A stretch of 64,000 nucleotides of DNA from Chloroflexi bacterium CFX4 (GTDB lineage: Bacteria > Chloroflexota > Anaerolineae > Aggregatilineales > UBA2796), in NCBI GenBank assembly GCA_021404685.1, contig QWHC01000019.1, positions 1 to 64,000 of the forward strand, written 5' to 3'. The notes beneath the pieces were generated by a model. It did no database searches and was not told the DNA's origin. It saw only the letters and a list, made by a program, of their open reading frames with translations. A program made the position numbers and the translations under genes. This document shows, piece after piece, positions 1-64,000 of this stretch (the first letter of the stretch is position 1; the number at the start of each line of letters is the position of its first letter).

Positions 1-1
1 G

Positions 2-3000
2 GACACCTTCCCAGCCGGCATGACCGTTGCAACACCACCGAACGCCACCAACACTTGCGGCGGCACTTTTGCGCCGAACGCTGGTGATCCGAGCGTCTCG
101 CTGAGTGGCGGCAGCATCGCAGCGGGCGGCAACTGCACGCTCACTGTGGATGTGACGACCAGCGTTGCGGGTGCATCCGTCAACACGACGGGCAATGTCA
201 CCTCGACCAACGGCGGCACGGGCAACACCGGCAGCGCCACGCTGAACACGGTTGCGCCACCGAGCATCACGAAGGCGTTCAGTCCAACGACCATCCCAGC
301 CGGCGGTGTGACCACGATTACATTGGTCATCACCAACCCGAATGCTACGGTTGCGCTGACAGGCGTCGCTGTGACGGATACCTTCCCAGCCGGTATGACC
401 GTTGCGACACCACCGAACGCCTCAAACACTTGCGGCGGCACTTTTGCGCCGAACGCTGGTGATCCGAGCGTCTCGCTAAGCGGCGGTAACATCGCGGCGG
501 GCGGTAACTGCACGCTCACTGTGGATGTGACGACCAGCACGCCCGGCGACTCGGTCAATACGACGGGCAACGTCACCTCGACCAACGGCGGCACCGGCAA
601 TACTGCCACTGCCACCGTGACGGTCGGCGCGATTGCACCGCCGAGCATCACCAAATCCTTCACACCGACCACCATTGCAGCCGGCGGCACAAGCACGCTG
701 ACTCTGGTCATCACCAACCCGAACGCAGCACTGACGCTGACAGGTTTGGCAGTGACGGATACCTTCCCAACTGATATGACGGTTGCCGCACCACTAACCA
801 CCACCAACACTTGCGGCGGCACGCTACTGGATAACCTTGGCGGCACATTGGTAGCCGGCGCGGCGGGCATTCAGCTCACCGGCGGCACGCTTGCCCCAGC
901 CAGCAACTGCACGATCACGGTGCTTGTCACGGCGACGGTGAGCGGCGTCAACACGACGGGCAACGTTAGCTCCACCAACGGCGGCACGGGCAATACAGGC
1001 TCTGCCACGCTGACGGTTGGCGCGATCACACCGCCAAGCATCACCAAATCCTTCACACCTGCCAGCATCAATCCCGGTGAGACAAGCACGCTCACGTTGG
1101 TCATCACCAACGCGAATACGGCACTCACCCTGACTGGCGTGGCAGTGACGGATACCTTCCCAACCGATATGACGGTTGCCGCACCACTGACCACTACCAA
1201 CACCTGCGGCGGCACGCTGCTAGATAACTTGGGTGGTACGTTGGTCGCTGGCGCAGTCGGCATCCAACTGACAGGCGGCAGCATCGCGCCTGCCAGCAAC
1301 TGCACGATCACGGTGCTTGTCACGGCGACGGTGAGTGGCGTCAACACGACGGGCAACGTTAGCTCTACCAACGGCGGCACGGGCAACACCGGCAGCGCCA
1401 CGCTGACGGTCGGCGCGATTGCACCGCCAAGCATCACCAAATCCTTCACGCCAACCACTATCGAGGCAGGCGGCGTGACCACGATTACGTTGGTCATCAC
1501 CAACCCGAACGTGGCGCTTGCTCTGACGGGCGTCGCCGTGACGGATACTTTCCCTGCTGGCATGACCGTTGCCGCACCGCCGAACGCCACCAACACTTGC
1601 GGCGGCACCTTTGCGCCAGTGGCAGGTGCGGGCAGCGTCTCGCTAAGCGGTGGTAACATCGCGGCGGGCGGCAACTGCACGCTCAGTGTGGATGTGACGA
1701 CCAGCACGCTTGGTAGCTCGGTCAACACGACGAGCAACGTCAGCTCTACCAATGGTGGCACGGGCAACACCGCCACTGCGACTGTGGTGGTTAATGCCGT
1801 GCAGCCGCCAAGCATCGTCAAATCCTTCAGCCCAACGGCAATCGTTAGCGGTGGCACCACCACACTGACTCTCGTCATTAGCAACCCGAATGCGCTCACC
1901 ACGCTGACAGGTGTTGCCGTGACGGATACCTTCCCAACGGGCATGACCGTTGCCGCGCCGCTGACCACCACCAATACCTGCGGCGGGACGCTGCTGGATA
2001 ACTTGGGCGGTGTGTTGGCAGATGGCGCAGACGGCATCCAACTGACGGGCGGCTCAATCGCACCTGCCAGCAACTGCACGATCACCGTGTTGGTGACTGC
2101 AACCCAGAGTGGCGTGAACACGACGGGCAATGTTAGCTCGACCAACGGTGGCACGGGCAACAATGGCAGCGCACCGATCAGCGTTGGCGGCGGCGTGGCA
2201 GACCTGCAAGCGGTCAAGAGTGTCAGCCCAACCAGCGTCTCGCCCGGCGGCGCGATCAGCTTCACCATTGTGCTAACCAACAATGGGCCTGATGCAGCCA
2301 ATGGCGCAACCTTCAGCGATGCTGTGCCTGCTGAGGTGAGCATCCTCAGCGCGACATGCGGCAGTGCAGCCGGTGGCGCAGTCTGCGGCAGTGTGAATGT
2401 AGCAGGTCAGAATGTGACGATGACCATTCCGACCTTCCCAAGTGGCGGCAGCCTGACCATCACCATCAATGGCATTGTGACGGCGAGCAGCGGCAGCTTC
2501 ACCAACACAGCGCGCATCACACCGCCGGTGGATATTGTTGATCCGAACGAGCCGAACAACGAGAGCAGCGTGCCAGTCGTGATCGTGACGACGGGCTTGG
2601 CAGCAGATTTGGTCATCACCAAGACTGTTGATCCAACCACCTATACAGTTGGCGGCGCACTGACTTACACCATTGTGGTGCGGAACGACGGACCCAACGA
2701 TGTGACGGGCGCAACCGTGACGGATACCTTCCCAGCGGCGCTCATCAATCCGCAGTGGTCGTGCGTGGCAACCGGCAGTGCAACTTGCACGGCGGGCTTG
2801 CAGAACGGCAACCTTGTGGATACGGTTGACCTTGCAGCCGGCGCGGGCAACTTCCTCACCTACACTGTGACGGCAATCGTTGGCGCTGGCACGACAGGTC
2901 CGATCAACAACATTGCTTATGTGTCGCTGCCAGGCGGCTATGTTGACCCAACACCTGCTAACAACAGCTCGCCTGCCACCAGCAATCCGTCTGGCGGCAT

Positions 3001-3538
3001 CAGCCCGACACCTGTCCCAACGCAAATTGGCGGCATCGTGATCGTTGATCCCGTCATCGTGAAGCTGGTCAACCCTGCCCTTGCCCTGCCCGGCGAGACG
3101 GTCGTCTATACGCTGACCGTGACCAACCCAAGCAGCGCACCGGCAATTGGCGTCGTCGTCTCTGACCCTGTGCCAGCGGTCTTGCAGATCATCAGTGCTT
3201 CAACCACGCAAGGCACGTTCACGATCAGCGGTCAGACGGTCATCTTTGATGTTGGTGTGGTCAATCCGGGTCAAACCATCACGCTGACCATCACAGCACG
3301 GCTGCGCGATGATGCGCCAGCACCCACCGATGTGACCAACACCGGTGAACTGCGCCATCAGACGGGCAACCCGCGTGTTAGCTCCGCACTGCTGCGCGTC
3401 ACTCGTGGACGCCTGCCCTCCACCGGTCTGCCGCCTGCCGAACCAATCAATGTTGGTCAGGCAGTGGGGCTGCTGTTGGTCGGCGTGCTGCTCATCCTGA
3501 TGGGCGGTCTGCTGCTGCGGCGCGTCAGCCGTCGTTAA
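2..3538 (+). CDS. LPXTG-anchored DUF11 repeat surface protein (5' partial)
   Basis: Long extracellular repeat protein; the reading frame is open to the left window edge (codons for DTFPAG precede the first Met at 20), so the true start is outside. At least nine DUF11-type beta-sandwich repeats of about 125-131 residues are visible, each opening with a motif like PPSITKSFTPTTI and carrying VTDTFP; repeats 2-6 are nearly identical, 7-9 (starting ADLQAVK, ADLVITK, DPVIVK) are diverged. The C-terminus has a full cell-wall sorting signal: LPSTG, a hydrophobic helix (VGLLLVGVLLILMGGLLL) and a RRVSRR tail. A sortase follows directly, so covalent anchoring to the envelope is the natural inference. 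Product probably acts as a stalk or adhesin; no ligand can be named. Very sure of family and anchoring signal, unsure of function. Confidence 0.93.
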   Translation, partial: DTFPAGMTVATPPNATNTCGGTFAPNAGDPSVSLSGGSIAAGGNCTLTVDVTTSVAGASVNTTGNVTSTNGGTGNTGSATLNTVAPPSITKAFSPTTIPAGGVTTITLVITNPNATVALTGVAVTDTFPAGMTVATPPNASNTCGGTFAPNAGDPSVSLSGGNIAAGGNCTLTVDVTTSTPGDSVNTTGNVTSTNGGTGNTATATVTVGAIAPPSITKSFTPTTIAAGGTSTLTLVITNPNAALTLTGLAVTDTFPTDMTVAAPLTTTNTCGGTLLDNLGGTLVAGAAGIQLTGGTLAPASNCTITVLVTATVSGVNTTGNVSSTNGGTGNTGSATLTVGAITPPSITKSFTPASINPGETSTLTLVITNANTALTLTGVAVTDTFPTDMTVAAPLTTTNTCGGTLLDNLGGTLVAGAVGIQLTGGSIAPASNCTITVLVTATVSGVNTTGNVSSTNGGTGNTGSATLTVGAIAPPSITKSFTPTTIEAGGVTTITLVITNPNVALALTGVAVTDTFPAGMTVAAPPNATNTCGGTFAPVAGAGSVSLSGGNIAAGGNCTLSVDVTTSTLGSSVNTTSNVSSTNGGTGNTATATVVVNAVQPPSIVKSFSPTAIVSGGTTTLTLVISNPNALTTLTGVAVTDTFPTGMTVAAPLTTTNTCGGTLLDNLGGVLADGADGIQLTGGSIAPASNCTITVLVTATQSGVNTTGNVSSTNGGTGNNGSAPISVGGGVADLQAVKSVSPTSVSPGGAISFTIVLTNNGPDAANGATFSDAVPAEVSILSATCGSAAGGAVCGSVNVAGQNVTMTIPTFPSGGSLTITINGIVTASSGSFTNTARITPPVDIVDPNEPNNESSVPVVIVTTGLAADLVITKTVDPTTYTVGGALTYTIVVRNDGPNDVTGATVTDTFPAALINPQWSCVATGSATCTAGLQNGNLVDTVDLAAGAGNFLTYTVTAIVGAGTTGPINNIAYVSLPGGYVDPTPANNSSPATSNPSGGISPTPVPTQIGGIVIVDPVIVKLVNPALALPGETVVYTLTVTNPSSAPAIGVVVSDPVPAVLQIISASTTQGTFTISGQTVIFDVGVVNPGQTITLTITARLRDDAPAPTDVTNTGELRHQTGNPRVSSALLRVTRGRLPSTGLPPAEPINVGQAVGLLLVGVLLILMGGLLLRRVSRR
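257..2197. repeat. Tandem DNA repeats encoding DUF11 domains
   Basis: Five long direct repeats start near 257, 638, 1031, 1424 and 1805 (unit lengths 381 or 393 bp). They share long near-identical stretches, for example blocks encoding STNGGTGNT and VTDTFP. Two sub-types alternate: a FAPNAGDPSVSLSGG type (units at 257 and 1424) and a LLDNLGGTLVAGA type (638, 1031, 1805). The high DNA identity suggests recent duplication or gene conversion and makes the locus prone to repeat-number change. Confidence 0.85.
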
Positions 3539-3554
3539 GGTAACCTTATAGTGT

Positions 3555-3590
3555 GGCTGCGCTGCCTTGTTTCGGCAGGGCAGTGCAGCC
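3555..3590 (+). terminator. Hairpin between surface protein and sortase
   Basis: GGCTGC (3555-3560) pairs with GCAGCC (3585-3590), with further CTGCC/GGCAG pairing inside. It lies 17 bases after the DUF11 stop. There is no T-run, so it is either a weak terminator or an RNA-stability element that lowers sortase relative to its substrate. Confidence 0.5.
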
Positions 3591-3633
3591 AGCTTTCCCC
3601 ACCTTTTGCTGAAAAACGCGCTAACACAGATGG

Positions 3634-4293
3634 ATGGGAAAAAATCGCATGTATAGGTATCGCCCACGCCGACGCAACAGCCTCAGCCCACTCGCTACCC
3701 TCTTGATCATCTTTGGCGCAGTGGCAGTTTATCTCGCTTTCGAGACGATCAATCGCCGTTTGCCCACGACGCAACCCACACCTACCAACCTACCGCCGAC
3801 GCAAATCGCAGTGGCGTTGGGACAGCCAAGCCACACACCCACGCCGATCCGCAAACTACCCTTCCGTGTGGCTGCCGCTAATGTGAACTTATTGGCGGAG
3901 ATTGTGCCGCTCTACTTTGATATGAACCTTGATACATGGAATCTGAACTACCTGAACGCCAACGCCGGGCATTTAGAAGGGACAGCCAACCTTGATGAAG
4001 GTGGCAACTTCGTGCTGGCAGGGCATGTGGAGCTTGGTGATGGCGTGGCGGGTCCGTTTGCGCGCATCGGCGAAATGCGTGTGGGCGATATTATCAGCGT
4101 CTTTCGGGAAAATTCCGCCACCACAGAGGTGATCCGCTACGCTGTGACGGAAGTCCTGATCGTTGCGCCGAACGATTTCAGCGTGATTCGCAATCGCGGC
4201 TATGAGGAACTAACGCTCATCACATGCGCCGATTGGGACGCGCAACGCTACGACTATCTGAAACGGGTGGTTGTGCGCGCACGGCGCTTGTAG
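3634..4293 (+). CDS. Sortase family transpeptidase
   Basis: Membrane-anchored cysteine transpeptidase of 219 residues that should cleave LPXTG signals and attach the protein to an envelope acceptor. An N-terminal basic stretch and one membrane helix (about 20-36) are followed by a Pro/Thr-rich linker and the sortase barrel. Catalytic residues are visible: His131 in VLAGHVE, Cys198 in TLITC and Arg211 in YLKRVVV. It lies 95 bases after the gene for an LPSTG protein, so that protein is the probable substrate. An in-frame ATG at 3649 is an alternative start. The subclass (D/E/F-like) cannot be fixed by eye. Confidence 0.93.
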   Translation: MGKNRMYRYRPRRRNSLSPLATLLIIFGAVAVYLAFETINRRLPTTQPTPTNLPPTQIAVALGQPSHTPTPIRKLPFRVAAANVNLLAEIVPLYFDMNLDTWNLNYLNANAGHLEGTANLDEGGNFVLAGHVELGDGVAGPFARIGEMRVGDIISVFRENSATTEVIRYAVTEVLIVAPNDFSVIRNRGYEELTLITCADWDAQRYDYLKRVVVRARRL

Positions 4294-4307
4294 GGCTGTG
4301 TGCTGTG

Positions 4308-4341
4308 GCTGCCGCAGCGCGTTGGTGCGGCGTGCGGCAGC
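4308..4341. terminator. Hairpin between convergent genes
   Basis: GCTGCCGCA (4308-4316) and TGCGGCAGC (4333-4341) form a 9-bp perfect stem in the 52-base gap between the sortase stop and the stop of the minus-strand DUF4926 gene. It could serve both genes; no T-run is present. Confidence 0.55.
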
Positions 4342-4345
4342 GCAG

Positions 4346-4585
4346 CTAGTGGAGCGTGGGATCGCGGCGGGTATCATCTATCAGGGTGAGTTTGTTAGCG
4401 TGCAAGGCGCAGACAAGCTGTCCATCACGCTCACTGAAAGCCACCTCAAATAAATCACCACTTAAAATCTCCACAACGGTGCCAACCTGCCCGCGCAGCA
4501 GGTGGTGTTCTGGCACGTCTTCGGTCAGTGCTACGCGGTCGTAGACGTTCACAAAAGCAGCATTTGGGCGGTTATGGCGCAGCAT
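4346..4585 (-). CDS. DUF4926-like small protein
   Basis: About 79 residues. It resembles the DUF4926 family: a core YDRVALTEDVPEH, then LRGQVGTVVEIL and FEVAFSERDG, a small SH3-like beta fold often found near toxin-antitoxin or mobile genes but also alone. Start at 4585 (MLRHNRP) was chosen because a purine-rich GGAAGGGGGA lies about 8 bases upstream; the longer frame to 4663 would lack this. No partner gene is evident next to it, and it is transcribed toward the sortase. Function is unknown. Confidence 0.75.
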   Translation of the reverse strand: MLRHNRPNAAFVNVYDRVALTEDVPEHHLLRGQVGTVVEILSGDLFEVAFSERDGQLVCALHANKLTLIDDTRRDPTLH

Positions 4586-4680
4586 GGTTAAAATTCCCCC
4601 TTCCATGCAGGGTGATGCCCTGCACCTGCCGCTAACTTTAACCACGAATCGGCTTTTGCACAAATGTGAAAATTTGGCGG

Positions 4681-5328
4681 TTAATCAGAATCAGGCACGC
4701 CCTCACGTTGGAACTTCTCAGCTAAGGTTTGCCCATCTGCCATGCTGCCGAGTTTGCCGTAGTCTTTGCGAGCAAGGCGCGAGATCGGATCGAGCGCTAA
4801 GGTATCCACCCACAGCGAGTCCGTCGGCAGATCGGCACGCACATGCAAGCGTAGCACTTGCCCAATCACCAGCGTACTTTTGCCCACAGGCATTGGATGC
4901 AATTCCAACACTTGGCACTCTAGTGCAGCGGGCGCTTCAGCGATGCGCGCAGGGCGCACCAGCTCAGAGGGCAGCGGGGTCAGGCGCGCCTCAGCGAATT
5001 CGTTCACCTCTGGCGCAAATTCCGTACCCGTGATCTCGACTTGGGCGATCAGGGCGCTGTTGGCGATGTGCAGCACAAATTCTGGCACTTCGCGCAGATT
5101 GTTCAGCGTGTCTTTGGTGCGTCCATCACGGTGAACGCCGATTGAGAACATGACCAGCGGCGGCAGCGTGCTACCCGCGTTAAAGTAGCTGAAGGCGGCA
5201 AGGTTTGGCACATCTTCCGCGCTCAGCGTGGAGACCCACGCCACAGGGCGCGGCACGATCAGGCTTTGAAAGAGCATCGCCATTTGGCGCGGCTCTAGCG
5301 TGTTCGGGTCAAAACTGCGAAAGGTCAT
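4681..5328 (-). CDS. Flavin reductase-like, FMN-binding protein
   Basis: Protein of 215 residues of the flavin reductase-like/flavoredoxin family, a split-barrel FMN-binding fold. The N-terminal segment VPRPVAWVSTLSAEDVPNLA with FSYFN and the VMFSIG strand followed by KDTLNNLREVPEFVLH is typical. Members reduce flavin with NAD(P)H or bind FMN as electron carriers; which applies here cannot be told. It is probably cytoplasmic and single-domain. It ends 95 bases from DUF4926 on the same strand and may be cotranscribed with it. Confidence 0.88.
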   Translation of the reverse strand: MTFRSFDPNTLEPRQMAMLFQSLIVPRPVAWVSTLSAEDVPNLAAFSYFNAGSTLPPLVMFSIGVHRDGRTKDTLNNLREVPEFVLHIANSALIAQVEITGTEFAPEVNEFAEARLTPLPSELVRPARIAEAPAALECQVLELHPMPVGKSTLVIGQVLRLHVRADLPTDSLWVDTLALDPISRLARKDYGKLGSMADGQTLAEKFQREGVPDSD

Positions 5329-5338
5329 TCAGCCTCTG

Positions 5339-5803
5339 CTATAGATTAAAGTCTTCAAGGGTTGGTTCGCCCGTTCGTGATTTTGCAGCGTTGGCGCGCC
5401 GCTGGCGTGCCGCAGCAACCTGCTGTGCGCGCAAGATATAACCTGCCGTCAGGCGTGCCTGCCGCCGTGCAAGGTCAATGTGAGCGCCTCTGCCACGCCG
5501 CACCTCACGGTTAAGGCGCAGTGCATCCTCATCTGGCACGCCGAAGGCAACCAAAAAGATTGCCACAATCCGCAGCACAGACCACGAGAGCGAAAAGAGG
5601 AGCAGGTAGATGACCGCGCAGTAGAAGAACATGCTGAGCGCTTCTTCAGCGCTTAAAACGCGCAGATTTTCGCCGCGCAGGAACTCGGTCAACACGTTTA
5701 GGTACGTTTCAATTGGTTGGCTGGTGGTCGTGCTGACCGCAAGGGTAAAGATGACCCCTAAGGCAGCTACAAGCGCAGCAAAAGCAGCAGACACGGCATC
5801 CAT
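5339..5803 (-). CDS. Hypothetical membrane protein, two helices
   Basis: About 154 residues with two hydrophobic helices (VSAAFAALVAALGVIFTLAV near the N-terminus and a long one around MFFYCAVIYLLLFSLSWSVL), then a basic, Arg/Ala-rich cytoplasmic tail ending EPTLEDFNL. No family is recognised. The start is uncertain: the frame is open to 5965, with an ATG at 5878 also possible; 5803 was chosen because it places the first helix at the N-terminus and a GGA lies just upstream. It ends 10 bases before the start of the flavin-reductase gene and is divergent from the phosphorylase gene. Confidence 0.65.
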   Translation of the reverse strand: MDAVSAAFAALVAALGVIFTLAVSTTTSQPIETYLNVLTEFLRGENLRVLSAEEALSMFFYCAVIYLLLFSLSWSVLRIVAIFLVAFGVPDEDALRLNREVRRGRGAHIDLARRQARLTAGYILRAQQVAAARQRRANAAKSRTGEPTLEDFNL

Positions 5804-6003
5804 TCCTTCCGATATGTATGCATCAGGCTGCTGCTGATTATGGCACACAACTGAGCGCAAAGGCAACCTAAGGCGCATTTCACCGCTCTCATTAGGCGCG
5901 GATGCTTGCTTTTGGGCGCGCAACTGTTTACACTTTGCCGCACACTTGAATGAAGACACACACAACTTTATCCCTGCACCAAAGGCAGAAAGCTACTTAG
6001 AGA

Positions 6004-6861
6004 ATGACCACCTACGATCACTACACCATCAGCGATTACGATCTCGCCGTAGAGGCACTGCGCGCACGCACCTCAGTGCAACCATTGGTTGGTTTAATTT
6101 TAGGCAGTGGGCTTGGCACCCTGGCAGAGAGCATCGAAAAGGCAGATTACATCCCCTACAACGAAGTGCCGCGCTTTCCACAATCTCAGGTGCTTGGGCA
6201 TCGCAACCGTTTTGTGGCAGGCACGCTTGAGGGCGTTTCGGTGCTGGCGATGCAAGGGCGCATTCACTATTATGAAGGCTTCTCCATGCAGGCGGTCACT
6301 TTCCCTGTCCGCGTCATGCAGCGCATGGGCGTGAAGGTCTTGATCGTCACCAACGCCGCCGGCGGCTTGAATCCGTCTTTTGCGGCGGGCGATCTGATGT
6401 TGATCACCGATCATATCAACCTGCCGGGCATGGCGGGCAACCATCCGCTGATTGGGCATAACGATGATGCGCTTGGCGAACGCTTCCCAGATATGTCCGC
6501 TGCCTACGATCCGCAACTATGTGCCGTAGCGCGCAGCACGGCACAAGCAAAGGGCATTACGCTGCATGAAGGCGTCTATATGGGCTTATCAGGCCCTAGT
6601 TTCGAGACGCCCGCCGAAGTACGGATGCTGCAACGGCTTGGCGCGGATGCAGTTGGCATGTCTACGGTGGGTGAGGTAACGGTCGCACGGCACGGCGGAA
6701 TGCGCGTGCTTGGCTTTTCAGGCATTACCAACATGCTGGTGGCGGGCGAAACACATGGGCAAGAGGTTTCCCATGCGGACGTGCTGGCAATGGGCAGGGA
6801 TAAAATCGCGCCTGCGTTGGCAGCATTGGTGCGCGGTGTGCTTGCCTCGCTGCGCGGCTGA
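6004..6861 (+). CDS. punA: Purine nucleoside phosphorylase (PNP-I, trimeric type)
   Basis: Cytoplasmic enzyme of 285 residues that splits inosine, guanosine or xanthosine with phosphate to free base and ribose-1-phosphate in purine salvage. Characteristic motifs are present in order: LILGSGLG (about 31-38, phosphate loop), GRIHYYEG, VTNAAGGLNP, LSGPSFETPAEVRML (substrate-binding Glu), and GADAVGMSTVGE followed by GITNM, the trimeric PNP signature. Length is normal for the family. The next gene starts 12 bases downstream, suggesting cotranscription with a membrane protein of unknown role. Confidence 0.95.
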   Translation: MTTYDHYTISDYDLAVEALRARTSVQPLVGLILGSGLGTLAESIEKADYIPYNEVPRFPQSQVLGHRNRFVAGTLEGVSVLAMQGRIHYYEGFSMQAVTFPVRVMQRMGVKVLIVTNAAGGLNPSFAAGDLMLITDHINLPGMAGNHPLIGHNDDALGERFPDMSAAYDPQLCAVARSTAQAKGITLHEGVYMGLSGPSFETPAEVRMLQRLGADAVGMSTVGEVTVARHGGMRVLGFSGITNMLVAGETHGQEVSHADVLAMGRDKIAPALAALVRGVLASLRG

Positions 6862-6872
6862 AAGGCGGCAAA

Positions 6873-7679
6873 ATGACACAACTCGTCTATCTGATCGAAC
6901 AAATTGCGCCGGCGATCTATCTGTTCTGTGCGGCGGGTGTGTTGTTTTGGCTAGGGCGCTACTTTGCTGCACAAGCAGGCTTGCGCGCCGCCGAATTCGA
7001 GCTGGAGCGCGAACTTGAAGAACAGCGCCGCGCGCGCGCCATCACTTGGGCAATCGGCTTCATTGAGCTAGGTCTGGCAGCACTAGCAGTCGCTGTCGTT
7101 ATCGCGCCAACACTACGTGCCGATCTCTTAAACGCCGGTTTGCCCATCACGCCTGAGGGCGGCGCTGAACAGCGCTTTGCAACCAGCACGCCCGGCGGCG
7201 ATGGCAGCGATGCCGAAGGCGTTTTCCTGACGGTGACGGCACAAGCGCTCAGCGGCGGCGGTGCCATTCTGCAACTGACAGCCGTTGCCTCACCCACGCC
7301 GGTTGGCACCATCGTCAGCGGCGCGCCAGAGCCAATCGGCTGCAACTCGGAGCAGGCGTGGCTAGAAATCCCAGCGAATGGAATGCTCGTCTTTGACACA
7401 CTGACCGTCGTCGGCACGGCAAATATTCCTAACTTCGCCTTCTACACACTGGAGATCAGCGGTGCCAGCACCGGTGGCGAGTTTGGCGTGCTGGATAACA
7501 AGACATCGCCCGTGATTGAGAAAGGTGTGCTAGGGCAGTTTGCGCTTGCCAGCTTCCAGCCCGGACAGTACCGTTTCCGCGTTGCCGTCTTTGATACTCT
7601 GAGCGAGATGCGCGCCTCTTGCACCGTCTCGATCTTCATCAGCGAACGCCCACCAACCAACACGCCGCCCGGCGGTTAG
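6873..7679 (+). CDS. Hypothetical two-helix membrane protein with outer domain
   Basis: Protein of 268 residues. Two N-terminal membrane helices (about 8-28, IYLFCAAGVLFWLGRYF, and about 50-72, WAIGFIELGLAALAVAVVIAPT) are separated by a charged coiled segment rich in Glu/Arg. A probable extracytoplasmic region follows, with a Gly/Ala-rich linker and a beta-rich domain containing AWLEIPANGMLVFDTL and ALASFQPGQYRFRVAVFD. It ends in a Pro/Thr tail. No named family was recognised. It follows punA by 12 bases. Confidence 0.8.
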   Translation: MTQLVYLIEQIAPAIYLFCAAGVLFWLGRYFAAQAGLRAAEFELERELEEQRRARAITWAIGFIELGLAALAVAVVIAPTLRADLLNAGLPITPEGGAEQRFATSTPGGDGSDAEGVFLTVTAQALSGGGAILQLTAVASPTPVGTIVSGAPEPIGCNSEQAWLEIPANGMLVFDTLTVVGTANIPNFAFYTLEISGASTGGEFGVLDNKTSPVIEKGVLGQFALASFQPGQYRFRVAVFDTLSEMRASCTVSIFISERPPTNTPPGG

Positions 7680-7750
7680 CCACGCTAGGCGTGCGGCTGC
7701 TCCTGCGGTATACTACGCGCCTGAATTCGCACCCCACAGGAGTTTTTCGC

Positions 7751-8497
7751 ATGAGCAACCTAGCAGAGCGCGTCGCAGTGGTGACTGGTGCCAGCCGCGG
7801 CATTGGGCGCGCCATCGCTTTAGAGTTGGCGCGGCGCGGCGCGGCAGTTGTGGTTAACTATAACGCCAGCGCAGAAGCTGCTGAACAAGTCGTAGCAGCT
7901 ATTCAGGGCGCAGGTGGCAGCGCCTTAGCGGTTCAGGCAGATGTGAGCGACCTCGCACAGGCTGAAGCGCTTATCAAGGCAGCGCAGACGCAGTTTGGCA
8001 AAGTGGATATTCTGGTGAACAACGCCGGCATGACTCGTGACGGGCTGCTGATGAGCATGAAAGAAACCGATTGGGACAGCGTGCTGGATACCAACCTGAA
8101 AAGCGCGTGGAGCTGCTGCAAGGCTGCTGTGCGTGGCATGATCAAGCAGCGCAGCGGGCGCATTGTGAACATTACCAGCGTGGTTGGCATCAGTGGGCAA
8201 GCAGGGCAAACCAACTACAGCGCCAGCAAAGCAGGGCTGATCGGCTTCACTAAGGCGTTGGCACGCGAAGTTGCCTCACGCCAAATCACCGTGAACGCAG
8301 TAGCGCCTGGCTTCATCACCACCGATATGACGGCGAGCCTTTCGGCGGAACTCATGGCAGAACTGAACAAGCGCATTCCGCTGGCGCGCTACGGCGCACC
8401 GGAAGATATTGCCTATGCTGTCGCCTTCTTGGTCAGCGATGAGGCGAGTTATATCACCGGGCAGGTGCTGACGGTGGACGGCGGTTTGATCATGTAG
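7751..8497 (+). CDS. fabG: 3-oxoacyl-[ACP] reductase FabG
   Basis: Short-chain dehydrogenase of 248 residues that reduces 3-oxoacyl-ACP with NADPH in fatty-acid synthesis. It has TGASRGIG (cofactor loop, about 13-20), NNAG, an active-site Ser in NITSVVG, YSASKAG with the Tyr-Lys pair, and a VAPGFITTDMT segment typical of FabG. The ATG at 7751 has AGGAG eleven bases upstream (7738-7742); the longer frame from 7619 overlaps the previous gene and lacks homology. A TATACT box lies at 7709-7714 in the 71-base gap, without a clear -35. SDR substrate assignment by motif is good but not absolute. Confidence 0.93.
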   Translation: MSNLAERVAVVTGASRGIGRAIALELARRGAAVVVNYNASAEAAEQVVAAIQGAGGSALAVQADVSDLAQAEALIKAAQTQFGKVDILVNNAGMTRDGLLMSMKETDWDSVLDTNLKSAWSCCKAAVRGMIKQRSGRIVNITSVVGISGQAGQTNYSASKAGLIGFTKALAREVASRQITVNAVAPGFITTDMTASLSAELMAELNKRIPLARYGAPEDIAYAVAFLVSDEASYITGQVLTVDGGLIM

Positions 8498-8541
8498 GCG
8501 GCTACGCCTGCCCGCAATCCTTTGAGTTTGCCTCTCAATCC

Positions 8542-8571
8542 CTGCCCCTTGAGGCTTCGCCTGAGGGGCAG
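8542..8571 (+). terminator. Hairpin after fabG
   Basis: CTGCCCCT (8542-8549) pairs with AGGGGCAG (8564-8571), and inside it AGGC pairs with GCCT around a TTC loop. It is a strong stem 45 bases after the fabG stop and without a T-run. It separates fabG from the promoter of the next operon. Confidence 0.6.
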
Positions 8572-8622
8572 CAGGAGCGCAGTAAAGTGGCACGGAGAAA
8601 CACCCGCCGCACCCAAAATGGT

Positions 8623-8651
8623 GTGACACAATCCAAACAGTACGCTACAAT
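8623..8651 (+). promoter_or_regulatory. Sigma70-type promoter for the nusB-tat operon
   Basis: -35 GTGACA (8623-8628, 5 of 6 to consensus), 17-base spacer, -10 TACAAT (8646-8651, 5 of 6). It lies 41 bases before the GTG start of nusB. Confidence 0.7.
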
Positions 8652-8692
8652 ACGTACATAGCATATCAGCAAAAGGCTTCAGGAACGGAACT

Positions 8693-9154
8693 GTGTCTGC
8701 TTTGAACCGCCGTGCGGCGCGCACCCTTGCCCTACAAGCGCTCTATGAGATGGATTGCACCGACCATCCCTTAGAGGATGTCATGCGCGAACGCCTTGAA
8801 TCGCTTGAAGGCAGCAGCGCCCTAGATGGCGAGATGCGCCGTTTTGCCCACGACCTTGTCAACGGCGTTCGAGATCACCGCGCACATCTTGATAGTGTGA
8901 TCAGGCAGTTTGCACCGGAGTTCCCACTTGACCAAATGGCGTTGATTGACCGTAACCTGTTACGCTTAGCACTTTATGAGTTTGCTGTAAGCGGCAGAAC
9001 GCCGATCAAAGTTGCCATCAACGAGGCGATTGATCTTGCCAAGACCTTCGGTGCAGAAAACACAGCGCGCTTTGTGAACGGCGTGTTGGGCGCGTTGGCG
9101 CTGCACGAGGCAGAACTGCGCGCCACACTAGGCAATAAGGCTGCATCCGCATGA
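8693..9154 (+). CDS. nusB: Transcription antitermination factor NusB
   Basis: All-helical RNA-binding protein of 153 residues that joins NusE/S10 on BoxA during rRNA transcription. It begins with NRRAARTLALQALYEMD, the usual NusB opening, and has the conserved helices DQMALIDRNLLRLALYEF and PIKVAINEAIDLAKTFGAENTARFVNGVLG. The start is GTG at 8693. The stop overlaps the ATG of tatA (ATGA), which implies translational coupling. It is first in an operon with the twin-arginine translocase genes. Confidence 0.96.
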   Translation: MSALNRRAARTLALQALYEMDCTDHPLEDVMRERLESLEGSSALDGEMRRFAHDLVNGVRDHRAHLDSVIRQFAPEFPLDQMALIDRNLLRLALYEFAVSGRTPIKVAINEAIDLAKTFGAENTARFVNGVLGALALHEAELRATLGNKAASA

Positions 9155-9582
9155 ATATTTTTGGTGTCGGTCCCGCTGAACTCATCCTGATCCTGATCCT
9201 GCTCTTTGTGGTGGCAGGTCCTAAGCGGATGATTCAATGGGCATATTACCTTGGGCGCTATACGGCGCAGTTCCGCCGCATGGTGGAGGAATCGTGGAGT
9301 CAGGTGCGGAAAGAGCTGGAGAGCGCGCAAATTGACCTGCCCGAAGAATTGCCGCGCCGCCGCGTTAACCTGATGCAAGAGGCGAATCGCGCCATTAATA
9401 CGGAACTTGGCCGCGCCATGCCGCCCGCTGGCTCAAAGTATTCCGCTAGTGGAAGCAACGGCGCAACGGCAAACGGCACACCGCCCGCCACCAACGGCGA
9501 CTCCGCCGTAGCGGCGGATCAATCGCCCGCCCCTGATCGTTCGGATGAGAATAAACGGTATGACGCATGGCTACCCAAATAG
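9151..9582 (+). CDS. tatA: Sec-independent translocase TatA/TatB-like protein
   Basis: Protein of 143 residues. One membrane helix at the N-terminus (MNIFGVGPAELILILILLFVVAGPKR includes the conserved GPAEL and GPKR-type hinge) is followed by an amphipathic helix (LGRYTAQFRRMVEESW) and a low-complexity, Gly/Asn/Ala-rich tail. These proteins form the pore of the twin-arginine export system. The tail is longer than in a typical TatA, closer to TatB; with only one such gene beside tatC it may serve both roles. It overlaps nusB by 4 bases and tatC by 16. Confidence 0.92.
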   Translation: MNIFGVGPAELILILILLFVVAGPKRMIQWAYYLGRYTAQFRRMVEESWSQVRKELESAQIDLPEELPRRRVNLMQEANRAINTELGRAMPPAGSKYSASGSNGATANGTPPATNGDSAVAADQSPAPDRSDENKRYDAWLPK

Positions 9583-10373
9583 CACCGAAACCACCTGAGA
9601 CGCCTGACGACCTGCTGCCCGAACCAGAAGACGAAGGCGGGCGGATGATGGGCTTCTTTGAGCATGTGGACGAACTGCGCCGCCGTTTGGTGCGTGTGGT
9701 GTTCGCCGTCGTGATTGGGATGCTCGCCTCGCTGGCTTTCACCAACGTCGTTATTGAATACATGAAAGAGGCTTACGGCGAACGGCTTGCCATCCTCGGC
9801 CCCGCCGATTCGGTGATCATCTTCTTCCGCGTGGCGTTCATGCTGGGCGTCATCTTGGCAATGCCCATCATCACCTACCACGTTTTTATGTTTGTGGCGC
9901 CCGGCTTAACGCGCAAAGAGCGCCGTTGGGTGTTCATGGCGCTGCCCGGCACAACGCTGTTGTTCCTGATCGGACTGATTGTGACGTGGTTCATCCTGAT
10001 CCCAATCTACATTAACTTCTTAAAAAACTTTCAGGCGGATATTTTCGTCATTCAGTGGACGGCGGATGAGTACATCACCTTTGTGACGACGGTGCTGCTC
10101 TGGCATGGCGTCGCCTTCGAGACGCCGGTGATCTTCTATGCACTTGGGCGGATGGGCGTGGTGACGCCACGCGGCATGATCAAATATTGGCGGCAGGCAA
10201 TTGTCGGCACGGCGGTCATTTCTGCCATCATCACACCAACGGTTGATCCCGTCACCATGAGCATGATCATGGGTGTGCTGCTCAGCCTGTATGTGTTCAG
10301 CATTTTCATGGTGATGATCGCCTTGCGCGTGAATCGCCGCCGTCTTGCCAAGCTGGATACGGCAATTTCGTAA
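9567..10373 (+). CDS. tatC: Twin-arginine translocase subunit TatC
   Basis: Polytopic membrane protein of 268 residues, the receptor for twin-arginine signal peptides. After an acidic N-terminal extension it has the hallmark FFEHVDELRRRL (about 28-39), six hydrophobic helices, and the first-loop motif APGLTRKERRWV. The gene overlaps the end of tatA by 16 bases. The organism therefore exports folded, probably cofactor-bearing proteins. Confidence 0.96.
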   Translation: MATQIAPKPPETPDDLLPEPEDEGGRMMGFFEHVDELRRRLVRVVFAVVIGMLASLAFTNVVIEYMKEAYGERLAILGPADSVIIFFRVAFMLGVILAMPIITYHVFMFVAPGLTRKERRWVFMALPGTTLLFLIGLIVTWFILIPIYINFLKNFQADIFVIQWTADEYITFVTTVLLWHGVAFETPVIFYALGRMGVVTPRGMIKYWRQAIVGTAVISAIITPTVDPVTMSMIMGVLLSLYVFSIFMVMIALRVNRRRLAKLDTAIS

Positions 10374-10385
10374 GGATGAGCCGCT

Positions 10386-11177
10386 TTGATCCCGCGTTTG
10401 GCACTCATCCTCGCCCTGCTGATGGTGGTTGGCTGTGCTACACCACAGCCACCTGCAACGCCCATCGTCCTCTTTGTGACGGCGACGCCTGCCCCGATCA
10501 CGCCTGACGCTGCGCCGAATTTCTCGCCCACGCCTGTCATCGCGCCGCTGATTAACCTCACCCTCACGCCACGTCCCTCAGCCACGGCAACTGCCGTGCC
10601 GCTGCCGACTTTGGCGCCAACCCTCACACCTTCCTTCACCGCCACCTACACCGATACGCCCGAACCGACCTTTGCGGCGCGTGCCTGCTCACTCGCGCCA
10701 CAAGGTGGCTTTGCCGCCATTTATAACCGCCAGCCTGCCTTGCAGCAAGCGCTTGGCTGCGCGCAAAGCGCCGCCTTGCCCGTCAACAGCGCCGTGCAGG
10801 ATTTTGAAAGCGGGCGGATGCTGTGGGTTTCCGCGCTGGCGGATGTGCCAGCCAGCACGATTTACGCGATCTTCAACAGTGGGCAGTATGTGCGCTATGC
10901 AGACACATGGGCAGAAGGTGTCGATCCGACAGTGCCAAGCGGCGCAGAAGGCGCACCTGCCGGGCGCACCGCGCCGATACGCGGCTTTGGTAAGGTTTGG
11001 GCATTGAACCCTGCGGCGCGCAACGGCTTGGGCTGGGCGTTGGGCGCGGAAAACGGCACCGGCGCGCAAATTCAGCGCTTTGAGCGCGGCGAGATGGTCT
11101 TTGTGGGTGCGCTCAACCAGACCTTCATCTTTCTGGCACAGGGTGGCGCTTGGCGCGCCGACCCAACGCCGTTCTAG
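10386..11177 (+). CDS. Lipoprotein with Pro/Thr linker and tandem LGxA motif
   Basis: 263 residues, starting at TTG (10386) with AAGGA about 11 bases upstream. The lipoprotein signal is clear: IPRLALILALLMVVGC, lipobox Cys near residue 18. A Pro/Thr-rich linker of about 90 residues follows. The outer domain holds two related halves, each with an LGCA or LGWA turn followed by VQDFESGRMLWV or IQRFERGEMVFV and ending in a YxRYADTW- or FLAQGGAW-type strand. The family name is not known to me; the function is unknown. It is the last gene of the nusB-tat operon, 12 bases after tatC. Confidence 0.8.
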   Translation: MIPRLALILALLMVVGCATPQPPATPIVLFVTATPAPITPDAAPNFSPTPVIAPLINLTLTPRPSATATAVPLPTLAPTLTPSFTATYTDTPEPTFAARACSLAPQGGFAAIYNRQPALQQALGCAQSAALPVNSAVQDFESGRMLWVSALADVPASTIYAIFNSGQYVRYADTWAEGVDPTVPSGAEGAPAGRTAPIRGFGKVWALNPAARNGLGWALGAENGTGAQIQRFERGEMVFVGALNQTFIFLAQGGAWRADPTPF

Positions 11178-11318
11178 CCTTTCCCTGTACACTGCCCTAA
11201 TGCCTGCTGATTTGTATAAACTGATCAGGTTTTGTGACGGATTCTAGATGTTAAAAAAGAATGCCTAATCCCTCGCTAAAATGAAAACTGGGTATACATA
11301 TTATGGGGAGTCCTGCCC

Positions 11319-13703
11319 ATGTTTATCAGAGGGTTTATCAGCTTGTGCCTTGTTGTGTTGCTGCTCGGTATTCCAACACCGACTCAGGCGGCGGGCGTCG
11401 TCACCAATTGCAGCAACCAGAGCGACCTACAAAGCAAGCTGGCAGGCGGCGGCTTGGTCACCTTTAGCTGTGGCGCAAGCCCTGTCACCATTACAATCAC
11501 CAGCACCTTAGAGATCACTGCCGCCAACACAACCATTGATGGCGGCGGCTTGATCACGTTGCAGGGCAGCAGCGGCGTGCGGATGATCCTGCACCGCACC
11601 CTGACCAACGTTGCCAGCACGCTCACCTTACGCAACCTCACTATTCGGAACGCTTCCATCAGTGGGAATGCTGCCGATGCTAACGGTGCAGCCATCCGCA
11701 GCGTCAATAATAGCTTTTCGCCGCCGGATTATCCGCAAGTGCTGAATATTGAGAACGTTAGCTTCATAGATAACACCTCTAACCAGACAGGCTCCAGCGG
11801 CAACGGCTACGATTACGGCGGCGGCGCTATCTTCACACAAGGCGGCTTCCTAAACGTGCGAAACAGCACCTTCACCAATAACCGCAGTTTGCGCGGCGCC
11901 GGCGGTGCCATTCACGGCTTGCGGAGCAACATCAGCATCGAGGACAGCACCTTTACCAGCAATCAGGCTACGCCCTACAACAGCAGCAACACCTCCAGCG
12001 GCTATGGCGGCGCGCTCTATGTGGATGGCGCGCTTTCCAGCGGCAATGGCTACGTGCGGATCAATAACAGTACTTTCACCAACAACACAGCAGCCAATCA
12101 GGGCGGCTTTGCCTATGTCAATTTATATACCGCACAGGGCGAGTCGCTGACCATTAACGGCAGCCGCTTTGTAGGCAACAGCGTCAGCGGCGGCGGCATG
12201 GGCTTGGGCGGCGCGCTGAGCGGCGGCGGCACAGGCAGCACTGGCTCTGCCTATGTGACGATTACCAACAGCCTATTTCATAATAACACGGTCGCCGGCG
12301 GCAGCACGGGCGCATCAGGCGGCGCGCTCGCCTTCGCGCAGAAGGCAAATATCGTGATCGCTAACAGCACCTTTGTCGGCAATGAAGCACGCGGCGTCTG
12401 CTCAAACTGCTTCAACGCCAATGGCGGCGCAATCTACATTGTGAATAACCCTGTGCCCTATATCATCACCAACATCACGGCGGTGAATAACTACGCCGGT
12501 TGGGTCGGCGGCGGCATCACAGCCAGCACCAGCGGCGTGCTGCGGAACAGCATCATTGCCAACAACACAGCCGAGAATGGCGGCAACGGCTGGAACATCC
12601 AGCAGAACTGTGGGCAGCAGATTGCTAGCGGCAGCCACAACTTGCAGTTCCCTGCCCTAAATCCGAACGACTCGAACGATCGGCGCTGCACGGCAGGCAT
12701 CACGATTGCTAATCCGCTGCTTGGTTCGCTCAGCGATAACGGCGGTGGCAGCCTGACCGTACCACTGCTCAGCGGCAGCCCTGCCATCAACACAGCGGAT
12801 AACAACACCTGCACCGCCGCACCGATCAATAACCTTGATCAGCGGGGAATGCGGCGTCTGACGCCTAGCAACACACTCTGCGACATTGGCGCGTTTGAGG
12901 CGAACGCAGTCACCGCTGGCGATACCATCGGCGTTTATCGCATCACAGCGTCAGCGTTCTTCTTGCGGAATGCAAACCTAACTGGGATGCCCGATCTCTC
13001 GCTGCTTTTTGGGGGCTTGGCGGGCGATCTGCCTGTTGTGGGCGATTGGAACGGTGACGGCGTGGATACCATTGGCATCTACCGCAGCACGACTGGCGAG
13101 TTTTTCCTGAAAGACTCCAATGCGGCGGGCGCGCCGATTGCCTATAGTTTTGTGTTGGGCAATCCGGGCGATATGCCAATGGCGGGCGATTGGGATGGCG
13201 ATGGGCGAGATGGCGTTGGTGTTTTCCGTCCGTCGAACGGGCTGATCTACATTAAAAGCACGCTGACGACAGGCTTTGCCGATTTCACAATGGTGCTGGG
13301 CAATCCGGGCGACGTGCCAGTGGCAGGCGATTGGAACGGCAACGGCAGCGCTTCGCCGGGCGTTTTCCGTCCCTCGCTGGGGCAATTTTTCCTCACCAAT
13401 CAGGTGTGCAACTGCATCGTTTTTGCCGATTTTGATTTCACCTTTGGCGCAGGCACTGATCTGCCCTTCACCGGTGACTGGAATGGTAACGGCACAAGCG
13501 GTGTCGGTGTGTTCCGTCCGTCCACAGGGCAGCTTTTCTTGCGGAACGCACTCTCAACCGGCACGCCAGACATTACGCTGCTCTTCGGCGCAAGCGGTGA
13601 CCGTCCCGTTGGCGGCAAATGGGCAACGCATCCGTTGGTAGGCGATCTAATGACGGATTCAGCGATGCCTGATCTGGCACCCACCTTTGTGCCACGCCAG
13701 TAA
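11319..13703 (+). CDS. Secreted beta-helix protein with C-terminal FG-GAP/VCBS-like repeats
   Basis: 794 residues. A Sec signal peptide (FISLCLVVLLLGIPTPTQA) is followed by a right-handed parallel beta-helix (about 30-510) made of Asn/Gly/Ser/Thr-rich turns such as NSTFTNN and GGAIF, as in polymorphic-outer-membrane/choice-of-anchor Q proteins; the helix ends with SPAINTADNNTC, LDQRGMRR and CDIGAFEAN. The last 270 residues are five propeller-like repeats with GDWNGDGVDTIGIYR, GDWDGDGRDGVGVFRPS and similar, acid-rich loops that usually bind calcium. GGGGAG lies just upstream of the ATG. A secreted adhesin or carbohydrate-binding role is inferred only. Confidence 0.88.
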   Translation: MFIRGFISLCLVVLLLGIPTPTQAAGVVTNCSNQSDLQSKLAGGGLVTFSCGASPVTITITSTLEITAANTTIDGGGLITLQGSSGVRMILHRTLTNVASTLTLRNLTIRNASISGNAADANGAAIRSVNNSFSPPDYPQVLNIENVSFIDNTSNQTGSSGNGYDYGGGAIFTQGGFLNVRNSTFTNNRSLRGAGGAIHGLRSNISIEDSTFTSNQATPYNSSNTSSGYGGALYVDGALSSGNGYVRINNSTFTNNTAANQGGFAYVNLYTAQGESLTINGSRFVGNSVSGGGMGLGGALSGGGTGSTGSAYVTITNSLFHNNTVAGGSTGASGGALAFAQKANIVIANSTFVGNEARGVCSNCFNANGGAIYIVNNPVPYIITNITAVNNYAGWVGGGITASTSGVLRNSIIANNTAENGGNGWNIQQNCGQQIASGSHNLQFPALNPNDSNDRRCTAGITIANPLLGSLSDNGGGSLTVPLLSGSPAINTADNNTCTAAPINNLDQRGMRRLTPSNTLCDIGAFEANAVTAGDTIGVYRITASAFFLRNANLTGMPDLSLLFGGLAGDLPVVGDWNGDGVDTIGIYRSTTGEFFLKDSNAAGAPIAYSFVLGNPGDMPMAGDWDGDGRDGVGVFRPSNGLIYIKSTLTTGFADFTMVLGNPGDVPVAGDWNGNGSASPGVFRPSLGQFFLTNQVCNCIVFADFDFTFGAGTDLPFTGDWNGNGTSGVGVFRPSTGQLFLRNALSTGTPDITLLFGASGDRPVGGKWATHPLVGDLMTDSAMPDLAPTFVPRQ

Positions 13704-13716
13704 ACGCACCACAAAA

Positions 13717-13754
13717 AACCTTGCCCGTACCACATTCACGGTGCGGGCAAGGTT
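13717..13754. terminator. Strong bidirectional terminator
   Basis: A 15-bp stem (AACCTTGCCCGTACC 13717-13731 with 13740-13754, one G-U) and an 8-base loop lie between the convergent beta-helix gene and GH1 gene. On the minus strand the stem is followed by TTTTTT, so it is a standard rho-independent terminator for the glycoside operon; it can also stop the plus-strand gene. Confidence 0.88.
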
Positions 13755-13786
13755 AAGCAGAACCTCTGTGCCGTGTGAGGTCTCGA

Positions 13787-15121
13787 CTACAATTCACCCG
13801 TCTCGATGATCTGTTTGAGGTAGAGCGCGCTGCGCTTCAGCGTGCGCTTTTGTGTGGCAAAATCCACATGCACAATGCCAAAGCGCTTGGTGTAGCCCTC
13901 TGCCCACTCAAAGTTATCCAAAAACGACCACACAAAGAAGCCTTTCAGCGGCACACCTTGCGCCATGGCTTCCGCCGCCGCGCTCAGATAGCCCTTCAGG
14001 AAGGCAACGCGCTCTGGGTCTTCTAACACATCGCCCGTCACCTGCTCAGGCTCAGGGTAGGCTGCACCGTTCTCGGTTACATAAATGGCGGGCGGCGCAT
14101 AGTCCCGATGCAAGCGCAGCAGCGCGTCGCGCAGCCCTTGCGGATAGACTTCCCAGCCCATATGGGTCACTTGTGCATTGGCGGGCAGTTCGGTGAAGTA
14201 GTTCTCTGGGTTGTTGGGATCATGCCGAATGAGCCAGCGCATGTAGTAGTTGATGCCAACGAAATCGGCAGGTTGGGCAGCAATGCTGACTGCATCCAGA
14301 TCGAGTCCGTCGAGCAAGCCGCGAGAAGTGAGGTGCGCTGCTATATCGGCGGGATAGCAGCCCTTGAAAACAGGATCGAGGAACCAGCGATTCTGCAAGC
14401 CATCAGCAATGTGTGCCATCTGCACATCACGCGGATCGTCGGTGGCAGGCTCATGTGGCACAACGTTCAGCGTGGTGCCAGCAATGGCGTTCGGCACTTC
14501 GGCGCGCAGCGCCTGCATAGCACGTCCGTGAGCAAGGTGTGTATGGTGCGCGGCACGGAAAGCCGCTTTCCTATCCTGCACGCCCGGCGCGTGGACGCCA
14601 TACATATAGCCTAAGAAGGCAGTACACCACGGCTCGTTTAACGTGATCCAGTGCTTAACGCGATCACCATACTGCTTGGCAGCCAACGCCGTATAATCAG
14701 CAAACCAATTGGGCAGCGCGGCATTCGTCCAGCCACCCTGATCCTCAAGCGCTTGTGGCAAATCCCAATGGTAGAGCGTAACAAACGGCGTGATGCCTGC
14801 CTCAAGCAGCTTATCAATCAGGCGGCTGTAGAAATCAATGCCTGCTTGATTTACAGCACCTGTGCCGTTGGGTATCAAGCGCGCCCATGAGATAGAGAAG
14901 CGGTAGGCGCCAACGCCCAGCGATTGCATGAGCGCCACATCTTCGGGATAGCGGTGATAGTGGTCACATGCCACATCGCCCGTATGCCCGTGTTTCACCT
15001 TGTCGGGTGTGTGCGAAAAGCGCGTCCAGATGCATTCGCCGCGCCCTTCCTGCACTGCCGCGCCCTCAATCTGATAGCTGGCTGTGGCAGTCCCCCACAC
15101 AAAGTCTTTTGGAAAGGTCAT
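13787..15121 (-). CDS. GH1 family beta-glucosidase / beta-glycosidase
   Basis: Cytoplasmic retaining glycosidase of 444 residues that hydrolyses beta-glucosides or related disaccharides. The family signature FVWGTATASYQIEGA is at 7-21; the acid/base Glu163 lies in TLNEPWC and the nucleophile Glu350 in YVTENGA. WSFLDNFEWAEGY near the C-terminus closes the sugar site. Length is typical. No signal peptide. TGAGG lies about 5 bases before the ATG at 15121. It is last in the locus that begins with the LacI gene, 22 bases after a secreted hydrolase, fitting intracellular breakdown of imported oligosaccharides. Confidence 0.95.
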   Translation of the reverse strand: MTFPKDFVWGTATASYQIEGAAVQEGRGECIWTRFSHTPDKVKHGHTGDVACDHYHRYPEDVALMQSLGVGAYRFSISWARLIPNGTGAVNQAGIDFYSRLIDKLLEAGITPFVTLYHWDLPQALEDQGGWTNAALPNWFADYTALAAKQYGDRVKHWITLNEPWCTAFLGYMYGVHAPGVQDRKAAFRAAHHTHLAHGRAMQALRAEVPNAIAGTTLNVVPHEPATDDPRDVQMAHIADGLQNRWFLDPVFKGCYPADIAAHLTSRGLLDGLDLDAVSIAAQPADFVGINYYMRWLIRHDPNNPENYFTELPANAQVTHMGWEVYPQGLRDALLRLHRDYAPPAIYVTENGAAYPEPEQVTGDVLEDPERVAFLKGYLSAAAEAMAQGVPLKGFFVWSFLDNFEWAEGYTKRFGIVHVDFATQKRTLKRSALYLKQIIETGEL

Positions 15122-15143
15122 GAAAGCCTCATTTCGATGTTTT

Positions 15144-16445
15144 CTAAAAGCGCAGCGGTCGGCAGCGCGGTTCGATCAGGTAGAGCGTGGCAGAGTAGGC
15201 AGGCAGATCAAAAGTTTGCGCTGTTTCCGAGATGCGAATTGGCTCCGCCTTTAGCTCAGGATCGAGCCGCCACGCACCCACAACATGGCAACTGCCAATG
15301 CCTTCAACCTCTAAGCGTGCCGTGTGTGGCACATCATCAGGGTTGACGATCATCAGGGTCAGTTGCTCATCTTCTGTCAGCGCTGCCACAACTGTTAGCG
15401 CCGTATTCTCGCTCTCTGCGTGGACAAGCTGCTTGCCCAAGCGCTTGTAGAGTGGGTAGACGTAGAAGGTTGGGCGTTCTTTATAGCGGTCGAACAAGCC
15501 ATAGGGACCATTTTCGCCATAGCTTGCCAGCAGCCAAAATGCCACCATATCCACCCGCTGGCGGATCAGGCGCGCCAGCACATCCGCCCACCAAATGGCG
15601 TTAAAGTATGAGTCGGGTGAGGCAGCACCACCAGTGGGCTTGTTCCAGTGTGAGTTCACTTCCATCACCGCGATGGGCATATCGCGTCCTGCTGATTCGC
15701 GCACCACTTGGCGCAAATCGGGGATGATGAACTCCCACTCCGCGGCGGACGCACGCAGCTCAGCGATGGTGGTTGGTGCTGCATTCATGCTCTTTGGGAA
15801 GGGATAGCGGTGAATGGAGACAACTTCTACCAGATCGGCGTTCGCCTTGAGGAATGTTCGCACCCAATCGCGCAGCGGCGCGTGGTAGTCCTCTAGGCTG
15901 GGCGGATACTGGCTGATGTCAGGTCCGATCAGCAGGATGTTCGGGTCAACAGCGCGCATGGCAAGCGCAAAAGCGCGCCAGTCCTTCGCGTGTGTCTCTG
16001 CGTCATAGTCGGGATACAAGTTCGGCTCGTTGCCGATGCTCCAGTAGCGTACGCCGTAGTTGTGTTCAAGGTTCACATAGCGCACCATCTCGGCAGCTTT
16101 TTCAGGTGTGCCGCCGCGCAGCCGCACCGAGATCGTCGGTTCGGCGTTCATGCGCTGGGCAAACTTGATGTAGGAATCAATGTGGTTGGTGCTGAGGTCG
16201 TTTCTATCGCCCCATTCGCCGCCGGGAAAGCGGAAGAAGGTGATGCCGCTGGTTTCCGCCATGCCCCACAAATCAACGGGCAAGAGCGCCCATGGCCCAT
16301 AGTTTGCACCGTAGACATAAGGGCTGATTTCACCCAACGGCTCGTTAATGTTCACGCGGATGACGCCTTCATTGGCGTGGCTCGGCAGACCGCCGCTTGC
16401 CCCAAACAGGGCAAGCAGGCAAATCAACATAAAGAGGCGGCGCAT
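15144..16445 (-). CDS. Secreted clan GH-A glycoside hydrolase
   Basis: 433 residues. An N-terminal signal peptide (LFMLICLLALFGASGGLPSHA) is followed by a TIM-barrel hydrolase. The acid/base Glu140 is in WSIGNEPN and the likely nucleophile Glu262 in IAVMEVNSHW; FRFPGGEWGD early in the barrel recalls GH51 arabinofuranosidases and GH39/GH30-type enzymes. A short beta domain follows (LTLMIVNPDD to ATLYLIEP). The exact family cannot be settled by eye. The context (beta-mannosidase, GH1, oligosaccharide transporter) suggests it releases sugars outside the cell. The next gene upstream ends 3 bases away. Confidence 0.85.
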   Translation of the reverse strand: MRRLFMLICLLALFGASGGLPSHANEGVIRVNINEPLGEISPYVYGANYGPWALLPVDLWGMAETSGITFFRFPGGEWGDRNDLSTNHIDSYIKFAQRMNAEPTISVRLRGGTPEKAAEMVRYVNLEHNYGVRYWSIGNEPNLYPDYDAETHAKDWRAFALAMRAVDPNILLIGPDISQYPPSLEDYHAPLRDWVRTFLKANADLVEVVSIHRYPFPKSMNAAPTTIAELRASAAEWEFIIPDLRQVVRESAGRDMPIAVMEVNSHWNKPTGGAASPDSYFNAIWWADVLARLIRQRVDMVAFWLLASYGENGPYGLFDRYKERPTFYVYPLYKRLGKQLVHAESENTALTVVAALTEDEQLTLMIVNPDDVPHTARLEVEGIGSCHVVGAWRLDPELKAEPIRISETAQTFDLPAYSATLYLIEPRCRPLRF

Positions 16446-16447
16446 AG

Positions 16448-17527
16448 CTATTTCTCCACACCGGTGATCACGACGCCACGCATGAAGAAGCGTTGTGCCA
16501 AGATGAACAGGATCAGCGGCAGCAACATTGCCATTAGCGAAGTTGCCTGCACCAGCTCCGGACGCGGACCGTAGCGGAAGTTGAAAATCTGCACGCCGAC
16601 CGAAATAGGCTGCAATTCAGGCTGGCCTAACAAGTAGATCAGCGGACCGAAGTAATCGTTCCATGACCAAACGAAGTGGAACAAGCCAACGGTGATGATG
16701 GCTGCCCAAGACTGTGGAATGATCACATTGATCAGGATGCGGAACGGTCCGGCGCCGTCAATCATGGCTGCCTCGTCCAATTCACGCGGCAAGGTCATGA
16801 AGAACTGCCGCAGCAAAAAGACGTTATAGGCATTGGCGAAGAAATGCGGCACGATCAGCGGCAGCCAAGTGCCAGTCCAGCCGATGGAGGCGAAAAAGGC
16901 GTAGGTTGGGATCAGGGTCACCTGACTGGGAAGGATAATTGTACCGATCAAGATGATGAACAGCCAGTTTTTGCCCGGAATCGGGAAGCGCGCAAAGGCA
17001 TAGGCAACGGAAATGCAGGAAAGCAGCGTTCCGATCATGCCAATGACGGCGATGGCGAGCGTGTTGCGGAACAGGCGTGGAAAGTCAATCATCCGCCACG
17101 CATCAGCATAGTTTTCCCAACGCGGTTGGAAGGAAAAGACAGGCTTCAAGCCGCGCCAGTTGCCTTCCCATACAATCGGCTCACCATCGGGATTTTCGGG
17201 ATCAATGAACACCACACTGGTGCGGCGTTTGGTAAGCGCTGCCAGTTGGCGCACTTCACCATCAATTGGCACTTCAAGCAGCTCTAAATTCTGCCCTTGG
17301 TATTCAAAGAGCGTAGGCTTCATGGGCAGCAAGGGTGAATCTTGGTTGCCCGCCAAAGAGTCCTGATCGCGCAGGGAAATGCTCATCATATTGCCAAAGG
17401 GCAGCAAGAAGACGAACAGGATGCCAATGGTGAACAGCGTGACCATGGCAATGGCTGCAAATTTGCGAAGCTGAACGGCATAGTACGGTGAGGTGTTCAC
17501 CGCACGGGAAGGTGCATAGGTTGCCAT
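16448..17527 (-). CDS. Carbohydrate ABC transporter permease, MalG-like
   Basis: Inner-membrane permease of the CUT1 sugar importer family, 359 residues. The EAA loop that contacts the ATPase is clear: ELDEAAMIDGAGPFRILINV. It is some 80 residues longer than usual MalG-type permeases because of an insert between the first helix (VTLFTIGILFVFLLPFGN) and the second; the insert (about 65-150) is hydrophilic and beta-like, with SVVFIDPENPDGEP, and should sit outside the membrane. No ATPase gene is in the cluster, so a shared MsmX-type ATPase is inferred. Confidence 0.93.
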   Translation of the reverse strand: MATYAPSRAVNTSPYYAVQLRKFAAIAMVTLFTIGILFVFLLPFGNMMSISLRDQDSLAGNQDSPLLPMKPTLFEYQGQNLELLEVPIDGEVRQLAALTKRRTSVVFIDPENPDGEPIVWEGNWRGLKPVFSFQPRWENYADAWRMIDFPRLFRNTLAIAVIGMIGTLLSCISVAYAFARFPIPGKNWLFIILIGTIILPSQVTLIPTYAFFASIGWTGTWLPLIVPHFFANAYNVFLLRQFFMTLPRELDEAAMIDGAGPFRILINVIIPQSWAAIITVGLFHFVWSWNDYFGPLIYLLGQPELQPISVGVQIFNFRYGPRPELVQATSLMAMLLPLILFILAQRFFMRGVVITGVEK

Positions 17528-17531
17528 GTGA

Positions 17532-18485
17532 CTATTCGCCTCCTGCGTAGTAGACCCAACGGCGTGAGGTGCTGAACAGGATGATGGTTAAGCCGAGTGC
17601 CATCAGGAAGATGAACCAGGCCATCGTGGCACCATAGCCCATGTCTTGGAACAAAAACGCCGTTTTATAAAGATGCATGTTGAAGAAGTAGGCAGCGCCG
17701 TTCGGCCGCCCTGTGCCTTCCGTCAGCACGTATGGTACGATGAAGAACTGCAACAGTCCTATCGTGTTCAAGATCAGGTTGTAGAAGATAACAGGTGAAA
17801 TCATCGGCAGTGTGATCTTGAAGAAGGCTGTCGTGGCGTTGGCACCGTCCACTTTAGAGGCATCGTAGAGTTCTTGTGGCACACCTTGCATGGTTGCCAG
17901 CGTGATCAGAACAGCATTACCAATGCCCCACAGGCTCATCAGCACCATGGCCGGTCCGATCCAAGTGGCATCTTGCAGCCAGTTGGGCGGATTCAGTCCA
18001 AACGAGCGCAATAAGCGGTTTAGCCAGCCGGTTTGCCCATTCAGGAACGCCTGCCACACAAAAATGCCCGAAATGGCTGGCACCATATAGGGAAGGTAAA
18101 AAAGCAGGCGAAAAACGGGTTTGGCGATCAAAAATTTGGAATTCAGTAAAGCCGCCACCAAAATTGGCACCCCAACCGCCACTGGCAGCGAAAGTAAAGC
18201 GAAACCAATAGTCACGCCCAAGGCATTCATTGCCAGTGGATCGGCAAAGAGTTTCTGCCAGTTGGCAAAGCCGATAATCTGAATTTGATCGGGCTTGGAG
18301 AGCGTGAAATTGGTGAAGCTGAAGAACAACGAAACGACAATCGGCACGAAGGTGAACACAAAGAAGCCGATTAGCCACGGAGAAAGGAAGAACCAACCCC
18401 AGCGGCGTTGACGCTGCAACGTGCTGAGTTTACGTGGCAGCATGGTGGTTGTGTTCAGGCTTAGGCTACTTGGCACAGTGGTCAT
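17532..18485 (-). CDS. Carbohydrate ABC transporter permease, MalF-like
   Basis: Second permease of the sugar importer, 317 residues, six predicted helices starting with WGWFFLSPWLIGFFVFTFVP. The EAA loop reads LYDASKVDGANATTAFFKITLP. Four bases separate it from the MalG-like gene. Together with the upstream binding protein it forms an oligosaccharide import system; neighbouring glycosidases suggest beta-mannosides or beta-glucosides as the cargo. Confidence 0.94.
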   Translation of the reverse strand: MTTVPSSLSLNTTTMLPRKLSTLQRQRRWGWFFLSPWLIGFFVFTFVPIVVSLFFSFTNFTLSKPDQIQIIGFANWQKLFADPLAMNALGVTIGFALLSLPVAVGVPILVAALLNSKFLIAKPVFRLLFYLPYMVPAISGIFVWQAFLNGQTGWLNRLLRSFGLNPPNWLQDATWIGPAMVLMSLWGIGNAVLITLATMQGVPQELYDASKVDGANATTAFFKITLPMISPVIFYNLILNTIGLLQFFIVPYVLTEGTGRPNGAAYFFNMHLYKTAFLFQDMGYGATMAWFIFLMALGLTIILFSTSRRWVYYAGGE

Positions 18486-18527
18486 ACTTTATTCTCCCTA
18501 GCAGCAGTTTGCGGCTGTGGTAAGATA

Positions 18528-18613
18528 AAGGCGGGTGCGTCTTCCACGACCCGCCTTCACTGCTGCCCTCACGTTTACCCTTGCCCGCAATGCACGGCAA
18601 ACGCGAAGGGCAG
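18528..18613 (-). terminator. Two stem-loops between binding-protein and permease genes
   Basis: On the minus strand, the first stem-loop after the binding-protein stop pairs 18607-18613 with 18563-18569 (CTGCCCT arms), and the second pairs AAGGCGGGT-type arms (18549-18557 with 18528-18536) plus an inner CGT/ACG. No T-run follows. Such intergenic structures usually protect the upstream mRNA or cause partial termination, giving more binding protein than permease. Confidence 0.6.
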
Positions 18614-18616
18614 TCC

Positions 18617-19984
18617 TTATTTCACTTCATCAACGATAGCCTGCAAATCAGCCTCTAGCTTGTTGATCTCAGCTTCGAGGTCAATTTCTTTGCCGGTATC
18701 ACCATAGAGCAGGGTGCGGAAGTCGCCGAAGCGCTGCATCCCCTTGGCGAAGTTCGGGAAGTCCGACTCGTGACCGGGCGCGGCTGCATATTCCAAGCTG
18801 GCTGGCACAATAGACCAATCCGTAACGCTTGGGAAGGCAGCAGCGCGTGTTTCGGTAGCTGGACCTTGCAGATCAGGACGTGCTGGGTAGCCACCATAGA
18901 CTTGCAGCAATGGACCTGCCGCATCGCCGAGCAGGTATTCTAGCACTTTGAAGGCGGCATCTGGGTTCTTGCTGCTGCGGGTAATGCGGAATGTATCAGC
19001 ATCCACCGGCACATGGTATTGACCGTTGTAGCTTGGCACAACTGCCAAATCCCAGTTGGATTTCAGGTCGCCAATGCAGCAGGTGTACCACAACTGCACA
19101 CGCGCCATCGCCACATTGCCGGAAGCAAAGGCGCTGGGTTGGAACAGTTCGCTGCCTTCATAGGTGCTGCTTGGGATGAAGTGGCGCTCCCACAGACCCT
19201 TGTGCGTCCAAGCGATCTGATCACGCCAGTGCTGTGGAATGGTCACCTTACCCGTGCTGGCGTCATAGAACTCGTAGCCACCGAAGGTGTTCAACTCAGC
19301 ACGCAGGATTGACCACTGCTGAATGAAGCCGAATTGGCGAATCTGACCACTATCGAAGCCTTCATCATCAGGCGTCAAGCCGTTCACATCCACCGTCAGG
19401 ATGGCAGCGATCTTGGCAAGCGTATCCCAGTCCCACGCCATTTCCTCACCATCCAGCACGTAAGGCGCGCCAAACTGGTTGGGTGGGTAAGCTAACTCTG
19501 CCTCATCGAACAAGTCTTTGTTGTAGAACAGCAGGGCAGGGAACACCGCAAACGGAATGCCGACTAAGCCTGCGTCTGAACGGTAGATATCCACGAGGCT
19601 TTGTGGGAACTGTTCGAGATTGTAGCCGTATTTCTCAACGTAGGGTGTCAAATCGAGCCACGCATCGGCAAAGCTGTTGGCACCAACAAAGCCAACGGGA
19701 CCGACAATGTCGGGCGCGTCGCCAGAGGCGATCAACGTGGCGAGCGCATCATAGGCAGCTGTGTTGCTTGCCGCAATGTTGATCTTCAGTTCGATTTCAT
19801 TCTGGCTGGCGTTGAATTCTTCAACGAGGCGGTTTTGCGTGTCAATTTGATCGGGGCTAGTGCCGGTGCCAAGGCCGACAAACCACGTCACAACGGTACG
19901 GCTTTGTGCTTGGACAGTGGAAAGCGCGGGAACAAGCGCTACTGCCAACGCCACAAATAGAATAAACAGGGCTTTACGGGACAT
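18617..19984 (-). CDS. Extracellular solute-binding protein (CUT1 sugar ABC importer)
   Basis: About 455 residues. The chosen start at 19984 gives a good signal peptide (SRKALFILFVALAVALVPALSTVQAQ). The mature protein has the group-1 solute-binding fold: VVTWFVGLGTG, LVEEFNASQNEIELKI, GDAPDIVGPVG, and a late GNVAMARVQLW and ITRSSKNPDAAFKVLEYLL. No lipobox Cys, so how it stays near the cell is unclear. The frame stays open 32 codons further upstream to 20080, where a near-perfect GGAGGTGATG sequence lies. The binding protein delivers oligosaccharide to the two permeases just downstream. Confidence 0.92.
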   Translation of the reverse strand: MSRKALFILFVALAVALVPALSTVQAQSRTVVTWFVGLGTGTSPDQIDTQNRLVEEFNASQNEIELKINIAASNTAAYDALATLIASGDAPDIVGPVGFVGANSFADAWLDLTPYVEKYGYNLEQFPQSLVDIYRSDAGLVGIPFAVFPALLFYNKDLFDEAELAYPPNQFGAPYVLDGEEMAWDWDTLAKIAAILTVDVNGLTPDDEGFDSGQIRQFGFIQQWSILRAELNTFGGYEFYDASTGKVTIPQHWRDQIAWTHKGLWERHFIPSSTYEGSELFQPSAFASGNVAMARVQLWYTCCIGDLKSNWDLAVVPSYNGQYHVPVDADTFRITRSSKNPDAAFKVLEYLLGDAAGPLLQVYGGYPARPDLQGPATETRAAAFPSVTDWSIVPASLEYAAAPGHESDFPNFAKGMQRFGDFRTLLYGDTGKEIDLEAEINKLEADLQAIVDEVK

Positions 19985-20108
19985 TGTTCGTTTGAACCTC
20001 TCTAAAAATGAACTTAACTTCGCTAGCGAGAAAGTGCTGAATAGCGCTGGCTTAACCGATTGTGCTAAGTTGAACATCACCTCCTTTTTCTGCTACATTT
20101 ATCTAGGA

Positions 20109-21116
20109 TTAGCCACCGCACGATTGCCGCACAACAAGTTCCGTCGGCAGCACCACATGCTGCGGCGAACTCACACGCTCATGAATCAAATCCACCAACA
20201 AGCGCGTGGCAACTTCACCTTTATCGCGGATAGGTTGCCGAATGGTGGTCAGGGCTGGGTTTGACTGTAAGGCGATGTCTACATCATCAAAGCCGACAAT
20301 GCTCAAATCCTCTGGCACGCGCAGCCCTGCCTCTTTGGCGGCTTGCAGCGCACCTGCAGCGACCGTATCGCTGGCAGCAAAAAGGGCATCCGGCTGGTGT
20401 GGCAGCAGCGTTTTCATGCCGTGATAGCCCGCTTCATAGGTAAACTGCCCTTCAACAATCAGGCGGTAATCTATGGGTAAGCCGGCAGCACGCAGCGCGT
20501 TTTTATAGCCCGCCAGACGGTCATGCGCGTCGGTGATAGTCATCATGCCAGTGATGTGTGCAATACGCCGCCTGCCAATGCGGATCAGGTGTTCGGTCGC
20601 CACTTCACCGCCACGCACGTTATCTATGCTCACGTAGTTGGCATAATCAAGGTCGGCAAAGGGGCGGTCTATCATGACGAAGGGGATTCGCAAGCGGCTC
20701 AGTTTGGTATAGAGTGGGTGATCATTGGTCAGCGAGACGAAGATCAAGCCGTCGGTCAAATGCGGATTCGAGATTTTGTGCATCAGATGCTGGTCGTCAT
20801 GCGTCACTTCGCCAAGCCACATCAGCATCGCGTAGTCTAGCGCACGAGTGGCTTGCCCAAGCCCAGAAAGCAGCATTGGATAGTAGTTGTTATCGCTGAG
20901 AAAAACATTCGCGGGGCTGGGAATCACTACACCGATAATATCGGTGCGGCGCTTGACCAAAGCACGAGCGGCGATGTTGGGGTGGAAGTTTTCTTGCTCA
21001 ATAACAGAAAGGACGCGCTGGCGCGTGCGGTCGCTGACGTTGGGTGAGTTGTTGATGACACGCGAAACAGTTGAGCGTGAAACGCCTGCTTTGCGTGCAA
21101 TACCTTCTAAATCCAT
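20109..21116 (-). CDS. LacI family transcriptional regulator
   Basis: Repressor of about 335 residues. The N-terminal helix-turn-helix reads LEGIARKAGVSRSTVSRVIN with the hinge helix HPNIAARALVKRR, followed by a periplasmic-binding-type sugar domain (IIGVVIPSP, MIDRPFADLDYANYVSIDN, FAASDTVAAGALQAAKEAG, VPEDLSIVGFDDVD). The start at 21116 puts the HTH at the usual distance from Met; the frame is open to 21176, inside an operator. Two operators and a promoter lie just upstream, so it represses itself and probably the downstream transporter and hydrolase genes. Confidence 0.94.
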   Translation of the reverse strand: MDLEGIARKAGVSRSTVSRVINNSPNVSDRTRQRVLSVIEQENFHPNIAARALVKRRTDIIGVVIPSPANVFLSDNNYYPMLLSGLGQATRALDYAMLMWLGEVTHDDQHLMHKISNPHLTDGLIFVSLTNDHPLYTKLSRLRIPFVMIDRPFADLDYANYVSIDNVRGGEVATEHLIRIGRRRIAHITGMMTITDAHDRLAGYKNALRAAGLPIDYRLIVEGQFTYEAGYHGMKTLLPHQPDALFAASDTVAAGALQAAKEAGLRVPEDLSIVGFDDVDIALQSNPALTTIRQPIRDKGEVATRLLVDLIHERVSSPQHVVLPTELVVRQSCGG

Positions 21117-21160
21117 TAGATCACTCACTCGTAACGCAGCATAAGAAAACATAATCTCTT

Positions 21161-21176
21161 TTGAGAGCGCTCCCAA
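21161..21176. promoter_or_regulatory. LacI-type operator, proximal copy
   Basis: TTGAGAGCGCTCCCAA, an imperfect copy (one mismatched pair) of the perfect palindrome 31 bp away. Centre-to-centre distance of 31 bp is about three helical turns, so two repressor dimers would bind on the same face. It lies between the +1 region and the regulator start. Confidence 0.85.
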
Positions 21177-21190
21177 GGTCGCCGCTTTTT

Positions 21191-21208
21191 TTTGAGAGCG
21201 CTCTCAAA
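21191..21208. promoter_or_regulatory. LacI-type operator, perfect palindrome
   Basis: TTTGAGAGCGCTCTCAAA is an 18-base perfect palindrome with the central CG step usual for LacI-family sites. It lies about 12 bases downstream of the -10 box of the minus-strand promoter, so binding would block initiation or early elongation. Confidence 0.9.
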
Positions 21209-21219
21209 GATTAAAAGAC

Positions 21220-21248
21220 AGTTTAGAATATGCCTGAGTGCCTGTCAA
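21220..21248 (-). promoter_or_regulatory. Promoter of the lacI-sugar operon
   Basis: On the minus strand, -35 TTGACA (21243-21248), 17-base spacer, -10 TAAACT (21220-21225). The same -35/-10/spacing occurs in front of tRNA-Thr in this window. Both operators sit directly downstream. Confidence 0.8.
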
Positions 21249-21327
21249 GTAAATGGGAATAATGTGCATGAATTTCACATTTGTGCGGAGCGTTGGCTAC
21301 TGCGCTCCGCACAAAAGATAGTTTGAT

Positions 21328-23799
21328 CTAGCTAGTTTGCCCAAACCAACGAATGCGCTGCACACCGCCAGTTGCTGAGATCAGACGCACAACTTGCGGA
21401 TCGTTCGGCAGCAAATCCAGCATGTTATCGTCCCAACGCGCCTCAGGGTCTTCAGCTTCCAGCCACACGCCACGCACAGGGCGATCCGCGCTGAGCTCAT
21501 AGCGCCCTTCACCTAGTGCGGTCAGCGTGACTTCAGCCGCACTGTAGTTCACGCTGCGCGGTGGCTCGGGGAAGCACGCCGCACGCGCCACAACTTGCCC
21601 ATTTTGCCATAGGCGCGCCGCCCAAACACGCAGCGTTGTGCTTGGCTGTTCCTGCACCAGCAGCGGCGTGATCTGATTAGCGCCAACCTGCACATCAAGG
21701 CGTGCTTGGCTGAGCAGTTCGCCACTGAGCGACCAACATTCCAGCGTCAGGTGTGCGGCAAGCGGCGTCAGTAGGTCGCTGGCTGCCCAGCTCAACACAT
21801 GCCGCTCATCCACTTGCAGCAGCAGCGCCAACGGTGCAAGGGCGCGCTTGGTGCAGTAGTAAGCAGGCTTTGGGCGCAGATAGTAATCCGCCAATGCCCA
21901 ACTGATGACGGGATAGCAATCGTTTAGCTGCCAGATCAGCGCGCCGCTGAGGCTGCGATTGCCCTCAGTGTTCCAGCTAAGCCGCCAGCCTTCAAAGGCT
22001 GCCGCAGCAGCTTCTGACTGGACAAACTGCGTAAGGTAGGCGTATTCGTCTAAGGAGTCGGCACGCCCTGTATTGCGATCAAGGTAGTGATTTAAGCGTA
22101 GGACGCCTTGCCCTGCCTTGTTGTGATAGACCATCACAGTGCTTTCGGGCGTGCGATCTTGTGGTGTGGTGAAGGATTCTATGGTGCGCCGATGCGGGAA
22201 CCCTTGCATTCCGAACTCGCTGACGAAACGTCCACCATAGCGGAAATATTCCTGATAATCCGCCATATCGCCATGCCAAATTTCCCATGTGTGCCGATCA
22301 CCAACCGTCTGATCCATCACAGTAGCACTACCACCGTAAGAGCTGCCTTGCCAATAGGGACGAGTCGGATCGTGTTCAGCGCAGACCTGCGGCAGCAGGC
22401 GCTCGTAAATCTCGCGGGCGGGAAAGGCGGTCTGGGTGAAGTCGCCGTTGAAGGTTGAGTCGTAGGCGTTCAGCGACTCCGCGATCTGATAATCCTCGTT
22501 GTTGCCGCACCACAGCACAAGGCAAGCATAGTGCCGCAAGCGCTTCACTTGGGCAGTCGCTTCGGCGCGCACATTCTCCAAGAATTCAGGGTGCGCGGGA
22601 TATATGCCGCAGCCGAACATGAAATCTTGCCAAACAAGCAGCCCTAGCGCGTCGCACGTCTCATAGAACGCCTCATCCTCATAGATTCCGCCGCCCCACA
22701 CCCGCAGCATCCGCATATTTGCCTCTGCGGCAAGGCGCAGCCACTCGCCATAGCGCGCCGCTGTCAGGCGCGGCGTGAAGCTATCGGCAGGAATCCAGTT
22801 AGCGCCGCCGCAGAACAATGGCGTGTTGTTGACCTCAAAGGTGAAGGACGTGCCGCCATATGCATCGGGCAGCGGTGCTTGCACAAGGCGAACGCGCCGC
22901 ACGCCAAGGCGAATGCTCTGTGAATCTAGGCTGCCGGTTGCACCAAGGAGCGTTGCCTCGACACGGTAGCGCGCCTGTTCACCCAGCCCGCGTGGCTGCC
23001 ACAATTGCGGCTGTTCGAGGGAAAAGGTGTGTTGTGCCGATGTGCCATTGAGCGCCACTTGGGCAGCCTCAACCAATGCACCTGATGGATCATAAAGCGC
23101 CAGGCGCACCGTATCCGCCTTACCTTCGACCTGTGCGCTGACATGCAGATCGGCGTGATGGAGATCATCCGAAAGCGTCGGCTGTATGTGCAGGTCGGCA
23201 AGGCGCGCTGTGTATGCCTCCAGGCGCACAGGACGCCAAATGCCCGCCGTGAGCAGCGTCGGTCCCCAGTCCCAGCCGTAGTGATACTGCGCCTTGCGGA
23301 CGTAAACACGGCTCGGATCGCCATTCCAGACGGCACGTTTGGTATGCTGTGCCTCGATTGCCTTGCCGCGCCGCAAGGCTGACTCGAACAGCACGGCGAG
23401 CCGATTTTCACCCTCACGCAGGTGTGTTTTCACCCCGACGCGCTGCGGCAAAAACATATTTTGGCTGCTCAGGATGTGTGTGCCATTCAAATAGACTTCG
23501 GCAAAAGTATCTAGTCCATCAAAACATAAGTCGAGGTGTGGCGCTTTAAGCTGCTCAGCGCTGAGATGGAAGGTGCAGACATACAGCCAGTCTGATTCAC
23601 CAACCCACGCCACATCCGCTTCATTCATACCAAAAAATGGATCGGGAATTTGCTCAGCGTGCAGTAAATCGAGGTGAACGCAGCCCGGAACTTGGGCGGG
23701 CAGCCAGCCATCTGCGGAATCAAGCGTGGTCTTCAGGTCGGTGTTGGGTGGGTGCGCCTTAAACTGCCCGCCCTGCCAAAAATCAATGCGTTGTAACAC
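21328..23799 (-). CDS. GH2 family beta-mannosidase
   Basis: Large cytoplasmic exo-glycosidase of 823 residues that removes terminal beta-mannosyl units. It has the GH2 layout: N-terminal jelly roll (VPGCVHLDLL, FDGLDTFAEVYLNG), Ig-like domains, a TIM barrel with RVWGGGIYEDEAFYE, and C-terminal beta domains. Acid/base Glu435 is in WCGNNED and nucleophile Glu528 in VSEFGMQGFP, both as in mannosidases. No signal peptide is present. It is transcribed toward the LacI gene, from its own upstream region, and extends the mannoside-use theme of the locus. Confidence 0.93.
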   Translation of the reverse strand: MLQRIDFWQGGQFKAHPPNTDLKTTLDSADGWLPAQVPGCVHLDLLHAEQIPDPFFGMNEADVAWVGESDWLYVCTFHLSAEQLKAPHLDLCFDGLDTFAEVYLNGTHILSSQNMFLPQRVGVKTHLREGENRLAVLFESALRRGKAIEAQHTKRAVWNGDPSRVYVRKAQYHYGWDWGPTLLTAGIWRPVRLEAYTARLADLHIQPTLSDDLHHADLHVSAQVEGKADTVRLALYDPSGALVEAAQVALNGTSAQHTFSLEQPQLWQPRGLGEQARYRVEATLLGATGSLDSQSIRLGVRRVRLVQAPLPDAYGGTSFTFEVNNTPLFCGGANWIPADSFTPRLTAARYGEWLRLAAEANMRMLRVWGGGIYEDEAFYETCDALGLLVWQDFMFGCGIYPAHPEFLENVRAEATAQVKRLRHYACLVLWCGNNEDYQIAESLNAYDSTFNGDFTQTAFPAREIYERLLPQVCAEHDPTRPYWQGSSYGGSATVMDQTVGDRHTWEIWHGDMADYQEYFRYGGRFVSEFGMQGFPHRRTIESFTTPQDRTPESTVMVYHNKAGQGVLRLNHYLDRNTGRADSLDEYAYLTQFVQSEAAAAAFEGWRLSWNTEGNRSLSGALIWQLNDCYPVISWALADYYLRPKPAYYCTKRALAPLALLLQVDERHVLSWAASDLLTPLAAHLTLECWSLSGELLSQARLDVQVGANQITPLLVQEQPSTTLRVWAARLWQNGQVVARAACFPEPPRSVNYSAAEVTLTALGEGRYELSADRPVRGVWLEAEDPEARWDDNMLDLLPNDPQVVRLISATGGVQRIRWFGQTS

Positions 23800-23853
23800 G
23801 AGTCACCATTCCTTCGGGTGAACGTAGGTAAAAGTGCGGCGCATCTGCAATTG

Positions 23854-23877
23854 TAGCGCACCGTTCGCGGTGCGCTA
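23854..23877 (-). terminator. Second hairpin in the gap upstream of the mannosidase
   Basis: TAGCGCACCG (23854-23863), loop TTCG, CGGTGCGCTA (23868-23877): a 10-bp perfect stem. On the minus strand it is followed by CAATT. It sits in series with the terminator at 23890 and isolates the mannosidase from the gene before it; a role in mannosidase mRNA is also possible. Confidence 0.55.
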
Positions 23878-23880
23878 GAG

Positions 23881-23910
23881 GAAAGACAAAGAGCGCCGTT
23901 GTAGCGCTCT
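23881..23910 (-). terminator. Rho-independent terminator of the 121-residue ORF
   Basis: AGAGCGC (23890-23896) pairs with GCGCTCT (23904-23910) across a 7-base loop; on the minus strand the stem runs into TTTGTCTTT. It lies 18 bases after the stop at 23928. Confidence 0.75.
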
Positions 23911-23927
23911 CTGTTGGCTTGCCAACC

Positions 23928-24293
23928 TTAGTTGACCTCAACCTTCACCTTGGTCTTACCGGTGCTGCTTGGGCGCGGCGGCTGATCACCCTCATCGCCC
24001 TCCGCTTTACTACGAGTGCGGTGCATCTCGCGCTCAACGGTGGCACGCGCGCCTTCGATCAGCACTTTGAAGGATTTCAGGTATTCCTCGCGTGCTTCAC
24101 GGCTGTATTTGCGGAAATCCGGCGGAATGAACGCACCGAGTGCCTTTAGGGCTGCCTCCGCCGCTTTACGCTGATGGTGCAAGAAGCCTGCCAACGGTGT
24201 GCGCCCCGTTTCTGGCTGCTCATCGGTTGGCTGTTCGCCTTCGGGCTGTGCGGCAGCCTGCTCAAACTTGGGTTCATCGCTCATGGTGTTCAC
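23928..24293 (-). CDS. Hypothetical charged protein
   Basis: 121 residues, no membrane segment. The N-terminal third is Glu/Gln/Pro-rich and likely disordered; the middle (LAGFLHHQRKAAEAALKALGAFIPPDFRKYSREAREEYLKS is in two adjoining helices) is helical and amphipathic; the C-terminus is basic and ends TKVKVEVN. The pattern of a helical core with disordered ends suggests a small accessory or nucleic-acid/membrane-surface protein, but no family was recognised. It follows the ABC-2-like operon by 76 bases on the same strand and has its own terminator. An internal Met4 start is possible. Confidence 0.7.
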   Translation of the reverse strand: MNTMSDEPKFEQAAAQPEGEQPTDEQPETGRTPLAGFLHHQRKAAEAALKALGAFIPPDFRKYSREAREEYLKSFKVLIEGARATVEREMHRTRSKAEGDEGDQPPRPSSTGKTKVKVEVN

Positions 24294-24369
24294 CTCACAT
24301 TACTTCACGTTCCATGATCATATCATACGCAAGCGGCGATGGCGCGTTGCATAAGAAATCTATCGGCGC

Positions 24370-25248
24370 TCACTCTGAACGGAAGGCGTACCGCAGCGCA
24401 AAGCGCAGCATATTCACGCGCAAGAAGTTGTAAAACCAGAAGGTAGTGCCGTACAGCAGCGCAACCATATAAGGGATAAGGCACAGCATGGCGAAGCCAA
24501 AGGTGTCTCGCCCTATGAGCATCACGAACAGCGGAATGCCAATGACCAGAGCGACCTGAATAATGCGAATTGCCAGCAGCATACCAAGTGCTGCCAACAC
24601 AGCATAACCTTCTTGCCGAACGCTGGCAGAAATCGCAAGGCTGACCGCCACAATGGCGCGCATTCGCCACCATGGTTCGCGCACATAAATCACTGCAATG
24701 CCTAGCTGAACAAACAGCACAAAACATATCATCAAAAGATTACTATCAACAAAATTAGTAAAGCGCAGTATGTCTGTTATGGTGACGAATAAAGTAGGCA
24801 CGCCAATCAACAGCGTTGTGAACAGCCGCAAGCTGATCTCCAGCATCAAGATGCGCCATGTGCGGAGCTGCGCGCTGTTGTACTTGGCGTCAAGGATTGC
24901 TTGCGGCTTCAGTGCAGTCAGGCGCAGCAAATCCCACTGACCGCTTCGCATTTCCGCGCCAAGATGCGTGACTGTGGTGAAGACATGGGCAACATCCGCC
25001 GCCAACATCAAGCCAATTGCTCCTAAAATGCTCCACCCGACGATGTTCAAGTGAAGCTGCCCTAATAGTTGCCACTGAATGCCCGTGAAGGCAGAAATGC
25101 CAAGGGCTGCGGCAATTGCGGCGCTCAGGGCGCGCACGCCGAAACGCTGCAACAACTGCAAGCCACCTTGCAAACGCCTTAATTCAACTTCCCAAATTGG
25201 GTTCAGGGCATATTTACCCCGAATTTGCCGCAAAAAACCGTTGATCAT
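24370..25248 (-). CDS. ABC-2-permease-like membrane protein, copy A
   Basis: 292 residues, about seven membrane helices. It shares with its four neighbours an N-terminal NPIWEVELRRL box, an internal WDLLRLTALKPQAILDAKY box followed by RTWR, and a REPWWRMRAI box. The first two match in place and character the NPxxxREL and TLELLLLTPLSxxxIxxGK segments of ABC-2 type export permeases. It is the last gene of the five-gene operon; its ATG is 3 bases after the stop of copy B. No cargo or ATPase can be assigned. Confidence 0.85.
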   Translation of the reverse strand: MINGFLRQIRGKYALNPIWEVELRRLQGGLQLLQRFGVRALSAAIAAALGISAFTGIQWQLLGQLHLNIVGWSILGAIGLMLAADVAHVFTTVTHLGAEMRSGQWDLLRLTALKPQAILDAKYNSAQLRTWRILMLEISLRLFTTLLIGVPTLFVTITDILRFTNFVDSNLLMICFVLFVQLGIAVIYVREPWWRMRAIVAVSLAISASVRQEGYAVLAALGMLLAIRIIQVALVIGIPLFVMLIGRDTFGFAMLCLIPYMVALLYGTTFWFYNFLRVNMLRFALRYAFRSE

Positions 25249-25251
25249 GGG

Positions 25252-26112
25252 CTAGGTACCCATCTCCGCATAGCGCTGTGCTATCCGTATTGCGCGGAAT
25301 TGCAAGTGGCGATAAATGCCAAAAAACAAGAAATAAATCATATAAAGGTTTAGCCAAGGCAGGAATCCCAACAGTACGTTGCCCGAACTGCTTGCCGTGC
25401 CGATCAACCTGCCTTGCTGCGGCAGTGTGACAATGAAAATGATCTGCAACAGGCGCACACCAAAGGCTATCCCAATAGCAGTCAGCAGCGCCATCGTATC
25501 GTCCCGCAGGCGAACAGCCGCCGCAAAGCTGAGGGCAACAACAGCGCGCATTCGCCACAATGGCTCACGGCTATAAGCAAACAACAACAAAGCCGTTGGA
25601 ATAATCAGCAGCCAGCCGGCAGCGAATGTCCAGAAAGGACTTAGCAAAATCATTGACAGGATGAGCATAAAGAGAAGCGCTGCCGATAAGAAATGGCGAA
25701 ATGCCGTTTCTGCCGCCAGCCAGCGCCAGACGCGCCGCTGCCCATTCAGATATTTGCCTTCCACCAGTGCCGCAGCAGGCAGCAGCGTCAGCCGCAGCGC
25801 ATCCCAAAATTCGCCCTGCACATCGCCGCCAAAGCGCGCCGCCAGCACATAGATCACATCCATGCCAAAGCTAACCGCATAACTGAATATCAATGCCACA
25901 AACCACACGCTGAAACCGTTGAACAGGTTGTCTGGCAGGTTTGGCAAGGTAGGCAACGTAAACAGGAACGCCAAACCATAAGCACCAAAGCGCAACCGCT
26001 GCCCAAAGCGCATCAGCCTATCGGACGGCTCGCCCTCATGCTTCAGGGCAAGCCACAGCACCGGGTTAGACTGTGCTGCGCTGAAAATCTCGGCAAGGAC
26101 CTCTCTAAACAT
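25252..26112 (-). CDS. ABC-2-permease-like membrane protein, copy B
   Basis: About 286 residues. Boxes: NPVLWLALKHEG, WDALRLTLLPAAALVEGKY with RRVWRW, and REPLWRMRAVVALSFAA. Start at 26112 (MFREVLAEIF) was chosen since the ATG overlaps the stop of the preceding gene (coupled translation); the frame is open to 26151. About six helices. The GK after the LRLT box is retained here, the closest match of the set to standard ABC-2 permeases. Confidence 0.85.
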   Translation of the reverse strand: MFREVLAEIFSAAQSNPVLWLALKHEGEPSDRLMRFGQRLRFGAYGLAFLFTLPTLPNLPDNLFNGFSVWFVALIFSYAVSFGMDVIYVLAARFGGDVQGEFWDALRLTLLPAAALVEGKYLNGQRRVWRWLAAETAFRHFLSAALLFMLILSMILLSPFWTFAAGWLLIIPTALLLFAYSREPLWRMRAVVALSFAAAVRLRDDTMALLTAIGIAFGVRLLQIIFIVTLPQQGRLIGTASSSGNVLLGFLPWLNLYMIYFLFFGIYRHLQFRAIRIAQRYAEMGT

Positions 26113-27982
26113 CCGACGAGCCTTTCTGATGCGCAGCCTGATTGAGTGCAAAGCGCGCCAGCGATCCGTAGATGGTGAACGTGATGATCATCCACAATGC
26201 CGCCAGACCCAATGGCAATGCCAGCAGGTCACTGCCCGATCCGCCGCCCAGCCAGTATGTATACATGGCATATTGGGTCACAAAAGTTTCTAAGAGTGCT
26301 GCGATTGGCACAATGGCTGCCCGTGCCGGATAAGACAAACTCACTAAAAACATGAATACGGCGGGCAGCACAGCCGCAAGGCAGCCCAAACCGATAACCA
26401 CTAGCCCAACCTGCCGCATACCGCTTTGCGTGGCTGCCCACACGCCAAGCGCCGCAGCCGCCTTCATGCGCCACCACACTTCTGTTATGAAACACAATCC
26501 CATTGTGATCACATAAGGTAGGAAGAGCAGCAACGATAAGCTGCCATTTACCAGCCCACCACCGCCACTTGTAAATGAATGCGCCATACCCACTATCAAT
26601 AGCAACAAGGTAGTAACACGCAAACCAATTTCTAGCAAGGCAAACAGCCATGCCCGCAAGCGCACCATACCATAGGTTGCCTGTGTAAACGCCCATTCAG
26701 GCAGCAAGGTAAGCCGCAGCATCTCATACTGCTCCGAGCGTGTGATGCGTGTAAAGAGTGGCAGTGCTGCATAAGCAAGTGTGCCAAAGGCAGTTGCCAC
26801 CAGAATACCAACACCCATAACGCTATAAATGCCGCTGCGAAGAAAATCTTGGGCAGGCGGGCTTAGCAAGAAGGGCGTGGCTGCTACCGTGATCAGAATC
26901 GGTGCGACCACCAAACCGATCAGGCTCAGGGCGCGCAGCCGCACAAGGGTGAGGCTGAAATTGCCCTCTCGCTGAAAATGCTCAAAGATCGGGTTGGGCT
27001 TGCCGTCAATGGCACTTGCTTCTGCCAGCAGCCACCTGAACGGCAGCCTTTTGAGCAAGGGGCGCGTTTGGCGCTCACGCCTTGCCCGCCACCAACGCCC
27101 AATGCCCGTCACGAGGGCAACGGGCAGCACGAACAGCGCCCACAGCCCGTATTGAAAGACGATGTACATCACCACAGTAAAGCGGTAGCTATCCTTATGG
27201 ATTTCCCACTGCACCCACTCTGGCAAGCGCATAAACCAGATTTCAAGGCGCGCCAAGATGCCTAGTGGTGCGGCGCTTACGTAAATGCCCGTATCGCTCA
27301 GCGGCAGAATTAACACGCCAAACGCCAGAAACGCCACCACACCCACAATCAGCCAGCGCCACACAGCACGGCGCGCCGCTGCAAAGTTCCCAATGCCGAT
27401 GAGCGCCAGCATCCGCACAAATGGCTCCATGCAAAAGACACCAAAGGCAGGCAGCGTGCTGCTGGCGGCGCACAACCAGAAAGTATTGCCATCGGTGCAG
27501 GCGTGCGTCTCTTCTAAGCCTTGCAGCCACATGAACAAACAGACCGCTACGCGCAAGCCGACCTCTAAGACCATGACTTGCCATGCTTGCAAGCGTGCCA
27601 CTGCATCATAAGCGCGGTGGTAGGCTTGGATCGGCAGCGGCGTCAGGCGTAGCATCTCCATATCGGGCGAGTCGGCACGGTGGCGGGCTTGGCGCAAAGG
27701 TGCAAAGAGGTAAACGGCTGTGCCAAGTGGCAGCATCACCGCACTGAGGATGTGCAGCACGTCGAGGACGAGGCGGCGTTGCGGTGAGGTGTACGGCGCG
27801 CTCATCAGGTGCAGAAGGGCGGCAATCAGCGGCAGCCCAAACAGGCAAAACCAGCCCCAACGGGGCAGCCACACCAGCCACTTATCAAGCTGAAAACGCC
27901 GTAACAGATGGATGTAAATCGGATTTGGTGCACCATTCCATGTTTCACCGCCAACACGGAACGCTTTCAAGAAAATATCCAT
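26105..27982 (-). CDS. Fused double ABC-2-permease-like membrane protein, copies C1+C2
   Basis: 625 residues with two complete copies of the family domain in one chain. The first half has NPIYIHLLRRFQ, MEMLRLTPLPIQAYHRAY and EPFVRMLALI; the second has NPIFEHFQREGN, YEMLRLTLLPEWAFTQATY and EVWWRMKAAAAL. Roughly 13 helices with a basic linker (WWRARRERQTRPLLKR) between the halves at about 310. A natural fusion of two permease domains suggests that members work as pairs. It overlaps copy B by 8 bases and starts 18 bases after copy D. Confidence 0.86.
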   Translation of the reverse strand: MDIFLKAFRVGGETWNGAPNPIYIHLLRRFQLDKWLVWLPRWGWFCLFGLPLIAALLHLMSAPYTSPQRRLVLDVLHILSAVMLPLGTAVYLFAPLRQARHRADSPDMEMLRLTPLPIQAYHRAYDAVARLQAWQVMVLEVGLRVAVCLFMWLQGLEETHACTDGNTFWLCAASSTLPAFGVFCMEPFVRMLALIGIGNFAAARRAVWRWLIVGVVAFLAFGVLILPLSDTGIYVSAAPLGILARLEIWFMRLPEWVQWEIHKDSYRFTVVMYIVFQYGLWALFVLPVALVTGIGRWWRARRERQTRPLLKRLPFRWLLAEASAIDGKPNPIFEHFQREGNFSLTLVRLRALSLIGLVVAPILITVAATPFLLSPPAQDFLRSGIYSVMGVGILVATAFGTLAYAALPLFTRITRSEQYEMLRLTLLPEWAFTQATYGMVRLRAWLFALLEIGLRVTTLLLLIVGMAHSFTSGGGGLVNGSLSLLLFLPYVITMGLCFITEVWWRMKAAAALGVWAATQSGMRQVGLVVIGLGCLAAVLPAVFMFLVSLSYPARAAIVPIAALLETFVTQYAMYTYWLGGGSGSDLLALPLGLAALWMIITFTIYGSLARFALNQAAHQKGSSDV

Positions 27983-28000
27983 AGACCTACATACCCGCCT

Positions 28001-28840
28001 TTATCGCTGCGCTGTGCCGCTGCCGATGTGCCTGCCCAACCGATTGAGTGCAACAGTTGCCACGTGAAGGTAAAACCAATAGGTGCCACCAAGCACGCTT
28101 AGAGCGCATAGGGGCAGCCCAAAGATGAAGCCGAGCGTAAACTCGTTGATCAGCACTACCAGCAGCACAGCATAGCAGATGACCAAAAATGCCGCTTGCA
28201 GCACATGCAGCACCAACACGCTGAATGCTGCGCTGATCACGGCTGTCGTCGGATTGGCGAAACGGGTTGCCAGCAGCAGCCCAACGCTGACCACAGCGCG
28301 CATTCGCCACCACACCTCCAGCGCATACATGCCCGCCAGCAGTAAGCCTGTAATGGTCAGTGTGATTGCCAAGGGCACGCCAACTTGCAGTGAGGGCAGC
28401 AGAATCAAGGTTAGCACCGCGCAGCGCAGCGTCAACTCAAAGGCAACCATCCGCCAAACGCGCACTTGTACAACTGCAAATTTGGCGGCGGCAATTTCGT
28501 TGGCAGGCAGGCGTGTTAGGCGCAGTATATCCCATGTGCCGCGCACCATTTCTTGCTGCACGGCATTTACCGCGCTCAGGATGTAGAAGGCGTTGGCTGC
28601 CAACATGACCGCCAGTGTGCCGAAGAAAAGCGCGATCAGCACCGTGTTATAGCGCTCTGAATACGCCGCACCAGACAGGAGGCTCTCTGTGAGCCACCAC
28701 AGCGTTGCAATGCCAATGCCACACAGCAAGATTAGCCAACCATCGCGGCGCAGATGGTCGGGCTGTGTTTGGCGCATGTTCAGGTGATAGAGCGGATTGC
28801 GTGTTGCATAGATGACCTGGTTGAGCAGATAGTTGATCAT
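28001..28840 (-). CDS. ABC-2-permease-like membrane protein, copy D
   Basis: 279 residues, six to seven helices. Boxes: NPLYHLNMRQTQ, WDILRLTRLPANEIAAAKF with RVWRMVAFELTLR, and EVWWRMRAVVSVG. The IAAAK segment matches the coupling region of ABC-2 permeases. Its ATG overlaps the stop of copy E by 4 bases. Confidence 0.85.
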   Translation of the reverse strand: MINYLLNQVIYATRNPLYHLNMRQTQPDHLRRDGWLILLCGIGIATLWWLTESLLSGAAYSERYNTVLIALFFGTLAVMLAANAFYILSAVNAVQQEMVRGTWDILRLTRLPANEIAAAKFAVVQVRVWRMVAFELTLRCAVLTLILLPSLQVGVPLAITLTITGLLLAGMYALEVWWRMRAVVSVGLLLATRFANPTTAVISAAFSVLVLHVLQAAFLVICYAVLLVVLINEFTLGFIFGLPLCALSVLGGTYWFYLHVATVALNRLGRHIGSGTAQR

Positions 28841-29694
28841 TCGTTGGACTCAACGCGCTCAAAGCGGTGCGCCAACGCCTTCAACGCACGTTCGGTCAAT
28901 AACCGATGGCTGCCTCGTATCACTATCCAGAAAACCACACTCACAATGATAAAGCCACAGAATTCGGTCACGGAAATGTCGCTTGTGTATCCCCAGAACG
29001 CGCTACCACTCAGCCACCAGAACGCCATAAACCCACCAAAAACAGCCGCCATAACAATGCCATGCAACATGATGCCAAAAGCGATGCTCAGCAGGCTTGC
29101 TAGGATCGGATCGCGCAGCCGCGTGCCAAACAGAAGCGCACGTGCGCTTAGCGCCCGCATTCGCCACAGAGGCTCCATCCCATAGCAGATGGCATAGGCA
29201 ATGCTCAAGCAAAGCACAGCCACTATAAACAGGTTAAATCTGCCAAAATTGGTGTAGAGGACGATATTCGTTATCACCAGCGCGATAAGGGCAAGCCGTA
29301 CCGCGCACTCAAATGCCATAACACGCCACAAACGCATCTGCAATGCGGCAAATTCGGCGCTGATCACGTCGTGCGCGCTGAGGTTTGTCAGGCGTAGTTC
29401 TTCCCATTGTGTGCCATGCTGTAGTCGCCTTGCTGTAGCAAGCCCGCTAAAAACGTACAGAAAATCTCCCAGCAGAATTAAGACGAATGCCCCGAAGATC
29501 AGGAAGTTGATGAAGCTGTTATAGTTCCAAGAATACTGAGAGAAAAACCCTAAATAAATGCCGAGCGCCACACCTGCAAGGCATATCAAAATGCCATTTG
29601 ACTCAAGGCGGGTTAGGTTTAGCTGCCGAACACGAAGGGCGAAAAGCGGCGTGTTCACCTTCGGAAAAGCTATTTTTAGAACACGATTGAACAT
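28837..29694 (-). CDS. ABC-2-permease-like membrane protein, copy E
   Basis: 285 residues, first gene of the operon. Boxes: NTPLFALRVRQLNL, WEELRLTNLSAHDVISAEF with RLWRVMAFECAVR, and EPLWRMRALSARA. The Lys of the coupling box is replaced (SAEF). AGGAG lies 10 bases upstream of the ATG. Its strong sequence divergence from the other copies, with the boxes kept, points to old duplication and distinct roles rather than recent amplification. Confidence 0.84.
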   Translation of the reverse strand: MFNRVLKIAFPKVNTPLFALRVRQLNLTRLESNGILICLAGVALGIYLGFFSQYSWNYNSFINFLIFGAFVLILLGDFLYVFSGLATARRLQHGTQWEELRLTNLSAHDVISAEFAALQMRLWRVMAFECAVRLALIALVITNIVLYTNFGRFNLFIVAVLCLSIAYAICYGMEPLWRMRALSARALLFGTRLRDPILASLLSIAFGIMLHGIVMAAVFGGFMAFWWLSGSAFWGYTSDISVTEFCGFIIVSVVFWIVIRGSHRLLTERALKALAHRFERVESNE

Positions 29695-29872
29695 GTATCA
29701 GGCGCTCCTGTCACTCTACAGTACGCTCATTCTACAGCCCTTGTGTTAAAAATCCTCAAAATGGGTGCGAGCGCGGCTAAAAGAGATCGCCAGTGCATTC
29801 CAATATATTCCACACACCTTAGAGATTGTATTTTGCCCTTCAGGTTCACCATGCCCTAATTGTTTCTGCGCC

Positions 29873-29901
29873 TTGACAGGCAGGCACACAGCGGCTAAAC
29901 T
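29873..29901 (+). promoter_or_regulatory. Promoter of tRNA-Thr
   Basis: -35 TTGACA (29873-29878), 17-base spacer, -10 TAAACT (29896-29901), 13 bases before the first base of the tRNA. Of the 178 bases between 29695 and 29872 I see only the AGGAG of copy E and no other element. Confidence 0.85.
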
Positions 29902-29914
29902 ATAGACGTATAGT

Positions 29915-29987
29915 GCCACCTTAGCTCAATTGGCAGAGCATACGCTTCGTAAGCGTGAGGTTTTGGGTTCAAGTCCCAAAGGTGGCT
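29915..29987 (+). tRNA. tRNA-Thr (CGT)
   Basis: Full cloverleaf of 73 bases: acceptor GCCACCT/AGGTGGC, D-arm GCTC/GAGC, anticodon stem TACGC/GCGTG with loop TTCGTAA (anticodon CGT at 29948-29950, reads ACG), T-arm TTGGG/CCCAA with TTCAAGT. CCA is not encoded. Confidence 0.97.
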
Positions 29988-29991
29988 CACC

Positions 29992-30028
29992 AACCACCCA
30001 ACGTATAAATGTTGGGTGGTTTTTATTT
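29992..30028 (+). terminator. Terminator of tRNA-Thr
   Basis: An 11-bp perfect stem AACCACCCAAC (29992-30002) with 30011-30021, an 8-base loop, then TTTATTT. Its end overlaps the last codons of the convergent VWA gene. Confidence 0.93.
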
Positions 30029-30541
30029 GGCGGTGCGCAGTGTGGTTAGCAACGCATCGGCGGTCAGGTTGCCCACCAATAACACTTGGTCGGCAACGGC
30101 AAGCGTTTCGCGGTTGGCAGCCATGCCGCAGGCAACCGCATAGAGGCGGCGCAAATTTGGGCGCAACGCCTCTAGGGCAGCTTGCCAGTTATCGGTGAAA
30201 TTGCCATCGCTGAACAGATACAAGATGTTGTGTGTGCCTTCGGACAGGCTTTCGGCAAGGCGACGCAGCGCCTTACCTAAATTAGAGGCGCCTGCCGTTT
30301 CGAGCGTGGCAAGGATCAGGCTCACATCGGTCGTAAATTCTTCTGCCTGAGCATCGCTGAGCGGCGTCAGAAGCGTCGGTGTGCTTTCAAAGGTGAGCAG
30401 GCTCACCTTAAGCGGGCGTACGCGGTAGCCTTCAAAGGCGCTCAGCAGCACTTGCACACCCTGCCGCAGCGACTCAAGCGCCGCGCCATTCATAGAGGCA
30501 GAGTGATCAATTAGCACATATACACATAATGGCTCAGCCAT
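30023..30541 (-). CDS. VWA-domain protein (TerY-like)
   Basis: 172 residues, a single von Willebrand A domain. The metal-ion-dependent adhesion site is complete: DHSASM (DxSxS), a Thr/Ser-rich GASNLGKAL segment and LFSDGNF. It has no signal peptide or membrane helix, so it is cytoplasmic, like TerY-type VWA proteins linked to kinase/phosphatase modules. ATG at 30541 was preferred to GTG at 30547. The gene overlaps the end of the Ig-array gene by 8 bases, so the two are translated together. Substrate or partner is not known, but the kinase two genes upstream is the obvious candidate. Confidence 0.88.
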   Translation of the reverse strand: MAEPLCVYVLIDHSASMNGAALESLRQGVQVLLSAFEGYRVRPLKVSLLTFESTPTLLTPLSDAQAEEFTTDVSLILATLETAGASNLGKALRRLAESLSEGTHNILYLFSDGNFTDNWQAALEALRPNLRRLYAVACGMAANRETLAVADQVLLVGNLTADALLTTLRTAK

Positions 30542-33521
30542 TGGCACTGCTCAAGGGCGGTTCAGCGGTTGGCGGCGTGCTGGGTGCAGTGGGCGTTTCG
30601 GATGGGTTCGGCGCGGTTGGTTCGCTGGGCGGCGTGAGTGGTGCAGTCTTAGCGCGCTTTGCCGACTTAATGGCTGCCTCACTCACCTCAACGGCAACTG
30701 CCCACTCGCGCCCATTGCCAACCACCACCAACCCTCGCGGATCTTGCCACGCCGTGCTAAGTTGTTCCGGCAGCCAGCGAACTTCGATGCTCTGTGTTTC
30801 GTTCGGTTCAAGGGTCAGTTCACTCAGCGAAAGCGCCAGCCACGGCGCGCTGTTCAAGGTTAGCGTCCACTCGCGTCCGCCATTGTTAGTCAGCTTTAGT
30901 TTGGCTGCTTTCAGGCTGGTTAGGGTGATTTGCAGCGGCGTAATGCTAAGGCGCGGTGCTGCTTCCACCAATGAAAGCTGCGCGCTAATCTCGAGGCGCT
31001 GCCCGCCGCCTTCAAGGCTGAGCGCGTTCGGCTGCACGCAGACACCGCTTGGCAAATCTACCGCTGTGGTGTTGATCAGCACTTTGAACTCAGCCGCGCT
31101 CATGGGCGGAATGCTCAATTCAAAACTGCGGCGGGCAGTCTCTAGGGAAAGCCACGCGGCATTCAGCGTCACTTCGCCTTGCCACGTTTCCACGCCAGCA
31201 TTCAGAACGCGCACCGACTCAACGGATGGCTCTGCATAAAGCGGATTAACCTTGCCAAAATTAAGCAGTGGTGTTTCTAGGTAGAGTTTGTGCGGTGCAT
31301 CGCGCAAATCAAGCTGCACTGCCACAAAAACAGGCTCACGCACACCACTCAGACTCAGCGCTGCTTCATGGTGGCTAACGCCAAGCGGTATGCTGTTCAT
31401 CTGCCGTTCGTGAATGCTGATCGGAATGTCTATCGCGCTGCCAACGGCACACTCAAAGACGCTGTTTGGTACAGCCAACCATGCCGCATGGCGTTGTACT
31501 GTGCCGCGCCAAACGGAAGGGCCTGTGTTGTAAACGCGCAAGGTTGCCTCGCTAGGCGGCTCGCCACGCACAAAAGGCGGAAAATACACGGGGCGCGCCG
31601 TCAGAAACGGCGGACGCTCCACAAGGATCATCGAGACAGGCACCGCCGCCGCAAAAGGCGCGCTGCGCGAGTCGCTCTTAATATGAATGGCGTCCAGCGG
31701 CACGGGCGTATCCAACGGAATGGCGTCGGGAATATCTAGCAGTTCAAGGCGGATCCGCGCTGTTTGTCCGTAAGGCACACTGAGCGTTGGCGCGCTGATC
31801 TCGCCGCTGAGTTCTCCGCCGCTCGCGTCGATAATCTGCACCCAACCGCGTTCAGGGCGCAGCGTGCCATGCCAATCCGCCGCGCCTTCGTTCCGCACCT
31901 CGATGAAGGCGCTTGGCAAGTCCATGTTGCGCTCAACTTCATCAAAGCGCACTTCTTCGGTGAGCAGGCGCAAATGACCACGCGGCGGCAGCACTTCAAT
32001 GCGCGCTGCAATTGGCACATCAGGGAAAACACCGCCGCCGTCAATGATCAGTGCGTCTGCGATCTCGTGAATGCCGCTTGGCAGCATATCTGCCTCGTGC
32101 GCCGCCTCCCAACGCAAACTTAGCCCAACCTGCACAAAGGTTTCCGACCATGCCTCACCGCTGATTGGTATTGGCGAAAGCACGCTCAGCCATGGCACTG
32201 TGGCATACACTTCACCTGACCACGCACCGCGCCCTAAATTAGCAATGCTAAATTCAAGTGAGCGTTCGGTCAGCCAGCCGGCTTCCACCTGACCCAGATC
32301 GAGTATCTCGGTGTGTAGGGCAACTTCAGGACGCTGCACACTCAGATGCACATCTACGCCATACACCTGATTGGCGCCTGCCACCAACAAACCACCTGAA
32401 ACAATGTAGTCGGCATTGGGCAGATTCAGCGCTTCCTTATTCAGGCTGATCAGCCATGTGTGCGTGCGGTTGGGTGGCAGGCGAAACTGTCCATCAGGCG
32501 AGACGCCGATATAAGGCACAATGGGTATGATCTCGCCTTTCCAGCCAACCTTAAGCGTCTGCAAAGTCAAGGGCACTGGTTCAGGAAAGCGATCTGAAAA
32601 ACGCTCGAAATGAAGGCTGGTCGGCACTTCGATGCTAGGTGGTTCAGCCGCCTGTGTCACTTGAATCGCCACCTCACCAATGTTCAGCATGTCATGGTCG
32701 TGCAGCAGGCGGCGCACACCACGCGGAATTGGTGTGCCATTCAGCTTGACGGGTAGCGGCGGATCGGACGGCATGAACAAGAACAAGGCGCCACTCGGAT
32801 CGCGCTGAACGAAGCAGTAATCACCTTCCGGCAGCGTTCCAACCGCAAGGGCGGCAAAATGTGCGGCTGAGAGCATCATGCCGCTATAAGGTGGATAGAG
32901 GCGGTGCTTTTTAAGGGCAAGGCACAGCAAGCGCTCTGGTGGCGATTGATCCAGCACGGTGCCGGTTAACCACAAGTAGCGCGTGTGGTCACCTTCGCGC
33001 ACTGTGATCTCGCCAAGCAGCACTTCGCCCTTTTGAAGCGCCTGCCCATCTAAGGTGAGCAGCAGGGTGTGCGTGCCGCGCCCGCTAAGGATGGTCGGCT
33101 CAATTTTTGCGCCGTGCAAGCCGCTCACGCTTAGTTCGGTGCGCGCACGCACAGTTAGGCGCAGCGGCAAACTCACAGGTGCGCCGGGCAGCAGTTCGCC
33201 TAAGTTGATCAGGGTGTTGTCGTCTAACTGCATGGATTTTTCCCCAGTCGGCAGGCATTCAGCGTCATGCACAACCATAACACCAGCTTGCACTGTCCGT
33301 TCGATCAACAGATTCTCCAAGCGCACATTCGGCGCACGGACGTATACCACTGGCGCTGCCTGCCGCCAAAGCACCGTTTGGCGTTTCTGGCCGCGCAGCA
33401 CCAACGGCTTTTCAATGACGAAAACGCCGCCATATTCACCAATTGCCAAGCTGATCAGGCTGTTTGGCTCGGCAGCGCGCAAGGCGGCAGTTAATTCAGC
33501 GGCGGAACTCACATGCAGCAT
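30534..33521 (-). CDS. Giant cytoplasmic Ig-like array protein with beta-helix N-terminus
   Basis: About 995 residues and no signal peptide or membrane helix. N-terminal 70 residues look like the start of a pectin-lyase beta-helix (SLISLAIGEYGGVFVIEKPLVLRG in two strands). An FHA-like strand set follows (LNGTPIPRG and HDHDMLNIG, about 260-300) but the phosphothreonine-binding Arg/Ser/His were not found. Then six BACON/Ig-like repeats of about 110 residues, each with the pattern V-x-N-x-G-x(3)-W-x-G and WLSV or WLAV. A Pro/Thr/Glu tail ends the chain. Start at 33521 lies 9 bases past the kinase stop. Likely a scaffold for the kinase and VWA protein; inference only. Confidence 0.82.
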   Translation of the reverse strand: MLHVSSAAELTAALRAAEPNSLISLAIGEYGGVFVIEKPLVLRGQKRQTVLWRQAAPVVYVRAPNVRLENLLIERTVQAGVMVVHDAECLPTGEKSMQLDDNTLINLGELLPGAPVSLPLRLTVRARTELSVSGLHGAKIEPTILSGRGTHTLLLTLDGQALQKGEVLLGEITVREGDHTRYLWLTGTVLDQSPPERLLCLALKKHRLYPPYSGMMLSAAHFAALAVGTLPEGDYCFVQRDPSGALFLFMPSDPPLPVKLNGTPIPRGVRRLLHDHDMLNIGEVAIQVTQAAEPPSIEVPTSLHFERFSDRFPEPVPLTLQTLKVGWKGEIIPIVPYIGVSPDGQFRLPPNRTHTWLISLNKEALNLPNADYIVSGGLLVAGANQVYGVDVHLSVQRPEVALHTEILDLGQVEAGWLTERSLEFSIANLGRGAWSGEVYATVPWLSVLSPIPISGEAWSETFVQVGLSLRWEAAHEADMLPSGIHEIADALIIDGGGVFPDVPIAARIEVLPPRGHLRLLTEEVRFDEVERNMDLPSAFIEVRNEGAADWHGTLRPERGWVQIIDASGGELSGEISAPTLSVPYGQTARIRLELLDIPDAIPLDTPVPLDAIHIKSDSRSAPFAAAVPVSMILVERPPFLTARPVYFPPFVRGEPPSEATLRVYNTGPSVWRGTVQRHAAWLAVPNSVFECAVGSAIDIPISIHERQMNSIPLGVSHHEAALSLSGVREPVFVAVQLDLRDAPHKLYLETPLLNFGKVNPLYAEPSVESVRVLNAGVETWQGEVTLNAAWLSLETARRSFELSIPPMSAAEFKVLINTTAVDLPSGVCVQPNALSLEGGGQRLEISAQLSLVEAAPRLSITPLQITLTSLKAAKLKLTNNGGREWTLTLNSAPWLALSLSELTLEPNETQSIEVRWLPEQLSTAWQDPRGLVVVGNGREWAVAVEVSEAAIKSAKRAKTAPLTPPSEPTAPNPSETPTAPSTPPTAEPPLSSANG

Positions 33522-33532
33522 GGTGTGCCGTG

Positions 33533-34921
33533 CTAAACACTTTGCATTGTCACAAGGGCAAGGCGTGCTGTATTGCCCGTGCCAAGCAGCCACTTTTGCC
33601 CTTCGCGGAGCGGCAAGGCAGCCCCCAGCCCTATCGGCTGTACGCTACCCGTATCTGCCACCCGCAACTGCTCTAGGGCAAGGTTATGCAGCAGCCAGCC
33701 GTGCCGCTGATCATACTGGAATTCCACCAATGGCGCCCGATCTTCGGCACGATTTGCCTCATGTTCAGAGAAATTGCTCTGCACATGCCAGCGGTGCAGC
33801 GAACGGCTTTGCCAGCCGACAATGCGCCCCTTATCCTGCTGGAAATGCCCTGTTTGCCCAACGCCCGAATAGAGGCGCAGCACGGGAATCTGCTTTGGAT
33901 AGCTGATGCGCGTGTTGCACCATGGGCAAACCGCGGGATGATCGCGCAGCAGGATGAACGCCTTGCCGCTGCACTGTGGGTTGAAGCACGGCACATGCTG
34001 ATCTGCCATACGGAGCAGGGCATCGCGCCACATGGCAGCCACAGGGCGCTTGCTTGGGTCGTGCAGACCAACTGTGAAGGTGCGGCGCATCAGGCTTTCC
34101 ACTTCCTCGCCAAGCAGCCATGCGCCGCGAAATGGGTCTTTGGGGCGATTGGATCGGTCGGTTGGGTCTTCGGTGTAAAGCGCCTTCTCGCCAAAGGCCA
34201 GTTGATCGTCGCGCTCTGGGTTATCGGGATCGTGAACTTTGGGTCCGCGCAGTGGGTGGCGCATCAACAAGAGCTGGTAGATTAGCACGGCAAGCGAGTG
34301 TAAGTCCGACTGAATGGATGGACGAATATCGCGTTGTTTGTACATATGAGCGGTCACGATTTCAGGCGCCATGTATTCGGCTGTCCCGATCATGGATGGT
34401 GGCAGCACATCTGGCACCACCAAACCATCTAGGTCAATCAGCACCGCGCGATGGCGGGCCACATTCGCCATGAAATTCCCGCCCGAAAAATCCGAGTGGC
34501 ACAAACCAACGCCGTGCAACTTCCACGCGATGCGCGCCATCTCGCTGGCAATGCAAGTGCGATCAAACCAATTGCCGCGCATATCCTCAGGCACACGCGC
34601 AAGCGCCTTCGGCGTGAACCACCACGTCAGGTCTTTGTGCGGCATGTCGCGGTTGATATTCAACATCCGCACGCCAAGCGAGGGACGGCGCACAATGCCG
34701 TTGATCCATGCAAAGAGCGCCACCGTGCTCGGATCATGCCGTGTGACGTTCAAATCACCCATAATCTTCTGTAAAGCAGGCAGGCGCGCCCGATCTTCCT
34801 GGTGATAGAGCTTGATCACATGCCGTTCATCACGCGAACGGTAGAGTCTGCCTTGTCCACCTTCGGCGAAAGGATTGTCTTCGTAGTCTTCGGTTGTGCC
34901 GTCGTCCAGTGCAATCCGCAT
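33533..34921 (-). CDS. Ser/Thr protein kinase-like protein with C-terminal zinc ribbon
   Basis: 462 residues. Divergent eukaryotic-type kinase: Gly-rich EGGQGRLYRS (20-29), Lys37 in VIKLY, catalytic loop CHSDFSGGNF (His142, Asp144, Asn149), metal-binding DLDG (163-166, in place of DFG) and APE at about 185. The essential residues are all there. A four-Cys zinc ribbon follows (C312, C317, C332, C335), then a roughly 120-residue beta-rich end with LVEFQYDQRHGWLLHN. No membrane helix, unlike most bacterial PknB-type kinases. This architecture recalls kinases of TerY-type modules. It is the first gene of the three-gene cluster. Confidence 0.87.
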   Translation of the reverse strand: MRIALDDGTTEDYEDNPFAEGGQGRLYRSRDERHVIKLYHQEDRARLPALQKIMGDLNVTRHDPSTVALFAWINGIVRRPSLGVRMLNINRDMPHKDLTWWFTPKALARVPEDMRGNWFDRTCIASEMARIAWKLHGVGLCHSDFSGGNFMANVARHRAVLIDLDGLVVPDVLPPSMIGTAEYMAPEIVTAHMYKQRDIRPSIQSDLHSLAVLIYQLLLMRHPLRGPKVHDPDNPERDDQLAFGEKALYTEDPTDRSNRPKDPFRGAWLLGEEVESLMRRTFTVGLHDPSKRPVAAMWRDALLRMADQHVPCFNPQCSGKAFILLRDHPAVCPWCNTRISYPKQIPVLRLYSGVGQTGHFQQDKGRIVGWQSRSLHRWHVQSNFSEHEANRAEDRAPLVEFQYDQRHGWLLHNLALEQLRVADTGSVQPIGLGAALPLREGQKWLLGTGNTARLALVTMQSV

Positions 34922-35060
34922 GGTGTGTTACCCTCACCCACTGCCTATAGGTATTATAGATGATAAGCGAAGTTCTCCACAAGGCGCAGGAAACAGGGGA
35001 AAGTGATTGGGTGCTGCTACGCAAAGGGCAGGATTGCTCCCGCCCTTGCACAGTGCAGCC

Positions 35061-35678
35061 TTACTTGGCAGCCGCATAGAGCGCGGCAACAGCGCTCCAG
35101 TTGACCACATTCCACCAAGCGTCAATGTAGTCTGGGCGGCGATTCTGATACTTGAGGTAGTAGGCGTGTTCCCAGACATCCAAGCCCAAGATCGGCACGA
35201 CGTTCGGATTATCCATCACCGGGTTATCCTGATTGGGTGTGGAGACGATTTTCAGCGCGCCGCCATCCACAATCAGCCATGCCCAGCCCGAACCAAAGCG
35301 CCCAACTGCCGCTTTCTTGAACTCCGCCTTGAAGGCATCAAAACTGCCGAAGGTGGCGTCAATGGCGGCTGCCAGATCGCCGCTTGGCGCGCCACCAGCG
35401 TTTGCCGCCATCAGATTCCAGAACATAGTGTGGTTCACATGCCCGCCGGCATTGTTGCGGACTGCCTGACGGACTGCCTCTGGCACCGATGCCAAATCCT
35501 TGATGATCTGTTCGGCGGTCATCTCGAAGAACTGCGGATGTGCCTCTAGGGCGGCGTTCAGATTGTTCACATAGGCAGCGTGGTGCTTGCCGTGATGGAT
35601 TTGCATGGTTTGTGCGTCAATGTGCGGCTCAAGCGTTTCCGCCGCATAGGGCAGCGGCGCTAACTCAAACTTTGGCAT
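35061..35678 (-). CDS. sodA: Superoxide dismutase, Mn/Fe type
   Basis: Cytoplasmic enzyme of 205 residues converting superoxide to oxygen and peroxide. Metal ligands are visible: His28 in [14 protein letters not shown], the His in [10 protein letters not shown], and Asp and His in [22 protein letters not shown] and the DVWEHAYY form fit the Mn or cambialistic type better than strict Fe. AGGAGT lies just upstream of the ATG at 35678. It shows the organism meets oxygen although it also carries an oxygen-sensitive ferredoxin oxidoreductase further on. Confidence 0.97.
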
Positions 35679-35818
35679 TGTGTGTTACTCCTGTTGTGGA
35701 AAAAAGGCACAAGGGACGCAGGCGTTTGCGTGTTGCTAGGCAGTAGTGGTAGGATCACGCCTGCACTCTCTAGACGAATCTAATCTAATCTGTGCATTTT
35801 CGCCAATCTCTGAGCGTT

Positions 35819-36784
35819 ATGAGGCTTGAATTCGCTGTGAAAATTGTCACATGGCGTCCCTATGCGGCACTTGCCATCGGTTTGTTGGCTGCCTCGTCGT
35901 CCTCCATCCTGATCCGCTACGCGCAGACCGAGGGCGCACCCTCTTTGCTGATTGCAGCATGGCGCGTCGCCGTGGCAGTCCTAATCCTGACGCCGTTCGT
36001 GTGGGCGCGCCACAGCGCGGAACTTCGAGCGCTTAAGCCCAGCGAGATCGGCTTAGCGATGCTCTCAGGGCTCTTCCTCGCCGTCCATTTCGGCACGTGG
36101 ATCACCTCGTTGGAATACACTTCCGTGCTGATCAGCGCGACGTTGGTCACCACCAATCCGCTGATTGTGGCGCTGCTCACGCCGCTGCTGCTCCGTGAAA
36201 AGCTGAGCCGCCAAACCATCGGCGCGATTGTGTTGGCAATCGTGGGCGGCGTGATCATCAGCACCGCCGGTGGCGCCGGCACTGCGCCGCGCCAAGAAGC
36301 ACCGCTGCTCGGCGTGCTGCTCTCGTTTCTAGGTGCGGTGGCAGTGGCAGTCTACTATATCATTGGGCGCAAACTGCGCGCCACGCTCAAGGCGCTGCCT
36401 TATATTTGGCTGGTTTATGGCAGCGCAGCACTCACCCTGATTGTTGTGCTGCCGCTGACAGGGCAAAGCGGCGTGCTTGCCGATCTGCCGCTTGGCGCCT
36501 TCTTCTGGATGACGCTGGTCGCAATCTTTCCGCAGTTGATCGGACATTCGCTCTTTAACTTTGCGCTAGGCTATCTCTCGGCTGCCTTTGTGAGCCTGAT
36601 CATCTTGGGCGAGCCGATCCTGAGTGCCGTTTTTGCCGTCTTTTTGCTGAACGAACTGCCGCAACCGCTGCAATTGGTTGGCAGTGCCGTGATTTTGGTG
36701 GCACTCTTCATTGCCAGCCGCGCCGAAGCGCGTGCCATGCGCCCAAAGGTGGCTGAGCCTGAGCAAGTGCTGGTGGTAGATTGA
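35819..36784 (+). CDS. EamA/DMT family transporter
   Basis: Ten-helix membrane protein of about 321 residues with two EamA repeats, the drug/metabolite exporter fold (RhaT/YdcZ-like). First repeat starts PYAALAIGLLAASSSSILIRYAQ; second, LLGVLLSFLGAVAVAVYYIIGR. LGEPILSAVFAVFLLNE is the conserved end of the second repeat. ATG at 35819 was chosen; an in-frame GTG at 35792 is an alternative. Substrate unknown. The GNAT gene begins 9 bases after its stop, so it may head an operon through 39385. Confidence 0.92.
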   Translation: MRLEFAVKIVTWRPYAALAIGLLAASSSSILIRYAQTEGAPSLLIAAWRVAVAVLILTPFVWARHSAELRALKPSEIGLAMLSGLFLAVHFGTWITSLEYTSVLISATLVTTNPLIVALLTPLLLREKLSRQTIGAIVLAIVGGVIISTAGGAGTAPRQEAPLLGVLLSFLGAVAVAVYYIIGRKLRATLKALPYIWLVYGSAALTLIVVLPLTGQSGVLADLPLGAFFWMTLVAIFPQLIGHSLFNFALGYLSAAFVSLIILGEPILSAVFAVFLLNELPQPLQLVGSAVILVALFIASRAEARAMRPKVAEPEQVLVVD

Positions 36785-36792
36785 GAGATACC

Positions 36793-37332
36793 ATGCTGAT
36801 TCGTCCTGCACGGTTGGAAGATGCCCGCGCCATTGGCATTGTGCATTTGGATACATGGCACACCACCTATGGACGGCTGGTGCCGGAAGGCTTCCTCGAC
36901 CAGTTCAACTATGAGGAACGCGAGCGCTCTTGGCAAATGCGCCTTAGCGACACATACTCGCCGCATTATATCTACGTTGCAGAAGATGACGGGCAGATCG
37001 TCGGCTTTGCCTATGGCGGCAATTCACGCACCAACGACGCGCCCTACACCGCCGAAATTTACGCGCTCTACGTGCGGGAGAGCCACCAACGGCGCGGCAT
37101 TGGTAGGCGACTGCTGGTGCCTGTGGCGCGCCATTTTGTGGCAGGCGGACACACACATATGCTGATCTGGGTGCTGAGCGATAACTTGCGGGCACGTGCA
37201 TTCTATGAGGCGATGGGCGGTGTGTGGCTGCGCGAAAAGCTGATCAACTTTGGCAATAACTTGCCCGAATCAGCCTATGGATATGTGATCGCCGATTTTC
37301 TGGCGCGCTTTGGGCAAGCTGAAGCAGACTGA
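36793..37332 (+). CDS. GNAT family N-acetyltransferase
   Basis: 179 residues with the full GNAT fold. Opening LIRPARLEDARAIGIVHLDTW, central IVGFAYGG, and the acetyl-CoA pyrophosphate loop RESHQRRGIGRRLL (R/Q-x-x-G-x-G) followed by LSDNLRARAFYEAMGG. Acceptor unknown. GAGA lies 6 bases before the ATG at 36793; a TTG at 36781 overlaps the upstream stop and is less likely. It sits between a transporter and a CpaF-like ATPase. Confidence 0.92.
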   Translation: MLIRPARLEDARAIGIVHLDTWHTTYGRLVPEGFLDQFNYEERERSWQMRLSDTYSPHYIYVAEDDGQIVGFAYGGNSRTNDAPYTAEIYALYVRESHQRRGIGRRLLVPVARHFVAGGHTHMLIWVLSDNLRARAFYEAMGGVWLREKLINFGNNLPESAYGYVIADFLARFGQAEAD

Positions 37333-37341
37333 GGGATAGCC

Positions 37342-38538
37342 ATGCCAAGCCGTTTTGATGACCTGCCCGAACAGCCGCCCGAACCAACGCCTGATCTGCT
37401 CAGTGCGCGTGGTGTCTCGTTGGCAGGCCTGCTGGAGCGCGTGACCGAGCAGTTCGCCGCCGAAACTGAGGCGCGCCCTGATATTCTGCTGGAAGCTGAC
37501 GCTGCCGAACGCCGCCGCATCCTCGTCGAGATTGTCGAGTATGTGCTGACGGTGGAAGGTATTCGCCTTTCGCGTGAGGATCGCCTGCGCGTCATCGAGG
37601 CTGCCTATAACGACCTGTTCTTACTGGGTGTGCTGCATCCGCTGCTGACTGATCCGTCCGTCAACGAGGTTGAGATCGCAGCCTATGATCGCATCTATGC
37701 GCGGCGCGGCGGCGAGAAAGCACTCACCAGCCTTCACTTTGAGGACAGCTCGCAGTTTGAGCGCGTGCTGCGCCGTGCGCTGCTTGCTTCCGATGTGGCA
37801 CTCTACGGCGGCGAGGCGCTGATCGAGGTCGGCGTGCGCTTGGCAGAACGTCCTGCACGGCTGACGATCACCACGCCGCCAATCAGCCAGACCTTGCAGG
37901 CAAGCATTCGCCTGCACGCTGCACAGCCACTCAGCCTTGATGACCTGATCGGCACGGCACTGCTAAGCGCTGAACAAGCAGCGCACCTGAAGCGGCTTAT
38001 CAGTGAACGGCGCGGCATTATGCTGGCGGGCGATGTGGACAGCGGCAAAACGACGTTGCTACAGGCGCTCTTGCCGTTGATCGCAGAACAGGGCGGCACG
38101 CACGCCGCCGCGCAGCGCGCCGCAGAGCTTAGCTTGCCCACAGGAATCCTGAATGCGGAAGGCGGCACCTTTGCCGCACAGCTCAGTGCGGCGCGCCAAC
38201 AGGTTGGCGAGAGCGGTGGCTGGCTGGTTGCCGATGAAATCCGCTTTGATGAGTCTGAGGCAATGTGGGATGCCTTGGCAAGCGGGCTGGGCGACCGTGC
38301 GCCGCGCCTGTTGTGGGCATTCCGTGCTGCCACTGATCCGCTACGGCTGCGGACTGCCTTCGGCATGGCGGTGCGGCGTGCTGTGCCAAGCATTGATCAA
38401 GCAGTGATTCACAGCGGCTTGTTGGATCGCTTGCCGAGTGTGGTGCTGATGGCACGCCGTTCAGGCAGACCGCAAGTGGTGCGCCTTGCAGTCTGGCAGA
38501 TGGACGGCGAAACACTCAGCTTAGCCGAACTGACATGA
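37342..38538 (+). CDS. CpaF/VirB11-like secretion ATPase, solitary
   Basis: 398 residues. The N-terminal domain has LLTDPSVNEVEI, the CpaF-type segment before the ATPase core, and the Walker A motif AGDVDSGKTTLL (229-240). LVADEIRFDESEAMWDALASG corresponds to the Walker B/His-box area but is diverged (Asp-Glu instead of Gly-Glu-x-Arg). These ATPases power type IV pili or type II/IV secretion, yet no inner-membrane TadB/C, pilin or peptidase genes lie nearby. It starts 9 bases after the GNAT stop and the next gene follows within 7 bases. Confidence 0.85.
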   Translation: MPSRFDDLPEQPPEPTPDLLSARGVSLAGLLERVTEQFAAETEARPDILLEADAAERRRILVEIVEYVLTVEGIRLSREDRLRVIEAAYNDLFLLGVLHPLLTDPSVNEVEIAAYDRIYARRGGEKALTSLHFEDSSQFERVLRRALLASDVALYGGEALIEVGVRLAERPARLTITTPPISQTLQASIRLHAAQPLSLDDLIGTALLSAEQAAHLKRLISERRGIMLAGDVDSGKTTLLQALLPLIAEQGGTHAAAQRAAELSLPTGILNAEGGTFAAQLSAARQQVGESGGWLVADEIRFDESEAMWDALASGLGDRAPRLLWAFRAATDPLRLRTAFGMAVRRAVPSIDQAVIHSGLLDRLPSVVLMARRSGRPQVVRLAVWQMDGETLSLAELT

Positions 38539-38545
38539 AGTGATT

Positions 38546-39385
38546 ATGGCAAAGAAAAGCACGGCAAAAACGCAGACTGGCACACAGAGCGCCCTCATTA
38601 CAACAACTGGCAGCGCACCCGCCCTTATCCCCATTGATCCCGATCCGCAATCGGCATTCGTGCTGCACCCTGAATATGATCTGGTGGAAGGTAAGGCGCA
38701 CAGCCACATCGCGCACCGCACACATCTTTATATCGCGCTGGCTGCCGTGATTGTTTGCCTGCTCTCGCTGTGGTTGGCAGTGCGCCAAGCAGAGGCGAAC
38801 GCTGCCCTCGATGCCCGCAGCGGACGCGCCCCTGCTGAGGTGATTGACCGCCGTTTTGAGGAAGGCAACCGCGATATTCACCGTCGTTGGTTCATCACCT
38901 ATCGCTTTGGGCTGCCCGACGGGCGCACCTTCAGCCGAGAAGTGAGCGTGGATGCCGCCGAATACGATTTCTATTTTGTGGGCAGCCGCCTTGTCATCAA
39001 GTTTTTGCCCGATCAGCCTGAACTGAACACGCTGCTTGAGCGCCGCCTTGAGGCGGTTGAGGCAGACTTGCTGTGGTTCATGGTGATTGTGCCGCCCTTG
39101 TTGGCGTTGCCTGTGCTGCTGTGGGCATTGGCGCAAAATATCTTGCTGACGCAGTATGAGCGGCGCGGCGTTGTGGTGCGTGGCGAGGTGGTGGAATGTT
39201 TTGGGGAAGAGCGCGCCTCGCATTATTACGTGCGGTTGCGCTATCAATTCTTGCTGCCTGATCTGAAGATCAGGCGTGGCACGGCGCATTATATGCGCGA
39301 CGATCTGCGTGGCGCAAAACTTCCTGAAAAAGGCACGCAGATCGCCGTCTTATATCTAAATGATTGGTTCTATCGCTTGCTCTAA
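38546..39385 (+). CDS. Membrane protein with two DUF3592-like segments
   Basis: About 279 residues. A polar N-terminal region (about 1-60) is followed by a helix (YIALAAVIVCLLSLWLAV), a soluble beta segment typical of DUF3592 (APAEVIDRRFEEGN, FITYRFGLPDGRTFSREVSV, LVIKFLPDQPEL), a second hydrophobic hairpin (LWFMVIVPPLLALPVLLWAL), and a second similar beta segment (VVRGEVVECFGEERASHYYVRLRYQF, IAVLYLNDW). Function unknown. ATG at 38546; GTG at 38540 also fits. Same operon as the CpaF-like gene. Confidence 0.8.
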   Translation: MAKKSTAKTQTGTQSALITTTGSAPALIPIDPDPQSAFVLHPEYDLVEGKAHSHIAHRTHLYIALAAVIVCLLSLWLAVRQAEANAALDARSGRAPAEVIDRRFEEGNRDIHRRWFITYRFGLPDGRTFSREVSVDAAEYDFYFVGSRLVIKFLPDQPELNTLLERRLEAVEADLLWFMVIVPPLLALPVLLWALAQNILLTQYERRGVVVRGEVVECFGEERASHYYVRLRYQFLLPDLKIRRGTAHYMRDDLRGAKLPEKGTQIAVLYLNDWFYRLL

Positions 39386-39401
39386 AGTGCGTTTTATGCT
39401 G

Positions 39402-39833
39402 TTAGCCCTCTGCCAGTGCCTTAAGTTTGGCAAGAGATTGCTTGGCGTTGTTCAAATTCATCTGATGCACGGCTGGCTCTGCCAGTTTGCCCAACACGCC
39501 GCCGCTCATGCTGTAGTCCATCGTCATCGTCAGCGTCACTGCGTTCCCTGCGCCAGCGATTGACCAGTTTTGTGTGCCGTTCACCACGCCTTCCAGCGCG
39601 TAGTGAATGGTGCTGCCGGCTTCGGATGCCGTCACCGTTTGTGTTGCCTTTAGCTCTATGCCCAACACCTTGTAGTTGCCCGCAATTTTCGAGCCAACCG
39701 CAGGGTAATCGGGCGTTGCCTCAAGGGTATCAATGCCGACAAACCACTTCAGGATCGAGTCCGGCGTCGTGAGTAGTGACCAAACTGCCGCAGGTGTGGC
39801 GTTGATTGAAACGCTCTCGCTGATGTGCTGCAT
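39402..39833 (-). CDS. SRPBCC family protein
   Basis: 143 residues of the START/Bet v1-like hydrophobic-pocket fold. It opens SVSINATPAAVWSLLTTPDSILKWF, which is typical, and has VGSKIAGNYKVLG and TQTVTASEAGSTIHYALEG strands and a long C-terminal helix. GGGAGGAA sits 7 bases before the ATG at 39833, which is why that start was preferred to 39881. Ligand unknown. It ends 17 bases from the convergent DUF3592-like gene. Confidence 0.88.
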   Translation of the reverse strand: MQHISESVSINATPAAVWSLLTTPDSILKWFVGIDTLEATPDYPAVGSKIAGNYKVLGIELKATQTVTASEAGSTIHYALEGVVNGTQNWSIAGAGNAVTLTMTMDYSMSGGVLGKLAEPAVHQMNLNNAKQSLAKLKALAEG

Positions 39834-39967
39834 GGGTTGTTCCTCCCTTTTTGCAAGCCTTCGCAAACCACAGTCTAACACGAATTGGTGTGCCGCTCAA
39901 TCGCCGCGATGGGCTAAAAGACCGATGGGCGGAGAATTTCCGCCCACCGCCGTTAGGTGTGATTGCT

Positions 39968-41128
39968 TTAGCGCACTTGGGCAGGGCGCGGCGCAAGGCG
40001 CACCGTCACTTGAATGGTCTCGCCATCGCGCAGAATGGTGAGCGTCACCTCATCGCCGGGCTTGGTGCGCGTGAACAGGTAGCCGAGCAAATCCTCAAAG
40101 ACCTTGATCTTCATGCCGTCAATCTCGGTGATGATATCGCCGCCAACTGGCACAGGTTCGCCATCAATGCTCTGTTCACGGGTTGCACCGCGCAAGCCTG
40201 CCGTTGAGGCAGGTCCGCCCGTCACAACGCTGTTGACCAAGACACCGGTCAAGCGGAAATCCAAGCCGAGTGCTTCCGCAATATTTGAAGTCAGTGTCGT
40301 CCCTGTGATGCCGAGATAAGAATGCTCAACCTTACCAGTCGCAATCAGTTGATCTGCCATCAACTTAACGATGTTGCTTGGCACGGCAAAACCAATGCCT
40401 GCTGATTGCTCTACATTGCTGCGAATGGCAGTGTTGACGCCGATCACTTCGCCGCGATTGTTGAGCAGCGGACCGCCACTGTTGCCGGGATTAATGGCTG
40501 CATCCGTCTGGATGATCTGCGGAATGCTGAACTGCTGCTGGCGCAGCGAACGCCCAATGGCACTGACGATGCCTTGCGTCATGGTGTTGTTCAGCCCAAA
40601 GGGATTGCCCATCGCAATGGCGCGCTCACCGACGCGCACTTGATCCGAATCCGCCAAAGTGAGCGGTGTTAGCTCCGCGATTTGGGTTGGATCCACCTTC
40701 ACCACAGCAATATCGGCATCGGGTGCGGTGCCAACGATGGTAGCGGGCAAGCGCAAGCCATCAGAGAAGATAACTGTGACGCGATCCGCTTGCTCAATTA
40801 CATGGTTATTAGTGACGATATGCCCTTCGTTATCGTAGAGAAAGCCCGATCCTTGCGCGATGCGGAAGCGTGGTTCGGTTGGCAGGTTTGGGTCTACAAA
40901 GGGCATCAGGCTTCGCATCTGAGCATCAGCCGGCACGCGCACTTCGAGCGCCACCACGGAAGGGCTAGCTTGTGTGTAGATACGCTGAAGCAGGCTGGTC
41001 TCATCATCCACAAAGTCCTGCCCTTGCACACGGGCAGGTGCGCTTGAGAAAATGCTGCCAAGCATTACACCAAAGATCAGCGTAACGATGATCAGCGCAG
41101 AAAGTCCTGCGCGGCTAAGACGTAACAT
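39968..41128 (-). CDS. HtrA/DegP-like serine protease
   Basis: 386 residues: N-terminal membrane anchor (SALIIVTLIFGVMLGSIF), trypsin-like protease and one C-terminal PDZ domain. Catalytic triad: His109 in VTNNHVIE, Asp139 in APDADIAVVKVD, Ser217 in NPGNSGGPL. The PDZ (about 285-375) contains ITEIDGMKIKVFEDLLGYL. Faces the outside of the membrane, where it degrades or refolds damaged proteins; its anchor fits HtrA of monoderm-like or anchored types. Confidence 0.95.
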   Translation of the reverse strand: MLRLSRAGLSALIIVTLIFGVMLGSIFSSAPARVQGQDFVDDETSLLQRIYTQASPSVVALEVRVPADAQMRSLMPFVDPNLPTEPRFRIAQGSGFLYDNEGHIVTNNHVIEQADRVTVIFSDGLRLPATIVGTAPDADIAVVKVDPTQIAELTPLTLADSDQVRVGERAIAMGNPFGLNNTMTQGIVSAIGRSLRQQQFSIPQIIQTDAAINPGNSGGPLLNNRGEVIGVNTAIRSNVEQSAGIGFAVPSNIVKLMADQLIATGKVEHSYLGITGTTLTSNIAEALGLDFRLTGVLVNSVVTGGPASTAGLRGATREQSIDGEPVPVGGDIITEIDGMKIKVFEDLLGYLFTRTKPGDEVTLTILRDGETIQVTVRLAPRPAQVR

Positions 41129-41243
41129 AGGGTTTATGACTCACTTCCACTTGTGTTGTTTCTTACCCAAAGCGTAGCACAGTCTTGTTCAAACGACGTT
41201 AGAATTCTCTGAGTCATTTGTGAAGGTCTTGTGTAGAAGCAGT

Positions 41244-43796
41244 TCAAAAGGCTGACTTGTCGGTTGGTGTGCCAAGCGTGCCACCCATGCCCCAGCCAGC
41301 GCCGATCTCGCGGCTGAGCGTCAGGCTTTCTTGAAAAAGCAGGCGCGCCTTGCTATCTTCGCCGACCTCAAAGGCGACGTTGCCCAAGCCGTTCAGGGCG
41401 TGTGCCGCGCCGCGCTTATCGCCCATGCTGCGGAATAAGGTCAGGCTCTCTTGATAGCGCTCTTCCGCTGCTTGGTAGCGCTCTAGGGCATAGTCAATAT
41501 CGCCCAAACGCAGCAAGGCAAGTGCTGTGCCATTTGCGTCATCCAGCGCACGGCAGATCACCAAATTTTCTTCAAGGGCAGCTTGCGCCTCAGCATAGTT
41601 GCCTAGTCCCAGATGTGCTTCAGCCAATTGATGGCGCAGCGGCAACTGCTCCACAATCGGCGCGCTGGTGTGCTGCAACAAGCTAAGCGCACGCCCAAAA
41701 CGGTTCAGGGCGTCGCTATACAAGCCAATACGCAGGCTTTGTGCGCCTGCCAACACTGTGTAGCGTGCTTCTTGGGCGCCGTCGCCTGCCTGCATCCACA
41801 GGTAGGCAAGGCGCGCCGCCTGTGCCACCTGATTCGGATAGACCACCTCGACAGCTTGTGCCGCCACACGGTGCAAATGGCGCAAGGCAGCCTCGCTAAG
41901 TTCGGCAAGGGCGCCAACGCGTAGCTTATCATGGACAAAATGCCACGCTTCATCCACCACTTCCAGCACGGCAGCATCCGCGCAGCGCAGCAGCCACGCC
42001 TCAAGATCGGTGATGTCAAACTCGCGTGCAACATACGCCAAAAGGGCGATATCCAGCGTCCGACCATCCACCGCCACCAATTGGAGCAGTGGTCTATCAG
42101 TCGGTGCGAGGCGGCTAAGGCGGCGCTGCACAAGGCGGCGAATGCCACCGGCGAAAACGCTGCGTGGCAGTGTGGTACGCCCAATATTGCTAAGCTGACC
42201 GGCTTCCTCTGCTAGGGCGCGCACCACTTCGATTAGGAAGAAGACGTTACCCTCCGTCTCGCGCTGGAGCAAGTCTAGGACGGGCGGTGTCTCGCCGGCA
42301 GCACCAAGCATAGCTGCGCTCAGCTTTGCAATTGCCTCGTCCGAAAGGCGCTCTAAGGGCAAGTGCTGCATGTGTGGCAGTTGATCAGGCAGATCGGGCG
42401 TTTCGTCGTTACGGTAGCTACCCACAATCAAAAGCGGTAAGGTGTGGGCAAGTTCGGTCAGGTGTGCCAGCAGGGCAAGGCTTTCCTCGCCTGCCCATTG
42501 CAAATCTTCCACAATCAGCAATAGCGGCTGTACTTGGCGACGAATGAGCGATTCAAGGACGATTGGCATTTGGCGGCGCAGCGCAGCAACGTCATTGGCT
42601 GGGGAAACCGCTTGCCCAAGCAAAGTGCTGATGTCTGGCACAATCTCAGCCAGCAGGCTTGCCTCTGCCATGGGCAGATCGCCAGCTAACATCACCAACC
42701 AGCGCACAATGGCGCGCCACAGATGGTAAGCACTGCGCCCAACGCTGACCGCTTGCCCACGTGCCACAGCCGCACCGCCGACCAGCCCTGCAATCCGCAG
42801 TTCTTCTAACAAGCGAGACTTGCCCACGCCACTTTCGCCGCCAACCAGCCATGCGCTGCCAGTGCCGCGCAAGGCTGCCTCCAGTGCCTCAGAGAGCAGC
42901 GCAATCTCGGTTTCGCGCCCAACGAAGGGTGCTGACTGCAAAAAGCTCTCGCGTGTGGCGACGGTCTCCATCGGCAGTGCCTGATTAATGCTCTCGCTGA
43001 AGGCAGCAATGACAGCATTGGCATCGTGGTAACGCATTGCAGGGTCTTTTGCCAAAAGGCGTTGCAACACTTGGGCAACCTGTTCTTGCACATCGGTCAG
43101 GGCAAAATCAAGCGGCTTGTGCAGAATATCATCAATCAGGCGCGATGTGTCGTTGATATTATAGGGATGATGCCCCATAAACATTTCGTGCGCCAAAACG
43201 CCAACGGCATACAGATCAGTCGCTTCCGTCACCATGCCGCCGCGTAGAATCTCGGGCGCCATATAGGCAAGCGTCCCTACGGTTTGGGCAATCGGTCCGT
43301 AGTGTTCGCGGGTCGTTGCCAAGCCAAAATCCAGCACCTTCACTTGATCGCGCACCACCAAGACGTTGTTCGGCTTCAGATCGCGGTGTAGAATGCCACG
43401 CCGATGTAGGTAGGCAAGCGCCTGCAAGAACTGCACCAATAAGTTCACTTGCACAATCAGCGGGCGTTGATAACCTGCTTCAAGGATGTTTTGTGCGCCC
43501 TCTAGCAGCTCCATCGTGTAGTAGGGTTGCCGCTGGTGGAAGCCGTAATCCAACACATCGATGATGTGTGGATGCCGTAGGGTTGCCAGCAGCTTGAATT
43601 CATGGGCAAGGGCAAGGCGCAGGCTGTTCTCGAACGCGGAATCGTGCAAGGTGGCAGACTCGGCAGGTGCCAACACCTGTTTAAGCGCGACGACCTGCCC
43701 ACTCAGCCGATCAAAGGCACGGTAAACGCTGCCCATGCCACCACTGCCAAGCGGACTCAAAATTTGATAGCGTCTGCCGATCAGCGCACCATTCAT
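41244..43796 (-). CDS. Ser/Thr protein kinase with AAA ATPase and TPR domains
   Basis: About 850 residues in one chain. Kinase: GSGGMGSVY loop (17-25), VALKQ Lys, HRDLKPNNVLV, DFGLA, APE. Then an ORC/AAA-like NTPase with Walker A VGGESGVGKSRLLEEL and Walker B LLIVEDLQWAGEE, then TPR-like helices (GNYAEAQAALEENL, ERYQAAEERYQESL). ATG at 43796 has AAAGGA 9 bases upstream. This is a soluble signal integrator of the kind found in Chloroflexota and Actinobacteria. The TPR array stops soon after the last repeat (GTLGTPTDKSAF), shorter than I would expect, so the C-terminus may be eroded. Confidence 0.88.
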   Translation of the reverse strand: MNGALIGRRYQILSPLGSGGMGSVYRAFDRLSGQVVALKQVLAPAESATLHDSAFENSLRLALAHEFKLLATLRHPHIIDVLDYGFHQRQPYYTMELLEGAQNILEAGYQRPLIVQVNLLVQFLQALAYLHRRGILHRDLKPNNVLVVRDQVKVLDFGLATTREHYGPIAQTVGTLAYMAPEILRGGMVTEATDLYAVGVLAHEMFMGHHPYNINDTSRLIDDILHKPLDFALTDVQEQVAQVLQRLLAKDPAMRYHDANAVIAAFSESINQALPMETVATRESFLQSAPFVGRETEIALLSEALEAALRGTGSAWLVGGESGVGKSRLLEELRIAGLVGGAAVARGQAVSVGRSAYHLWRAIVRWLVMLAGDLPMAEASLLAEIVPDISTLLGQAVSPANDVAALRRQMPIVLESLIRRQVQPLLLIVEDLQWAGEESLALLAHLTELAHTLPLLIVGSYRNDETPDLPDQLPHMQHLPLERLSDEAIAKLSAAMLGAAGETPPVLDLLQRETEGNVFFLIEVVRALAEEAGQLSNIGRTTLPRSVFAGGIRRLVQRRLSRLAPTDRPLLQLVAVDGRTLDIALLAYVAREFDITDLEAWLLRCADAAVLEVVDEAWHFVHDKLRVGALAELSEAALRHLHRVAAQAVEVVYPNQVAQAARLAYLWMQAGDGAQEARYTVLAGAQSLRIGLYSDALNRFGRALSLLQHTSAPIVEQLPLRHQLAEAHLGLGNYAEAQAALEENLVICRALDDANGTALALLRLGDIDYALERYQAAEERYQESLTLFRSMGDKRGAAHALNGLGNVAFEVGEDSKARLLFQESLTLSREIGAGWGMGGTLGTPTDKSAF

Positions 43797-43892
43797 CACC
43801 AACGATCCTTTGGCGCACGCCGTGTCAATGCTGCCGTTTATGCTCTCAGAGTGTAGCACAAACTGCCTGCTTATGGTGATTTGCGTTTGGCG

Positions 43893-44630
43893 TTAGGCGA
43901 GGCTGATTTGCGCCCGAAGTTGTGAGGCGAGGCTGCCAAATTCAGGCGAATGCACCATCTCTAAATGGCGTGGGCGCGCCAACGGCACACTGATCTCTGT
44001 GTGCAGCCTGCCCGGACGCGCTGTCAGCACCACCACACGATCCGCCATAAAGATCGCCTCTGTAATGCTATGCGTCACCATCAGGATCGTCTTGCCGGTG
44101 TGCTGCCAAAGCTGGAGCAATTCAAGCTGCATGTGTTCGCGTGTCATGGCGTCCAGCGCGCCGAATGGCTCATCCATCAGCAGCACGGACGGATTCTGGA
44201 CAAGGGCGCGTCCGAGCGCGGCGCGTTGCGCCATACCGCCGGAAAGCTGGCTCGGATACACTTCAGCAAAGTCTGCCAAGCCGATTTGATGCAGCACACG
44301 CTCAGCCGTGGTGCGGCGTTCAGGGCGCGAGATGCCACGCAGGGCAAGCGGCAGTTCCACATTGGCGCGTGTGCTGAGGTAGGGCAGCAGGTTCGGCTGC
44401 TGAAAGAGGATGCCGATCTCGCGGCGCGGCGTATTGATAGGCGCGCCGTTCAAAGTGACGCGCCCACGGCTGGCGCCGATCAAACCGGCTGCAATCTTGA
44501 GCAAGGTCGTTTTGCCGCAGCCGCTCGGACCGACAAGGCAGACAAACGCACCATCTGGCACGTCAAAGCTAATGTTGGAGAGTGCCTCTAGCGTGCCAAA
44601 GCGCTGCGAAACTGCCTCAAAGCGCAACAT
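43893..44630 (-). CDS. ABC transporter ATPase of the riboflavin importer
   Basis: 245 residues, NitT/TauT/ThiZ-type ATPase. Walker A GPSGCGKTTLL, Q-loop LFQQPNLLP, signature LSGGMAQRAALGRAL, Walker B LLMDEPFGALD, H-loop VTHSITEA. It starts 2 bases after the binding-protein gene and completes the set ribX-ribY-ATPase, all under the FMN riboswitch. The specificity for riboflavin comes from the riboswitch, not from this subunit. Confidence 0.92.
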   Translation of the reverse strand: MLRFEAVSQRFGTLEALSNISFDVPDGAFVCLVGPSGCGKTTLLKIAAGLIGASRGRVTLNGAPINTPRREIGILFQQPNLLPYLSTRANVELPLALRGISRPERRTTAERVLHQIGLADFAEVYPSQLSGGMAQRAALGRALVQNPSVLLMDEPFGALDAMTREHMQLELLQLWQHTGKTILMVTHSITEAIFMADRVVVLTARPGRLHTEISVPLARPRHLEMVHSPEFGSLASQLRAQISLA

Positions 44631-44632
44631 AC

Positions 44633-45793
44633 CTAATCGTCCGCTTCTGGCACAAAGGCGTTGGTGAAGGCATCGGCATAGCCTTCTGCTGAGTCGATCA
44701 AGCCCATCGCAACAAGCGTTTCAGCGGTCAATTTCCAGGCAGCCTCACTACTCATGCCCAAGCGCTCTGCCTTCCACAATTCAATCGAATTGAGCAGCAC
44801 TTGCATTTGCACAGGATCATTTTCGCCCAAGCCTTCCACATAGTTGCGGCTGATTTGGTAGGCAAGTTCAGGCTCGGCAATGGTCAGCGCCAAGCCGCGG
44901 TGATAGGCATTCACCATAGCGCGCACCAATTCAGGGCGCTCGGCAATGGTCTTTTCGTTCGTCACCAACCCATTGGAGACCAAATCAGCGTAATCGCTGA
45001 TGGCGATCACGTCCACCTCAAAGCAGCGTGCTGCGATTTGCAGCGGCTCGTTGGCAATGTATACGACGGAGGCATCCACCTGCTTTTCGCAGAAGATCGG
45101 TGCGGTATCAAAGCCGATGGCGCGCACATCGCGCAGATCAGACTCCTGCATTTCGGCGGTGTTGAGCAGCGCTTGCAAGCCGAAGTAGCTGGCGCCAAAT
45201 TTGCCCGGCACGCCCACCACTTTGCCCTTCAAATCTTGTGGCGTGCGGATGCCGCTATCCTTCGGCACGACGACGCCAACCGGAAAACGCTGAAACCAAC
45301 GATAGACATAGGTTACAGGCGCGCCTTGTGCGCGTGCCATAAGCACCTGTTCGCCGCTGATCATGCCGAATTGCAGGTTGTTGGTGGCAATGCGCGTCAA
45401 GCCGTCGGTCTCATCAAAGCCGTGTTCAATGGTGAGGGCGATGCCGCCCTCACTGAAGAAACCTTGCTGAAGCGCTACATAGATGGGTGCGAACTGCACA
45501 TTCGGAATGTAGCCCAAAAAGAGTGTGATAGGTGTTTCGGCGCGGGCGCTAGTCAGCACGTCGCTATAGGGCAGAGAAGCACCCGGCGTTGGCTCGGCGG
45601 TTGGTTCAGCGGTTGGTTCAGCAGTCGGCTCGGACGTTGGTTCGGCAGTTGCCTCACCGTGTGATCTTTCGCCTTCCTTCACTTCGCTTTCGCCATGCCC
45701 TTTTTTGATGATGCCAACCTGTGGATCACCACTCACCACGCACGCTGAGAGCGCGAGGCTCAACACGAACAGGATTGCTAGAAACTTACGCAT
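44633..45793 (-). CDS. ribY: Riboflavin ABC transporter substrate-binding lipoprotein RibY
   Basis: 386 residues of the NMT1/THI5-like family. Signal with lipobox (KFLAILFVLSLALSAC), a long linker with PTAE repeats (TAEPTAEPTAEPT, DNA near 45575-45655), then the binding domain: ITLFLGYIPNVQFAPIYVALQQGFF, GEQVLMARAQGAPV, LKGKVVGVPG, and a KQVDASVVY. Thiamine-precursor binding proteins have the same fold; the FMN riboswitch upstream makes riboflavin the probable cargo, as for RibXY transporters known in Chloroflexota. ATG at 45793. Confidence 0.88.
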   Translation of the reverse strand: MRKFLAILFVLSLALSACVVSGDPQVGIIKKGHGESEVKEGERSHGEATAEPTSEPTAEPTAEPTAEPTPGASLPYSDVLTSARAETPITLFLGYIPNVQFAPIYVALQQGFFSEGGIALTIEHGFDETDGLTRIATNNLQFGMISGEQVLMARAQGAPVTYVYRWFQRFPVGVVVPKDSGIRTPQDLKGKVVGVPGKFGASYFGLQALLNTAEMQESDLRDVRAIGFDTAPIFCEKQVDASVVYIANEPLQIAARCFEVDVIAISDYADLVSNGLVTNEKTIAERPELVRAMVNAYHRGLALTIAEPELAYQISRNYVEGLGENDPVQMQVLLNSIELWKAERLGMSSEAAWKLTAETLVAMGLIDSAEGYADAFTNAFVPEADD

Positions 45794-45824
45794 TGTCTCC
45801 CTTTCTGATGCACAAGAGTAGGCT

Positions 45825-46670
45825 TTAAGGCTGCGGCGCACGCCAACGCAGCACATAACGCTCTAGGCGTGCCACGCACTCGTAGAGCAGCAGTGCTAAC
45901 GCTGTCAGCGTGATAACGCCAACCATAACGCCAGCAGGATTATACATAAAGCGCGAGGAAAAGATCATATAGCCCAAGCCCGCCGTTGCACCGTATGCCT
46001 CGCCGACCACCGTGCCGACCACGACCAACGTAACGCTGATCTTCAAGCCGCCAAAGAGCGAAGGTGCGGCAGCCGGCAGCTCCAAGCGGCGGAAAGTTTG
46101 CCAGCGTGTGGCGTTTAGGGCGCGGAACAATTCGCGTAGTTCGGGCGGGATGCCGCGAATACCAACCAACGTAGACATGAGCATTGGGAAAAAGACGATC
46201 AGCGCGGCAACGGCGCTTACAGAGGCAACACCGGGTCCGCCCAAGCGTGTGATCAAGATCGGCGCAATGGCGACCAACGGCACTGCCTGAAAGCCGACCA
46301 CATACGGCGCAAGTGTGCGTTCGGCAAAGCGGTTGCGTGCAATCAGGTAGCCAAGCAGCAGCGCAGAAGGCACACCAAGCAGCAACCCAAGCAGCACCTC
46401 TAACAGCGTGGTGCCGAGATGATTGATGAGCGTGCCGTTGCTGAGCAACTGCCCAAAGGTCTGCCAAACAGCCTCTGGTGTGGCGATCACGAAAGCAAGG
46501 CTGGCAGACTCACGGGTCTGGACGTGCCATAGCACAAGGATAATGATGGCAACCAGAAGGGCAGGCAGCCGATTCCAGAGGCGGCGCAAACGAGATGCGG
46601 CAGGCACGGCAGGGGCGCGGATAGTACGCGCTTCAGCGGTTCGGGTGGCTTGGCTGATCAAGTGCGCCAT
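45825..46670 (-). CDS. ribX: Riboflavin ABC transporter permease RibX
   Basis: 281-residue BPD-type permease (SsuC/ThiX-like). Six helices, from PALLVAIIILVLWHVQ, with the EAA-type loop ELRELFRALNATRWQTFRRLELPAAAPSLF split over two helices. The ATG at 46670 has GGGGAGAG just upstream, and this Shine-Dalgarno is tied up in a hairpin. It is the first gene after the FMN riboswitch, 31 bases before ribY. Cargo assignment rests on the riboswitch and the RibY neighbour. Confidence 0.88.
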   Translation of the reverse strand: MAHLISQATRTAEARTIRAPAVPAASRLRRLWNRLPALLVAIIILVLWHVQTRESASLAFVIATPEAVWQTFGQLLSNGTLINHLGTTLLEVLLGLLLGVPSALLLGYLIARNRFAERTLAPYVVGFQAVPLVAIAPILITRLGGPGVASVSAVAALIVFFPMLMSTLVGIRGIPPELRELFRALNATRWQTFRRLELPAAAPSLFGGLKISVTLVVVGTVVGEAYGATAGLGYMIFSSRFMYNPAGVMVGVITLTALALLLYECVARLERYVLRWRAPQP

Positions 46671-46679
46671 GAAAACTCT

Positions 46680-46703
46680 CCCCAATCTTTAGCAGATTCG
46701 GGG
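46680..46703 (-). promoter_or_regulatory. Shine-Dalgarno-sequestering hairpin of ribX
   Basis: On the minus strand CCCC-g-AATC (46703-46695) pairs with GATTGGGG (46687-46680), loop TGCTAAA. The second arm supplies the GGGG of the GGGGAGAG ribosome site of ribX and is followed by TTTT. It can therefore act as the off-state of the riboswitch on translation, or as a weak terminator. Confidence 0.75.
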
Positions 46704-46814
46704 CAGGCGCAGGGTAGGCAAAGCAGACTCGCAGCGCACAGGCATGGAGTCTCGCTTTGGTCACCATGCAGAAACAGCAAAGCGCGGCTTGCGGCAAGCC
46801 GTTCTGCCTTGCTG

Positions 46815-46961
46815 CTGACCTCCTCCCATCCGGACTGTAACCGTCGGCTTCGGTGTCTCACCGAATCCACCGCTAGGTGCGTGGCACTTAGACGGGTCGC
46901 GGGCTAGGCGCTCAGGGCGCATCACCGCCGGTGGGGAATTTCGCCCCGCCCCGAAGGTCTG
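46815..46961 (-). ncRNA. FMN riboswitch (RFN element)
   Basis: On the minus strand from 46961 the conserved RFN blocks come in order: CTTCGGGGCGGGG, ATTCCCCACCGGCGGTGA, AGCCCGCGACCC, GGTGGATTCGGTGA, CACCGAAGCCGAC, and AGTCCGGATGGGAGGAGG. The closing stem pairs GACCT (46955-46959) with AGGTC (46817-46821). It binds FMN and shuts off the downstream genes, here the transporter at 46670-43893. A second stem between it and ribX (7-bp CGGCTTG/CAAGCCG near 46786) and the hairpin over the ribX ribosome site form the expression platform. Confidence 0.96.
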
Positions 46962-46982
46962 CATTTTCATTTTCCACCAACG

Positions 46983-47011
46983 AGTATAGCACTTTGCGCT
47001 AAAAAGCACAA
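46983..47011 (-). promoter_or_regulatory. Promoter of the FMN riboswitch transcript
   Basis: On the minus strand -10 TATACT (46983-46988, 5 of 6) with a poor -35 TTGTGC (47006-47011) at 17-base spacing. It would start the transcript about 15 bases before the aptamer. Confidence 0.6.
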
Positions 47012-47044
47012 ATGGTTGTTCGGGAAGGGGATGGTGCAGCATAT

Positions 47045-47088
47045 AGGGATCAGTTAATCCCTGTTCCCGCCAGCCGGGAAAGGGATTA
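47045..47088. repeat. Nested inverted repeat between divergent promoters
   Basis: AGGGAT (47045-47050) can pair with ATCCCT (47057-47062), while TAATCCCT and TTCCCG (47055-47069, one bulged G) pair with CGGGAA and AGGGATTA (47075-47088), a 14-bp stem with a 5-base loop. The two pairings exclude each other. It lies between the riboswitch promoter (minus) and the tRNA-Leu promoter (plus). The role is unknown. Confidence 0.7.
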
Positions 47089-47138
47089 GCCTGAGAGATG
47101 ATTTATACACACCCCACCACTTTCAGGCTACCACAGGA

Positions 47139-47166
47139 TTGACAACCAATGCGCGGCATGTATAAT
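47139..47166 (+). promoter_or_regulatory. Consensus promoter of tRNA-Leu
   Basis: Perfect -35 TTGACA (47139-47144) and -10 TATAAT (47161-47166) with a 16-base spacer, 13 bases before the tRNA. Confidence 0.92.
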
Positions 47167-47179
47167 AACAAACAGTTAA

Positions 47180-47261
47180 GCCCTGGTGGCGGAATTGGCA
47201 TACGCGGCAGTTTGAGGGGCTGTGCCTTTATGGCGTGGAGGTTCGAGTCCTCTCCAGGGCA
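47180..47261 (+). tRNA. tRNA-Leu (GAG)
   Basis: Type II tRNA of 82 bases with long variable arm (TGCCTTTATGGCGT). Acceptor GCCCTGG/CCAGGGC, anticodon stem GCAGT/GCTGT with two wobble pairs, loop TTGAGGG (anticodon GAG at 47214-47216, reads CTC/CTT), T-arm GGAGG/CCTCT-type with GTTCGAGTC. CCA is not encoded. Confidence 0.96.
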
Positions 47262-47264
47262 AAC

Positions 47265-47294
47265 AAAAACCAGCAGGAACACTGCTGGTTTTTT
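47265..47294 (+). terminator. Terminator of tRNA-Leu
   Basis: ACCAGCAG pairs with CTGCTGGT around a GAACA loop, extended by A/T pairs and ending in TTTTTT. The stem lies 4 bases after the tRNA. Confidence 0.9.
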
Positions 47295-47312
47295 GCTGGC
47301 TTGCCAGCCTGT

Positions 47313-48866
47313 TTAGCGGATGGCTAGAGGTTGCAAAGCTGCCTCGTCTTTTTTGCCCTCACGGATCATGCTTTCATTGCCGTCGGTTGTCTCGATCAAC
47401 ACGAAATGGTTGAGCAGATCGCGCCCCTCTTGCACCTGCTTAGAAAGGACTGCCTGATCGCCATTGGGCGTGATGACCAAGCCCTGAAAGCGCCCGCGGG
47501 CAATCAGGCGTGGGCGCAGATCGCCGCCTACCTCAACGCTGTAGAGCGCTTCGGTTGCGCCGCGTGTTAGGTAATACAGCCGCCTGCCATCCGCAGTCCA
47601 TGCCAGTGCTGGTATCCGTGCTTCGCGCCCTGCCGAACTGATTGCAACGGGTGCGCCCTCGCCATCTACTGCATAGAGGTGCAACCGCTCATCGCCATTG
47701 CCATCACGGGTGACCATTGCCAGCCAACTGCCGTCGGCGTTGAATGTGAGTTGGATAGGCATATCCGGCGGATGCCGCTCCACAATAATGCCATTCATTA
47801 CGGGCTTTAGCTCGCCCGTCTCTAGCGAGAGCCTGCCCACATTGGCAACCCATGCATTTAAGCCGTTCGGATAGACCAAGAGCGCCTCAGTCGTGCTGAG
47901 GATGTGCAGTTGGTTCAGCGCGCTAAAGGTCAGATAGGCGCCACCCGTGTTGCCCTTGCCAACCTCAGTGTAGTTGCCGTCTGTGCTAACGCGCACCAAC
48001 CGCCATTGAGAAGGTTTGCCCGTGCAGCGCTCACCAAAGACGATGTAGAAGGCATCGCTTACGGCGCGCAGCGTGCTGCTCACAAAGTTGCAGCCCTCGC
48101 TGGCGGGCAGTTCGGTGACGATGCGTTGTGTGCGTGTGCCATCCCACAAACGCACATCCACTGAAGGCACCACGCCTTGCGAATCGGCAAAGAACTGTAC
48201 CACGGCTGCATTACGTCCGTTAAAGGTGAAGCTGTTCACATTGTCTAGCGTGGTGAGGTCGTTCAGGGTGGTGAGATCGATCAAGCGCAGCGTGCCAACG
48301 GTATAGTTGCCGCGTGCCGCATCTGAGCGGTAGCGCATCACGCCGAGCAGCGCACCATCACTGCTGAGTTGCATTCCACCGCGCAGCGCACATGCCAAGC
48401 CGTTGTTTTCGCCCAGTGGCAGCGCCTTGCCGCCACCCAGCGGATAAATTTCTTGCACACCGCTAATATCACTGCCAAAGTGCAGCACGAGGTTGTTCGC
48501 GTAGGTAAAGCAGGGAATGGCAAGCGTGCGCGTTGTGCCAACCGCCAAACTTTCGGCATTGCCGCTGAGATCGTAGAAAGCAAGCGTATTGCCGTTTGGG
48601 TTGTAGGCAAGAATGCGCGGATCGCCTTCGCGCAGCGCAACGGCGGTTGGGTTGGCAGGCTGTGGTGCGGTGGTGAGTGGTGCCGTGGCGGGCGGATTGG
48701 CGGGCGTCGAAGCGTCTGAGGCTTGTGTCGCCGCTACTGCTGTAGGCGGCAGTGTGGGCGCGATAAGTGTTGGTGCGTTGCCTTCTGCGGTGGGATTGGC
48801 AGGCGCACCACAAGCAGACATAAAAAACAAGGCAGCCAAAAGCAGCCGTCTCAATAAGGTGTTCAA
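47313..48866 (-). CDS. TolB-like beta-propeller lipoprotein
   Basis: 517 residues starting at TTG (48866) with GGAGAG six bases upstream. Lipobox after LLLAALFFMSAC, then a Pro/Thr/Ala linker of about 50 residues, then a WD40/TolB-like propeller. Recognisable blades include LTFNADGSWLAMVTRDGNGDERLHLY (in two strands), PALAWTADGRRLYYLTRG and VITPNGDQAVLSKQ. Role unknown; propellers of this kind bind proteins or peptides outside the membrane. No partner gene beside it. Confidence 0.86.
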   Translation of the reverse strand: MNTLLRRLLLAALFFMSACGAPANPTAEGNAPTLIAPTLPPTAVAATQASDASTPANPPATAPLTTAPQPANPTAVALREGDPRILAYNPNGNTLAFYDLSGNAESLAVGTTRTLAIPCFTYANNLVLHFGSDISGVQEIYPLGGGKALPLGENNGLACALRGGMQLSSDGALLGVMRYRSDAARGNYTVGTLRLIDLTTLNDLTTLDNVNSFTFNGRNAAVVQFFADSQGVVPSVDVRLWDGTRTQRIVTELPASEGCNFVSSTLRAVSDAFYIVFGERCTGKPSQWRLVRVSTDGNYTEVGKGNTGGAYLTFSALNQLHILSTTEALLVYPNGLNAWVANVGRLSLETGELKPVMNGIIVERHPPDMPIQLTFNADGSWLAMVTRDGNGDERLHLYAVDGEGAPVAISSAGREARIPALAWTADGRRLYYLTRGATEALYSVEVGGDLRPRLIARGRFQGLVITPNGDQAVLSKQVQEGRDLLNHFVLIETTDGNESMIREGKKDEAALQPLAIR

Positions 48867-48917
48867 GTCAAACTCTCCGTCAACAAGCTAGTGAGCCGCA
48901 CTTAGCAGTGATGCACA

Positions 48918-49478
48918 TCAAGGACGTGAGCGCTTCTCATCATCGTTATCATCCTGAGGCAGCGAGTGTGCGGTGTGGCTAAAGCGCACGTGCAACACCA
49001 TTTGCCCTAAGCGAATTTCATCGCCATCTTGCAGGCGGTTGGGACGGTGCGCCGCCAAGCGCACACCATTCAGATATGTGCCATTGCTGCTGCCCAAGTC
49101 CCACAGTTCAAGCTGATTGTTCTCGGCTTGGCGAATGGCAGCATGGCGGCGGCTAACGCCCATGCGATAGCCGGCAAAAGGTGTCATATCCACATCAGGC
49201 ATCGCACCAGTTGCCGGATCGCGCCGCCCAAAGATCGTCTCGCGCTTTTGTTTCAGCAAGATCGGTTCGGCATCGGCGATTTCAATACGGAGCATAACAT
49301 CCGCAGGGAACGGTTCAGCACTTTTGATGACTGCCAACGCCTCACGTACCTCCATAGGGGTGTTGATGCCAATGCTGCGCGTGCCAAGCGGTGCATCGCC
49401 GATCAGGCTAGCACCGCAATTTTCACAAAAGACGACACCGATTCGGTTAAGATGTTTACAATTCGGACATGCCTGCAT
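48918..49478 (-). CDS. Zinc-ribbon and FHA-domain protein
   Basis: 186 residues. A Cys4 zinc ribbon at the N-terminus (CPNCKHLNRIGVVFCENCGAS) is joined by a linker to a C-terminal FHA domain: FGRRDPATG, GVSRRHAAI, LWDLGSSNGTYLNG, and IRLGQMVLHV. The key phosphothreonine-binding Arg, Ser and His (GR..SRRH) are present, so it should read phosphorylated partners, perhaps of one of the kinases in this window. ATG at 49478 has GGGAG 8 bases upstream. Confidence 0.92.
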   Translation of the reverse strand: MQACPNCKHLNRIGVVFCENCGASLIGDAPLGTRSIGINTPMEVREALAVIKSAEPFPADVMLRIEIADAEPILLKQKRETIFGRRDPATGAMPDVDMTPFAGYRMGVSRRHAAIRQAENNQLELWDLGSSNGTYLNGVRLAAHRPNRLQDGDEIRLGQMVLHVRFSHTAHSLPQDDNDDEKRSRP

Positions 49479-49810
49479 AGTGGCTACTCCCGGCTGCCCA
49501 ACCCTCACAAAAGATAAGGCTCACTCTAGTATAGTGTAAATGAGAGTAACATACTTTGCCACTTAGCAACACAGCCTCTTTGAGCGAATGCGGCGTATAG
49601 ATCGGGATTATTGGGTGTGTTGCTGCCAATGGTGCGGCTTTGCGAATTTGTGGCGGCGCATCGCTACACAGTTTGTACGAGCGTTGTACCTTGCCTGATC
49701 CTGTGAAGCTCTTTTACACACCGTTCCTTACAAGGCTTGCCATAATGCAGATTTGCCCTACAATGTAACGTATACCTACCTGACAAAAACCAATAGGAAG
49801 GATAATCCTC
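49479..49810. other. 332-base intergenic region between divergent genes
   Basis: It holds a TATACT -10-like box on the minus strand at 49528-49533 for the FHA gene and the plus-strand promoter at 49737. The 200 bases between show no ORF, strong hairpin or repeat I can support. Confidence 0.5.
49737..49764 (+). promoter_or_regulatory. Promoter of the small membrane protein and hybrid kinase
   Basis: -35 TTGCCA (49737-49742, 5 of 6), 16-base spacer, -10 TACAAT (49759-49764, 5 of 6), 46 bases before the ATG at 49811. Confidence 0.7.
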
Positions 49811-50047
49811 ATGACCAACAAGAGCGCGAATGATAGCCTTGATGATATTCGCGGTGGTCTAGTTGAAGATGATCTGTTCGAGACGGATTTTGGCGTGCCA
49901 AGCACTGCCTCTCAGCGTGTTGAGCCAAAACGCATTTTTGGACTGACCGCTGGCGAACGAATGATCCTCTCCATCATCTTTTTCCTTGCCGTTAGTGTGC
50001 TAAGTGTTGCCCTGCTATTCCTCACCAATACGATTGTCATTCCCTAA
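49811..50047 (+). CDS. Small single-helix membrane protein
   Basis: 78 residues. An acidic cytoplasmic N-terminal part (DSLDDIRGGLVEDDLFETDFG) is followed by one membrane helix (MILSIIFFLAVSVLSVALLFL) near the C-terminus, so it is a tail-anchored type. GGAAGGA lies about 7 bases before the ATG. No family was recognised. The hybrid kinase gene starts 33 bases after its stop, and the pair share one promoter, so it may tether or inform that soluble kinase. Confidence 0.8.
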   Translation: MTNKSANDSLDDIRGGLVEDDLFETDFGVPSTASQRVEPKRIFGLTAGERMILSIIFFLAVSVLSVALLFLTNTIVIP

Positions 50048-50080
50048 CCGTTCGGTGCCTGAGCAGACTGAGATTTCTCT

Positions 50081-51217
50081 ATGCAGTCAACATCGAACCA
50101 AGCGACGATCCTGTTGGTGGATGATGACGATGAAATCCGCACCACCGCCACCATGATCCTCTCGCTGGAAGGTTACCGCGTTTTTGCCGCCAGCGATGGG
50201 CTGGAAGGCTTGGCTGCCATCACGGAAGGCAAATGCACGCCACAGCTCATCATCAGCGATATTGCCATGCCGCAGATGGATGGTTACGCCTTCTTTGAGG
50301 CGGTGCGTCAAATTCCTGCCATGCGTGCGGTGCCATTCATCTTCCTGACTGCCTTCGGATCGCGGCGGCACATTCACTTAGGGCGTGAACTGGGCGTGGA
50401 TGATTATCTGGTCAAGCCCTTTGAGACTTCCGAACTGATCGCCTCGGTGCGAAGCCGTTTAGGGCGCGCGCAGGAAATGCGCCAACAGGTGGAAAGCGAA
50501 TTGGATGACGTCCGCCGCATGTTGGTGCAGTTGCTCTCGCACGAACTGCGAACGCCGCTCACCTACATCACCGGCGGCTTTGAGCTGCTTGCCGATCTGG
50601 TTGAACGGGAAGGCGAGACGCAAGATGTGAACGCCAGCATGAACCTCATTCGCAGCGGCGCGCAGCGCCTAACACGCCTTGCCGAGCAAGTGGTCAGCTA
50701 TACCGAGTTAACCAGCGGCTTTGCCCGCCGCCAGCTGGAAGAATATGGTGAACCGCTTGCCCTGTTTGAATTGATCGAGAACGCGATCACAGCTGCCTAC
50801 CCTGAGATGAAGGCACGCAATATTTACGTTGAAACCGATTATGGGCTTGCCGAAAAAACCGAGGTGCGCGGTGTTGCCAAGCTGCTTAGCATGGCGATCT
50901 ACGAGGTGATCCGCAACGCTGTTTCCTATAGCCCTGAACATAGCAAGGTTTGGTTGCACGCCGAACAACAAGGCAGCGAGGCAGTCATCACAGTCACTGA
51001 TCACGGACGCGGCATCGCTGAGGCTGACCAAGCCACCATTTGGGAGCTGATGGCGCAGTCAGATCGGCAGCGGCACGAACAACAAGGCGCGGGCATGGGC
51101 TTGCCGTTGGTGCGCCAAACGCTGCGCTTGCACGGCGGCGATGCCTCACTCGTCAGCCAGCAAGGGCAGGGAACTACCGTCACGCTGCGCCTGCCTTTAG
51201 CCAATGTCGGCAATTAA
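50081..51217 (+). CDS. Hybrid response regulator-histidine kinase
   Basis: 378 residues with no membrane helix. Receiver at 8-125 with phosphoacceptor Asp60 (IISDIAMPQMDG), acidic pocket VDDDDE and Lys in LVKPF. HisKA follows with His154 in LLSHELRTPLTYITGG, then the HATPase domain with N-box (IRNAVSYSP), DHGRGIAEAD and GAGMGLPLVRQTL. Receiver-first order means a signal from another kinase can control this one. Its stop overlaps the convergent GNAT gene by 4 bases. Confidence 0.94.
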   Translation: MQSTSNQATILLVDDDDEIRTTATMILSLEGYRVFAASDGLEGLAAITEGKCTPQLIISDIAMPQMDGYAFFEAVRQIPAMRAVPFIFLTAFGSRRHIHLGRELGVDDYLVKPFETSELIASVRSRLGRAQEMRQQVESELDDVRRMLVQLLSHELRTPLTYITGGFELLADLVEREGETQDVNASMNLIRSGAQRLTRLAEQVVSYTELTSGFARRQLEEYGEPLALFELIENAITAAYPEMKARNIYVETDYGLAEKTEVRGVAKLLSMAIYEVIRNAVSYSPEHSKVWLHAEQQGSEAVITVTDHGRGIAEADQATIWELMAQSDRQRHEQQGAGMGLPLVRQTLRLHGGDASLVSQQGQGTTVTLRLPLANVGN

Positions 51218-51819
51218 TCCAGTCTATATGCCCAAAACAGGGCAATCTCTACGATGGGCGCGTTAGGATCATCCGTATAGTTGCCATAGAGTGACTCATC
51301 TAGCCCAACCAAACGGCAGCCCATCCGCGCATAAAAGCGGCAGGCAGCAATGTTCGTCTGCTGCGTCTCCAACGTGATGGCGCGTGCGTCCCAGTTCTTG
51401 GCGGCGCGCACTGCCAAATGCCACAAGCGCTGCCCAATGCCCTGCCCACGAAAATCCAGATCAATCATCAGGTTGTAGATGAAGGCTGTTTCGTTCCAGG
51501 CTTGCCACAGCATATCCAGCACGCCAACCAGCCGCTGCCCATCGGCAACTGCCACGCGCTGATAAGCTGCCTCGCCGCGATTCAAGCGCGCTCGAATATT
51601 CTGCTGCATCTCTGGTGTGAAGTCATACAAGCCGCCTTTGTCGAATGGCTGCGCCAAGTGGCGTTCGGTCAGCCGCCAACCAACCTGATAGCCGCTGCCG
51701 CTATGCTCGATTGCTAAGATTGTATCGGTGCGGTAGGTTGGGCGGATTTCGGGCAGGCGCGGAATATCGTCCGCCGTCAGTGGGCGGATTTCGATGATAG
51801 GCGCATCGGGCATCAGCAT
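51214..51819 (-). CDS. GNAT family N-acetyltransferase
   Basis: About 201 residues. IIEIRPLTADDIPRLPEIRP opens the fold, and the acetyl-CoA loop is DLDFRGQGIGQRLWHLAV, followed by ITLETQQTNIAACRFYARMGCRLVG in the last strands. Acceptor unknown. Several in-frame starts exist (GTG 51831, ATG 51819, ATG 51813); 51819 has GTGAG upstream. Confidence 0.9.
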   Translation of the reverse strand: MLMPDAPIIEIRPLTADDIPRLPEIRPTYRTDTILAIEHSGSGYQVGWRLTERHLAQPFDKGGLYDFTPEMQQNIRARLNRGEAAYQRVAVADGQRLVGVLDMLWQAWNETAFIYNLMIDLDFRGQGIGQRLWHLAVRAAKNWDARAITLETQQTNIAACRFYARMGCRLVGLDESLYGNYTDDPNAPIVEIALFWAYRLD

Positions 51820-51888
51820 AAGGTTGCTCACTTTGGTACAATAGACGGGCTAATTTGCATTCTATCCGAAACGGACTTCAAGCGCTTT

Positions 51889-52680
51889 ATGAACACTTTC
51901 ACCTTGAGTTACAGCGAGCAGGGACAAGGCTTGCCGCTTATTTTACTGCACGGCTTCCCGTTTAACAGCGCGCTGTGGCGCGAGCAGGCGCGCAGCCTGA
52001 GCGATACTTGCCGCCTGATCATGCCCGATCTGCGCGGTTTTGGGCAGAGCGATGCCGCCGAAGGCATTTATGATATGGCTTTGATGGCGCAAGATGTGCT
52101 GAACTTGATGGATAGGCTGGACATTGAGCAGGCTGCCATTATGGGACACAGCATGGGTGGCTATGTGGCACTGGCGCTTTGGAATCTTGCGCCGCAGCGC
52201 TTCAGCGCCTTCGGATTGATCGCTTCACATGCATGGGCAGATAGTGAAGCACAGCGGCAGGGACGCGAACAGTTGATTGAGCAGGTCTCTGTGCGCGGTG
52301 CGGCGGCTGTGGTAGAGGCAATGCTGCCGCGCCTTTTTGCACCCACCTTACCCGAAGATGATCCCATCCGAGAGCAAGCACGGCTGATGATGCAGGCGGC
52401 GCGCCCAACCAGCCTGATGAGCGCCATTCGTGGCATGATATACCGCCCTGATAGCAGCGCATTGCTGCCGCACATCAATGTACCTGCCCTGATCCTGTGC
52501 GGCGACTCGGATCCGATTGTGCCAGTGGCGCGTGCCGAAGAAATGGCGCGCCTGCTGCCTGAAGCAACACTTATCACCATTGAGAATGCCGCCCACATGC
52601 CCATGCTGGAGCAGCCACAGGCAACTGCCCTTGCCTTGCGGACGTTCCTCAGCACTTTAGCATCGCATCGCCGCCTCTAG
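51889..52680 (+). CDS. Alpha/beta hydrolase
   Basis: 263 residues of the alpha/beta fold. HGFPFNSALWREQ forms the oxyanion area, nucleophile Ser in GHSMGGYVALAL, Asp in ILCGDSDPIVP and His in ENAAHMPMLEQP, so the triad is complete. Similar to 3-oxoadipate enol-lactonase/BioH-like carboxylesterases; the substrate cannot be read from sequence. Overlaps the stop of the convergent phosphatase gene by 4 bases. Confidence 0.93.
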   Translation: MNTFTLSYSEQGQGLPLILLHGFPFNSALWREQARSLSDTCRLIMPDLRGFGQSDAAEGIYDMALMAQDVLNLMDRLDIEQAAIMGHSMGGYVALALWNLAPQRFSAFGLIASHAWADSEAQRQGREQLIEQVSVRGAAAVVEAMLPRLFAPTLPEDDPIREQARLMMQAARPTSLMSAIRGMIYRPDSSALLPHINVPALILCGDSDPIVPVARAEEMARLLPEATLITIENAAHMPMLEQPQATALALRTFLSTLASHRRL

Positions 52681-53147
52681 ATGATGAGTGACTCGGCAAA
52701 GCGCTGTAAAAAAGCCTGCTGTGACGCGGAAAGCATGTAAAAGTAACACTGCCGACGGCGTGCCTGCACACTGCGAATCGCCTCTTGCAGCGATTGCCCA
52801 TGCCGCATGAAATAAACGTGCAGCAGTGTGCCAGTGCGCCCGATTCCGGCATGGCAGTGCAGGTAAATGGGCTTGCCTGCTGCCTGCATGGCATCAATGT
52901 GATTGATGATGGTGTGCGCTTGCTCATGGCTTGGCGCCTCAAAATCTTCAATGGGCGCGTGGTAGGTATCCAGTTCAAAGCTACGCAGCAGTTCGGCTGA
53001 GAGGGTGCGCCATTCACTCAAGGGACGCTCAGTAAGCGTCACTATGGCGCGGATGCCTTCCGCACGCAATACCTTAATCTCATCCACGCTAGAGGGAATC
53101 TGCCCTGCTGCCAGCACATCGGGAACAATCCAATCTATCTTGAACAT
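52677..53147 (-). CDS. Dual-specificity/tyrosine protein phosphatase
   Basis: 156 residues. The P-loop HCHAGIGRTG (CX5R) and a preceding general-acid Asp in YHAPIEDFEAPS mark a Cys-based phosphatase of the DSP family. WIVPDVLAAGQIPSSVDEI is the usual entry strand. ATG at 53147 overlaps the TGA of the FkbM gene (TGATG), so the two are translationally coupled. Substrate may be phospho-Ser/Thr/Tyr or a sugar/lipid phosphate. Confidence 0.92.
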   Translation of the reverse strand: MFKIDWIVPDVLAAGQIPSSVDEIKVLRAEGIRAIVTLTERPLSEWRTLSAELLRSFELDTYHAPIEDFEAPSHEQAHTIINHIDAMQAAGKPIYLHCHAGIGRTGTLLHVYFMRHGQSLQEAIRSVQARRRQCYFYMLSASQQAFLQRFAESLII

Positions 53148-53914
53148 CACTGTCCTTTCAACCGCGCATAGACATCGCCCGAACGGCGTATACTTGCCCG
53201 TTCCTCTAAAATGTGCTGCACGCTGGCGGCGTCCGTCCATTCTGGCAACAGAAAGACGAACGACTCTTTGTGGACAGCGTTGAATTCATAGTCCCCAAGC
53301 GTCAACACATACGCCATACATGCAGCGGTTTTCTCTGGCAGTTCAGGGCTGTATTCAAAAGAGAGCGCCTGCACAGGCTGCGAAAGCCCTTGCAGCACCG
53401 ATAGTTCATAGCCTTCCACATCAATCTTGATGAAGGCTGGCACGCCGTGTTCTGCGATCAGCGCATCGAGTGTGGTGACTGGCACTGTTTGCGTGGCATA
53501 CCAACGGTGCTTTTCCCAACCTGGACGATCTTTCAAGCGTTCGATCCACTCAGGTGAAAAGGAAGATGTTTCGTTGATATTGCTGATGTGCAGTTCTAAT
53601 TCACCTTGTTGGGCAGCCACACCACCTAAATAAAACGCGGCACGCGGCTGCTTGCCAAAGCGTGCCTTGATCTGCGCCATGCAGTCTGCCTGTGGTTCAA
53701 CGGAAAGCGTGCGTGCGCCTAAACTTAAGAGAATCGCGGTGTAGTTCCCAACGTTCGCACCAATATCAAAGACCAGATCGTTTGGCGCAATGAATTGGCG
53801 GTAAAAGGCGCGCATCTTGGCTACCTTCTGCCGCCGCCGATGTCCATCCATAATCTGGCGTGCCACGCCATACAAGCCCAACATTTTTAGCGCATTTCTA
53901 ACGCGGTGGCGCAT
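53147..53914 (-). CDS. FkbM family methyltransferase
   Basis: 255 residues, SAM-dependent. Motif I reads VFDIGANVGNYTAIL, then LSVEPQADC, and the FkbM block PAFIKIDVEGYELSVLQGL. The family methylates sugars and other small molecules, often in polysaccharide or antibiotic pathways. ATG at 53914 (MRHRVRN) has AGAAGGG 9 bases upstream; the frame continues to a TTG at 53944. Coupled to the phosphatase gene. Confidence 0.9.
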   Translation of the reverse strand: MRHRVRNALKMLGLYGVARQIMDGHRRRQKVAKMRAFYRQFIAPNDLVFDIGANVGNYTAILLSLGARTLSVEPQADCMAQIKARFGKQPRAAFYLGGVAAQQGELELHISNINETSSFSPEWIERLKDRPGWEKHRWYATQTVPVTTLDALIAEHGVPAFIKIDVEGYELSVLQGLSQPVQALSFEYSPELPEKTAACMAYVLTLGDYEFNAVHKESFVFLLPEWTDAASVQHILEERASIRRSGDVYARLKGQ

Positions 53915-53984
53915 TCCAAAAGCCCTTCTTGCGTATAGGATCAAGTGTATCCGTACCTTGCCATAATCCTAGCGAGTTGCGCCG

Positions 53985-54617
53985 ATGTTCACAAGTCCGC
54001 CACATACCGAAAGCATCCGCGCCCTGATCGTGGCGCGCAATCCGTTCGCCCGCGTTGGGCTTAGCACACTCTTGGCGCAGCAGCTTGGCGTGCAAGTGGT
54101 GGGCGAAAGCGCGCCCGACTCCGACCTAAGCACTCAGATTGAGCGCGCTCAGCCCAACGCCCTGCTCTGGGACTTGGATTGGGAAGCAGACTCAGCGGCG
54201 CTGGCGGCACTTGGCGCAGAATCGCCACCGGTGTTAGCGCTGCTCAGCGATGCGGCGTTCGTCTCGGAGGCGTGGGCAGGCGGCGCACTTGGCTTGCTGC
54301 CGCGCAGCGCAGAACCTGCCCGAATCGCGGCGGCGTTGGCGGCAGTTGTGCAACACCTCACCGTGCTTGATCCGAGTTTGGCGGCTACTTTGCTGCCTGC
54401 CCGTGCGCCGCTGCCCGAAGAGGCGCTCACCAGCCGTGAGCGCGAAGTGCTAAGCTTGCTGAGCGAAGGGCTTGCCAACAAAAATATCGGGTTGCGGCTT
54501 GGCATCAGTGAAAATACGGTTAAGTTTCACGTGAACGCCATCATGGGCAAACTTGGCGCGCAAAGCCGCACAGAGGCAGTCGTACGTGCAGCACGGCTGG
54601 GACTGATCGCCCTTTGA
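53985..54617 (+). CDS. LuxR-type regulator with degenerate receiver
   Basis: 210 residues. The C-terminal HTH is standard: LTSREREVLSLLSEGLANKNIGLRLGISENTVKFHVNAIMGKLGAQSR spread over four helices. The N-terminal receiver-like domain keeps the Asp (LLWDLDWE) but has ALIVARN where the acidic pair should be, and GLLPRSAE where the Lys should be. It is therefore probably a phosphorylation-independent pseudo-receiver. It is divergent from the FkbM gene and no kinase gene adjoins it. Confidence 0.9.
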   Translation: MFTSPPHTESIRALIVARNPFARVGLSTLLAQQLGVQVVGESAPDSDLSTQIERAQPNALLWDLDWEADSAALAALGAESPPVLALLSDAAFVSEAWAGGALGLLPRSAEPARIAAALAAVVQHLTVLDPSLAATLLPARAPLPEEALTSREREVLSLLSEGLANKNIGLRLGISENTVKFHVNAIMGKLGAQSRTEAVVRAARLGLIAL

Positions 54618-54692
54618 ACAAAAGTTGGCAGTTCGTCACAAAACGCTATACCCTACCCTGCACCGAACGCTTTTTACCTGAAGGTGCTGTTT

Positions 54693-55325
54693 ATGAAAAC
54701 CCCTGAATTTACTACACAAGATGAGGCAACCGTTATAGACTGGTCGTACCCTGAGCCTGAAAATGCTTTTGACCGCTTCATCGGACCCGGTGCCAGCCGT
54801 GCCGAGATTCTTTTGCAGCTTGTGCCGACGTTCATCATAACGGCAGTGTGGTTGATCATCGCAGTTATGGATAACTGGAGTTGGTCGCTGCTGCAAATGG
54901 CGGTAGCGGGCGTGCTGATGTTGGATATGCTGGGTGGCGTAATCACGAACGCCACCAGTGCCGCCAAGCGTTGGTATCACCGTTCAGGGCAAGGCTTCGG
55001 GCAGCATATGCGCTTTGTGGCGCTGCACCTCGTTCAGCCTACGCTGATTGTGCTATTTTTTGATGTGGGCAATTGGGCGTTTGTGGTGGGCAGTTTCGGC
55101 TACCTCGTCCTTGCCGCACTGCTGATCTTGGGTGCGCCGCTTTATTTGCAGCGCCCATTGGCTGCTTTGTTGTTGGCGCTTAGCTTCTTTTGGGCGCTCT
55201 ATGTGCTGCCAGTGCCAGTCCATTTTGAGTGGTTCTTGCCTGTTTACTATACCAAGCTGTTGGTCTGCCACATGCTGCGCGAAGAACCCTACCGCCCAAC
55301 AGCAACTGAAAAACCTGCACATTGA
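54693..55325 (+). CDS. Hypothetical polytopic membrane protein
   Basis: About 210 residues, five to six helices. A soluble acidic N-terminus (TQDEATVIDWSYPEPENAF) is followed by LLQLVPTFIITAVWLIIAV, a conserved-looking SAAKRWYHRSGQGFGQHMRF loop, and later FLPVYYTKLLVCHMLREE. AAGGTG lies 6 bases before the ATG at 54693. Family not recognised. The HRSGQG loop suggests a catalytic or binding site between helices. Confidence 0.8.
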   Translation: MKTPEFTTQDEATVIDWSYPEPENAFDRFIGPGASRAEILLQLVPTFIITAVWLIIAVMDNWSWSLLQMAVAGVLMLDMLGGVITNATSAAKRWYHRSGQGFGQHMRFVALHLVQPTLIVLFFDVGNWAFVVGSFGYLVLAALLILGAPLYLQRPLAALLLALSFFWALYVLPVPVHFEWFLPVYYTKLLVCHMLREEPYRPTATEKPAH

Positions 55326-55374
55326 AGCCTGGCGATTGTGACCAAAAGTACAAATTCTGCTGCACGTTTGCCAC

Positions 55375-55404
55375 TTGCCAGACTTTTGAATTTGGGCGTA
55401 TAAT
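55375..55404 (+). promoter_or_regulatory. Promoter of the GntR-kor operon
   Basis: -35 TTGCCA (55375-55380), 18-base spacer, -10 TATAAT (55399-55404), 48 bases before the ATG at 55452. Two TTAATTA boxes lie just downstream. Confidence 0.75.
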
Positions 55405-55424
55405 TTAATTACCCTCATTAATTA
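55405..55424. promoter_or_regulatory. Candidate operator for the GntR regulator
   Basis: TTAATTA occurs twice (55405-55411 and 55418-55424), 13 bases apart, directly after the -10 box and before the regulator gene. The TAATTA core is self-complementary. AT-rich palindromes at this place are usual for autoregulating GntR proteins; binding is inferred only. Confidence 0.45.
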
Positions 55425-55451
55425 GATTGATCAGATGATTGGCGCATAGTT

Positions 55452-56165
55452 ATGACTCACCGACTCGACTCGGCGCTGCTAAACTATATCGTAGAACAAA
55501 ATCTTGAAAATGGCGCGCAGTTGCCTTCATTGAATGAATTAAGTGGTCAGCTTAACATTAATGTGGGCAAACTGCGTGAGCAGCTTGAGGTTGCCCGCGC
55601 CCTTGGGCTGGTGGATGTGCGTCCGCGCACGGGCATTCGCCTGCGCGAATACGATTTTTTGCCCGCCCTGCGCCTCAGTTTGCTCTTTGCGCTGGCGATG
55701 GATAAGCGCTATTTCGTCGCTTTCTCCGAACTCCGCAACCATCTTGAGGTTGCCTTTTGGCATGAATCGGTGGTACGCCTGACGGAAGCCGATAAAGCCG
55801 CTTTAGGTGATTTGTGCGAACGCGCATGGCAAAAGCTCAACAATCAGCCCTTCATCCAAATTCCGCACCAAGAACACCGCAAGTTCCACATGGGCATTTT
55901 TGCCCACCTCGATAACCCATTTGTCAAAGGGTTGTTGGAGGCATATTGGGAAGCCTATGAGGCTGTCGAGTTAAATACTTACGCTGATTTAGCCTATTGG
56001 CAGGAGGCATGGAAATACCACGAAAAGATTTTGAAGCATATCTTAGAAAATGACCCCGATGCAGCACTGCAAGCCTTTATTGAGCATACACAGTTGCTGC
56101 GCCACCGCAACGGCGCAACGGCACCCGCCGACGCCGTTTTTATCAAGCCCCCTCAAGCTGAGTGA
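55452..56165 (+). CDS. GntR/FadR family transcriptional regulator
   Basis: 237 residues. Winged HTH (LPSLNELSGQLNINVGKLREQLEVARALGLVDVRPRTGIRL in three helices and a wing) followed by an FCD ligand domain, all-helical, with metal-type Asp/His candidates in HRKFHMGIF and KYHEKILKHI. Ligand unknown. It precedes korA by 30 bases on the same strand and probably controls korAB; 2-oxoacids or related acids are the expected effectors. Confidence 0.88.
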   Translation: MTHRLDSALLNYIVEQNLENGAQLPSLNELSGQLNINVGKLREQLEVARALGLVDVRPRTGIRLREYDFLPALRLSLLFALAMDKRYFVAFSELRNHLEVAFWHESVVRLTEADKAALGDLCERAWQKLNNQPFIQIPHQEHRKFHMGIFAHLDNPFVKGLLEAYWEAYEAVELNTYADLAYWQEAWKYHEKILKHILENDPDAALQAFIEHTQLLRHRNGATAPADAVFIKPPQAE

Positions 56166-56195
56166 CGTTTTAGAGTCAAGGAGTATCCGCTATCT

Positions 56196-58013
56196 ATGTG
56201 TGCAGTTGAATTAACCACCGATAAGCGCACTGAAGCAGGTGTGCTGGTGAACGACTTTGTGATCATTGCCGCCACTGTGAACGGTTCGGGCAGCCAAACC
56301 GCCAACAATACGTTGGTGCGCGCCCTGTTCAAGATGGGCATCCCGGTGAATGGCAAGAACTTGTTCCCCTCCAACATTTATGGCTTGCCCACATGGTATA
56401 CCATCCGCCTAAGCAAAGATGGCTACGTTGCCCGCCGTCCGGATTACCATGTGTTAGCAGCTATGAACGCCAAAACGCAGGCGGAAGACATCGAAAAGCT
56501 GGCAAGCGGCGGCGTGTGCATCTACCCTGAAGAATGGAAGCTGAAGCAGACGCGCACCGATATTACCTACATCTCCGTCCCCGTCCGCGACATGGTGAAG
56601 GAAAGCGGCGCCTCGCCCGCCCTGAAAGACTATGTGGCGAACATGGTCTACGTCGGCGCGATGGCTGAACTGCTCGGTATTGATCTTGCCGAGATTAAGA
56701 ACGCCCTCACCTACTTCCTGAAGGGCAAGGCGAAGGCAGTTGATCTCAACTACTTCCTTGTGGAGAAGGCAGCCGCCCACGTGCGCGAACACTTTGCCGA
56801 TGCACCGCGCAACTTCCGCGCCGAACGCATGACTGCCACACAGGGCAAAGTGATGATTGAGGGCAACGCGGCAGCCGCGCTCGGTGCCATCTTTGGCGGC
56901 GTTAGCGTGGCTGCTTGGTATCCAATCACGCCTTCCACCAGTATGATTGATGCCCTGATGGACTATGCCAAAGAACTGCGCGTAGAACCAGACGGCAAGA
57001 CCACACTCGCCATTGTGCAGGCAGAAGATGAATTGGCTGCCGCCGGTATGATCATCGGTGCGGGCTGGATGGGCGCACGCTCACTGACTGCTACAGCCGG
57101 CCCTGGTATCTCGTTGATGTCTGAGTTTAGCGGTTTGGCATACTTTGCCGAAGTGCCGTGCGTGATCTGGGACATTCAGCGCATGGGTCCCAGCACCGGC
57201 TTGCCCACGCGCACCTCTCAGGGCGACGTGCTGAAGACCTACTACCTCAGCCACGGCGATACGCGCCATGTGGTGCTGCTGCCCGCCGATATGCGCGAAT
57301 GCTTTGAGTTTGGTTGGCGCGCCCATGATCTTGCTGATCATCTGCAAACGCCGATCTTCGTGCTGAGCGATCTTGATCTGGGCATGAACTTGTGGATGAC
57401 CGATCCGTTTGAGTATCCCGACCAGCCGCTGGATCGCGGTAAGGTCGTCAGCTTTGAAGACCTTGAGAAGTTCGGCACATGGGGACGCTATAAGGATGTG
57501 GATGGCGATGGCATCACCTATCGTTCGCTGCCCGGACAAGGACCTGCCTACTTTGCGCGTGGCACAGGTCACACCGAGTATGCCACTTATAGCGAGCGCC
57601 CGGACGACTGGACGAAAAACCTTGATCGGCTTGCCCGCAAGCACGATACGGCACGCCACCTGGTGCCGCAACCGATTAGCCAGATTGCGGATGAGGCAAC
57701 TTGCGCCATCATCGCCTACGGTTCATCGGACGCCGCCATCATTGAGGCACGCGACATGCTGAAGGCGGCTGGCATCACCACCAGCTATCACCGCCTGCGC
57801 GCCCTGCCCTTAGGCGAGGCAACCCACGAATTCATGGGTTTGTACGAGCGCATCTACGTTGTGGAGAATAACTACCTTGGGCAGATGGCGCAGTTGCTCA
57901 AAATGGAATATCCCGCCTTTGCCGACCGCATTATTTCGGTAAGCCACTGCGATGGCTTGCCGCTTACCGCCCGCTGGATTACCGATTCGATCCTAGAGAA
58001 GGAACAGAAGTAG
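56196..58013 (+). CDS. korA: 2-oxoacid:ferredoxin oxidoreductase subunit alpha (gamma-alpha fusion)
   Basis: 605 residues. The N-terminal 190 residues are the gamma domain (VNGSGSQTANNTLVRALFKMG), the rest the alpha domain with YPITPSTSMIDAL and AGPGISLMSEF, then a C-terminal piece (AIIAYGSSDAAIIEARDML). Oxidises a 2-oxoacid with CoA and ferredoxin, or runs in reverse to fix CO2. The gamma-alpha fusion with a separate beta subunit fits the KorAB/OorAB 2-oxoglutarate class, but pyruvate cannot be ruled out. SD is poor; korB begins 2 bases after the stop. Confidence 0.94.
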   Translation: MCAVELTTDKRTEAGVLVNDFVIIAATVNGSGSQTANNTLVRALFKMGIPVNGKNLFPSNIYGLPTWYTIRLSKDGYVARRPDYHVLAAMNAKTQAEDIEKLASGGVCIYPEEWKLKQTRTDITYISVPVRDMVKESGASPALKDYVANMVYVGAMAELLGIDLAEIKNALTYFLKGKAKAVDLNYFLVEKAAAHVREHFADAPRNFRAERMTATQGKVMIEGNAAAALGAIFGGVSVAAWYPITPSTSMIDALMDYAKELRVEPDGKTTLAIVQAEDELAAAGMIIGAGWMGARSLTATAGPGISLMSEFSGLAYFAEVPCVIWDIQRMGPSTGLPTRTSQGDVLKTYYLSHGDTRHVVLLPADMRECFEFGWRAHDLADHLQTPIFVLSDLDLGMNLWMTDPFEYPDQPLDRGKVVSFEDLEKFGTWGRYKDVDGDGITYRSLPGQGPAYFARGTGHTEYATYSERPDDWTKNLDRLARKHDTARHLVPQPISQIADEATCAIIAYGSSDAAIIEARDMLKAAGITTSYHRLRALPLGEATHEFMGLYERIYVVENNYLGQMAQLLKMEYPAFADRIISVSHCDGLPLTARWITDSILEKEQK

Positions 58014-58015
58014 CC

Positions 58016-59065
58016 ATGACTGCCCGTACTGTCAAGACAAACGCTCTCGGTCTGGAAAAGACCGCTTATAAAGGCTCTGAGTCCACGCTGTGCAACGGCT
58101 GCGGTCACGACTCGATCTCAGCCAAGATCATTGATGCCTGCTGGGAACTCGGCTTGGATCAGCGCTACATCTTCAAGCTAAGCGGCATCGGCTGCTCTAG
58201 CAAGACGCCTGCTTACTTTCTAGGACTGTCACATTCGTTCAACACGGTGCATGGGCGGATGCCCTCTGTGGCAACCGGTGCCACGCTGGCAAACCACTCG
58301 CTGATCTGTGTTGGCGTCAGCGGTGATGGCGACACTGGCAGCATCGGCTTTGGTCAGTTCAAGCACATGCTGCGCCGTAATGTGCCAGCCGTCTACATCG
58401 TGGAGAACAACGGCGTCTACGGCTTGACCAAAGGGCAGTTCAGCGCGACCGCCGATGAGAATCAGCGCCAGAAGTACTACGGTGTGAACTACTTCCCGCC
58501 GCTTGACTTGTGCCTTGAGGCAATCATTGCCGATTGCACCTTTGTAGCGCGTTCGTTCAGCGGCGATCCGCAGCAGTGCCGCGAACTGCTGAAGGCAGCG
58601 CTCTCGCACAAGGGCATGGCATTGGTGGATATTATCAGCCCGTGCGTCACCTTTAACGACACGCCCGAATCAACCAAGAGCTATGCCTATGGCAAGGCGA
58701 ACAACATCGAATTGCAGCAAATCGAGCATATTCCGCCCGGCTTGGTCATTCAGCGCCAAGAGATCACCATTCCCGACTATGCCGAAGGTGAGACAATCGC
58801 TGTGACCATGCACGATGGTTCGCAAATCCTGCTTAAGAAGACGGACAACACGCACGACCCACGGGATAAGCAGGCTGCCATCCGCCTTTTGGAGCAATCG
58901 AAGGCAGAGCAGAAGTTCATCACGGGCTTGATCTACATTGCTGAGCCGCGCCCAACGCTTGGCGAGTTGGAGCGCATCGCGGATACGCCGCTCGCCGAAC
59001 TGCCTGATGAGCGCTTGCGCCCAAGCCGTGAGGCACTGGCAAAAGTAATGGCGGATTTGGGTTAG
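58016..59065 (+). CDS. korB: 2-oxoacid:ferredoxin oxidoreductase subunit beta
   Basis: 349 residues, thiamine-diphosphate-binding subunit. CNGCGHD gives the CxxC, with further Cys in GIGCSSKTP and SPCVTFN: four ligands for one [4Fe-4S] cluster as in KOR/POR beta. ThDP-binding GVSGDGDTGSIGFGQFKH (GDG...N with VENNGVYGLTKGQFSAT). The C-terminus is about 50 residues longer than in many KorB. It pairs with korA, 2 bases apart. Confidence 0.95.
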   Translation: MTARTVKTNALGLEKTAYKGSESTLCNGCGHDSISAKIIDACWELGLDQRYIFKLSGIGCSSKTPAYFLGLSHSFNTVHGRMPSVATGATLANHSLICVGVSGDGDTGSIGFGQFKHMLRRNVPAVYIVENNGVYGLTKGQFSATADENQRQKYYGVNYFPPLDLCLEAIIADCTFVARSFSGDPQQCRELLKAALSHKGMALVDIISPCVTFNDTPESTKSYAYGKANNIELQQIEHIPPGLVIQRQEITIPDYAEGETIAVTMHDGSQILLKKTDNTHDPRDKQAAIRLLEQSKAEQKFITGLIYIAEPRPTLGELERIADTPLAELPDERLRPSREALAKVMADLG

Positions 59066-59134
59066 TGTTTTCGCCGCAGCGGTCGGGTTGACGGCGAGTC
59101 GATCCGACTGCTGCGCGCTGCCAAAGGATGATCC

Positions 59135-60184
59135 ATGCTCGATCCGATTGCGCTGCTGCGCGGACTTGTCGAAATCTACAGCCCTTCGCACCAAGAGCGG
59201 CGCGCCAGCGAATACCTTGCGGCGCAAATGCAGGCTGCGGGCTTTGATAACGCCTTTGTGGACGCTGCCGACAATGCGGTGGGCGTGCTGGGTGATGGTC
59301 CGCGGGAGTGCATCTTGCTGGGTCACATTGATACGGTGGCGGGCTATATTCCTGTGCAGATCGAAGATGGTAAGCTGTACGGGCGCGGTTCGGTGGATGC
59401 CAAGGGTCCGTTGGCAACCTTTGCCAGTGCTGCCGCGCTGGCAGGCAGGCAAACAGGCTGGCGTATCATCGTGATTGGTGCGACGGAAGAAGAAGCGGTC
59501 ACCTCTAAGGGCGCACGCCACGCACTGACCGTCTACAATCCGTCGTTGGTGGTCATCGGTGAGCCAAGCCGTTGGGATCGCATCACGCTTGGCTACAAGG
59601 GGCGTATGCTGCTCGACTATCAATATGTGCAGCCGATCAGCCACACGGCACGCCCTGAACCGAACGCGCTGGAGAACGCCGTTGCTTTTTGGAATGCCAT
59701 CCGTGCCGATGTGGCGCACTTCAATGAAGGGCGCGACAAGGCGTTCGATCAGCTCTTTACGACGCTGCGGCACATTCATAGCGAAGATGACGGCTTCCAC
59801 GAGACATCCTACATGACGCTCAGCTTTCGCCTTCCGCCTGATCTGACGCCTGATCAGCTTAAAGAGCGTGTGGGCGTGTATGCCAATGGCGCGCAGCTTA
59901 GCTATCGCGGTGAGGAACTGACCTACCGTGCCGAGAAGAATACGCCATTGGTGCGCGCTTTTAACAATGCCATCCGTGATGAAGGCGGCAAGCCCGGCTT
60001 TGTCTATAAAACCGGCACATCAGATATGAACATTGTGGGTCCAATTTGGCAGTGTCCGATTGTAGCATACGGACCGGGCGACTCGGCGCTTGACCACACA
60101 CCAAACGAGCATATCGAACTCGCGGAATATGAGCGCGCTGTGCGCGTCCTTGTGCGCGTGCTGCGAAGCCTGGGCGAGGCGTAA
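59135..60184 (+). CDS. lysK: [LysW]-lysine/ornithine hydrolase LysK
   Basis: 349 residues of the M20 metallopeptidase fold. The metal ligands are in GHIDTVAGYIPV (His/Asp), GRGSVDAKGPLATF and GATEEEAVTSKGARHAL, with GEPSRWDRITLGYKG, KTGTSDMNIVGPIW and HTPNEHIELAEY, the LysK set. The enzyme frees lysine (or ornithine) from the LysW carrier protein in the alpha-aminoadipate route. No other lys genes are near. It follows korB by 69 bases on the same strand. Confidence 0.93.
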   Translation: MLDPIALLRGLVEIYSPSHQERRASEYLAAQMQAAGFDNAFVDAADNAVGVLGDGPRECILLGHIDTVAGYIPVQIEDGKLYGRGSVDAKGPLATFASAAALAGRQTGWRIIVIGATEEEAVTSKGARHALTVYNPSLVVIGEPSRWDRITLGYKGRMLLDYQYVQPISHTARPEPNALENAVAFWNAIRADVAHFNEGRDKAFDQLFTTLRHIHSEDDGFHETSYMTLSFRLPPDLTPDQLKERVGVYANGAQLSYRGEELTYRAEKNTPLVRAFNNAIRDEGGKPGFVYKTGTSDMNIVGPIWQCPIVAYGPGDSALDHTPNEHIELAEYERAVRVLVRVLRSLGEA

Positions 60185-60186
60185 CG

Positions 60187-61455
60187 CTATTCACCGTAGC
60201 GCACGCGCAGTAGCGCCATTTTTTCGCGCAGGGCAGCTTGTATGGGCAACAGGACGTGAAAGACGCTGCCGCGAAAGGCTGCTTCATCGTGACCCGCGCT
60301 CTCCACCCAAATCTCACCGCCATGCGCCAACACAGCACCACGTGCGATTGCCAGCCCTAAGCCGGGCCCGCCGGCTTTGAAGGCAGTCTTGCCGCTGGAG
60401 TGCAGTTGCACATCGCCCAGTCGGTAAAATTTCTCGAAGATCAGGCTGTGATATTCAGGATCAATGCCAATGCCGCTGTCGGCAATCTGCACGTGCGCGA
60501 CGCGCTCCATCACAGGATGATCTTCGTAGCTGAGCGCCACGCGAATGGTGCCGCCATCAGGCGTATATTTGATGGCGTTCATCAGCATGTGGTAGAAGGC
60601 TTTGCTCAGCAAGCCAGGATCCGCCTCGATGTAGTTGCTGCCATCACCTTCATTTTGCTGCAAATCCATTTGCAGGTTTAGGCGGCGCTGCTGGATTGCC
60701 TGCTTAAACTGCATCTCGACGCCACGCAGCACCAACGGCAGCGAGACCGGCACTGCCGCCGCCGAAATTTGCTCAAGGTCTATGCGTTGCACATCCAGCA
60801 TGTTATTGACGATCTCATGCAGGCGTTGGCTGCCGTTGGAAATGCCTTCGATCATCTCGCGCAGCACAGGATTATCGCGCACAATCGGATCGGTCAGGAT
60901 CATGCTGGCATAGCCGCGCATAATGGTCAGCGGCGTGCGAAGTTCGTGCGCCGTAACCTCGATGAAATCGAGCTTGGCGCGGTCTAGCTTCTCCAGAGTC
61001 TCGAATGCCTTCCGCAGTTCTTCCAGCGTCATGCGGTCGTTCTGGCGCAGGCGCTCAAAGGTTTGGCGCACCATCTGCATGGCAAGGTCGGCGTTTTTCT
61101 CTAGGATGGTGCGGAAAACGTCCTGATCGATCTCTAGAACGGTGGTTTCAGTGGTGGTGGTGACTGTTGCGGAGCGCGGCGCGTCCGAGATAATTGCCAT
61201 CTCACCGAAATAATCACCGCTGGCGGCACGGCGCAGCACCAAGTGATCTTCTTCAAGCGTATCAAAGCGCTTGGTGATGATCACCTCACCTTCACAGATG
61301 AGGTAAAGCACTTTTTCGTAAGCGCCTTCATGGCACAAGACCGTGTTCGGCGGGTAGGTTGCTTGGCGGGCAAGCTGGGCAAGCTGGGTGAGTTGCTCAG
61401 CGCTTTGAATGCCCGGAAAAGTCTGCCTCAGTAGCTCCAGCGGTTGAATAGCCAT
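60187..61455 (-). CDS. Soluble histidine kinase with cyclic-nucleotide-binding domain
   Basis: 422 residues, no membrane helix. N-terminal cNMP-binding domain (about 15-125) with GDYFGEMAIISDAPRSATV (phosphate loop Arg94), then a helical linker, HisKA with His170 in EVTAHELRTPLTIMRGY, and HATPase with MNAIKYTPDGG, ADSGIGIDPEYHSLIFEKFYR and GPGLGLAIARG. A kinase set by cyclic nucleotide; no cognate regulator adjoins it. It converges with lysK, 2 bases apart. Confidence 0.93.
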   Translation of the reverse strand: MAIQPLELLRQTFPGIQSAEQLTQLAQLARQATYPPNTVLCHEGAYEKVLYLICEGEVIITKRFDTLEEDHLVLRRAASGDYFGEMAIISDAPRSATVTTTTETTVLEIDQDVFRTILEKNADLAMQMVRQTFERLRQNDRMTLEELRKAFETLEKLDRAKLDFIEVTAHELRTPLTIMRGYASMILTDPIVRDNPVLREMIEGISNGSQRLHEIVNNMLDVQRIDLEQISAAAVPVSLPLVLRGVEMQFKQAIQQRRLNLQMDLQQNEGDGSNYIEADPGLLSKAFYHMLMNAIKYTPDGGTIRVALSYEDHPVMERVAHVQIADSGIGIDPEYHSLIFEKFYRLGDVQLHSSGKTAFKAGGPGLGLAIARGAVLAHGGEIWVESAGHDEAAFRGSVFHVLLPIQAALREKMALLRVRYGE

Positions 61456-61683
61456 ACCCTACACCTTACAAGTGCTGTTGAAGCGGATAATTAGAACCAG
61501 ACCGTATAAGGGTAAGTTTGAGCGAGAAGCCCTCTCGAAACTACCACTTATGGCGTGCGCTCAGCCTGCTACAGGCAAAAGAAATTTGCCTTACATAGGC
61601 TTTAAAGCAGCGTCTACTCAATTTTAATCCGATTTCACAAAGGTGTGCCGATAGATTTCCTTAGAATCAGTTAGAGTTATGTT

Positions 61684-62487
61684 TCAAGGCAGTTCGCCTT
61701 CGGCACTCGTTACAATGTTTAGTGTGCCATCTGCTTGCGGAATAACGGATAAGCTGAATGGCAGCTGTTCGTTCGGCAGCAGTTGCTGATCAGGCGGCAA
61801 GCGCACTTGGCGGAAACCGGTGACCTGACCGCTTTCGTCGTAGAGTGTTGCCACAAGGCTGATCTGCTGCACCGCCTGCTCACCGCGATTACTAAGCGTG
61901 CCACTCAGCGTATAAATGCCTTCAGTAAAAGCGCTTTGCACATTCTCAACGTGCAGGTGGGGCAGCATCTGTGTGTTGCGAAGCGCACGGGCAACTTCTG
62001 CCACCGCGCTGCTGTATTCAGAGGGCAAGCGCTCAAACTGCGCGCCATAGGGTGTGCTTTCATCAGGCAGCAGGTAGCTGCGCGCCGTTGCCACTTCGCG
62101 CACGTCTAGGGCGTTGCCTTCCTCATCTATCAGATAGACGCGCACCACTAATTGGCTGATCGGCACACCAAGCGGATTATGCAGGCTGCCCAAGCACAAC
62201 AGGCTGCCCACTGGAGTCTCGTAGCAGTTGGGCAGCGCAAGGGGCAAGGGTAAGGGCGTTGGCGCAAGGGTCAGCGCGATGAGAGTCGCCGGGTTCAGGG
62301 TTGGTGTGCGGCGCAAACGCGGTGTGGGTGTTGGGCTGGCAGACGGGCTGGGCGTAGCTGCCCACTTCAGCAAGGCACGGGTGGCTACCTGTGCAGTAGG
62401 ACTGCCCGCCGCACCACTCTGACTGCAACTTGCCACCAAAACACCTAAACAACACCACACCCAAACCAACCGTCGGTTGCTTCGCAC
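61684..62487 (-). CDS. Lipoprotein with two FxLYD-like domains
   Basis: 267 residues starting at GTG (62487) with GAGAGG upstream. Lipobox after VWCCLGVLVASC, a Pro/Thr-rich linker, then two related beta domains: one with SLHNPLGVPISQLVVRVYLIDEEGN, the other with GTLSNRGEQAVQQISLVATLYDESGQ, both like FxLYD repeats (gene products of unknown role in cell-surface proteins). About 230 bases without any gene separate it from the kinase gene (61456-61683); I saw no clear element there. Confidence 0.82.
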   Translation of the reverse strand: MRSNRRLVWVWCCLGVLVASCSQSGAAGSPTAQVATRALLKWAATPSPSASPTPTPRLRRTPTLNPATLIALTLAPTPLPLPLALPNCYETPVGSLLCLGSLHNPLGVPISQLVVRVYLIDEEGNALDVREVATARSYLLPDESTPYGAQFERLPSEYSSAVAEVARALRNTQMLPHLHVENVQSAFTEGIYTLSGTLSNRGEQAVQQISLVATLYDESGQVTGFRQVRLPPDQQLLPNEQLPFSLSVIPQADGTLNIVTSAEGELP

Positions 62488-62577
62488 TTTTTACCTCTCA
62501 CCCTTGCACACAGGCACACTTTTATGGCGTATTATAGCCATTTTTTGCGGATTGCGTGCAGTGGATGCTCAGGTTTT

Positions 62578-63039
62578 CTACCCGACTCCGTTGTTTTGGA
62601 GGGCGTTGATCCGTTCACGGAGCAGATCGGGCATGGGCGCTTTAGTGAGCGCTTTGTAGTCATACATCACAACCAGACCGCTGCCTTCAGCTGCGACTTT
62701 CCCTAGCTTGTGGCTGACCACACAATAATCCATCATGAAGCGGTCAGCTTCTAGGCTGTGAGCGCGGGTGCCAACCGAAAGTGTATCTGGGTAGGTGAGC
62801 GGCGCACGAAAACGGCATTGGAGCGACGCGACAATCGGACCGACACCGACTTCTTGCATATAGGCAAGCATCTGAATGCGCTCAAAGTAGGCAAGCCGTG
62901 CGCTCTCAAAGTAGCGGAAATAGATAATGTTATTGACATGCCCGAAGGCATCCATCTCGCCCCACGCCACCGAAATTGGGATGACAACCGGATATTCTTT
63001 CAAAAGGTCTTGAAAAACCATCTTAGCGCTTCTTTCCAT
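62578..63039 (-). CDS. Acyl-CoA thioesterase, hotdog fold
   Basis: 153 residues of the 4-hydroxybenzoyl-CoA thioesterase/YbgC family. Catalytic Asp lies in AWGEMDAFGHVNNIIYFRYFESAR (the classic D-x-x-GHVNN), and SLEADRFMMDYCVVS and YDYKALTKAPMP complete the fold. Hydrolyses acyl-CoA; chain length cannot be read. ATG at 63021 is an equally good start. Confidence 0.93.
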   Translation of the reverse strand: MERSAKMVFQDLLKEYPVVIPISVAWGEMDAFGHVNNIIYFRYFESARLAYFERIQMLAYMQEVGVGPIVASLQCRFRAPLTYPDTLSVGTRAHSLEADRFMMDYCVVSHKLGKVAAEGSGLVVMYDYKALTKAPMPDLLRERINALQNNGVG

Positions 63040-63140
63040 GCCCTACCATACACCCTGCACGATGCGGCTTTCGGCAATTACAGAGTCCGATGTGACAAGC
63101 GGTACGCGCAATCGTAGTGCACCACCAACTATGATCCGAT

Positions 63141-64000
63141 CTACCCATGCCGCTGCATAAAGCGCGCCAAGCGCTCTAGCGCTTCCTCGATCTTTTCATA
63201 GGCAGCCGCGTAGCTGGCACGCACAAAGCCTGCGCCGCTCTGCCCAAAGGCGCTGCCCGGCACCATTGCTACGCGCTCCTCTTGCAATAGTCGCTCGGCA
63301 AAGGTGTTTTCATCCATGCCGCTTGCCGCGATGTTCGGGAAGGCGTAGAACGCGCCGCGTGGCTCAAAGCAGGGCAGCCCAAGCGCATTGAAACCGTTCA
63401 CGATCAGCTTGCGGCGGCGATCATATTCGGCGCGCATTGCCTCTACATCTGGCTCGCTGGTGTCAAGCGCCAGCAGCAGTGCCTCTTGCGCGGTCGTCGG
63501 CGCGGACATGATCGTATACTGATGGATTTTCCGCATCATGCTGATGATCTCGGCGTTGCCCGCCGCATAGCCGATGCGCCAGCCCGTCATGGCGTGGCTC
63601 TTGCTGAAGCCGCTCAGCACAACGGTGCGCTCGCGCATATTGGGCAGTGTGGCAAACTGCGTGTGCGGCACGCCATACACCAACCGATCATAAATCTCGT
63701 CAGAGATGACTAGCAGATCGTGCGCTTCGGCAAGCTGCCCGATCTCCAGCAGGTGGTCGCGCTGCATCACCGCGCCTGTCGGATTGTTGGGATAACCGAT
63801 CAGGATGGCTTTAGTGCGCGGCGTGATCTTCTCGGCAAGGCGCGCCGCCGTCACCTGAAAATCATCGGCAACGAAGGTTGGCACAGGCACAGGCACGCCA
63901 CCAGCAAGCGTCACTTCTGGCATGTAAGCGACAAAGCACGGCTCAGGCACGATCACCTCATCGCCCGCGTCCAGGATGGCAGTCAGCACAAGGTAGAGCG
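63141..64000 (-). CDS. Class I/II PLP aminotransferase (5' partial)
   Basis: At least 286 residues; the frame is open through the right window edge (codons for LYL precede the first possible start), so the N-terminus is outside. Features: AILDAGDEVIVPEPCFVAY, GYPNNPTGAVM (substrate/PLP Asn), ISDEIYDRLVYG (Asp and Tyr), PLP Lys in SGFSKSHAMTGWRIGY, and the Arg in GFVRASYAAAY. The sequence fits an aspartate/aromatic family aminotransferase (type-I gamma, AspC/PatA-like). Acceptor unknown. Confidence 0.94.
   Translation of the reverse strand, partial: LYLVLTAILDAGDEVIVPEPCFVAYMPEVTLAGGVPVPVPTFVADDFQVTAARLAEKITPRTKAILIGYPNNPTGAVMQRDHLLEIGQLAEAHDLLVISDEIYDRLVYGVPHTQFATLPNMRERTVVLSGFSKSHAMTGWRIGYAAGNAEIISMMRKIHQYTIMSAPTTAQEALLLALDTSEPDVEAMRAEYDRRRKLIVNGFNALGLPCFEPRGAFYAFPNIAASGMDENTFAERLLQEERVAMVPGSAFGQSGAGFVRASYAAAYEKIEEALERLARFMQRHG

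Follow-up and report, generated by a model that had tools for sequence, protein, structure and literature searches.

ABC exporters are normally built from a membrane part and an ATPase, and in ABC-2 transporters the coupling helix sits in the loop between transmembrane segments (TM) 2 and 3. In Flavobacterium, GldA (Fjoh_1516) is encoded apart from GldF/GldG (Fjoh_2722/2721), and the same work reports the membrane localisation of GldA (PMC9127263). MsmK is a single ATPase that energises several transporters without ATPases of their own (PMC4519317). Here we describe an array of six ABC-2-like membrane domains with no ATPase beside it.

The stretch analyzed (the window, 64,000 nucleotides) lies on contig C14 of a 4.35-Mb genome in 39 contigs. 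Five genes on its minus strand, spanning 24370–29694, encode six homologous membrane domains, one of the genes being a fused pair. The gene coordinates and spacing confirm the layout given in the original prediction, namely five minus-strand genes, one a fused double, with short overlaps or gaps:

28837–29694, minus strand: domain A, 285 aa, first gene of the operon, ABC-2-like permease subunit with six predicted TM segments
28001–28840, minus strand: domain B, 279 aa, 4-base overlap with A
26105–27982, minus strand: fused double C1+C2, 625 aa, 18-base gap to B (C1 half 27068–27982; C2 half 26105–27067)
25252–26151, minus strand: domain E, start as listed TTG
24370–25248, minus strand: domain F, 292 aa, 3-base gap to E
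23928–24293, minus strand: gene for a 121-aa soluble protein, after the domain F gene
23886–23914, minus strand: terminator-like stem of 12 pairs, 3' of the 121-aa gene
29915–29988, plus strand: tRNA-Thr (CGT), opposite strand to the operon

A simple hydropathy scan finds five to seven hydrophobic segments in each of the six domains. The C1+C2 fusion is a natural two-domain unit; no alignment placed relatives on both of its halves. For domain E, the ATG at 26112 is favored by the relatives as the likelier start over the TTG, and would overlap the C gene by 8 bases. The transcript probably begins between 29694 and the tRNA-Thr gene, has the 121-aa gene probably as its last, and ends at the stem at 23914–23886, with the reservation that these scans are consensus matches only and that terminator-like sites overall do not exceed shuffles (12 found vs 10.4 expected). 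The tRNA-Thr gene stands between the operon and the upstream kinase/Ig-like/VWA genes, which we count as another unit. That group (30023–34921, minus strand) encodes a small VWA protein of 174 aa, a protein of 1019 aa whose Ig-like matches are weak, and a protein kinase of 462 aa; PADLOC returned weak matches for it, to the kinase only, and nothing for the permeases tested.

The six domains are homologous beyond chance, with a best pairwise BLASTP E of 2e-26, Smith–Waterman z-scores of 9 to 30 for all pairs but one, and reversed controls at noise. The exception, E–C1, is weak, with a Smith–Waterman z of 3.7, and C1 and C2 are the most diverged copies. Three boxes had been predicted for every domain, and only LRLTxL is found in 6/6. 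The NP pair is replaced by NTP in A and RxW by QAW in C1, and the strict EPxWRMRA form is confined to A, E, and F, with EVWWRMRA in B, EVWWRMKA in C2, and EPFVRMLA in C1. Across the six domains and their close relatives in other genomes (the core family), conservation is highest at WRMRA in TM4, the LRLT helix, RxWR, and the NP segment. The newly conserved positions, in B numbering, are W129, R130, R139, E175, W178, and R179–R181. When 12-residue windows of the core family are ranked by conservation, the LRLT segment comes second, an argument for continued selection on a coupling-type contact.

No ABC ATPase is encoded in the operon or next to it, as had been predicted. The nearest in the window, at 43893–44630, is 14 kb away and part of an NMT1/BPD_transp_1 importer. 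A general ABC ATPase profile was built from the window genome and run on the fetched loci, and within the fetched flanks, which reach at most ∼12 kb, a same-strand ABC ATPase was detected at 0 of 17 core loci (16 plus the window); seven of these loci lie less than 4 kb from a contig end (L034, L035, L036, L038, L043, L045, L047), with L043 and L045 almost at the end. The core loci of G001 and G002 are the only ones with any ABC ATPase, a 237-aa protein encoded ∼1.1 kb away and convergent with the operon. It was rejected as the motor because it is on the opposite strand and LolD/MacB-like, with an 88% relative on C6 in the window genome.

Distant relatives at the class level are arranged differently from the core loci; they stand directly behind an ABC ATPase of 316–346 aa, one to four in tandem, with a same-strand ATPase within 100 bases in 9/9 cases (the linked permeases). 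Homologous operons that regularly include an ATPase were thus found only in a distant, separate clade, so the original finding stands. Six of the nine linked loci also encode a DUF58 protein (tested in L083), a large protein that in L083 is of the DUF4350/DUF7408 kind, and a P-loop protein, putatively MoxR from its position. The DUF4350/DUF58-type cluster at L083:5373–10048, from another Anaerolineae genome, holds four tandem ABC-2-like permeases behind one ATPase. A literature search on MoxR, DUF58, DUF4350, and ABC permeases returned no paper on the linked cluster itself. In the window genome, an ABC2_membrane_2 and SpoIIM domain fusion (L123:3900–5444) is encoded directly behind an ABC ATPase.

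We compared the core family with ABC-2 permeases by profile and by structure. Searches of 30 core members against Pfam and NCBIfam gave no ABC-2 match (Pfam E < 0.1), the proteins of the operon have no meaningful Pfam match, and for Pfam ABC2_membrane_2/3/4 we obtained sub-threshold matches from distant relatives only, which at the curated cut-offs leaves the core family outside those families. Profile–profile comparison with hhalign identifies it as homologous to permeases that adjoin an ABC ATPase: the alignment to the type I linked permeases covers 202 columns (98.4%, E 4e-15), and E is 2.5e-13 for the pooled linked permeases and 6e-7 for type II. Against PDB sequences, the linked-permease profile matches NosY (E 0.0025) and the core-family profile has no match. 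The AlphaFold models of B (pLDDT 91.5, pTM 0.88) and F (pLDDT 91.2, pTM 0.88) consist of six long helices, with a short helix at the LRLT box (residues 102–108 in B and 104–108 in F) between TM2 and TM3, which is where ABC-2 permeases contact their ATPase. A Foldseek search of the PDB ranks NosY first for both models (probability 1.00), followed by ABCG25, ABCG2, CcmB, and other ABC membrane domains. Every one of the first 21 matches of B and the first 38 of F is a chain of an ABC transporter, in most cases with the ABC-2 fold; the matches have a best E of 0.02–0.04, none below 0.001, and TM-scores to solved permeases below 0.5. These structural scores are insufficient alone. Taken together with the sequence profile, they make an ABC-2 (type V) fold well supported for the core family, in that the models have six TM segments and a putative coupling helix between TM2 and TM3, and the nearest solved structures are ABC-2 permeases. 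The resemblance to ABC-2 export permeases, first noticed in short sequence segments, is therefore borne out.

The coupling site of the core family is retained yet altered, because its conservation peaks are shared only in part with those of the linked permeases. The latter are most conserved in the NP segment, in the equivalent helix, and in PALTAxxISxE, a motif missing from the core family. Likewise, the core family does not conserve an acidic ExE ahead of the coupling helix that is well conserved in the linked permeases.

A profile of the six domains finds no further full copy in the window genome and one weak relative on C5 (L049), with no ATPase in its fetched neighborhood. Distant ABC-2-like proteins 341–373 aa long form a second set (L049:7835–8956, L051:8044–9099, L052:7826–8851, and L098:9184–10233), which also has no linked ATPase in the stretches fetched. 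Among 60 relatives searched, three of the four from the same genus carry the core family, as do G005, G008, and G009 of the same family and G024 of a neighboring family, to which G018 adds one. G005 has seven matches and G009 nine, one or two of them weak, and the many copies per genome lie at scattered loci with unrelated neighbors. A search of 400 genomes of the phylum at E 1e-10, with few candidates scored per genome, gave no new core-family genome or locus. As far as searched, the core family does not extend beyond a single Anaerolineae family, apart from a few genomes of the neighboring one.

Gene order within the genus is A-B-E in G002, A-B in G001, B-E in G004, and A-B-C1C2-E-F in the window. 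The view that the copies are very diverged and not a recent amplification is upheld, as orthologues are present elsewhere in the genus for A (two other species), B (three), and E (two). In the tree, the A, B, and E lineages have support of 100/99–100 and the whole core family of 100/100, and the core family forms its own clade outside the linked permeases rather than nested among them. We considered whether the core family arose when type I permeases were relocated; as the tree does not nest it there, we do not claim this. The gene for the 121-aa protein adjoins the core family in two other species. This protein, which has no Pfam match, was rejected as a dedicated partner because it is present in 13/13 related genomes searched, including those without the core family, and it is probably just a neighbor.

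We lean, by a modest degree, toward energization in trans, with the core family being a new family of ABC-2 membrane subunits that is restricted to this lineage and has no ATPase of its own. This reading builds on the observed homology, the modeled fold, the lack of a linked ATPase, and the conservation of the operon. Each of the six domains would be a membrane subunit with the NosY-like export fold of ABC-2 (type V), in a family of their own. They would most likely pair as homodimers or heterodimers, the C1–C2 pair presumably being fixed by the fusion, and they would borrow a DrrA-type ATPase encoded elsewhere in the genome. Its docking sites would be the conserved NP segment at the N-terminus and the LRLT helix that lies between TM2 and TM3. 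The activity of the six-domain set would then be export. Against this, ExE is not conserved, WRMRA and RxWR are newly conserved, the core clade is not nested among the linked permeases, and TM-scores to solved permeases stay under 0.5.

Among the fetched loci of the window genome, a single ATPase is of the linked type (469 bits vs 254 for the next best), and it is the best candidate motor:

contig C11, near 317,242–318,276: candidate ATPase, DrrA-type, 344 aa

Its cluster has one type II permease and none of type I, together with a DUF4350-type protein and other genes of the cluster. In other Anaerolineae, the genes for its orthologues immediately precede those for relatives of the six domains. 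The genome search for a co-occurring ATPase, proposed at the outset, failed to point to it: the C11-type ATPase is present in 14/14 relatives searched, four of which (G003, G006, G007, G010) belong to the same family and have no core-family member, so it is not singled out by co-occurrence. There is one type II permease in each of 14/14 genomes searched, the window genome included. In G005 and G009, which have the most core copies, the C11-type ATPase and the type II permease are on different contigs. A GldF-like permease and a GldA-like ATPase, adjacent in G001–G004, are also unlinked in the window genome, where the former is on C11 (C11:164073–164795, L188) and the latter on C23 (L119:2624–3550); misjoins are possible in metagenome-assembled genomes, and both genes are well inside their contigs. 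Because ATPase and permease genes do become separated in these bacteria, coupling in trans is plausible. The C23 ATPase at first looked like an orphan, but its GldF-like permease is on C11, which makes it a weaker candidate motor.

The main rival to an ATPase in trans is that the domains descend from ABC-2 permeases and have lost ATP coupling. They would now act without an ABC ATPase, for instance as a channel or a membrane scaffold, or together with another membrane machine, and the former ATPase face would be reused. We regard this as possible and the less probable of the two. It is consistent with the lack of a linked ATPase at all 17 core loci, with the lack of ExE conservation and the dominance of new conserved positions, and with the many scattered copies among unrelated neighbors. 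It is harder to reconcile with the LRLT helix, still among the most conserved parts at the coupling position, and with the retained NP segment and six-TM plan. The original prediction had offered both an ATPase elsewhere and a loss of coupling; both alternatives remain live, and an ATPase elsewhere is favored. That coupling was shed, the former ATPase face was turned to another partner, and the operon forms a multisubunit membrane complex unlike a dimeric ABC exporter is, in our estimate, unlikely. Far less probable still is an ordinary linked ABC exporter whose ATPase gene was lost locally or in assembly. Distant relatives do have a linked ATPase, which would fit, but the operons of the genus (A-B-E, A-B, and B-E) and all other core loci are also without one, and the window operon is complete and away from the contig ends. 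The three orthologous lineages shared with other species indicate that the arrangement is old and not a local loss, and the 17-locus survey largely refutes this explanation. That the proteins have an unrelated membrane fold and resemble ABC-2 segments by chance, as the empty Pfam and NCBIfam searches and the low Foldseek scores might suggest, is scarcely credible against the 202-column alignment to ATPase-linked permeases and the unbroken run of ABC transporter chains among the first structural matches.

The core family thus comprises lineage-restricted, diverged membrane parts set in an array, with no ATPase beside them at the loci examined. If the favored reading of an ATPase in trans is right, one motor would serve many membrane partners in the exporter class, of which, to our knowledge, few cases are known. 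If coupling was lost, the ABC fold would have been freed from ATP.

Among known systems, MsmK differs from the core family in serving sugar importers, not ABC-2 exporters. GldA/GldF/GldG resembles the proposal made here in that an ABC permease has its ATPase encoded elsewhere, whereas it has one permease set rather than an array and is no close sequence relative. The linked Anaerolineae ABC-2 permeases, of types I and II, from clusters with a DUF4350-type protein, a DrrA-type ATPase, ABC-2 permeases, and DUF58, are homologous to the core family and of similar length, share the NP segment and a W-[DE]-x-L-x-x-T helix, and also occur in tandem (four in L083). Unlike the core family, they directly follow an ATPase, keep ExE and PALTA, are without WRMRA, and fall outside the core clade. 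NosY, of the NosDFY(L) complex (PDB 7o0y, 7qba, 7znq), works with the ATPase NosF in the same complex, has TM-scores of 0.3–0.5, and is not matched by the core-family sequence profile, whereas it is the best structural match of the B and F models and shares with them the six-TM plan and the TM2–TM3 coupling helix.
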